A stretch of 33,037 nt of DNA, taken from Candidatus Cloacimonadota bacterium (lineage in GTDB: Bacteria > Cloacimonadota > Cloacimonadia > Cloacimonadales > JAMOQM01). Below the pieces are notes generated by a model. It ran no database searches, had not been told where the DNA came from, and was given only the letters and a program-made list of their open reading frames with translations. Of this stretch, positions 1 to 33,037 are shown piece by piece. A program made the position numbers and the translations under genes. Location: NCBI GenBank assembly GCA_027064005.1, contig JAMOQM010000118.1, positions 1 to 33,037 on the forward strand. Direction: 5' to 3'. Each line of letters starts with the position of its first letter. The first letter of the stretch is position 1.

Positions 1-733
1 AAAAGTCATCAGTTCCGATGTTTTCATGATCTGCAATTAATGTAAGCGTATTAAATTCTGTACCGGAAGGAGAACCGGAACTATCTGTTTCGATCCTAAG
101 CTTTACCGTACCGGTTTTTGCATCTTCAGGTAAACCCATATTAATATGAATACTTTCATTATCTTTCGAATCGGCTGCAGGATTTGTTAAGGTAGGTGTT
201 TCTGTTGTTGAATCAAAGCTTAAATACCCCCTACAACCAGAAGGTTGTGAACCCGTTGGAACAGTAATGGAACCTCTAGCCACATAACTCATATATTCGT
301 CTGAATAGGTATCAGATTTGAAACCACCTGTATCAGATCCTGCTAAACCTAATCGTACTTGCATTGAAGTTGAGGTTACGGAAGGCATCAGGAAGGTAAA
401 AGAGTACAGATGGTTACCGGTATCATCGTTAATGTTTGATATATCACTAGAAGTAACATATCTACCTGTATCGTAATTTGCATCTGTTGGTGGATCATCA
501 TTATAATAATAAACCATTATTCTATAATTTGAAGTTCCATTTGCATAAACATTGTCAATTCCACAGTCTGTTTGAGAATAATCAATAATACAAGTAACTG
601 TTTCTCCTGCTGCAACAACAAAATCATTTGGTCCATCACTACCATGTAAGCCTATGGAGTTTATATCTAAAGTTGCTGCAAAAGCTAAACTACTTAAACT
701 CATCAAAAAAGCCAAAAATAATATTTTTTTCAT
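1..733 (-). CDS. Secreted protein of unknown function, 3' end cut by window edge
   Basis: An open frame runs leftward from ATG at 733 to the window edge (244 codons, no stop). The product starts with a clear signal peptide (MKKILFLAFLMSLSSLAFA, cleavage after about residue 19), so it is exported. The rest is rich in Ser, Thr, Asp, Gly and Tyr with few Lys, as in beta-rich extracellular or outer-surface proteins; I recognise no domain. The ATG has a good ribosome site (GGAGGG, 5 bases spacing). A second in-frame start, GTG at 781, has an even better site (TAAGGAGG at 789-796) and would add 16 residues before the signal peptide. A TATAAT-like box lies at 826-831 on the same strand. The coding call is firm from the signal peptide and sustained frame; the function is unknown. 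Confidence 0.85.
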   Translation of the reverse strand, partial: MKKILFLAFLMSLSSLAFAATLDINSIGLHGSDGPNDFVVAAGETVTCIIDYSQTDCGIDNVYANGTSNYRIMVYYYNDDPPTDANYDTGRYVTSSDISNINDDTGNHLYSFTFLMPSVTSTSMQVRLGLAGSDTGGFKSDTYSDEYMSYVARGSITVPTGSQPSGCRGYLSFDSTTETPTLTNPAADSKDNESIHINMGLPEDAKTGTVKLRIETDSSGSPSGTEFNTLTLIADHENIGTDDF

Positions 734-1045
734 ATTCCCTCCGAGAATTGTATTTTTAATAATTTTATCTATTTTTTTCACAATCAAACCTCCTTATTTA
801 GGATTATATTTTTTAATTAATTACAATTATACTATAATAAAATTTATTTTTGAGTAAGTAATAAAGAAGTCAATTTATTTTTTATTTTTTTTTCTCTTTT
901 AGCTTTAGAATTAGTTAAGTCTTGAAATTTAAGGATTTAGAGACAATTCATCTGCGAATATTTAACAAAAGATGTTGTTGAAAAAATGCCACAAGTTAGA
1001 AAATTATTTTTTAGAGTAATTTTGGTCAGCAGATTATTAATGAAA
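734..1045. other. Non-coding gap, very AT-rich
   Basis: Apart from the leader of the leftward secreted-protein gene (to about 875, including a TTGACT at 868-873 and TATAAT at 826-831 on the minus strand) I see only A/T-rich sequence with no sustained frame and no strong hairpin. The short open frames here look like chance frames in AT-rich DNA. Confidence 0.5.
779..796 (-). promoter_or_regulatory. Second Shine-Dalgarno plus in-frame GTG upstream of the secreted-protein gene
   Basis: TAAGGAGG (796-789) is followed after 7 bases by GTG (781-779). This GTG is in frame with the ATG at 733, with no stop between. Either the protein has a 16-residue N-terminal extension or there are two initiation sites. 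Seen directly; which is used cannot be told from sequence. Confidence 0.6.
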
Positions 1046-1122
1046 TGGTACGCCCGACGGGACTCGAACCCATAACCCTCTGATTCGAAGTCAGATACTC
1101 TATCCAATTGAGCTACGGGCGC
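1046..1122 (-). tRNA. tRNA-Arg (anticodon TCG)
   Basis: On the minus strand the sequence folds as a full cloverleaf: acceptor GCGCCCG pairs with CGGGCGT (one G-U at the end), the anticodon stem TCTGA/TCAGA encloses the loop CTTCGAA giving anticodon TCG (reads CGA and relatives), and the T arm contains GGTTCGAGTCC. The 3' CCA is encoded. 77 bases with CCA. Confidence 0.95.
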
Positions 1123-1131
1123 ACACAAGGA

Positions 1132-1161
1132 CAAAATAATTTATCGTGATTTTAATGTCTA
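1132..1161 (-). promoter_or_regulatory. Candidate promoter of tRNA-Arg
   Basis: Reading leftward, TAGAC (1161-1157) lies 30 bases, end to end, from a TTTTG (1136-1132), which is 9 bases before the tRNA 5' end. The 15-base stretch CGATAAATTATTTTG recurs ahead of the histidine kinase (about 2059-2073). The TTG...TTTG spacing resembles the Bacteroidota -33/-7 type rather than TTGACA/TATAAT. Inferred from position; not proven. Confidence 0.4.
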
Positions 1162-1256
1162 TCATTTTTTTGAGAAGAGCAAGCACGAAATGAAGAAAGA
1201 AAGAAAAAAATAAACTAAAAAGTAAAAACTAAAAAGTAAAACTAAGAAAAAAGTAC

Positions 1257-1275
1257 AACGACTTTGTAAGTCGTT
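1257..1275. repeat. Hairpin repeat A, copy 1
   Basis: AACGACTT-TGT-AAGTCGTT, a perfect 8-bp stem with a 3-base loop. Identical copies lie at 5478-5496 and, inverted, at 11032-11050, each with the same GTAC/ACAAA flanks. Confidence 0.9.
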
Positions 1276-1288
1276 ACAAACAAAAACT

Positions 1289-1385
1289 AAGAACATCGGA
1301 ATGTACGACCAGCGGGAGTTCTTCCGATTGTTCGACTTCGAAGACCAACCACAAATTGACACGAATTAAGATGAATTAACACGAA
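1289..1385 (+). repeat. Repeat B plus 'ACACGAATT' element, copy 1
   Basis: Begins AAGAACATCGGAATGTACGA and runs through TTCTTCCGATTGTTCGACTT, so its ends (GAACATCGGAA / TTCCGATTGTTC) are almost complementary and can pair. It continues into ACCACAAATTGACACGAATT and a related half. It differs from copy 2 (1838-1935) at only a couple of positions. Confidence 0.85.
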
Positions 1386-1440
1386 ATTAAAAAAAGAAAT
1401 TTTGAATGCTTAATTTTGAATGAGAAGAAAAGAAATTTAA

Positions 1441-1640
1441 AATGTAAAAAGTAAAATTAAGAATCTAAAAATCTAAACTTCAGGAGAAATTAAGACTTAT
1501 TTGGAGTGATTCCAAATACATTTTTATCCGTGTTTATTCGTGTTATCAGTGGCTAAATCTTATCTTTCTTTTGTCTTCCGGTTTGTTATTTTTTTCCGAA
1601 TAGAACAATAGATTCCTGTTTTCACAGGAATGACAATCAT
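1441..1640 (+). repeat. 200-bp repeat F/C, copy 1
   Basis: Matches 5604-5803 over the same 200-base length with scattered substitutions. It contains a perfect hairpin ATTTGGA/TCCAAAT (1499-1517), an 'ATCCGTGTTTATTCGTGTTA' stretch and ends in the palindrome ATTCCTGTTTTCACAGGAAT. Parts recur inverted at about 11143-11175 and 11247-11328. Confidence 0.85.
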
Positions 1641-1664
1641 CCATGTATTATTTTTTCTGACCGG

Positions 1665-1697
1665 ACTTCCTCGCCGTCTACTGACGGCAGGGAGTTC
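1665..1697. repeat. GC-rich REP-like hairpin
   Basis: GCCGTC-TACT-GACGGC (1673-1688) with further imperfect pairing outside gives a long hairpin that stands out from the AT-rich surroundings. It occurs once in this window, inserted right after the 200-bp repeat; copy 2 of that repeat has the tandem array at this position instead. Confidence 0.6.
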
Positions 1698-1837
1698 GGG
1701 AAGAATGGAAAAAAGAATTGAAAATGTAAAAATATTCAAAAGCAATTAACCACAAATTGACACGAATTAAAATGAATTAACACGAATTTAAGAAAGAAGA
1801 GAAGAAAAGTAAAAAGTAAAAAGTAAAAAGTAAAACT

Positions 1838-1935
1838 AAGAACATCGGAATGTACGACCGGCGGGAGTTCTTCCGATTGTTCGACTTCGAAGACCAACCA
1901 CAAATTGACACGAATTAAGACGAATTAACACGAAT
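1838..1935 (+). repeat. Repeat B plus 'ACACGAATT' element, copy 2
   Basis: Near-identical to 1289-1385, in the same orientation and with the same trailing element. It is followed by a GAAA microsatellite. Confidence 0.85.
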
Positions 1936-2113
1936 GAAGAAAGAAAGAAAGAAAGAAAGTAAAATAAAGAAATTTCTTAATTCAAAATTCAAAATTAATC
2001 TTAAAAATAGTCTTCAAAAATATTCTTGACCGATTGATAGTAAAAACTTTACTCAAACGATAAATTATTTTGCATTATTTATTTTATCAAAGTTAAGGTA
2101 ATTGGAGAAATTT

Positions 2114-5100
2114 ATGGATAGAAAAACAGAACTTTCTAAGATGATTAAAATTTGGGGAATATCACTAATAATCTTTATGGCATTAATCTTTACATTGATT
2201 AACTTTTACTTTGACTATCATCAATTTAAGAATCATAAAAAAGAAATCAGAGAAAATTATATTTCTCAACAGAAAAAACTGATTAAACAGCAAGTATTGC
2301 GAACAGTTGGGAGAATTCATTATTTAAAGGCTACAGTTGAAGAAAATACGAAAAATCAAATTAAAGAAAGAGTTGATGAAGCTTATTCTATTATGGATAA
2401 CATTTATCAAAATAATAAAAATAATAAAACAAAATTAGAAATTCAAAAAATGATAATAGATGCATTGCGTCCAATCAGGTTTAATAATGGTAAAGGCTAT
2501 TATTTTATTAAAGATAACAAAGGGAATATTAAGATGTTTCCAACTTTACCTGTTTTAGAGGGAAAGAATATTTATAAAATAATCAATTCTTACGGTAAAA
2601 ATGTTGCGAAAACACAAATAGCAAGTAGTAGTAATAAGGAAGGTTTTACAACGGGATATTGGCCGAAGCTTCATTCCAAATCTCAAAAATTATTTAAAAA
2701 AACAACATATATTAGGGTTTTCAAACCGCTTAACTGGACATTAGGCTCTGCTTTATATATCGATGATATTGAAAAATCAACTCAAGATGAACTTTTAAAT
2801 GATATTAGCAGGATTAGGTTTGGTGAAAACGGCTATGTTTTTGTAAACACATTTGATGGTAAAGCTCTTGTCGCTAATGGTAAAAGATATTCCGGAACTA
2901 AAAAATTGTGGGAAATATTTAATAAAAATCCAAAGAAAACCAAGAATCTTTTTCATAAGGAATTGATTGCGGCGAAAAAACCGGATGGAGATTATATTTA
3001 TTATTCATTTGTGAAATTAAAAAATAGTAAATTGGAATCCCCTAAAGCATCTTTTATTTTCGGAATTCCCGAATGGAAATGGTTGATTGGAGCCGGGGTT
3101 TATTTGGATGATGTAGAAAAAGAAATATTAGTAATGCAAAAAGAGTTCAAACAAAAGCTCCTGATAACATCCTTCTCAATATTAATTCTCATACTATTGG
3201 AAATATTTATCTTCATTATAATTTTTTCAAAATTTTCTAAAAAAATAAGCAACGATTTCTTGGTATTAATTTCTTTTCTAAAGAAGGCCAATAAGACAAA
3301 TAAACCGATTGAAAGAGGAAAAATTATATTTAAAGAATTAGATCTAATTGCTGAAAATGCGAATAAAATGCTATTTGATAAAATTGCTATTGAAGAAGAT
3401 TTGCGTAATGAAAAGGAAAGATTATTTGTAACAATTCGTTCAATTGGAGATGGAGTTGTTACCACGGATACCAAAGGAGAAATTACTTTGATGAATGTTG
3501 TTGCCGAAAATATGACCGGCTACAAAACAGAGGAAGCTAAAGGACAAAAGCTGGAAAATGTTTTCAAAATATATAATGCTTTTTCCGGAAAAAAAGTTGC
3601 GAATCCGGTAGAAAAAGTTCTCAAATACGGGAAAATTATCGGATTGGCTAATCATACAAAACTAATATCTAAGAATGGGGAAGAATATCAAATTGCGGAT
3701 TCAGCATCACCAATTTTCGATTCACAAAATAATATTCTCGGAGTTATTCTGGTTTTTAGAGATGTTACAACAGAATATAAGTTGAAAACAGATATAAAAA
3801 ATAATGAACTAAAGTTTCAAACAATTATTGAACAATCTCCAATTTCAACCCAAGTATTTGATAAAAACGGGTTGACTTTAATGGCAAATAAGGCTTGGGA
3901 AAATCTTTGGAATTTATCTGCAAAAAATATTATAGGCAAATATAATGCACTTGAAGATGAAAATGTAAAAGATACCGAGTGGTTGCATCTTTTCAAAAAA
4001 GCATTTGAGGGAGAAACGGTAAATTTACCTGATTTAGAGTATGATCCTGAAAATGTTGGAGAAATTGGCAGGAAAAGAATAATAAAATGTTTAGCTTTCC
4101 CAATTATTAATGATGAGAATAAAGTAGAAATGGTTGTTTTAACTCACAAAGATATAACAGATATTAAACAAGCAGAAGAAAAAATGCAGATGATGAGTAA
4201 ATTAAAAAGTGTTGGTACTTTAGCCGGTGGTATTGCTCACGATTTTAATAATATTTTGACCGGAATATTTGGGAATATTTCCCTTGCCAGAATGTACACA
4301 CTTGATGATTCTAAAGTAGCAAAATATCTGATAAATGCAGAAAAATCAATGAATCGAGCAATAAGGTTAACGAAACAGCTTTTAGTTTTTTCAAAAGGCG
4401 GTTCTCCAATTAAGGAAGATATTAGCATTAAGGAAATTGTCAGAGAAGTTGCGACCTTTGATTTGTCGGGAAGTAATGTAAAACCGATTTTTAAGGAAGC
4501 AAATAATCTTTGGAAAATTAAAGCGGATAAAGGACAGATTCAGCAAGTTTTTTCAAATTTGGTGATAAATGCCGATCAAGCAATGCCTCACGGCGGGCAT
4601 ATCTATTTCTCATTAGAAAATATCGAAATTAAAGAAAATAACGATTTTGATTTAGAATTGGGAAAATATGTTAAAATTATGGTTAGAGATGAAGGAAGCG
4701 GAATTGATAAAAAACATCTTAAAAAAATATTTGATCCGTATTTTACAACTAAATCTACCGGAAACGGGTTAGGATTGGCAACAACATATTCTATAATCCA
4801 GAAACATAACGGCTTTATTGGAATTGATTCTGAAATTGGAAAGGGAACAACTTTTACAATATATTTGCCGGCAACTGATTCCAAACAAATAAATCCCGAA
4901 GAAAAATCCGAGGCTAAAGTAACGCTTCAAAAATCAGCAAAAATTCTGGTAATGGATGATGAAGAACAAATTCGAAAACTTGCTTTGGATATGATATCAT
5001 TAATTGGTTTTGAAGCGGAAGCGGTTTCTGATGGTCAAGAAGCTATTGAAAAATATAAAAAATCTTTGGATGAAAATTCGCCTTTTGATGTAATTATTAT

Positions 5101-5305
5101 GGATTTAACTATTCCGGGTGGAATGGGTGGAGCAGAAGCAATAAAACACATTTTAAAGATAAATCCGGAGGCAAAAATTATTGTTTCGAGCGGTTATTCA
5201 AGCGGTGAATCTCTTTCAAATTATAAAGATTTGGGATTTAAGACAATGATCGCAAAACCATATACAATAGAAAAATTGCAAGAAATTTTGACCGCTGTTC
5301 TTTGA
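2114..5305 (+). CDS. Membrane hybrid sensor histidine kinase (tandem Cache-2, two PAS, HisKA, HATPase, receiver)
   Basis: A 1,063-residue one-piece sensor. It has a membrane helix at about 13-33, an outer region to about 345 with two Cache_2-type domains (each with a GYxF core, NNGKGYYFI and GENGYVFV), a second helix at about 349-372, PAS domains near 434-555 and 564-690, HisKA with H709 in GGIAHDFNN, HATPase with DEGSGI and GNGLGLAT (about 802-922), and a C-terminal receiver with D997 in IIMDLT and K in AKPY. Known chemistry: an outside ligand controls autophosphorylation of His709, then transfer to Asp997. The receiver has no output domain and no partner regulator is adjacent, so the target is unknown. 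The start is set at ATG 2114, 6 bases after GGAG; a TTG 12 bases upstream is also in frame but overlaps that site. The gene lies between direct copies of the repeat mosaics. Confidence 0.93.
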   Translation: MDRKTELSKMIKIWGISLIIFMALIFTLINFYFDYHQFKNHKKEIRENYISQQKKLIKQQVLRTVGRIHYLKATVEENTKNQIKERVDEAYSIMDNIYQNNKNNKTKLEIQKMIIDALRPIRFNNGKGYYFIKDNKGNIKMFPTLPVLEGKNIYKIINSYGKNVAKTQIASSSNKEGFTTGYWPKLHSKSQKLFKKTTYIRVFKPLNWTLGSALYIDDIEKSTQDELLNDISRIRFGENGYVFVNTFDGKALVANGKRYSGTKKLWEIFNKNPKKTKNLFHKELIAAKKPDGDYIYYSFVKLKNSKLESPKASFIFGIPEWKWLIGAGVYLDDVEKEILVMQKEFKQKLLITSFSILILILLEIFIFIIIFSKFSKKISNDFLVLISFLKKANKTNKPIERGKIIFKELDLIAENANKMLFDKIAIEEDLRNEKERLFVTIRSIGDGVVTTDTKGEITLMNVVAENMTGYKTEEAKGQKLENVFKIYNAFSGKKVANPVEKVLKYGKIIGLANHTKLISKNGEEYQIADSASPIFDSQNNILGVILVFRDVTTEYKLKTDIKNNELKFQTIIEQSPISTQVFDKNGLTLMANKAWENLWNLSAKNIIGKYNALEDENVKDTEWLHLFKKAFEGETVNLPDLEYDPENVGEIGRKRIIKCLAFPIINDENKVEMVVLTHKDITDIKQAEEKMQMMSKLKSVGTLAGGIAHDFNNILTGIFGNISLARMYTLDDSKVAKYLINAEKSMNRAIRLTKQLLVFSKGGSPIKEDISIKEIVREVATFDLSGSNVKPIFKEANNLWKIKADKGQIQQVFSNLVINADQAMPHGGHIYFSLENIEIKENNDFDLELGKYVKIMVRDEGSGIDKKHLKKIFDPYFTTKSTGNGLGLATTYSIIQKHNGFIGIDSEIGKGTTFTIYLPATDSKQINPEEKSEAKVTLQKSAKILVMDDEEQIRKLALDMISLIGFEAEAVSDGQEAIEKYKKSLDENSPFDVIIMDLTIPGGMGGAEAIKHILKINPEAKIIVSSGYSSGESLSNYKDLGFKTMIAKPYTIEKLQEILTAVL

Positions 5306-5322
5306 TGAATTTCTAACCGTAG

Positions 5323-5342
5323 AGACGCACGGTCGTGCGTCT
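5323..5342. repeat. Perfect hairpin after the histidine kinase
   Basis: AGACGCACG and CGTGCGTCT pair perfectly, 17 bases after the stop. This GTAGAGACGC...GCGTCT type palindrome is a familiar dispersed repeat in several bacterial groups. Only a short CTTT follows, so it is a poor intrinsic terminator, though it may protect or end the transcript. Confidence 0.7.
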
Positions 5343-5477
5343 TTGGTAATGAACAATGAAAAATGAAGAAAAAGAAACCACGAATTTACACAAATTAAAA
5401 CGAATTAACACGAATTTAAGAAAGAAGAAGAGAAAAGTAAAAGTAAAAACTAAAAAGTAAAATAATGAAAGAAGTAC

Positions 5478-5496
5478 AACGACTTTGTAAGTCGTT
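5478..5496. repeat. Hairpin repeat A, copy 2
   Basis: Identical to 1257-1275, again placed directly before a repeat B copy. Confidence 0.9.
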
Positions 5497-5508
5497 ACAA
5501 ACAAAAAT

Positions 5509-5563
5509 TAAGAACATCGGAATGTACGACCGGCGGGAGTTCTTCCGATTGTTCGACTTCGAA
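5509..5563 (+). repeat. Repeat B, copy 3
   Basis: Same ~53-bp element as 1289 and 1838, with complementary ends, ending in TTCGACTTCGAA. Here it is followed by AATGAATAATGAA repeats rather than the ACACGAATT element, which lies upstream instead at about 5377-5416. Confidence 0.85.
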
Positions 5564-5603
5564 ACAAAATGAATAATGAATAATGAAGAGGAAGAAATGT
5601 AAA

Positions 5604-5803
5604 ATGTAAAATGTAAAATTAAGAATGTTAAAATCTAAACTTCAAGAGAAATTAAGATTTAATTGGAGTGATTCCAAATACATTTTTATCCGTGTTTATC
5701 CGTGTAATCGGTGGCTAAATCTTTTCTTTCTTTTGTCTTCCGGTTTGTTGTTATTTTCCCGAATAAGATAATAGATTCCCGTTTTCACGGGAATGACAAT
5801 CAT
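5604..5803 (+). repeat. 200-bp repeat F/C, copy 2
   Basis: Aligns without large gaps to 1441-1640. It ends in a perfect ATTCCC-N8-GGGAAT palindrome (5775-5794), the same layout as the dRS3 element described in Neisseria; shared ancestry is not implied. Confidence 0.85.
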
Positions 5804-5880
5804 TTTTTTTCACGGGAATGACAATCATTTTTTTTCACAGGAATGACAATCATTTTTTTTCACAGGAATGACAATTCCCC
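5786..5880 (+). repeat. Exact 25-bp tandem array, four units
   Basis: CACGGGAATGACAATCAT plus a T run begins at 5786, 5811, 5836 and 5861, an exact 25-base period. Units 1-2 read CACGGG and units 3-4 CACAGG; the last unit breaks off in CCCC. Only unit 1 keeps the left half of the palindrome, so the array seems to have grown by duplicating the right half. Confidence 0.9.
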
Positions 5881-5952
5881 TATGTGTCAGCATAGTTGTC
5901 CCCTTAAAAAAGAAGAAATAGGTGGATGAAAAAATTAAAATTCATTTTATTC

Positions 5953-5968
5953 TTGACGAGATAATCTC
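5953..5968 (+). promoter_or_regulatory. Candidate promoter/operator of the DUF2723 gene
   Basis: TTGAC (5953-5957) is followed at once by the 11-base palindrome GAGATAATCTC, 43 bases before the start codon. A palindrome next to a -35-like box is the usual place for a repressor or activator site. No direct proof. Confidence 0.3.
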
Positions 5969-6010
5969 AGTTTTTAACACAAGTCAAAATAAATTTTTTA
6001 GAGGAATCAT

Positions 6011-8623
6011 ATGAATTCAAAACCTGTTAGTTTCAAAAATCCTTTTACAAATCGCTTAATCGCATTTTTAGTTTTCCTAAGTGCTTTTGCAGCTTACATA
6101 ATAAGCGGAGCACCTTCATTATCATTTTGGGATTCGGGAGAATATATCACCTGTTCAAGTATTTTAGGTGTACCGCATCCTCCGGGAAATCCATTCTATA
6201 TAATGTTAGGAAAATTTGTAACCACCATTTTTGGGTTTATTAATCACGCCCGAGTTGTAAGTGCATTATCAGGTTTCTTATCAGCTTTAGGTGTAATGTT
6301 TACTTATTTATTCACAGTAAAATTGGTAAGTATGTTTGAAAAAGACAATTTTGTAATTTACATTGCGGGTATTCTCGCAGCTTTTTATACAGCATTTTCA
6401 TACACTTATTGGATGAATTCCGTGGAAGCGGAAGTTTATGCCGGCTTAGCATTCATCATTAATATCATAATTTGGTTAACATTGGTTTGGGTAGAAAAGT
6501 CCGAGGATTTTTCTCATCAAAATATTCTTTTTCTAATTATCTATATTTTCTTTTTAGGATTTGGAATTCATCAAACTTCGTTGCAAATTGTTCCGGCAGT
6601 TTTATTTGTAATTCTTTTCCCAATGTTAAAAGAGAATTTTAGAAAAAGTAATTTTTGGGTTAAGGTGGTTGTTTATACACTTGGAATGTTGATAATTTAT
6701 TTTATCGGGACAAATATCGGTAAATCAATTCGAGTTCCGGATTTCGGTAAATTCATTTTTGGAATCGCATCTTTGGGGATTTTAATTTATCATTTACGCG
6801 ATAAATTTTCAATGAAAGCTTGGGTTATTGCCGGATTTTTTATTTTAGCCGGATTAAGTACGCATATTTTCCTTTTAGTTCGTTCTGAGTTCAGACCATT
6901 TATAAATGAAGGTAATCCGCATAATTTAGCTTTATTTACGGATTATATACTTAGAAGGCAATATGGCGTAACGTCTTTTTTAGTTCGCCGAGCAAGTTTT
7001 TACTATCAATTCACTCATCATTTTTTGAGATATTTCAGCTGGCAATTTTTTAATGCGACCACAATTTCGGAATGGATTCACACTCCGATTTATATAGTTC
7101 AAACTATTGCAAATTTAATTGTTACCGGTTTGGGATTTGGTGGTGCTTATTACCAATGGAAAAAAAATAAAACATCTTTTATGTATTTTTTCGCTTTCTT
7201 TTTTATGACTTCATTTGCGATGATTTTTGTAATTAATTTATCTGATGCGGAAGTTAGAGATCGTGATTATTTCTTCTCTCAAGCTTATAATTTATGGACA
7301 TTCTGGATGGCTGTCGGCTCAATCGGAATCTATAGTTATTTCAAAAAATCATTTAGGAAATTATCAGGTTTGATTTTATTGATTTTATTTATCTTACCGA
7401 CTATCAACCTATTTTCACAATTCCACGAACACGACAGATCGCACGAGTTATTATCTTTAGATTACGGACTAAATATTTTGAATAGTTTGGAAAAGAATGC
7501 AATCGTTTTCACAAATGGCGATAACGACACTTTCCCGCTTTGGTACGAACAAGCTGTTAAAGATCCTAATTGTAAAGAATTCGTTTATCCGGAAACAAAT
7601 GTTCAACCTACCCAAAAAACTAAAGACGCTATCAAAAAAGAGATGGATTTTAAATCTACGGAATTACATGGAATCAGAAAAGACGTTTCTGTTGCAAATC
7701 TCAGCTTATTAAATACACCTTGGTACATTAGGCAATTGAGGGATCGTGAAGGAATTTTATTTAACGTTCCGGACAAACAAATCGACAAATTAATGCCGGT
7801 CAAACTTCCTCAAGATACAAATCTTACTTTCTATAATCCTGCTCATACAGATTCTTTGACTATCCTCTTAAAAAAGGATAAACCGTTATGGATTAAAGAT
7901 TTAGCAACAATTCAAATTATTAGAGATAATTTTGGTAAGCGTCCGATTTATTTTGCTGTAACCTGTTCCGAAGTAGATGTTTATAGACGTAATTTCAAAA
8001 ATGAAGGCATGGTTGACAGACTTGTTGGCAATAAAGATATTGGAAAATTAAATCTAAAAAGATTGGAAAATAACCTTAACAACGTTTATGAATATCGTGG
8101 TGTTTTTGGAGATAAATTATACAAAGACGATAATATGAAAAGACTAGTTAGTAATTATGGTGCTGCGTATTTACGAATTTCACAATATTACAGCGACCAT
8201 AACAATCCTGAGAAAGCTTTTGAATATTATGAAAAAGGTGTAAAATTCTTCCTCAACAATGAGACGTTATCACGCTATTTACCACTTGGATTAGACTTAG
8301 TTCTCGCTCAAAAGGACGATCAAAAAGTTCTTGATTATATAAATAAAAACATTGCAAAATATCCCGGTGATTCCGATATGATTTTTAAATTCGGATACCT
8401 TTTATCTTCTCATGATAAATATAAAGAAAAAGCTTTTAAATTGTTAAATATGGCTGCCGTTTTACAACCGTCAAACACAACTTATCAATACTATATATTT
8501 AACATCGCATCTCAAACAAAAGAATACGAAAAAGGTATTGATATTTTACAATATATGGAAGAAAAAACGCAATCTTCTCAAATCAAAAAATTCATTGATG
8601 AATTACGTGCAAAAATAAAATAA
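6011..8623 (+). CDS. DUF2723 family polytopic membrane protein (GT117-type glycosyltransferase) with TPR tail
   Basis: An 870-residue protein. The N-terminal half is a chain of about a dozen hydrophobic helices; after the first lies FWDSGEYI (D41, E44) and VPHPPGNPFY, the signature of DUF2723 proteins, which have the polytopic GT-C fold and are placed in glycosyltransferase family 117. The eukaryotic relative TMEM260 is an O-mannosyltransferase. After about residue 470 the chain is soluble, with NGDNDTFPLWYEQ, and the last ~150 residues form TPR-like repeats (NPEKAFEYYEKG and others). By family it would use a lipid-linked sugar at the cytoplasmic membrane to glycosylate exported protein; donor and acceptor are unknown. 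It has a good ribosome site (GAGGA) before ATG. It stands alone, with a terminator after it. The family is common in the FCB group, supporting the taxonomic guess. Confidence 0.88.
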   Translation: MNSKPVSFKNPFTNRLIAFLVFLSAFAAYIISGAPSLSFWDSGEYITCSSILGVPHPPGNPFYIMLGKFVTTIFGFINHARVVSALSGFLSALGVMFTYLFTVKLVSMFEKDNFVIYIAGILAAFYTAFSYTYWMNSVEAEVYAGLAFIINIIIWLTLVWVEKSEDFSHQNILFLIIYIFFLGFGIHQTSLQIVPAVLFVILFPMLKENFRKSNFWVKVVVYTLGMLIIYFIGTNIGKSIRVPDFGKFIFGIASLGILIYHLRDKFSMKAWVIAGFFILAGLSTHIFLLVRSEFRPFINEGNPHNLALFTDYILRRQYGVTSFLVRRASFYYQFTHHFLRYFSWQFFNATTISEWIHTPIYIVQTIANLIVTGLGFGGAYYQWKKNKTSFMYFFAFFFMTSFAMIFVINLSDAEVRDRDYFFSQAYNLWTFWMAVGSIGIYSYFKKSFRKLSGLILLILFILPTINLFSQFHEHDRSHELLSLDYGLNILNSLEKNAIVFTNGDNDTFPLWYEQAVKDPNCKEFVYPETNVQPTQKTKDAIKKEMDFKSTELHGIRKDVSVANLSLLNTPWYIRQLRDREGILFNVPDKQIDKLMPVKLPQDTNLTFYNPAHTDSLTILLKKDKPLWIKDLATIQIIRDNFGKRPIYFAVTCSEVDVYRRNFKNEGMVDRLVGNKDIGKLNLKRLENNLNNVYEYRGVFGDKLYKDDNMKRLVSNYGAAYLRISQYYSDHNNPEKAFEYYEKGVKFFLNNETLSRYLPLGLDLVLAQKDDQKVLDYINKNIAKYPGDSDMIFKFGYLLSSHDKYKEKAFKLLNMAAVLQPSNTTYQYYIFNIASQTKEYEKGIDILQYMEEKTQSSQIKKFIDELRAKIK

Positions 8624-8630
8624 ATAAATT

Positions 8631-8662
8631 AGAGTCGATTAAAAATAATCGGCTCTTTTTTT
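8631..8662 (+). terminator. Intrinsic terminator after the DUF2723 gene
   Basis: AGAGTCGATT pairs with AATCGGCTCT (10 bp, one G-U) across a 6-base loop, followed by six more T. It starts 7 bases after the stop codon and ends 10 bases before the next gene's ATG. Confidence 0.92.
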
Positions 8663-8672
8663 AGGAAATCCT

Positions 8673-8999
8673 ATGGAAGATTTATTAAAGATTTTTAGTG
8701 CTTTGGGAAATGATACAAGATTTAGAATAACAATGATGCTTCAACATAAAGATATGTGTGTTTGTGAGATTAGAAATGTTATCGGATCTTCAATGTCAAC
8801 CGTCTCAAATCATCTTAAAATTTTAAAAGATGCAAAGATTATTTCGTCCCATAAAGACGACAAATATGTAACTTATTTTTTAAATAGAAAATATGATTAC
8901 TTTTCAGAAATATTAGAAATTATTAAAAATGTCGATGATGATATTCTGTTAAGAGATAAGGAAATAGTTATTAAAACAGAACGAAATATTGTTTGCTGA
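8673..8999 (+). CDS. ArsR/SmtB-family winged-helix metalloregulator
   Basis: A 108-residue protein of the usual ArsR size. It starts with IFSALGNDTRFRITMMLQ, followed by a recognition helix with SMSTVSNHLKILKDAKII and a wing with KYVTYFLN. DMCVCEI sits where arsenic-sensing ArsR proteins have ELCVCDL, so two of the three usual metal-binding Cys are present (the third position is Arg); another Cys is the last residue. In the family, metal or metalloid binding releases the dimer from its operator. No metal pump, reductase or permease gene is adjacent, so its regulon lies elsewhere or is itself. AGGA precedes the ATG, which lies just after a terminator. Sensing arsenite versus another thiophilic metal cannot be decided here. 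Confidence 0.9.
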   Translation: MEDLLKIFSALGNDTRFRITMMLQHKDMCVCEIRNVIGSSMSTVSNHLKILKDAKIISSHKDDKYVTYFLNRKYDYFSEILEIIKNVDDDILLRDKEIVIKTERNIVC

Positions 9000-9008
9000 T
9001 AATTATCA
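8997..9008. promoter_or_regulatory. 12-bp perfect palindrome at the ArsR gene stop codon
   Basis: TGATAATTATCA overlaps the TGA stop and lies about 58 bases ahead of the TTGAC box of the pilin-like gene. It could be an operator for the adjacent regulator, but short AT palindromes arise easily by chance in this DNA. Confidence 0.25.
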
Positions 9009-9065
9009 AAAATATTCCGGCAATAATAAATTTAGTAATTTTATTCTAAGAAGATAAAAAAAATC

Positions 9066-9093
9066 TTGACTCTAAACAGATAAATTAGTGTTG
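9066..9093 (+). promoter_or_regulatory. Candidate promoter of the pilin-like gene
   Basis: TTGAC (9066-9070) and TAGTGTTG (9086-9093) lie 28 bases end to end, close to the TTG/TAnnTTTG layout. About 25 bases separate it from the ATG. Confidence 0.35.
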
Positions 9094-9118
9094 TCAAAAA
9101 AAAAGGATAGGAGACGTC

Positions 9119-9493
9119 ATGAATAAAAATCAACGCGGTTTCAGTGTATATACTGTTATTTCTATTATAGCTTTTCTTTTATTGGTGTTTGTTCTAACAT
9201 TACCACAATTTTTTAATTTGGATAAAAAAGAAAAAGCTACTCAATGTGTTCATAATATGAAAATCATTTACAAGGCTGTTGATAATTATATGAAAGATCG
9301 AAAAGAAGATTTTAATGGAGATACTGTCGATCTTATCAGAACAGGTTATATGAAAAAAACTTATGAATGCCCTGAAGATGGTCCCGGAGATAAATACATT
9401 ATCGAAGGTCATTATGATACAGGAAAAATCATCGTTAAATGCCCTCACGAAGAAGAATTTCCTTCTCACAGATTACCACCGAGTTTTAAGTAA
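9119..9493 (+). CDS. Type IV pilin-like / pseudopilin protein with non-canonical +5 residue
   Basis: 124 residues. A short basic leader, MNKNQRG, precedes a long hydrophobic helix beginning FSVYTVISIIAFLLLV, the layout recognised by prepilin peptidase (cut after Gly7). The C-terminal part has YECPEDGPGDKY and IIVKCPHEEE, like the paired Cys-Pro motifs near the end of many small pseudopilins (CPxxGxY...vxCPxH). Mature position 5, nearly always Glu in major pilins, is Thr here; minor pseudopilins at filament tips can lack this Glu. No other pilus or secretion gene is near. A strong ribosome site (AGGAG) precedes ATG, and a terminator follows. It is probably a minor subunit of a pilus or type II secretion system encoded elsewhere. 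Confidence 0.7.
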   Translation: MNKNQRGFSVYTVISIIAFLLLVFVLTLPQFFNLDKKEKATQCVHNMKIIYKAVDNYMKDRKEDFNGDTVDLIRTGYMKKTYECPEDGPGDKYIIEGHYDTGKIIVKCPHEEEFPSHRLPPSFK

Positions 9494-9512
9494 AATTTTG
9501 CGATAGAATTTT

Positions 9513-9541
9513 AAACCTTCATTAATTTGAAGGTTTTTTTT
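9513..9541 (+). terminator. Intrinsic terminator after the pilin-like gene
   Basis: AACCTTCA pairs with TGAAGGTT (8 bp, loop TTAATT) and is followed by a T run. It ends 11 bases before the folC start, with folC's ribosome site directly behind the T run. Confidence 0.9.
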
Positions 9542-9552
9542 AGGAGAAAATT

Positions 9553-10848
9553 GTGAATTATCAAGAGTTTATAGACTATATTTATCTTCGCCATTCAGGT
9601 AATATCAAACTTGGTTTGGATAGAATTCTAAATATTTTAAAAGAAATGAAAAACCCAAACGAAAAATTATCCGGAATTCATATTGCCGGTACAAATGGCA
9701 AAGGTTCAACTGCCGCAATGTGCGAATCTATGGCAAATTTTCATAACTACAAAACCGGAATGAATACTTCACCTCACCTTTTGAAATATATGGAAAGAAT
9801 CCGAATAAACAGCATCAATATAGAATTTGCTGAATTGCTAAGAATCTACAAAAAATGGGAAAATGTTTTTGAAGAAAATGAAGCGTCTTTTTTTGAAATT
9901 ACAACCGCTTTGGCTTTCTATTATTTTTATGAACAAAAAGTGGATCTTTCTATTTTTGAAGTAGGTTTAGGCGGAAGATTAGACGGCACAAATCCCTTTA
10001 AATCCGATGTTACCGTAATTACTACAATCGCTCTGGATCATCCCAAAAGTCTGGGAAATTCTCTTGAAAAGATAGCTTATGAAAAAGCCGGAATTATAAA
10101 AGAAAATACGCCGGTTGTTTTAGGAAATATTGTAGATGAAAAAGCTAAAAATGTCATCTTAAAAGTTGCTAAAGAAAAAAATGCTCCAACTTATGTTTTT
10201 GGTAAAGATTATTATGTTGAAAATATCAGATTGTCTGAAAGAGGAACTGTTTTCGATTATCATAATCCTAAAGAAAATCTTCATATCTTGGACTGTAAAA
10301 CCAGCCTTTTAGGAAAACATCAAGCAGTAAACGCTTCCGGTGCAATTACAGCATTTTATCTTTATCAAAAAATCAAAGGTAAAGAGTTTGATTTGGAAAA
10401 AATACAAACTGCACTTTCAAACATAAATTGGATTGGAAGAATGCAAATTCTTCAATCAAACCCGCCGGTAATAATTGACGGAGCTCACAACGAAGAAGGA
10501 ATTAATATCTTAGTTAAAAATCTTAAAGAAATATTTCCTGCCAAAAAATTGAAAATCGCCGTCGCTATTTTAAGAGATAAAAAGTTGGATAAAATGATTT
10601 CCGAATTAGGGAAAATATCTGAAAAATTGTATATCTCAAAAAACAAATCCAAACGAGCTGCTGAAATTGATGAACAAGTTAACGCTGCAAAAAGTGTTAA
10701 CGCCGTTTATGAAACTTTTGAAGATGTAAATCAAGCGACACAAAAAGCATTGTCAGAGTTGGAAAACGACGAAGTCCTGATAATTACCGGTTCACTTTAC
10801 ACTATTTCGGAAGTCTTAAACCAAAAGGAAAAGTTATTCAAAAAATAA
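9553..10848 (+). CDS. folC: Folylpolyglutamate synthase / dihydrofolate synthase
   Basis: 431 residues, normal for FolC. It adds glutamate to folates in the cytoplasm with ATP, and in many bacteria also makes dihydrofolate from dihydropteroate. Seen motifs are the P-loop AGTNGKGST (about 45-53), SPHLLKYMERIRIN (folate-binding loop region), FEVGLGGRLDGTN, and DGAHNEEG at the start of the C-terminal ligase domain, the standard Mur-ligase order. The start is GTG with AGGAG 6 bases before; no closer ATG fits. It stands directly behind the pilin gene's terminator with no room for its own promoter downstream of it. The 3' side runs into the repeat mosaic without a clear terminator. Whether it has one or both activities cannot be read from sequence. 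Confidence 0.96.
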   Translation: MNYQEFIDYIYLRHSGNIKLGLDRILNILKEMKNPNEKLSGIHIAGTNGKGSTAAMCESMANFHNYKTGMNTSPHLLKYMERIRINSINIEFAELLRIYKKWENVFEENEASFFEITTALAFYYFYEQKVDLSIFEVGLGGRLDGTNPFKSDVTVITTIALDHPKSLGNSLEKIAYEKAGIIKENTPVVLGNIVDEKAKNVILKVAKEKNAPTYVFGKDYYVENIRLSERGTVFDYHNPKENLHILDCKTSLLGKHQAVNASGAITAFYLYQKIKGKEFDLEKIQTALSNINWIGRMQILQSNPPVIIDGAHNEEGINILVKNLKEIFPAKKLKIAVAILRDKKLDKMISELGKISEKLYISKNKSKRAAEIDEQVNAAKSVNAVYETFEDVNQATQKALSELENDEVLIITGSLYTISEVLNQKEKLFKK

Positions 10849-10970
10849 TGAAGAAGATTTTTGAAGAAATTTTGAATTGAATTAAAAATTTTATTTTCTT
10901 AATTTTACATTTTACATTTTAAATTTTACATTTCTTACTCTTCATTATTCATTATTCATTTTGTTTAAAA

Positions 10971-11018
10971 GTCGAACAATCGGAAGAACTCCCGCCGGTC
11001 GTACATTCCGATGTTCTT
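10971..11018 (-). repeat. Repeat B, copy 4 (inverted)
   Basis: Read on the minus strand it begins AAGAACATCGGAATGTACGA and ends TTCCGATTGTTCGAC, the same element as copies 1-3. Confidence 0.88.
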
Positions 11019-11031
11019 TAATTTTTTTTGT

Positions 11032-11050
11032 AACGACTTACAAAGTCGTT
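11032..11050. repeat. Hairpin repeat A, copy 3
   Basis: AACGACTT-ACA-AAGTCGTT, the reverse complement of copies 1 and 2, again next to repeat B. Confidence 0.9.
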
Positions 11051-11184
11051 GTACTTTTTTTTAGTTTTAGTTTTTACTTTTTACTTTTCTTCTTTCTTCT
11101 CATTCAAAATTAAGCATTCAAAGAAAAGATAAGGAAGAAGATTTTAGCCACTGATAGCACAGATAAACACGAACGGAGTTGTAG

Positions 11185-11203
11185 CTCAAGCAGCTTGCTT
11201 GAG
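11185..11203. repeat. Perfect hairpin in region 3
   Basis: CTCAAGC-AGCTT-GCTTGAG, 7-bp stem. It interrupts the ACACGAA element relative to the other copies, suggesting one repeat inserted into another. Confidence 0.7.
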
Positions 11204-11246
11204 GTATTTTTTCGATTGTACGAATTTAAAGAAAAATGATAACCGG

Positions 11247-11328
11247 ATGATTGTCATTCCTGTGAAAACAGGAATCTATTATTTTATTCGGAAAAATAAC
11301 AACCAACCGGAAAATAAAAGAAAGAAAT
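11247..11328 (-). repeat. Palindrome element C, copy 3 (inverted)
   Basis: On the minus strand it reads from TTCTTTC through TCCGGTTGGTTGTTATTTTT to the palindrome ATTCCTGTTTTCACAGGAAT and GACAATCAT, matching the ends of 1441-1640 and 5604-5803. Confidence 0.85.
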
Positions 11329-11360
11329 AAAAAAAAAGGCGACAAAGCAATTGTCGCCTT
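11329..11360 (-). terminator. Intrinsic terminator of ackA
   Basis: Read leftward: AAGGCGACAA pairs with TTGTCGCCTT (10 bp) around a 5-base loop, then a long T run. It begins 17 bases after the ackA stop codon. Confidence 0.95.
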
Positions 11361-11376
11361 AAATAATTCAAAAAAT

Positions 11377-12579
11377 TTATTTTGAAAGCAATTCTTCTGT
11401 TTCCAAAGCAATCATCAGTTCTTCATTAGTTGGAACTTTGAGAATTTTAACTTTAGAATCTTTATCTGTCAAATCCAGAATTCCGCCTTTAAATTGATTA
11501 TTCTCTTTTTCGTTTAATTTTATTCCGAGGTAATCCATATCTTTAAGCACCCAATCTCTTAGTATCGGCATATTTTCACCCACACCACCGGTAAATACTA
11601 TCACATCTACCCCATTCATAACAGCAGCATAAGAACCAATATATTTCTTAATTTTATAGCAATAAACTTCAAAAGCTTTAATTGCCTGTTCATTTTTATT
11701 GGTCAAGATTTCTTCTTCGATTTCTCTCATATCATTACTAATATGTGAAAGCCCTAAAATACCGCTCTTTTTATTCAAAGTAGTATTAACTTCTTCAACT
11801 GACATTTTCATATTTTGCATCATATAAATCGGAATAGCGGGATCAATATCTCCGCATCGCGTTCCCATCATCAAACCTTCCAAAGGAGTAAAGCCCATTG
11901 AAGTATCAACTGATTTTCCTTTATTAATGGCAGTAATAGAAGCTCCATTTCCGATATGACAGGTAATTATTTTTAAATCTTCAATATTTTTATTCAAGTA
12001 TTTCTCCGTTTCCAAAGCTACAAATTTGTGAGAAGTACCGTGAAATCCGTATCTTCTGATCTTATTTTCTTTATAATAAGATAGAGGCAAAGCGTAAAGA
12101 TATGCTTTAGAGGGAATTGTTTGATGGAAAGCAGTATCAAAAACACCACATTGTTTAACATTTGGCAAAGCTTCTGAAATTGCTTCCACCCCTTTGATAT
12201 TTGCCGGATTATGAAGCGGTGCCAATTCAATACATTGATTTAAAACATTCATAACTTTACTGTCAATTACAACTGAATTGGAATAAAACTCCCCACCGTG
12301 AACAAGCCTGTGACCAACGCCGAAAATCTCGTTTTCATTTTTGATAACGCCATGGTCAGGATTCATCAAATTATCAAGAATTAGTTGAATGCCTTTAGTA
12401 TGATTTTCAATAACCATTTCTCTCTTTTTCTTTGTGTAAAATTCACTTTTGTATGTATATAAAGCTGTATTTTCACCTATTCTTTCCACAATTCCGGACG
12501 CTAAAACGTCTCTGCTTTTTACATTAATTAATTGGAATTTTATCGAAGAACTTCCGCAATTTAATGTTAATATTTTCAT
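11377..12579 (-). CDS. ackA: Acetate kinase
   Basis: 400 residues, the usual size. It catalyses acetyl phosphate + ADP = acetate + ATP in the cytoplasm, the ATP-yielding last step of acetate fermentation, and can run in reverse. Motifs of the ASKHA fold are clear: LNCGSSSIKFQL at the N-terminus (with the conserved Asn7), GHRLVHGGEFY with the catalytic-region Arg, FDTAFHQTIP with the conserved Asp, GFHGTSHKFVA, CHIGNGASITA, and VFTGGVGEN. The start is ATG at 12579, 6 bases after AGGAG; a TTG two codons upstream would touch the ribosome site. pta is not in the window. A terminator follows. It fits an anaerobic, fermenting host. Confidence 0.97.
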   Translation of the reverse strand: MKILTLNCGSSSIKFQLINVKSRDVLASGIVERIGENTALYTYKSEFYTKKKREMVIENHTKGIQLILDNLMNPDHGVIKNENEIFGVGHRLVHGGEFYSNSVVIDSKVMNVLNQCIELAPLHNPANIKGVEAISEALPNVKQCGVFDTAFHQTIPSKAYLYALPLSYYKENKIRRYGFHGTSHKFVALETEKYLNKNIEDLKIITCHIGNGASITAINKGKSVDTSMGFTPLEGLMMGTRCGDIDPAIPIYMMQNMKMSVEEVNTTLNKKSGILGLSHISNDMREIEEEILTNKNEQAIKAFEVYCYKIKKYIGSYAAVMNGVDVIVFTGGVGENMPILRDWVLKDMDYLGIKLNEKENNQFKGGILDLTDKDSKVKILKVPTNEELMIALETEELLSK

Positions 12580-12759
12580 TTTCAACTCCTAAAACCACTT
12601 TTTTTATTTGAAATCTTTAGACAGCTTTTTCAGGTCAAGTATTTTATCAAATAATGAGAAATCAATTTAATTTGGTTATGAAAGAATTCATCGATACTTG
12701 ACAATATTCCGCTTTGTAAAATCATACAGTTAAAATTTAAGCAAAAGCGAGGTAAAAAA
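12580..12759. promoter_or_regulatory. Divergent promoter region of ackA and the SIMPL gene
   Basis: Each direction has a TTGAC box: minus strand at 12638-12634 (about 55 bases before the ackA start) and plus strand at 12698-12702 (about 58 bases before the SIMPL start). No convincing TATAAT accompanies either. Confidence 0.4.
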
Positions 12760-13470
12760 ATGAAACCGTACAACTTTAAAACTTTAGGGATATTCATATT
12801 TTTAGGATTAACTTCCTTAGGATTTTTGTTAGGTCGCAGTATCATCAAAGTAAAAAATCTTGAAAGAACGGTAGTTGTGAAGGGATTAGCCGAAAAAGAA
12901 GTTTCAGCCAATATTGCTTTATGGCCAATTAAATTCTCAGAAGCAAATAACAGCCTTTCCAATTTATATGACAAACTGGAAAAAGATAAGAAAATCATAA
13001 TTAAGTTTTTAGAGCAAAATGGATTCTCTGAAAACGAAATCACAATTTCCCAACCATCAATAACCGATAAATTAGCTTTAGAATACGGAAACACCAAAAA
13101 TATTAGATTTAGATATGTTGCAAATCAGGCCATAACGGTTTATTCCAAGAAAATAGAAAAGGTCCGCGAGATAAGTCCTAAAATTTCTGAATTAGGTAAA
13201 AAAGGAATTGTTATAATTTCCAATAATTACGAGAGCAGAATCCAATATTTTTTTACAAAGCTAAACAATGTTAAACCTGAAATGATTAAAGAAGCGACTA
13301 AAAAAGCACGAGAAGTGGCATTAAAATTTGCGGAAGACTCCAAAAGCAGTTTAGGAAAAATTAAATCTGCGAGACAAGGTCAATTTTCAATTCGTGACCG
13401 AGATAAAAATACCCGTTATATTAAAAAAGTTCGAGTAGTTTCGACAATCGAATATTATCTTTCCGATTAA
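12760..13470 (+). CDS. SIMPL (DUF541) domain protein with N-terminal membrane anchor
   Basis: 236 residues. A single hydrophobic segment (about 7-25) suggests a membrane anchor or uncleaved signal with the rest outside the cytoplasm. The remainder has the SIMPL/DUF541 pattern: VVVKGLAEKEVSANIALWPI at the first strand, a helix ending in FLEQNGFSENEITISQPSI, YVANQAITVYSKKIEKV, and a late helix KPEMIKEATKKAREVALKFA followed by LGKIKSARQGQFSI. The family includes E. coli YggE and bacterial periplasmic proteins of poorly defined, stress-linked role. It is alone in its unit; GCGAGG precedes ATG. The family call is good and the precise function unknown. Confidence 0.85.
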   Translation: MKPYNFKTLGIFIFLGLTSLGFLLGRSIIKVKNLERTVVVKGLAEKEVSANIALWPIKFSEANNSLSNLYDKLEKDKKIIIKFLEQNGFSENEITISQPSITDKLALEYGNTKNIRFRYVANQAITVYSKKIEKVREISPKISELGKKGIVIISNNYESRIQYFFTKLNNVKPEMIKEATKKAREVALKFAEDSKSSLGKIKSARQGQFSIRDRDKNTRYIKKVRVVSTIEYYLSD

Positions 13471-13625
13471 AATAATTAAAAATTTTCTTGTCTGAATTGA
13501 CTAATAGCAAGCGTATTTGCAAGAGATTTTGGGTAAGAAATATTTGACTTGACACATATTCGATTTTTTAGAAAAACACAGATAATAAAGATAGTTATAT
13601 AATTTCAAGGAATTTTGGAGGATTC

Positions 13626-14048
13626 ATGAAAGTTTTGCTTAAAAATAACGAACTTTGCATAGGTTGTAAAACTTGTGAAACAACTTGTTCGTCACTCTGG
13701 TTCAAAGAAGATAATCCAATTTTATCAAGAATCAAAATTGCAGAAGAAGGAAACTCATTCAATATTAATGCTTGTAATCAATGCGGAGAATGTATTGATG
13801 TTTGTCCAACTGAAGCTATTTATCGAGACAAAAACGGTATCGTAAGAATCAACGAAAATGATTGTGTTGGTTGTCTTTCGTGTGTTGGTTTTTGTCCAAG
13901 TCAGTCAATGTTTTATGCTCCTAAGGTTGATAAACCTTTCAAATGTATCGCTTGCGGAGCTTGCGTGAAAACATGTCCAACAGATGCACTTTCTATTGGT
14001 GAAGAAGATACCCCACTTGAAAAAGTATTTTATAGGGAGAATGTATGA
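13626..14048 (+). CDS. Polyferredoxin subunit (four [4Fe-4S] clusters) of a tungsten oxidoreductase
   Basis: 140 residues with 16 Cys in four cluster motifs: C11/14/17/21 (CIGCKTCETTC), C50/53/56/60 (CNQCGECIDVC), C80/83/86/90 (CVGCLSCVGFC) and C107/110/113/117 (CIACGACVKTC). It is an electron-transfer protein in the cytoplasm. Its gene overlaps the next by four bases (ATGA), so the two are co-translated and the proteins most likely form a complex. A four-cluster partner beside an AOR-family enzyme is the layout of Pyrococcus WOR5 and bacterial WorLS, and also of BamC beside BamB. A strong ribosome site GGAGG lies 5 bases before ATG. TTGAC boxes lie at about 13543-13555. Confidence 0.9.
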   Translation: MKVLLKNNELCIGCKTCETTCSSLWFKEDNPILSRIKIAEEGNSFNINACNQCGECIDVCPTEAIYRDKNGIVRINENDCVGCLSCVGFCPSQSMFYAPKVDKPFKCIACGACVKTCPTDALSIGEEDTPLEKVFYRENV

Positions 14049-16228
14049 ACACTTATAAAAACCCTTACGATTTAAAAAAAATCAAAGAAGGCCACAAATT
14101 ATTAAAAGATTTTAAATATGATCCAAGTCCGGTAATTAAAGGATATACAGAAAAAACTTTGTATATAAATGTCGGTACTAAAGAAATCAAAGAAAAAAAC
14201 GTTCCTGAAAAAATGAAAGAACTCTTTACCGGTGGTAGAGGTTATGACATCAAACTTTTATGGGATGCAGTAAACGAAAACACAAAATGGAATTCTCCTG
14301 AAAACGAAGTAGTAATTTCCTCAGGTCCAATTGGTGGAACTACTCAATACCCGGGATCAGGAAAATCAATTGTAATGGCAATTTCCCCAACAACAACACT
14401 TCCGGTTGATAGTAATGTCGGCGGTTATTTTGGTCCTTATCTTAAATTTTCAGGCTGGGATGCTCTTGAAATCCAAGGAAAATCCGACGAAGATGTCATT
14501 ATTTTTATTGATGGTGATAAAGGCAAAATTGAAATTTATACAGCACCTTTTGAAGACGAAGATTCTCATTTAGTTTCAGAAGAACTTACGGAATTATTTG
14601 CTGAAACAGAAAAAGACAGAAAATTCATCAGTACGGTTTCAGCCGGTAAAGGTGCCTCAAACTCACTTTGGGGTTGCTTAAACTTTTCCTATTATGATAG
14701 AAGAAGAAAAGTTGCTCGTTTAAAACAAGCAGGCAGAGGCGGAATCGGATCAGTATTTAGAGACAAAGGAATCAAAGCTATAGTTTGTAAATATTCAAAA
14801 ATCGATCCGAATCCTAACCAAGCGGTTGATTTAGACACTATAAAAGATATCGGGGCAAAATATCATAAAGAATTGCATGATTTAGATGCTTCTCAAAATG
14901 ATATGCGACACGTTGGTACAGCTCATTTAGTTGATATTATGAATGAATACGATTTATTACCGGTAAATAATTATAAATTTGGTCAACACGAATTAACACC
15001 TCGAATCGGGACCAATGTTTGGAGAGATAAATTTAGCCAAGGAATGCCTGACGGCTGTTGGTATGGATGTACAATGCAATGTGCAAAAGGAATTGATAAT
15101 CATATTTTAAGAACCGGTCCTTACAAGGGCGATTCAGTTTGTATCGACGGTCCTGAATATGAAACAGCCGGCGGAGTTGGTTCTAATTGCGGAATATTCG
15201 ATCCTAATTATATTGCGGAAGCGAATTTTTATTGTGATACTTACGGTGTTGATACAATTACTTTCGGTACTTCAATGGCTTTCGTTATGGAATGTTATGA
15301 AGCAGGAATTCTTAATAAAGAAATTACCGGCGGGCTTGATTTACATTTTGGTAATGGCGAAGCAGCTTTGGAGTTACTTCATAGAATGGCAAGAGGTGAA
15401 GAAGGTTTCCCTAAAATTTACGGTCTCGGAATTCGTAGAATGAAGAAACACTTTATTGAAAATTACGGTGCCGACGCAGAATTTGTGAACAGTATCGGAA
15501 TGGAATGTAAAGGTATGGAATATTCCGAATATATCACAAAAGAATCTTTGGCAATGCAAGGTGGATACGGTTTAGCAAACAAAGGTGCTCAACACGATGA
15601 AGCTTGGTTAATTTTCATGGATATGGTCAATAATCAAATTCCTACATTTGATGACAAAGCGGAAGCTCTTTGGTATTTCCCGATTTTCAGAACATTGTTC
15701 GGACTTCTCGGACTATGTAAATTACCTTGGAATGATCTTGAACCTGCAGATAACGGTGAAACTGATGAACCGGCAAAAGTTCCAGAACATGCTCAAAATT
15801 ATACTGATATTTTCAACGCAATCACAGGATTGAATGAAACCAATGAATCGATGATGTTACGTTCGGAAAGAGTTTACAATTTCCAGCGCTTGTTTAATTT
15901 CAGAATGGGAGGCGGAACTCGCGAAGGCGATAAAATTCCTTATAGATCAGCCGGTCCTGTTACAAATGAAGAATATTTATCACGACAAGAAAGATATGAT
16001 AATCAATTAGTTGATAAATACGGATTCTCAGCTGAAGATGTTAAAAAAATGACAACTGAAGAAAAAGTAAAAATCCATCGCGAAAAACGTCTTAAAGATT
16101 ATGATGATTTATGTACAGCAACATACAAACGTCGAGGCTGGGACAACGATGGTGTACCAACAATTGAAAAACTGAAATCTTTAAATATTGATTTCCCTGA
16201 TGCAATAGAATTGTTATCAAAAAGATAG
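14045..16228 (+). CDS. Tungsten-type aldehyde:ferredoxin oxidoreductase family protein (WOR5/WorL-like)
   Basis: 727 residues, longer than the ~605 of Pyrococcus AOR. Such enzymes bind a bis-pterin tungsten cofactor and one [4Fe-4S] cluster and oxidise aldehydes to acids, passing electrons to ferredoxin. Seen motifs are FTGGRGYDIKLLWD, SSGPIGGTTQYPGSGKS, SNVGGYFGPYLKFSGWDALE, and GRGGIGSVFRDKGIKAI, all N-terminal AOR signatures. Candidate cluster ligands are C338, C342 and C346 (GCWYGCTMQC) plus C558 (LGLCKLPWND). The spacing is CX3CX3C rather than the CX2CX3C of classical AOR; it may be a subfamily trait. The polyferredoxin gene just upstream supports a WOR5/WorLS-like heterodimer; BamB-type is the alternative. 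Substrate is not predictable. A terminator follows. Confidence 0.88.
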   Translation: MNTYKNPYDLKKIKEGHKLLKDFKYDPSPVIKGYTEKTLYINVGTKEIKEKNVPEKMKELFTGGRGYDIKLLWDAVNENTKWNSPENEVVISSGPIGGTTQYPGSGKSIVMAISPTTTLPVDSNVGGYFGPYLKFSGWDALEIQGKSDEDVIIFIDGDKGKIEIYTAPFEDEDSHLVSEELTELFAETEKDRKFISTVSAGKGASNSLWGCLNFSYYDRRRKVARLKQAGRGGIGSVFRDKGIKAIVCKYSKIDPNPNQAVDLDTIKDIGAKYHKELHDLDASQNDMRHVGTAHLVDIMNEYDLLPVNNYKFGQHELTPRIGTNVWRDKFSQGMPDGCWYGCTMQCAKGIDNHILRTGPYKGDSVCIDGPEYETAGGVGSNCGIFDPNYIAEANFYCDTYGVDTITFGTSMAFVMECYEAGILNKEITGGLDLHFGNGEAALELLHRMARGEEGFPKIYGLGIRRMKKHFIENYGADAEFVNSIGMECKGMEYSEYITKESLAMQGGYGLANKGAQHDEAWLIFMDMVNNQIPTFDDKAEALWYFPIFRTLFGLLGLCKLPWNDLEPADNGETDEPAKVPEHAQNYTDIFNAITGLNETNESMMLRSERVYNFQRLFNFRMGGGTREGDKIPYRSAGPVTNEEYLSRQERYDNQLVDKYGFSAEDVKKMTTEEKVKIHREKRLKDYDDLCTATYKRRGWDNDGVPTIEKLKSLNIDFPDAIELLSKR

Positions 16229-16242
16229 AATCTTTGCTAATT

Positions 16243-16272
16243 AAAAGGCTTACATTTGTGAGCCTTTTTTTA
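16243..16272 (+). terminator. Intrinsic terminator of the oxidoreductase operon
   Basis: AAAGGCTTAC pairs with GTGAGCCTTT (10 bp with one G-U, 4-base loop) and is followed by a T run; 15 bases after the stop. Confidence 0.93.
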
Positions 16273-16621
16273 TTCTAAAAAATTGATTTCCCAAAAAATA
16301 AAAATCCGCTTAATTCCTTCTAAAAATTAAATTATTGAAATATTCTCCACTTAGCTTGAAACATTACGGCAACTTACAAATTCTTGTTTGATAACCTAAA
16401 CCTTATGTTTTTTCGGAGCTAAAATTTTGATAAAATTCACAATTTGAGAAATGGATTTGAATGCAACAATTTTCATTGTCGATTAAAAAGATTCAGAGTG
16501 GAAATAAACAATGGTGCTTTTAAAAAAATTTGGCTATTCCGATCATATATATACAAAAAACTTGACTTGAAACAAGCATATTTTTGTTTTCGATTTAAAT
16601 TAGAAAAATCCGGAGGAAAAT
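16273..16621. other. Non-coding gap before the TPR lipoprotein gene
   Basis: AT-rich, with no repeat module of the kinds seen elsewhere. A TTG-started frame (16444-16632) has no ribosome site and runs over the next start codon, so I do not accept it. TTGAC at 16562-16566 with TATTTTTG soon after is a possible promoter. A small RNA cannot be excluded. Confidence 0.4.
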
Positions 16622-17650
16622 ATGAATTTTAAGAAAAGTACTTTTGCAATAATTGTAATCTCAATCATTGCGTTAACAGGATGTCAAAGTCAATATATGC
16701 GATCAGGTAAAATCTACCTTCAGCATAAACAACCGACAAAAGCTTTACATGAATTTCAAATGGAATTAAAAACAAATCCTAACAACATTCAAGCAATTAA
16801 AAACATCGCAGATATTCATTTCAACAATGAAGAATATCTTCAATCATATAATATGTATGTAAAAGTTTTAGATACTGCTAAGAAAACAAATTTTAAAGAC
16901 AAAAAAATTCTAGATGAAACAAAAAAATTCAAAGAAGCAAGTTGGGTTAGAATTTATAAAAAAGCGACCACAGCTTTTAAAAACAATAATTTTGATGTTG
17001 CTTTAGAAACAATTAAACCATTAGAAAATTTTGGTCAAAAATTAGATAAAGTTTATCAATTGGAATCAATAATCTATCTTAAACAAAAAAAAGATGACAA
17101 AGCAATAACTTATCTTCAAAAAACTTTCAGTCTAAATAATAAAAACAAAGCTATCGCTAATCAATTAGCTGCAATGTATTTCAAAAAGGACAATTTCGAT
17201 AAAGCTGCGGAATATTATCAAAAAGTTATCCAAATTGACCCTAAAGATGTTGATGCTTATTTCAATTTAGCTATAACTTATAGAAAAATGAAAAAAAGTG
17301 ATAAAGTTATTTCTACTTATGAAGATATCATCAAAATCGATCCTAAAAATACCGATGCCCTTAATTATTTAGGCTATCAATATTTCACTGCTAAGAACTA
17401 TGACAAAGCAATAACAAATTTAACAAAATATTGTGAAATAGAAAATAACGATGCTGATGCTTTAAGAATATTAACATTTAGTTATGCTAAAAATAAAAAT
17501 TACAAAAAAGCTGTTGAAACAGGTATTATTTGGCATCAAGTTGATCCAAGCGATACTGTTGCAGTTCAAATGATTGTAGCAAATGCCAATATGGGAAAAA
17601 TGTACAAAATAGCTAAAAAATACAGCAAAATACTTAAAAAAATGAATTAA
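16622..17650 (+). CDS. TPR-repeat lipoprotein
   Basis: 342 residues. The N-terminus MNFKKSTFAIIVISIIALTG followed by Cys21 is a lipoprotein signal with lipobox, so the protein is lipid-anchored outside the cytoplasm. The rest is a run of tetratricopeptide units (for example PTKALHEFQMELKTNPNNIQ, FDKAAEYYQKVIQIDPKDVD, DKVISTYEDIIKIDPKNTDA, and YDKAITNLTKYCEIENNDAD), a protein-protein scaffold. Such lipoproteins often serve in envelope assembly or gliding/secretion complexes, but nothing here names the partner. GGAGG lies 5 bases before ATG. No terminator follows; the next gene, tRNA-Leu, has its own candidate promoter. Confidence 0.9.
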   Translation: MNFKKSTFAIIVISIIALTGCQSQYMRSGKIYLQHKQPTKALHEFQMELKTNPNNIQAIKNIADIHFNNEEYLQSYNMYVKVLDTAKKTNFKDKKILDETKKFKEASWVRIYKKATTAFKNNNFDVALETIKPLENFGQKLDKVYQLESIIYLKQKKDDKAITYLQKTFSLNNKNKAIANQLAAMYFKKDNFDKAAEYYQKVIQIDPKDVDAYFNLAITYRKMKKSDKVISTYEDIIKIDPKNTDALNYLGYQYFTAKNYDKAITNLTKYCEIENNDADALRILTFSYAKNKNYKKAVETGIIWHQVDPSDTVAVQMIVANANMGKMYKIAKKYSKILKKMN

Positions 17651-17675
17651 GTTATTTAGTTAAGTCTGTCTTGGC

Positions 17676-17705
17676 TTGACAATATTCTAACAAAAATAAA
17701 TTTTG
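17676..17705 (+). promoter_or_regulatory. Candidate promoter of tRNA-Leu / tig-clpP-clpX
   Basis: TTGAC (17676-17680) and TAAATTTTG (ending 17705) span exactly 30 bases, with the tRNA starting 9 bases later. This is the same geometry as upstream of tRNA-Arg. Confidence 0.5.
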
Positions 17706-17713
17706 TAATGCGT

Positions 17714-17799
<86 letters not shown>

Positions 17800-17838
17800 T
17801 TTTTTTTATAAACAAAATATATCAATAAAGGAGATATC

Positions 17839-19077
17839 GTGAATACAGATATTAAAAAAATTTCTCAATGCAACATAGAATTAACAGTTAATGTTAACGC
17901 TGATGAAATTATCAAAGATTATAGAAAAAATTTATCTCAAATTAATAAAATGGTTGTTGTCCCGGGATTTAGAAAAGGTAAAGCCCCCATCTCAATGATC
18001 GAAACAATATACGGTGATAAAATTATTGAAGATTTCAAAACGGATTCTTTAGAAAAATATTTCAAAGAAGCTATTAAAGATGTTGAAGAAAAACCTGTTT
18101 CTGAAGTTATTCCCAAATCTGTTGATTGGGAAAAAGGCAAAGATTTTGTTGCTGTTTACCAATATGAAATTTCGCCAAAAGTAGATATTCAAAAATATTC
18201 GGATTTAGAAATTGAATTTAATGATGTATTGGATATCGATTCCGCAGTTGATGAAGAATTAACTAAAATTCAATCTCAAATGGCTAAAGTCGAAATTGAA
18301 ACAAATCCGATTGCAAATGAAAATATGGTTGAATTGTCATATTCCCATAATGGGAAAGAAGGTAAAATAAATTGCCTTGTTGGTTCTGACGATAATACTG
18401 AATCACTTAATAAAAACATTCTTGGTAAAGTTAAAGGTGATAAATTCACAGCTGAAATTAAAATTGATGAAGAAATTGTTGAATGCGAACTAACAGTTGA
18501 AAATGTTTGGAAAAAAGTAACTCCGGAATTAAATGATGAATTTGCTAAATCTGCCAACTATGAAAATCTTGAAGATATGAAAGAAAAAATCAGAAAAGAA
18601 GTTGAAGTTTCTGCAAAAAGAAATTATAGATACGCAAAAGACGACGCAATAATCAAAGCGGTTATTAAAGCAAATCCTTTCGAAGTTCCACAATCAATCG
18701 TTGTTAACCGAGCTAATGAAATGGCAAAACCACTTGCAGAAGCTTACAAATTGGAAGTTAGTAAAATAGCTCCTTCTTATTACCAAATGGCTGAAACTCA
18801 AATCAAAAGAATCTATATCTTAAATGATTTAACCGAAAAAATGAATATCAAAGTTGAAGAATATCCGGAAGTTAAAGATAATTTAATTAAATCTTTTGCT
18901 GAAGAATCTAATTTAACTCCGGAAGAATTTATAGAAAAGAATGAGAAATATTTAAAATCCGAAGACTTCCTCTATTCATTAAAGTCTCAAATTGTGTTAT
19001 ATTTAATTGAAAAATCTTCAAAATTTGTTGAACCAAAAGTTGAAGAAAAAATAGAAGAAGAAAATACCGAGGAGTAA
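17839..19077 (+). CDS. tig: Trigger factor, ribosome-associated chaperone
   Basis: 412 residues. Trigger factor sits at the ribosome exit tunnel and shields nascent chains. The N-terminal ribosome-binding domain carries the signature VVVPGFRKGKAPISMIETIY (about 38-57). The long helical C-terminal chaperone domain follows from about 245, ending in a charged Lys/Glu tail. The middle region, normally an FKBP-type prolyl isomerase, is recognisable by position but lacks the usual Asp-Tyr and Ile-Pro-Gly-Phe-Glu core, so isomerase activity is doubtful. The start is GTG with AAAGGAG 5 bases before. It lies 3 bases before clpP; tig-clpP-clpX is a widely conserved order. Confidence 0.95.
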   Translation: MNTDIKKISQCNIELTVNVNADEIIKDYRKNLSQINKMVVVPGFRKGKAPISMIETIYGDKIIEDFKTDSLEKYFKEAIKDVEEKPVSEVIPKSVDWEKGKDFVAVYQYEISPKVDIQKYSDLEIEFNDVLDIDSAVDEELTKIQSQMAKVEIETNPIANENMVELSYSHNGKEGKINCLVGSDDNTESLNKNILGKVKGDKFTAEIKIDEEIVECELTVENVWKKVTPELNDEFAKSANYENLEDMKEKIRKEVEVSAKRNYRYAKDDAIIKAVIKANPFEVPQSIVVNRANEMAKPLAEAYKLEVSKIAPSYYQMAETQIKRIYILNDLTEKMNIKVEEYPEVKDNLIKSFAEESNLTPEEFIEKNEKYLKSEDFLYSLKSQIVLYLIEKSSKFVEPKVEEKIEEENTEE

Positions 19078-19080
19078 TTT

Positions 19081-19665
19081 ATGGCTTTTGTACCAATTGT
19101 AGTTGAACAAAGTGGAAGATCTGAAAGGGCTTATGATATTTACTCTAGATTATTAAAAGATAGAATTATTTTTCTTGGTTCTGCAATTGATGACAATGTT
19201 GCCAATATTATTGTTGCCCAATTACTTCACTTAGAAGGTGAAAATCCGGATAAAGATATATTTTTATACATTAACAGTCCCGGTGGTTCTATAACTGCCG
19301 GTCTTGCTATTTATGATACAATGCAATTTATCAAACCGGATGTAAGCACTATTTGCATCGGTCAAGCTGCCAGTATGGGTGCAATCCTTCTTGCTGCCGG
19401 AGAAAAAAATAAACGCTATGCTTTACCAAATAGCCGAATAATGATCCATCAACCTTTAGGTGGAGCTCAAGGTCAAGCTTCCGATATAGAAATTCAAGCA
19501 AAGGAAATACTTTATCTTAAAAACAAAATTAATCATATCCTTAAAAAACATACAAATAAAGAAATAGAACAACTTGAAAAAGACACAGACAGAAACTTTT
19601 TTATGGATGCAATTAGTGCTCAAGAATATGGCTTAATTGACGAAGTAATAGAAAAAAGAGTTTAA
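19081..19665 (+). CDS. clpP: ClpP protease subunit with Asn in place of the catalytic Asp
   Basis: 194 residues without an obvious propeptide. ClpP forms a 14-subunit barrel that degrades proteins fed in by ClpX or ClpA/C. The family is unmistakable: [20 protein letters not shown], the nucleophile S98 in GQAASMGA, and H123 in MIHQPLGG. Aligning from S98 and H123 to E. coli and Staphylococcus ClpP without gaps puts the third triad residue at 172, which is Asn (DTDRNFF; codon AAC at 19594-19596) instead of Asp. Listeria ClpP1 is a known ClpP with Asn172 and altered activity. No second clpP lies in the window. The ribosome site (GAGGAG) is inside the end of tig. Next to clpX, the partner is clear. 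Confidence 0.97.
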
Positions 19666-19681
19666 TTTACCGGGAGTACGA

Positions 19682-20926
19682 ATGGCTAAAAAAAAATACG
19701 AAGTTCTACATTGTTCATTTTGCGGACGACCAAAAAATGAAGTTAATCATATGATTAAAGGCGTAGCAGGTAATATCTGCGATGAATGTGTAAAAATGTG
19801 CTATTCGATTATTGAAAAAGATGTTGAAGAAAAAGTCATTGAAGACTTCACGTTGCCAACACCGAGAGAAATAAAAGAATTTCTTGATCAATACGTAATA
19901 GGACAAGAGTTGCCTAAAAAATATTTAGCAGTTGCGGTTTACAATCATTATAAAAGAATATTCAAACAAGATATAAATGACGATGTTGAAATTGAAAAAA
20001 GCAATATTTTGATGATTGGACCTACAGGTTCAGGAAAGACTTTGATTGCCAGAACTTTAGCTCGCATTCTAAAAGTACCTTTCGCAATCGCTGATGCAAC
20101 TACCTTGACTGAAGCCGGTTATGTTGGAGAAGATGTAGAAAATATTCTCGTTAGACTACTTCAAAACGCTAATTATGATGTGGAACAAACCGAAAAAGGT
20201 ATCATCTATATTGATGAAATTGACAAAATTTCTCGCAAATCCGAAACTCCTTCCATTACAAGAGATGTTTCAGGAGAAGGAGTTCAACAAGCTTTATTAA
20301 AAATCTTAGAAGGTGCCAAAGTTAATATTCCACCAAAAGGCGGAAGAAAACATCCTCATCAAGATTTTATAGAAATTGACACAGGCAAAATTTTGTTTAT
20401 TGTCGGTGGAGCTTTTAACGGATTAGAGAAAATTGTTCAGAAGAGATTGAATGAAAAAACAGTTGGATTTAATTCCAATATTGTTAGTCAAAATGAAGAT
20501 ATGGAATCTATTTTCTCAAAAGTAATTCCTGAAGATTTAATGAAATACGGTTTAATCCCTGAATTAGTTGGTAGAATACCGGTAATGTGTTCACTCCATA
20601 AATTAACGGAAGAAGCACTAATTACCATTTTAACAAAACCAAAAAATTCTATTTGTAAACAATATCAAAAATTATTTGAAATGGAAGATGTTAAATTAGA
20701 ATTTTCAAAAGATGCGTTAAAAGAAATAGCCCATATTGCTATTAAACAAAATACAGGGGCACGTGGTTTACGTTCAATCATTGAAAAAGTTATAGTTAAT
20801 GTTATGTATGATTTGCCGGAATTGGAAAACGCTAAATCATGCTTAATTTCAAAAGACGTTATTGTTAATGGTGAAGATCCTATTTTTGTTTTCGATGAAA
20901 AAAGAAATATAGATCAAAGCGCCTAA
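19682..20926 (+). CDS. clpX: ClpX ATPase, unfoldase subunit of ClpXP
   Basis: 414 residues, normal length. ClpX is a hexameric AAA+ unfoldase that recognises tagged proteins and threads them into ClpP. The N-terminal zinc-binding domain has C11/C14/C33/C36 (CSFCGRP...ICDECV). Walker A is GPTGSGKT, the pore loop GYVGED follows, Walker B is [10 protein letters not shown], and the sensor-2 region has [11 protein letters not shown]. The ClpP-docking loop, usually IGF, reads VGF (EKTVGFNSN), a mild change. It lies 16 bases after clpP with GGGAG before ATG. A strong terminator ends the operon. Confidence 0.97.
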
Positions 20927-20945
20927 ATAAATTTAGACAAAAAAT

Positions 20946-20972
20946 AAACCCCGCTTTTCAGTGGGGTTTTTT
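20946..20972 (+). terminator. Intrinsic terminator after clpX
   Basis: AACCCCGC pairs with GTGGGGTT (one G-U), loop TTTTCA, then six T. It sits between convergent genes; on the minus strand the tail is TTTATTTT, so it may also stop the leftward operon. Confidence 0.93.
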
Positions 20973-20990
20973 AATTCCTAAATATTGATC

Positions 20991-21779
20991 TTAAAAATTA
21001 GCATTCAAATCTTTAGTAATTGTATAAACTTTCATAATTTCTTCTTTTGAATATGAATCCTTTTTGCTATCAATAATCTTTTTAACATCTTCCAACGATG
21101 TAATTGATTTCGTTACGTAAGCAGAATTTTTCATAGTTTTATTCTGAATATTTTTCAAATTATCGATTAAAGAATTTAATATTCCTTTTTGATTAATAAT
21201 TGAAGTTTTATCTTTTGAGTAATTATTGTTAAGTAATTCGCTTACTTTATTAAGTCCTTCAACCCAACCACCTAATTGTAAAAGAGTAAATAAATCATAT
21301 TGTCTTGTCTCATACAAAGAAATCTCAACTTGACTTTTATAATTATCCAAAGCTGTTTTTAACTCTTCCCATTTATCATTTTTGATAAGAGTTTCAAGTT
21401 TGTCTGCTAATTGTAAAATATCGTCTTTAATTCCTAAAAATTTGGAAAGGTCAACCATCTTCTGAGCAATTTGTAACAAAGCAGTCTTATTATGAGCTTG
21501 AGTCGCAATGATTCCGTCAGCAGTTAATTTACCAAGTTGGATTGCTGCTCGCCCAATATCCGTTTGATTTGAATCAAATTTCTTTGGTAAAACCTTATCA
21601 TAATCTGATAAATTTAAAAAATCTAAAGAAGCAAATAATTTTCCAAATGCAGGTAACGGATGATTAATTACCGAAACTTTTACATTAGCTTTTTTTGGTT
21701 TAATCTTTTTTGTTTCTTTTTTAGTACATCCAAAAAATACTAAAGATGACAAAACAAGAATTGGTATTATTCTCTTCAT
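20991..21779 (-). CDS. Helical lipoprotein of unknown function, last gene of the PP2C/ABC operon
   Basis: 262 residues. MKRIIPILVLSSLVFFG followed by Cys18 is a lipoprotein signal and lipobox. After a Lys-rich linker the protein appears all-helical, with a recognisable stretch RAAIQLGKLTADGIIATQAH (about 85-104) followed by amphipathic helices. I do not recognise a named family. It starts 9 bases after the ABC-transporter gene with a strong ribosome site (AAGGGGG), so it is co-transcribed and a good candidate for an outer-side partner of that transporter. Convergent with clpX. Confidence 0.85.
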   Translation of the reverse strand: MKRIIPILVLSSLVFFGCTKKETKKIKPKKANVKVSVINHPLPAFGKLFASLDFLNLSDYDKVLPKKFDSNQTDIGRAAIQLGKLTADGIIATQAHNKTALLQIAQKMVDLSKFLGIKDDILQLADKLETLIKNDKWEELKTALDNYKSQVEISLYETRQYDLFTLLQLGGWVEGLNKVSELLNNNYSKDKTSIINQKGILNSLIDNLKNIQNKTMKNSAYVTKSITSLEDVKKIIDSKKDSYSKEEIMKVYTITKDLNANF

Positions 21780-21788
21780 TTTTCCCCC

Positions 21789-24700
21789 TTATTCTTTGTA
21801 AAAGAATTTTAGTTTTATATATGTTAATAAATTAAACATAAAAATATACATCAAAACAATCATTAAATCAAAATAAAAAGTTTTTATTTTCATTCCCATA
21901 AAATAGGAATCTCCGGCAAGGAACAACTTTTTATGGGTATTCAACGATTTTCCTTCCATCATATTTACCACAAATTCAATTCCTTCATTTTGATATTTTT
22001 TATAAGGATATTTTTTTGCGATAACACCTTTCTCATCATAGATTTTATTCATTTCTTCCTGATAATCCGTTGACGATACCATACCTTTTTTAAAATTATC
22101 AAGTAATGTCAATCTTTTTCTCTCAAGTTTTTCAATATTCCGGTCATAAGTATTAAATCGAGCTTGAGCAGTAAACATACCTTCAAATAACCATCTTGAA
22201 GGAATAAATTGGACAACTTCCGGAACGGCGCTTTTTTTAAACACTTTAAGATCACGATTCATTTTATCAAATTGAATTATAGCTCCACCGAAAATTATTT
22301 GGGGAATCACAATCAAAGGTAAAAGATTAACTATTGCTTTAGAATTATTTAACACTGAAGACATCAAAAGTCCAATAGACGAACCGATCATACCGGATAA
22401 TAAAAGATAAGTAACGTTTGGCCAAAATACACCTCGAATATCCAAAATCATTGAACTTAAAAAATAGTATAATAATGATTGGATGCCGACAAAAACACTC
22501 AAAGTAATAAATTTAGAGATTAAATAATAACCGGTGTGGATATTTAATTTTCGTTCTCTAATAAATATTTTCTTTTCCTGAAAAATATCCTCAACACTAT
22601 TAGATAATCCCAAAAAAATAAAGAGAATAATGGATATAAAAAGATAAATACCGCCGTTGACATTTCCGTAATAACTATATTTATCTTGCAAAGGTGCTAA
22701 TCGCAAAATCCAGGCAATGATAACTGCCAAAATTGGTGCTTCAATAAAAGTTATAATCGTATTTGACCTATTCCTAAACTTAATATAAAAATTTCTCAAA
22801 AAGAATGTTCTTAATTCTTCAATATTTGTTTTTAAATTATATTTTCTTTTGGGTCGTTTTATTTTACCTGAATTCCCTTCTTCTTCATCCTTTTTACCGG
22901 AATAAACCAAATCAAACAAAACTTTCTTTTTGAATTTATTTTTCCAATAATGATCAGGAAAAAGGCGTTTAATCGTCAAATTATTATTAATGAGTTCAAA
23001 GGTTAATTCATCATTTTTATTATAAACGGGATATTCAATAATATCAAAAAAATAGTCCGGAATTTTGTTCTCTTTCTTCTTTTCAATAAATTCTTTACGT
23101 TTTGTAATCTTAGATAATTCAATATTAAAATAGTCAAAAGCCTCTTCTTTATCACCAAAAAAAACTTGCGTACCATTTTTATCTAATAAAAGCACTTTAT
23201 CAAATTTATCAAAAATAAACTGATTAGGTTGATGAATTGAAACGATAACTATTTTACCTTGAGATGATATTTCTTCTAAAATATCCATAATTTGTTCAGA
23301 ATCATTTGAAGAAAGTCCGGAAGTAGGTTCATCACAGATTAATAACGTTGGGTCAAAAAGGATTTCCAAAGCCATATTTAGACGTTTTCTTTCACCTCCA
23401 CTCAACAATTTATCCCCTTCATATCCAACCCGAGTATCTCGTTTATGACTAAGATTAAGTTTAATGAGAAGGTTATTAATTTTGTTTTCAATAACTTCTA
23501 AAGAGGCTATTTTTATTCTAAGTTTAGCTCTAAAAAGAAGATTTTCATAAACTGTCAGATTTGAAAACAACAAATCATCTTGTGGAACATAACCAATATA
23601 TTGCGAATAAAATCCGTAATTATCAAACAAATTTTTCCCATCAACAATAATATTTCCTTTATCAGGAATAAATTCAGCTGAAATTGCCTTCAACAATGAA
23701 GATTTCCCGCATCCACTTTTACCCATAATTGCAACAAATTCTCCATTTTTCGCATTAAATGAAATTGAATTTAGGGCAATTTGTCCATCACTATAAGTAT
23801 GTTTTAAATCGATAAAAGAAATCTTATCAATCTCGAAAGGAATCTCGATTAATTCAAAAAAAGAGTTTATCTTGAAATTTTTACGGTTAATTGTAATAGT
23901 ATCTCTATTGAGTAAGAATTCTTGCCTCTCCACCACTTTGACATTATTTAGATATAAATTCCAACCTCTTTTAGTTGGCGGATTAATCAGATATTTGTGA
24001 TTCTCATTTTCAATATGAATTATCGTTTTTGAAGATTCATTTTTAGAAATAAAATAGTCTTTTTCAAAATTAATAAATAAATCATCAAAACTTAAATCTG
24101 CTGTTCCAATATTATCTCTCTGACTAATAACATCCAGTAACGTAAATTGCTCGTAATTCTCAATTTGAATCAAATCATCAAAATAGAGAGAAACTTCCTT
24201 ATAATATGGTTGGAGTGTACCATTTAAATAAATCTTACCTTTGGCAACAACCAATGAAAAACGATTTCTATTATTAATAATCTTAAACTCATAATCGTCT
24301 TTTTTAAAATCTATAACATCATAAATTTGTTTATTGGCATTAATTTTATATAACAATTCGTTAGTTAATTTAGTTTTCCCAATTTGCAAAATAGAATCTT
24401 CCGGAATAGCATATAATCTGTTTGGCATCAAAGCATTACCATTCAGAATACAATTAACTTTAGAATTTGTACCAATAAAAATATATTTATTTATCACAAA
24501 AAGAAGAAATTCAAAATTAAGATACTTTTCTCCCCGGAATAATATTTCGCATTTTTTATCATTTCCGGCAACAATATAATCTTTGAAAATAGAACGAGAA
24601 AAATGGCTAAAATACTTAAATCCACTGATAGAAGCTGTTTCCTTCGAATCGTTTTCAATAAAATTAAAAATCTCAGATAAATCGTGAGGATCAATATGAA

Positions 24701-25067
24701 AAGCGATTGCCAAATCCAACAATAAGGTTACTTCTTTAGTTTCCAATTCATTATCAGAATTTGCCAAAATAATGAGACTCAATAATATCCGTATTTTGTC
24801 TAAAGTGATGAGATTGATATTTAACGATTCAACTATTTTTTCAAATGGAATATCTTTTTTGTAAATCTCTCTGATATAATTTTCCCAAGATATTTCTTGG
24901 TCGGTAAAAAGATTTTCTAATAATGAATAAAGAATATTGATTTCATCATATTGATCGTTCTGCATCGACTTTATTACCTTAAGATAAAGTCGTACAATCA
25001 TTTCTACAGTTTGACCGTTCTTCAAGTTATCTAAATTTTTTTGAGCTAATTTATTTTGATATTTCAT
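21789..25067 (-). CDS. ABCG-type transporter fused to N-terminal TerB-like and FHA-like domains
   Basis: 1,092 residues, a half-transporter with a large cytoplasmic N-terminal part. Residues about 75-155 look like a TerB-type helical domain (LANSDNELETKEVTLLLDLA). Residues about 165-410 look like two or three FHA-like beta-sandwiches (YIFIGTNSKVNCILNG; KIYLNGTLQPYYKEVSLYFD; NLYLNNVKVVERQEFLLN) but lack the usual Gly-Arg and Ser-x-x-His of phosphothreonine-binding FHA. The ATPase has Walker A GKSGCGKSS (about 447-455), Q-loop YVPQDD, signature LLSGGERKR, Walker B LLICDEPTSGL, and switch SIHQP. The C-terminal third has six hydrophobic segments with a large loop before the last (ABC2 type). FHA-ABC fusions such as mycobacterial Rv1747 are regulated by Ser/Thr kinases. 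It overlaps the PP2C gene by 17 bases. Substrate unknown. Confidence 0.9.
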   Translation of the reverse strand: MKYQNKLAQKNLDNLKNGQTVEMIVRLYLKVIKSMQNDQYDEINILYSLLENLFTDQEISWENYIREIYKKDIPFEKIVESLNINLITLDKIRILLSLIILANSDNELETKEVTLLLDLAIAFHIDPHDLSEIFNFIENDSKETASISGFKYFSHFSRSIFKDYIVAGNDKKCEILFRGEKYLNFEFLLFVINKYIFIGTNSKVNCILNGNALMPNRLYAIPEDSILQIGKTKLTNELLYKINANKQIYDVIDFKKDDYEFKIINNRNRFSLVVAKGKIYLNGTLQPYYKEVSLYFDDLIQIENYEQFTLLDVISQRDNIGTADLSFDDLFINFEKDYFISKNESSKTIIHIENENHKYLINPPTKRGWNLYLNNVKVVERQEFLLNRDTITINRKNFKINSFFELIEIPFEIDKISFIDLKHTYSDGQIALNSISFNAKNGEFVAIMGKSGCGKSSLLKAISAEFIPDKGNIIVDGKNLFDNYGFYSQYIGYVPQDDLLFSNLTVYENLLFRAKLRIKIASLEVIENKINNLLIKLNLSHKRDTRVGYEGDKLLSGGERKRLNMALEILFDPTLLICDEPTSGLSSNDSEQIMDILEEISSQGKIVIVSIHQPNQFIFDKFDKVLLLDKNGTQVFFGDKEEAFDYFNIELSKITKRKEFIEKKKENKIPDYFFDIIEYPVYNKNDELTFELINNNLTIKRLFPDHYWKNKFKKKVLFDLVYSGKKDEEEGNSGKIKRPKRKYNLKTNIEELRTFFLRNFYIKFRNRSNTIITFIEAPILAVIIAWILRLAPLQDKYSYYGNVNGGIYLFISIILFIFLGLSNSVEDIFQEKKIFIRERKLNIHTGYYLISKFITLSVFVGIQSLLYYFLSSMILDIRGVFWPNVTYLLLSGMIGSSIGLLMSSVLNNSKAIVNLLPLIVIPQIIFGGAIIQFDKMNRDLKVFKKSAVPEVVQFIPSRWLFEGMFTAQARFNTYDRNIEKLERKRLTLLDNFKKGMVSSTDYQEEMNKIYDEKGVIAKKYPYKKYQNEGIEFVVNMMEGKSLNTHKKLFLAGDSYFMGMKIKTFYFDLMIVLMYIFMFNLLTYIKLKFFYKE

Positions 25068-25782
25068 AAGATAAAATTACCATGGTTATATTATCCTTAC
25101 CACCATTTTCCAGAGCTGTATCCAATAATTTCAGTCCTAATTTTTCAACATCCTTTGCATTATCAAAAATTTTTTTAATCTCAGATTCAGGAATCATATC
25201 AGTCAAACCGTCAGAACAAAGCAAAATTTTATCTTTATCTTTCAAATCGGTTTTCCCCGAATCAATTTTAATCTTACTTCTACCAAGCATCGAAGTTATA
25301 ATATTATTTTCGGGATGAACCCGCATTTCTTCTTTAGTTAATAGACCTTTGAGATATTTATCCCATAAAAGATTATGATCAGCCGTAAGTTGTTTGAGCT
25401 CGGTTCTCACTTGATAAATTCTACTATCACCCACAGAAACAAAATACATTTTTTTGGAAATTATTAAAGCCATGGCAATAGTAGTTCCCATCTTATTAAA
25501 GCTAATCTGATGTTGTTGTTCTAAAATTAAAGCCTGATTCGCTCTAATCGTAATTTCCTTCAAACATTCAAGCGGATCTTTTATGGCATATTTTACTTTG
25601 TCAAAATTCTTAAGAATATACTCCACGACAAATTTACTTGCAATTTCTCCGCCCGGATATCCACCAACTCCATCACAAACTATATACAATAGATTTTCAT
25701 CATTACTCTTCGCACAATAAAAATAATCTTCATTATTAGTTTTGTAATTCCCGATATGAGTCAAAGCAGTATATTTTATCAT
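25051..25782 (-). CDS. PP2C-family Ser/Thr protein phosphatase
   Basis: 243 residues, a complete stand-alone catalytic domain. Metal-binding Asp motifs are all present: NNEDYFY (about 16-22), CDGVGGYPGGEIAS (D37, G38), VGDSRIY, LTADHNLL, LLCSDGLTDMI, and GGKDNITMVIL near the end. It removes phosphate from Ser/Thr, using two Mn/Mg ions, in the cytoplasm. It overlaps the methyltransferase upstream by four bases (ATGA) and the ABC/FHA gene downstream by 17 bases, so the three are translationally coupled. The usual partner, a Hanks-type kinase, is not in the window. The FHA-like domains next door make the transporter a likely target. Confidence 0.95.
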   Translation of the reverse strand: MIKYTALTHIGNYKTNNEDYFYCAKSNDENLLYIVCDGVGGYPGGEIASKFVVEYILKNFDKVKYAIKDPLECLKEITIRANQALILEQQHQISFNKMGTTIAMALIISKKMYFVSVGDSRIYQVRTELKQLTADHNLLWDKYLKGLLTKEEMRVHPENNIITSMLGRSKIKIDSGKTDLKDKDKILLCSDGLTDMIPESEIKKIFDNAKDVEKLGLKLLDTALENGGKDNITMVILSYEISK

Positions 25783-26483
25783 TTTCTTTCTAATACGAAA
25801 CTTATTAAGGCAGGTTTTAAATTCAATTTATTAAGGATATCATCAATTAATTTCCAATGTTTGAACTTGAGAAATTTAAGATATTTATTTAGACGAAAAA
25901 GAGTCAAAAATTTATTCATATAATATTCTGTTTTAACGATTTTCAGCCCACAATTCTTAAATATTTCGGCTAATTTAATCTCATCAAAAGAATGAAGATG
26001 TGCATTTAAAGGCGTTTTTTTGTTACAATAAATACAAAGTGAATAACGGATTTTCTCTCTAAAAGGAACAGATAATAAAATTTTCCCATTTGGTTTCAGA
26101 AATTTCTTCCATTCATTAAGAGCGGATTCAGGATTTTCCAAATGTTCCAAAACCTCATTGGCAACAATCCAATCGAATTTTTCTTCATTAAAAGGTAAAT
26201 GATTTGCATCGCCTAAAATAGTTTTTATTCTGGGATTTAACGATTTTATTTTTTCCAAATTCTTTTGTGATAAATCAAGAGAAGTAACGTTGACCTTTTT
26301 ATCAGCAATTTTTAGAGAAAACCAACCTCGACCGGATCCTATTTCTAAAATATCATCATTTCTTTTTGAATCACATAAAGCCAAAATTGTTTGATTCCGT
26401 CGTTCCTCATTTATTCCTAATTGGTCGTTTGCAAAATAATCAAATAACTCTGCATCAATTTTATAATGCTCTTGATAATTCAT
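25779..26483 (-). CDS. SAM-dependent methyltransferase (Methyltransf_11 type)
   Basis: 234 residues, class I Rossmann-fold methyltransferase. Motif I is LEIGSGRGWFS (about 46-56), the acidic residue after strand 2 lies in SLDLSQ, motif II region is LGDANHLPFNEEKFDWIVAN, and EVLEHLENPESALNEWKKFL follows. A CIYCNKK pair of Cys lies in the C-terminal half. The acceptor is not predictable; relatives act on lipids, quinones, sugars and proteins. First gene of the four-gene leftward operon: AAAGGAAA precedes ATG and TTGAC lies about 50 bases upstream (26537-26533). Confidence 0.88.
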   Translation of the reverse strand: MNYQEHYKIDAELFDYFANDQLGINEERRNQTILALCDSKRNDDILEIGSGRGWFSLKIADKKVNVTSLDLSQKNLEKIKSLNPRIKTILGDANHLPFNEEKFDWIVANEVLEHLENPESALNEWKKFLKPNGKILLSVPFREKIRYSLCIYCNKKTPLNAHLHSFDEIKLAEIFKNCGLKIVKTEYYMNKFLTLFRLNKYLKFLKFKHWKLIDDILNKLNLKPALISFVLERK

Positions 26484-26815
26484 AAAATTTCCTTTATTTA
26501 TTTTTCATTTATTTTTTGAATCAGCTATTTTCCGTCAAGAAATGAGTTGTTTTTTTTAGTTTGTACTTGATTGAATATTTGTTGATTTAGCGATTCATAG
26601 AAAATACCAAAAAAAATTATATAGAAAATTGGTTATGTTTTGTTGGACAGAAATATCGCTATTTCACTATTTTTCCAAGCACCTTTAACATTCTAAACTT
26701 TCCATCTCTTGAATATTTTTTTTGGAAAATCTTCAGAACGTTAAAATATTTTATTGACAAAATTACCGGTAAATTCAAATTATCACTCGTGTTTAATATA
26801 AGTTATTAAGTGTTC
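26484..26815. promoter_or_regulatory. Divergent promoter gap between methyltransferase operon and tRNA cluster
   Basis: No coding frame. A minus-strand TTGAC (26537-26533) serves the methyltransferase side. A plus-strand TTGACA (from 26753) with AAATTATC at about the 30-base distance, and TTTAATATAAG nearer the tRNA, may serve the tRNA side. The centre is AT-rich without clear repeats. Confidence 0.4.
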
Positions 26816-26901
26816 GGAGGATTAGTCCTAATTGGTAAGGCAGCGGTCTTGAAAACCGCCGGGCTTCGCCCTTGGGGGTTCGAGTCCCTCATCCTCCGCC
26901 A
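26816..26901 (+). tRNA. tRNA-Ser (anticodon TGA)
   Basis: 86 bases with encoded CCA. Acceptor GGAGGAT/ATCCTCC is perfect, the anticodon stem GCGGT/ACCGC holds loop CTTGAAA (TGA), and the variable arm GGGCTTCGCCC forms a short hairpin as expected for class II Ser tRNAs. Confidence 0.95.
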
Positions 26902-26909
26902 TTAACAAC

Positions 26910-27003
26910 GGAGAGGTGGCCGAGTTGGCTTAAGGCGTGCGCCTGCTAAGCGTATGTGGGGCTTAACACTTCACCGAGGGTTCGAATCCCTCCTTCTCCG
27001 CCA
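26910..27003 (+). tRNA. tRNA-Ser (anticodon GCT)
   Basis: 94 bases with encoded CCA. Acceptor GGAGAGG pairs with CTTCTCC (one G-U), the anticodon loop CTGCTAA gives GCT, a long variable arm follows, and the T arm GAGGGTTCGAATCCCTC is perfect. Eight bases after the first tRNA-Ser. Confidence 0.95.
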
Positions 27004-27010
27004 GTAATAA

Positions 27011-27085
27011 TGGGCAGTCGCCAAGCGGTAAGGCACATGGTTTTGGTCCATGCATCCGGGGGTTCAAATCCTCTCTGCCCAGCCA
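27011..27085 (+). tRNA. tRNA-Gln (anticodon TTG)
   Basis: 75 bases with encoded CCA. Acceptor TGGGCAG/CTGCCCA has the U1-A72 pair typical of tRNA-Gln, and the anticodon stem CATGG/CCATG holds loop TTTTGGT (TTG). Confidence 0.96.
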
Positions 27086-27092
27086 TTTTTAT

Positions 27093-27166
27093 TGGGGTGT
27101 CGTCTAATGGTAGGACAGCGGATTCTGGTTCCGTATGTGGGGGTTCAAATCCTCCCATCCCAGCCA
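27093..27166 (+). tRNA. tRNA-Gln (anticodon CTG)
   Basis: 74 bases with encoded CCA. Acceptor TGGGGTG pairs with CATCCCA (one G-U), the anticodon loop TTCTGGT gives CTG, and U1-A72 is again present. A second Gln tRNA dedicated to CAG. Confidence 0.95.
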
Positions 27167-27194
27167 AGAATCAATACATTTTAAAGAAGAGAAT

Positions 27195-27965
27195 ATGCAC
27201 AGAAAAAGACATTTATCGTTAGTACTTAGAATATTTTTTTACATTTTACTTTTATCTATAATTTTTTATCAACAAATTAAAATTAACAAAACCAGTAATA
27301 AATTATCTAAAATTCATATTTTTACAGCAACAGCTGATTCTATCAAAATATCAAATTTAATTGAGAATAAAAATATCCCGAAAATATTACTATCAAATGA
27401 TTTCATAGCAAAGACTTTTCAACTTCATTCTCCTTTTAATGATTCCTTATCTTTTAAAGAATTGTTAAAAAAATATATTCATTCCAAACATCAAGATTTA
27501 TATGGAGCTCCGCGAAGCACCGGAGAATACAAACGAATCCATGAAGGAATTGATTTTTTTGTACCTGAAAATACACCCCTTTACCCTTTAAGTAATTTTG
27601 GAATTGTAACCGAAGTTGAAGATAATGCTAATTTTTTAATGGATGTTAGAGCTATTGATAAATCAGGAAATCCCGTAACAATTCAAGTTTCCTATGGAAA
27701 GATTGTTAAAATTGCTTACCCTGAAGGATTCTCATCCATATATGCACATTTAAATAAAATTTACGTTAAAACCGGAGATATTGTAAATCAAAACACTAAA
27801 ATCGGATTAAGCGGATATACGGGAAATATAAGATTTAGCGGAAAACCATCTCATCTTCATATGGAATTACGCGACAAAGACAACCAATCTTTTGACCCCA
27901 AAAACCTAATTTTACTAAAAAAAGTTGATCCAAATTTCTTTTTTAATAAGATTATTTTCAAATAA
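27195..27965 (+). CDS. M23-family zinc metallopeptidase, membrane-anchored
   Basis: 256 residues from ATG 27195; the longer frame that starts inside tRNA-Gln is not credible. MHRKRHLSLVLRIFFYILLL... is a basic leader plus one membrane helix, so the catalytic part lies outside the cytoplasm. M23 (LytM/NlpD type) zinc and catalytic residues are in place: H116 and D120 in HEGIDF, then IYAHLNKIYVKTGDIVNQ, GLSGYTGN, and H220/H222 in SHLHME. These enzymes cut peptide bridges in peptidoglycan; the match here has the full residue set, so it is probably active. It begins 28 bases after the tRNA cluster without a promoter or strong ribosome site, suggesting co-transcription with the tRNAs. Confidence 0.88.
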   Translation: MHRKRHLSLVLRIFFYILLLSIIFYQQIKINKTSNKLSKIHIFTATADSIKISNLIENKNIPKILLSNDFIAKTFQLHSPFNDSLSFKELLKKYIHSKHQDLYGAPRSTGEYKRIHEGIDFFVPENTPLYPLSNFGIVTEVEDNANFLMDVRAIDKSGNPVTIQVSYGKIVKIAYPEGFSSIYAHLNKIYVKTGDIVNQNTKIGLSGYTGNIRFSGKPSHLHMELRDKDNQSFDPKNLILLKKVDPNFFFNKIIFK

Positions 27966-28076
27966 TTGTTCACACAATTAACAATCAAATTATAATTTTT
28001 TTGAAAAATAAAAATAAAATACTTGCCTTTATCTAACTCATATTTTTTGTAGTAAAAAATTAATATAATAGGTTTT

Positions 28077-28523
28077 ATGAAAAAAATATTTTTACTTACT
28101 TTACTTGTTTTAACTTGCAGTGGTATTAATGCTGTCGAATTACATAAAAGCCCGACAAAAGCCGCACTACTCTCGCTCGTTATTCCCGGAGGCGGGCAAT
28201 ATTATAATTCAACATATAAAAAAATGATAGTTTTTGGCGGAGTTGAGTTAGGCTTTATTGGCATGTTAATTTATCATAACAATCGAATGAATTATTACTA
28301 TGATAGAGTTTCCGATAACACCGGTAATTATAATGATAACATCTCAAAATACAATGATTATTACAATAAAACTCAATCCGATTATTGGTGGATTGGTTCA
28401 ACTATTCTGATGTCTGCTCTTGATTCCTATGTAGAAACTCACCTCTTGAATTTCAAGAATAAAAATCATGAATTAAACCTCAGATTCAAAGCAGATCGTA
28501 TAGAATTGTCTTATCATTTTTAG
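28077..28523 (+). CDS. DUF5683-like small exported membrane protein
   Basis: 148 residues. A signal peptide (MKKIFLLTLLVLTCSGINAV) is followed by SPTKAALLSLVIPGGGQYYN, the pattern of DUF5683 proteins common in Bacteroidota and relatives, then a hydrophobic segment (VFGGVELGFIGMLIY), a Tyr/Asn-rich stretch (about 68-105) and a second hydrophobic stretch (WWIGSTILMSALDSYVETHL). No function is established for the family. The ribosome site is weak; TTGCC...TATTTTTTG at about 28023-28049 may be its promoter. Confidence 0.75.
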   Translation: MKKIFLLTLLVLTCSGINAVELHKSPTKAALLSLVIPGGGQYYNSTYKKMIVFGGVELGFIGMLIYHNNRMNYYYDRVSDNTGNYNDNISKYNDYYNKTQSDYWWIGSTILMSALDSYVETHLLNFKNKNHELNLRFKADRIELSYHF

Positions 28524-28570
28524 GAAAATTATCATGAAATTTATTTTTTATCAAAAAAAGAAAAAAGATA

Positions 28571-28601
28571 TTGACTCTTTTCATAAAAACAATGTTTTTT
28601 G
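28571..28601 (+). promoter_or_regulatory. Candidate promoter of the cmk-plsC-ispH-rpsA operon
   Basis: TTGAC (28571-28575) and TTTTTTG (ending 28601) span 31 bases, the same geometry as ahead of the tRNA-Leu gene; 24 bases before the cmk ATG. Confidence 0.45.
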
Positions 28602-28625
28602 TAAATCATATAGACAGTGGGGAAT

Positions 28626-29297
28626 ATGAAAAATAATTTCATCATTGCATTAGATGGACCAGCTGCTTCAGGTAAAAGCACTACTGCAAAATTATTAGCC
28701 AAAAAGCTAGGTTATATCTATATTGACACAGGTGCTATGTACAGAGCTTGTGCCTTAAGTTCTTTAAACAAGCAAATAAGTTTGGATAACCTAAACCTGC
28801 TAAATAAAATGTTAAATGAAATTGATATTTTGATAAAACAAACAAATCAAGGAAATAAAATTTTCTTAGATGGCGAAGATGTTTCAGAAAAAATTCGTGA
28901 AGAAAACATTTCACTTTTATCATCAAAAATTGCCTCAATTCCGGAAGTAAGAAAAAAGATGGTAGCTTTGCAACAAAAAATGGGTGCAAACGGTGCAGTG
29001 GTTATGGACGGAAGAGATATTGGAACCGTTGTTTTCCCAAATGCAGATTTTAAATTTTTCATAGTAGCAAGTTATTCGGTTAGAGCAAAAAGACGCTGGC
29101 AAGAACTTCAAAATAAAGGCATAAATTCTGATCTAAAAAAAATAGAAGAAGAATTAAAATGGCGAGATAAAAATGATTCGGAACGAACTTGTTCTCCATT
29201 AGTTAAAGCTAAAGATGCTTATGAGATTGATACCACTAACCTGTCTATCAATGAACAAGTAGAAATGATTTTAAAAATAATTAATAAAGAGAGGTAG
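28626..29297 (+). CDS. cmk: Cytidylate (CMP) kinase
   Basis: 223 residues. It transfers phosphate from ATP to CMP or dCMP in the cytoplasm, feeding nucleotide pools. Motifs are the P-loop GPAASGKST (11-19), DTGAMYRA, VMDGRDIGTVVFPNADFKFF, RAKRRWQEL, and the CMP-binding RDKNDSERTCSPL near the C-terminus. The start is ATG 28626, 3 bases after GGGG; a GTG three codons upstream overlaps that site. First gene of cmk-plsC-ispH-rpsA, an order found in several phyla. Confidence 0.96.
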   Translation: MKNNFIIALDGPAASGKSTTAKLLAKKLGYIYIDTGAMYRACALSSLNKQISLDNLNLLNKMLNEIDILIKQTNQGNKIFLDGEDVSEKIREENISLLSSKIASIPEVRKKMVALQQKMGANGAVVMDGRDIGTVVFPNADFKFFIVASYSVRAKRRWQELQNKGINSDLKKIEEELKWRDKNDSERTCSPLVKAKDAYEIDTTNLSINEQVEMILKIINKER

Positions 29298-29301
29298 CCT
29301 T

Positions 29302-29895
29302 ATTTCTATTTATACTGCAACAACACGTTTTGTCCGTTTTATATATTATAAGATTTTTCATGGAGAAATAATCCACAGAGAAAGATTTGAAAATATCGGA
29401 AGCTGTTTAATAGCTGTTAATCATATTTCTTGGCTTGACCCACCTTTGGTAGGTTCTTTGATTCCTCAAGAAATTTCTGTTTTAGCAAAAGCTGAATTAT
29501 TCAAAAATGCTTTTTTTGGATTTTATTTAAGAAAGCTAAACGCAATTCCTTTGCGAAGAGGAACTATCGATCGAAAAGCAATTAAAATTGCAGAGGAGAA
29601 TCTTAAAAACAATATTTCGGTAATGATTTTCCCGGAAGGCAGTCGCCATAATTTTACAGCACGACCCGGTATTGGGAAAATGGCGTATGAAACAAAGAAA
29701 AATATTTTACCGATTTATATAGAAAATTCTGATCATCCTATTCAATGTATATTGGGAAAAAAGAAAATGCGGTTATATGTTGGAAATATTATCTCCATTG
29801 ATCAATATCTTGAAAATGGAGATTCTAAAGACAATTTTAGAAAAATTGCTTCTGATACTTTGAATATTATAAACGGATTAAAAGATGAAAATTAG
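29302..29895 (+). CDS. plsC: 1-acyl-glycerol-3-phosphate acyltransferase (PlsC type), probable ATT start
   Basis: 197 residues if begun at ATT 29302. It transfers an acyl chain to lysophosphatidic acid at the inner membrane, making phosphatidic acid. The catalytic NHISWLD (NHx4D) lies at about residues 41-47, FPEGSRHNFTARPG is the glycerol-phosphate motif, and LPIYIEN follows. The frame opens after TAA at 29278-29280, and there is no ATG, GTG or TTG before TTG 29446, which lies past NHx4D and would give an inactive protein. GAGG at 29291-29294 sits 7 bases before ATT 29302, ideal spacing, and the resulting N-terminus (SIYTATTRFVRFIYYKIFHG) looks like other PlsC proteins. Alternatives are a sequencing error or frameshift from cmk, whose stop is 4 bases upstream. 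Confidence 0.88.
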   Translation: MSIYTATTRFVRFIYYKIFHGEIIHRERFENIGSCLIAVNHISWLDPPLVGSLIPQEISVLAKAELFKNAFFGFYLRKLNAIPLRRGTIDRKAIKIAEENLKNNISVMIFPEGSRHNFTARPGIGKMAYETKKNILPIYIENSDHPIQCILGKKKMRLYVGNIISIDQYLENGDSKDNFRKIASDTLNIINGLKDEN

Positions 29896-30760
29896 AATTG
29901 CTAAAAATTCCGGATTCTGTTTTGGTGTAAAAAGAGCAATTAAGATGGCAATGGATAAATCTGAAAAATACAATAAATTATCCACTTTAGGACCAATTAT
30001 ACATAATCCTCAAATGGTTTCAAAACTCGAAAATCAAGGTGTCAAATCTATAGAATCTTTAGAAGAATCTTCGGGAGAGCCAATAATTATTCGGTCGCAT
30101 GGAATTACATCATCGACCTATAATCAACTTCATAAAATGAATGTGGAGATTATCGACGCAACCTGTCCTTATGTTAAAAATGCTCAAGAAAGTGGAGCTA
30201 AACTTTCTAAAGAAGGTTACACTGTTTTTATTGTCGGCTCAGCTAATCATCCCGAAGTTAAAGCAATTTCATCTTATATAGATGGTGAAAGCTATATCGT
30301 TAAAACACCGGAAGAAATTCCTAAAAAAAACTTTTCAAAAATTGGTGTCGTATGTCAAACAACCCAACAATTTTCTAAATTAGAAGCAATTGTGCAAAAA
30401 CTAATTCATCAAAGTAAAGAAATTAGAATTATCAACACTATTTGTACTGCAACAACTTTGAGACAAGAATCTACCAGAAAATTAGCGCAAGATTGCGATA
30501 TTATGATTGTAATCGGTGGGAAAAATAGTTCTAATACAAAAATGCTCGCTGTAATTAGTAAAGAGTTTATCCCAACTTATCATATCGAAACTGAAAATGA
30601 AATAAAAGAAAAATGGTTCAAAAATGTTGAAAATATCGGTTTAACAGCCGGTGCCTCAACACCCGATTGGATTATTACTAACGTATATAATAAAATAATA
30701 AATTTACTGGGATTCCCAAGTGGTACTGTAAACAATGTCGAGGATATTCCCGGATATTAA
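29885..30760 (+). CDS. ispH: 4-hydroxy-3-methylbut-2-enyl diphosphate reductase
   Basis: 291 residues. It is the last enzyme of the MEP isoprenoid pathway, reducing HMBPP to IPP and DMAPP with an iron-sulfur cluster. The three cluster Cys are C12 (NSGFCFGVKRAI), C94 (IDATCPYV) and C187 (NTICTATTLRQ); the conserved SHGI, NHPEVKAI, CQTTQQ, and TAGASTPDW are present. The ATG lies inside plsC (11-base overlap). In Clostridia ispH is often fused to an S1 protein; here the two are separate but 12 bases apart. This implies the host makes isoprenoids by the MEP route. Confidence 0.97.
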   Translation: MKIRIAKNSGFCFGVKRAIKMAMDKSEKYNKLSTLGPIIHNPQMVSKLENQGVKSIESLEESSGEPIIIRSHGITSSTYNQLHKMNVEIIDATCPYVKNAQESGAKLSKEGYTVFIVGSANHPEVKAISSYIDGESYIVKTPEEIPKKNFSKIGVVCQTTQQFSKLEAIVQKLIHQSKEIRIINTICTATTLRQESTRKLAQDCDIMIVIGGKNSSNTKMLAVISKEFIPTYHIETENEIKEKWFKNVENIGLTAGASTPDWIITNVYNKIINLLGFPSGTVNNVEDIPGY

Positions 30761-30772
30761 GGAGGAATGCAA

Positions 30773-32722
30773 ATGGTATTCAATGAAGAAAATGTAATTC
30801 AAAGCGAAACACAACCTGTGGAAGAAACATCAAAGGAAAATGTAGTCGAAAAATCTCACGAAGACAAAGACGATATGATGAAAATGTACGAAGCAACTTT
30901 AAACAATTTAAAAAAAGGTGAAATTGTTGAAGGAACTATCGTGCGTGTAACCGATCGTGAAGTTTTAGTAGATGTTGGTTCCAAATCAGAAGGAGCCATC
31001 CCAATCAGTGAATTTTCAAATTCAAACACACCAGAAAAATTTTCAAAGATTTCTGTTTATGTTATTGCTGTAGAAGACGGTGAAGGCAAAGTTAAGCTTT
31101 CTAAACAAAGAGCTGATTTCTATCGTAACTTAAAAAAATTGAAAGAGATTTTTGAAAAAGGTGAAACAATCAAAGGTATTTTACGTCGTAGAGTTAAAGG
31201 TGGTATGATTGTTGAAATAATGGATTTGGAAGCATTTCTTCCCGGATCTCAGATTTCCATGAAACCTATCCCGAATCTCGACCAATTTATAGGTAAAGAA
31301 CAATCTTTCAAAATTATAAAATTAGACGAAGAACGTCGTAATATTATTGTTTCTAGAAGAAAAGTTCTTGAAGCTGAACTTGAACAAAAGAAAATCGATT
31401 TAGAAAAAAAAATCCAAATCGGTTCAGAACTTGAAGGAGAAGTTAAAAACATAACTGACTATGGTGCATTTATTGATTTAGGCGGTATCGATGGTTTACT
31501 TCATATAACCGATATGTCCTGGGGAAGAATTAATCACCCATCAGAAATGTTGAATATTGGCGACAGATTAAAAGTTAAAATTATTGGTTTTGATGAAGAA
31601 AATAAAAGAGTATCATTAGGATTAAAACAACTCGTTCCGGAACCTTGGACTAATATTGAAAAAAAATATGCGGAAGGATCTATTGTTTCAGGTAAAGTTG
31701 TAAACCTAACTAATTATGGTGCTTTCGTTGAACTTGAACCCGGTGTAGAAGGTTTAGTTCATGTATCAGAAATGTCTTGGACAAAAAGAATCTCACATCC
31801 TAAACAAATTTTAAAATTAGGATCAACAATTAAAGCTATCGTTCTTGCAGTTTCCCACGAAGAAAAAAGAATCTCTTTAGGAATCAAACAAATGGTTCCG
31901 GACCCATGGTTAACAATTAATGAACGATATCCTGAAGGTACTATAATTACCAGAAAAATTAAAAGTCTTACTCCATTTGGAGCTTTTGTTGAAATAGAAG
32001 ACGATATTGACGGTCTTATCCATATTTCCGATATATCATGGACAAAACGTATTTATCATCCAAAAGAAGTGTTTAAAAAAGGTCAAGAAATTCAATGCAA
32101 AGTAATTTTGATAGACAAACCACTCCACAGAATCGCTCTTGGCGTAAAACAACTTCATCCTGATCCTTGGGAAAATCTTGATCAAAAATTACCAATAAAC
32201 ACAGAAGTTATTGGTACTGTTTGCAAATTAATTCCTAAAGGTCTTTTGGTAGATATTCATGTTGATGATGAAACTAATATTGAAGGTTTTGTTCCATTAT
32301 CACATCTTGCCTTACCTCACATTCAAAGAACAAAAGATGTGTTCGTTGATGGTGACCAATTACCATTAAAAGTTATTGAACTTGATATGGAAAATAGAAG
32401 ATTAATTCTTAGTGTTAGAGCATATTTCTTTGGCAAAGACAAAGAACAATTACAAACGTACAAAGAACGTATCCTTGAACATTTGAAAGCATCTCAAGAA
32501 GCACAAGAAAAAGAGGAAGAAGAAGTTGTCGTAGAAGAAAAGGTTGAAGAAAAGCCTGCAGAAGCTGAAGAAACAAACCCAACTGAAAAAGTTGAAATTG
32601 CCGAAGCTAAAACAGAAGAAGCACCTGAAACTGTAGAAGAGACTGTAGAAGAAACTGTTGCTGAAGAAAAAGTAACTGAAACTACAGAAGATATCGCAGA
32701 AACAACAGAAACAACTGAATAA
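30773..32722 (+). CDS. rpsA: Ribosomal protein S1 (six S1 domains, acidic tail)
   Basis: 649 residues. S1 binds mRNA and helps the small subunit load structured or weakly Shine-Dalgarno transcripts. Six S1/OB domains can be counted, with starts such as EIVEGTIVRVTDREVLVDVG, ETIKGILRRRVKGGMIVEIM, SELEGEVKNITDYGAFIDLG, SIVSGKVVNLTNYGAFVELE, TIITRKIKSLTPFGAFVEIE and TEVIGTVCKLIPKGLLVDIH. The last ~70 residues are a Glu/Thr/Val-rich acidic tail with short repeats. The start is ATG 30773, 7 bases after GGAGG; an in-frame ATG two codons upstream sits only 1 base from it. A UUCG-loop terminator follows. Confidence 0.96.
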   Translation: MVFNEENVIQSETQPVEETSKENVVEKSHEDKDDMMKMYEATLNNLKKGEIVEGTIVRVTDREVLVDVGSKSEGAIPISEFSNSNTPEKFSKISVYVIAVEDGEGKVKLSKQRADFYRNLKKLKEIFEKGETIKGILRRRVKGGMIVEIMDLEAFLPGSQISMKPIPNLDQFIGKEQSFKIIKLDEERRNIIVSRRKVLEAELEQKKIDLEKKIQIGSELEGEVKNITDYGAFIDLGGIDGLLHITDMSWGRINHPSEMLNIGDRLKVKIIGFDEENKRVSLGLKQLVPEPWTNIEKKYAEGSIVSGKVVNLTNYGAFVELEPGVEGLVHVSEMSWTKRISHPKQILKLGSTIKAIVLAVSHEEKRISLGIKQMVPDPWLTINERYPEGTIITRKIKSLTPFGAFVEIEDDIDGLIHISDISWTKRIYHPKEVFKKGQEIQCKVILIDKPLHRIALGVKQLHPDPWENLDQKLPINTEVIGTVCKLIPKGLLVDIHVDDETNIEGFVPLSHLALPHIQRTKDVFVDGDQLPLKVIELDMENRRLILSVRAYFFGKDKEQLQTYKERILEHLKASQEAQEKEEEEVVVEEKVEEKPAEAEETNPTEKVEIAEAKTEEAPETVEETVEETVAEEKVTETTEDIAETTETTE

Positions 32723-32735
32723 TATACAAATAAAT

Positions 32736-32761
32736 AAACGGTCTTCGGACCGTTTTTTTTT
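32736..32761 (+). terminator. Intrinsic terminator after rpsA, touching the aroK start
   Basis: AAACGGTC pairs with GACCGTTT around the very stable TTCG tetraloop, and the T run continues to the base before aroK's ATG. Confidence 0.94.
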
Positions 32762-33037
32762 ATGATAATTACACTTATTGGTTTTATGGGTTCCGGCAAA
32801 ACCTACATTGGAAACAAATTATCTATATCTTCTAATTTACCCTTTATCGACTTAGACTATTATATCTCAAAAAAATGCAAGCTTTCCATAAATGATATCT
32901 TTTTAAATTTTGGGGAAAGTTATTTCCGAAAAAAAGAAAATGAATCTTTGATAGAATTATCTCTAAAAGACAATTTTATTTTGTCTTCAGGAGGAGGAAT
33001 TATCGAACTTCCTAAAAATAGATTAATTTTAAAAGAT
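32762..33037 (+). CDS. aroK: Shikimate kinase, 3' end cut by window edge
   Basis: 92 codons are visible to the window edge. It phosphorylates shikimate with ATP in the chorismate pathway. MIITLIGFMGSGKTYIG carries the P-loop (G7-T14), FIDLDYYI holds the Mg/shikimate Asp pair, FGESYFRKKENES the shikimate-contact Arg, and LSSGGGII the substrate-binding glycines. The ATG immediately follows the terminator's T run with no Shine-Dalgarno sequence, so initiation must be leaderless or depend on read-through. It could also be the kinase part of a fused Aro protein, since the C-terminus is not seen. Confidence 0.93.
   Translation, partial: MIITLIGFMGSGKTYIGNKLSISSNLPFIDLDYYISKKCKLSINDIFLNFGESYFRKKENESLIELSLKDNFILSSGGGIIELPKNRLILKD

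Follow-up and report, generated by a model that had tools for sequence, protein, structure and literature searches.

A pair of adjacent genes in a Candidatus Cloacimonadota genome, within a 33,037-nucleotide window (the whole stretch of DNA analysed), encodes an ABC exporter and a lipoprotein that form an ancient pair conserved across Cloacimonadota and Bacteroidota. The reading that we favour, with moderate confidence, is that of an unnamed exporter-lipoprotein pair in which a docking platform in the cytoplasm receives signalling inputs that vary from one lineage to another. Its core would be a two-gene export module, consisting of an ABCG half-transporter and a helical lipoprotein (LP). The TerB and FHA-like N-terminus of the transporter would serve as a regulatory platform for protein docking, as its folds and gene neighbours suggest, where lineage-specific signalling proteins would dock without classical phosphothreonine reading. 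Such inputs would include the Sia partner switch in many Bacteroidota and cyclic-nucleotide-binding proteins in a paralogue branch of Cloacimonadota; in the genome studied here, the pair would be co-transcribed with the sole PP2C detected (a Stp1/IreP-like Ser/Thr phosphatase) and a class-I methyltransferase (MT).

Organization of the gene cluster

The cluster comprises four tightly packed minus-strand genes in the order MT-PP2C-transporter-LP (Table 1), located in a genome of 2.4 Mb (G000). MT overlaps PP2C by 4 bases, PP2C overlaps the transporter by 17, and the transporter is separated from LP by 9 bases, in agreement with the four overlapping or closely spaced leftward genes described in an earlier note on this DNA. 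A stem-loop lies beyond LP, and an intergenic stretch and plus-strand tRNAs precede MT, so that a single transcription unit is plausible; the stem-loop weighs little in this respect, with 4 such sites in the region against 2.2 expected. The M23 peptidase open reading frame as listed (27135-27965) starts inside tRNA-Gln(ctg) (27093-27166); translation probably begins at the Met at 27195 instead.

Table 1. Features of the gene cluster, with window coordinates, strand and supporting evidence.
Feature	Position	Strand	Evidence
MT, class-I SAM-dependent methyltransferase of 234 aa, opening the operon	25779..26483	-	Pfam Methyltransf_11 E 1.1e-21
PP2C Ser/Thr phosphatase, Stp1/IreP-like, 243 aa	25051..25782	-	PP2C_2 E 1.5e-16, catalytic motifs complete
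TerB/FHA-like ABCG half-transporter, 1092 aa	21789..25067	-	Pfam ABC_tran 3.2e-33, ABC2_membrane 9.2e-18, TIGR00955 7.4e-76
TerB-like helical N-terminal part of transporter, aa about 2-138	24654..25064	-	AF2 helices, Pfam TerB in homologues
Three tandem FHA-like segments of transporter, aa about 145-409	23841..24635	-	AF2 + Foldseek, Pfam FHA matches in homologues (14/26)
Helical lipoprotein LP, 262 aa, Cys18 in signal region	20991..21779	-	AF2, adjacency to transporter
Stem-loop, possible terminator, between convergent clpX and LP genes	20946..20969	plus	sequence

An ABCG core preceded by TerB-like and FHA-like domains

The transporter carries its nucleotide-binding domain (NBD) N-terminal to the ABC-2 membrane domain (TMD) in one chain, as in ABCG half-transporters, with Walker A at residue 449, the LSGG signature at 555 and Walker B at 575. 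The protein matches ABCG2 (PDB 6eti) across residues 444-933 (E 2.2e-37) and resembles the ABCG/pigment-precursor permease family TIGR00955 in this NBD-then-TMD layout, although its 256 bits fall far under the cut-off of 736 of that model, and it differs from the family in its 413-residue TerB/FHA-like N-terminus and its lipoprotein neighbour. The transporter presumably works as a homodimer, and the direction of transport would be export.

An AF2 model of residues 1-413, built from an alignment of 26 homologues (mean pLDDT 86), consists of helices at 2-138 followed by three beta-rich segments (about 145-235, 249-302 and 329-409). The best PDB matches in Foldseek are FHA domains, including those of KIF13B, DgcB, MEK1, Rad53 and OdhI, with probability 1.0, TM over target of about 0.6 and rmsd of about 2 A, and with weak E-values (4e-3 to 0.08 among the listed matches, none below 0.001). 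The FHA domain of Pfam was detected in the N-termini of 14 of the 26 homologues (best 8.7e-8), and an FHA fold N-terminal to the NBD, as in Rv1747, is thus recovered by prediction and in relatives. TerB was likewise found in 14 of 26 (best 6.6e-7). The window protein itself matches TerB (PF05099) below threshold, at 18.0 bits for a curated cut-off of 24.4 (E 0.014 to 0.0036), and the TerB identity of the helical part is supported by the family-level Pfam matches. The structure prediction proposed in the earlier note recovered the FHA-like folds that it had expected, and the matches in relatives lend support to its TerB-like domain.

The same note had remarked that the FHA-like repeats lack the canonical phosphothreonine-binding residues, and the alignment agrees. 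In the first segment, the column of the phosphothreonine-binding Arg holds Arg in 5 of the 28 sequences, and the window protein has Asn there; the classical Gly-Arg ... Ser-x-His pattern occurs in a few members only, L034 being the closest, and the window protein has Gly-Asn. In the second and third segments these residues, judged by eye on the alignment, are not conserved. As a class, the FHA-like segments are probably not phosphothreonine readers, as far as their sequences tell.

The lipoprotein is conserved beside the transporter

The LP N-terminus is hydrophobic and ends at Cys18, a Cys that is nearly invariant, by eye, in 19 orthologues, as in a lipoprotein signal peptide with its lipobox cysteine. 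The AF2 model is helical (pLDDT 84), with no fold match in the PDB and no match in Pfam. LP lies directly beside the transporter in 21 of 25 Cloacimonadota carriers (19 loci read, plus G011 and G012 from coordinates) and is encoded away from it in the other four. It is present in all 25 carriers and in 13 of 34 non-carriers (Fisher p 2e-7, uncorrected for kinship). Moreover, the LP families of Cloacimonadota and Bacteroidota are homologous end to end (hhalign 98.6%, E 9.8e-16). LP would act on the periplasmic or outer-membrane side, and the suggestion that it is the outer-side partner of the transporter is supported by this conserved adjacency.

LP is not a strictly dedicated transporter partner, since it persists in 13 genomes without transporter, all of family f10. 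There, among the genomes inspected, it mostly lies in a DUF2851-LP-c365-c232-c276-c212 locus, at the place that the transporter takes in carriers. Either LP has a role or linkage independent of the transporter, or these genomes have lost the transporter that once stood there. A conserved set of membrane-protein genes, c365-c232-c276-c212, lies close to LP in both f10 and f8 (L041-L050, L248-L254), and in f10 it stays with LP even where the transporter is missing.

PP2C and MT are not linked to the transporter in relatives

The comparison set comprised 59 genomes, namely the window's own and 58 of the same order, all 58 outside the window's own family; 25 of the 59 carry the transporter. A single-protein search of contigs found no relatives; an alignment-based search did. 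In the NBD-TMD tree, the window forms the first branch of a 20-row Cloacimonadota clade (support 100) and is the only row there with PP2C. Indeed, PP2C lies beside the transporter in none of the 24 relatives, and MT in none of their loci, both arrangements occurring only in the window. No PF13672 gene was detected in 13 carriers, of which 10 reach at least 90% completeness, and the co-occurrence of transporter and PP2C is not positive (odds ratio 0.44, p 0.18). The four genes had been taken for a functional unit that related genomes should keep together; the relatives retain the transporter and LP side by side, and not PP2C or MT.

Two other accounts of the PP2C neighbourhood were rejected. 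A PP2C hidden past the contig ends in G004 and G042 was ruled out by the sequence found upstream of the transporter, which is HsdS-like (by eye) or holds no PP2C-like frame. In G029, a PP2C gene directly follows clpX (L207:5078-7184), and clpX also neighbours the window's operon; an ancestral PP2C-clpX linkage was ruled out, as no other clpX locus read shows it.

The strongest of the alternatives, and one that we take as a serious contender, is a chance or housekeeping grouping, in which a general phosphatase and MT are driven by the same promoter as the exporter pair but have no functional link to it. The orthologues of MT and PP2C have varied neighbours elsewhere and neither is kept with the transporter, as this explanation would predict. 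However, the genes overlap tightly, and with every compared genome coming from another family, the relatives do not show that the arrangement is transient; for the same reason, the PP2C-transporter link may be specific to the window's own family.

The PP2C phosphatase and the kinases of this genome

PP2C matches the Stp1/IreP model NF033484 over its full length with 227.4 bits, slightly short of the curated cut-off of 230, and its best PDB matches are bacterial PP2C Ser/Thr phosphatases; it differs from Stp1/IreP in lying beside a transporter, not a kinase. No second PF13672 gene was detected in its genome. The statement that no kinase is present holds for the window, where the operon contains no Ser/Thr kinase gene of the kind found with Rv1747, but not for the genome: the search for Hanks kinases identified two, both on contigs other than the window. 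The first (1016 aa) carries an FGE-sulfatase domain and lies two genes from the only canonical FHA gene found in the genome, which retains the GR, S..H and NG motifs; in this locus (L067:12333-18128), a 204-aa gene comes after the one for the kinase-FGE-sulfatase protein, and next to it is the gene for the 705-aa protein that carries the canonical FHA. The second (1828 aa) contains TPR and histidine-kinase domains. An explanation by missing kinases was ruled out, as Hanks kinases occur in 57 of the 59 genomes, carriers or not. Because it is the sole PP2C found and two Hanks kinases are encoded elsewhere in the genome, PP2C is read as a general phosphatase, probably the general counterpart of these two unlinked kinases, with the transporter perhaps as one of its substrates.

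In four f10 genomes, a very distant Zn-ribbon-FHA-ABCG protein with canonical FHA lies near FHA proteins, VWA-FHA proteins and PP2C. These loci (L063-L066) encode FHA-ABCG together with Zn-ribbon-FHA, VWA-FHA, PP2C and an M48 peptidase or lipoprotein, and two of them, L063 and L066, have a Hanks kinase gene downstream. They were ruled out as a homologous arrangement, since they form a separate, very distant branch in the tree.

That PP2C dephosphorylates the transporter, or a partner of its FHA-like domains, and thereby gates transport in a dedicated four-gene system, as the earlier note had suggested, now appears unlikely. The 17-base overlap implies coordinated translation of phosphatase and transporter, the genome does hold kinases, PP2C accompanies canonical FHA-ABCG and VWA-FHA proteins in f10 (with a kinase in two of four loci), and a PP2C-superfamily phosphatase of SiaA type is found in 21 of 42 Bacteroidota loci (among the matches listed). 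Nevertheless, PP2C is uncoupled from the transporter in relatives, including 10 near-complete carriers without PF13672, the f10 proteins belong to their own remote branch, the phosphothreonine-binding residues are not conserved, and one detected PP2C would serve two kinases. Phosphorylation-gated export by these four genes is possible, and the comparative data in this lineage give it no support.

Signalling neighbours in other lineages

Other signalling genes accompany related transporters. In a paralogue branch of Cloacimonadota, cNMP-binding-domain proteins are encoded directly downstream of TerB-ABCG, one or two of them at each of the loci L057-L060, L062, L053, L054 and L073. The transporter N-termini are homologous between phyla. 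In Bacteroidota the homologues measure about 1020 aa, with Pfam TerB in 31 of 32 (best 7.2e-11) and, in the profile alignment, a shorter FHA-like stretch; the N-termini are longer in the homologues from Verrucomicrobiota, Kapaibacteria and Delongbacteria. In a Delongbacteria homologue (L077:6753-8147), a GAF domain takes the place of TerB. Two transporters, on contigs L072 (labelled Armatimonadota) and L120 (labelled Planktophila), are nested in the Cloacimonadota and Bacteroidota branches, and the contigs are probably misbinned.

The 42 Bacteroidota loci (L107-L148) are the best-scoring matches listed, and their frequencies are not those of a random sample. Among them, an LP homologue lies near the homologous transporter, mostly directly beside it, in 35, SiaB and SiaC are close by in 22, and the SiaA-type phosphatase, found in half of the loci, is of the SpoIIE kind. 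A common order among these matches is CheR-CheR-CheB-GAF-SiaA-SiaB-SiaC-ABC-LP; for example, L127:573-11808 reads CheR-CheR-CheB-GAF-SiaA-SiaB-SiaC-TerB-ABCG-LP, an apparently undescribed signalling-transport cluster. In Pseudomonas, whether SiaC is phosphorylated at Thr68 depends on SiaA and SiaB (PMC7647112). Since Bacteroidota homologues stand beside this SiaA/SiaB/SiaC switch, it is still plausible, by analogy, that transporters of this class are controlled by phosphorylation. Among the Cloacimonadota genomes compared, SiaC was found in 9, every one a carrier (9/25 versus 0/34, p 1.6e-4, uncorrected for kinship); there the sia genes lie elsewhere than at the transporter and mostly precede another gene, of about 325 aa; the window's genome gave no match to SiaC (PF09345).

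A broader form of the docking-platform reading, in which the pair would be an export system gated by signals and widespread among Bacteroidota, Cloacimonadota and their relatives, with interchangeable Sia, cNMP and PP2C inputs whose phosphorylation or ligand state switches export, is put forward only tentatively and seems rather doubtful at present. We also regard as unlikely an ancestral Sia-type control (SiaA phosphatase, SiaB kinase, SiaC phosphoprotein) whose linkage Cloacimonadota lost and which PP2C replaced here. The Sia-ABC-LP order of many Bacteroidota, preceded by CheR-CheB-GAF, the confinement of Cloacimonadota SiaC to transporter carriers and the action of SiaA and SiaB on SiaC in Pseudomonas would fit such a history, yet SiaC is missing from this genome, the Cloacimonadota sia genes are off the transporter locus, and the tree is ambiguous at its deepest forks as to which arrangement came first. 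Finally, modification of the exported cargo or lipid by MT, to which its place in the operon and its 4-base overlap with PP2C might point, is very improbable, given that the MT orthologues of 7 relatives (45-51% identical) all lie away from any transporter locus and that five of these genomes lack a TerB-FHA-ABC orthologue.

Relationship to known systems

To our knowledge, very few examples of ABC export gated by FHA domains have been described, Rv1747 being the main one, and we found no paper on the TerB-FHA-ABC arrangement in the open-access literature searched, which is not proof of its absence. Rv1747 of Mycobacterium tuberculosis, encoded with PknF, is likewise a single-chain ABC half-transporter with a cytoplasmic FHA and a Ser/Thr phospho-signalling gene in its operon. 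FHA I of Rv1747 binds phosphothreonine and the operon holds a kinase (PMC5549992, PMC3908365), whereas here the phosphothreonine-binding residues are unconserved, a TerB-like domain comes first, the adjacent gene encodes a phosphatase, and the transporter has a conserved lipoprotein partner. The likeness to SiaABC of Pseudomonas aeruginosa consists in the homologous SiaA-type, SiaB and SiaC genes beside Bacteroidota transporter-LP pairs; it does not extend to the SiaC target, which in Pseudomonas is a diguanylate cyclase (PMC8457831), not a transporter.

An exporter-lipoprotein pair that is retained in two phyla and accompanied by differing signalling modules would offer a tractable family for the study of exporter control by direct protein contacts. 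The Bacteroidota version can be tested at the bench, as a single gene cluster there holds the complete SiaA/B/C set and one record or more, among them Marinilabiliaceae bacterium JC017 (L127), is not labelled as metagenome-assembled.
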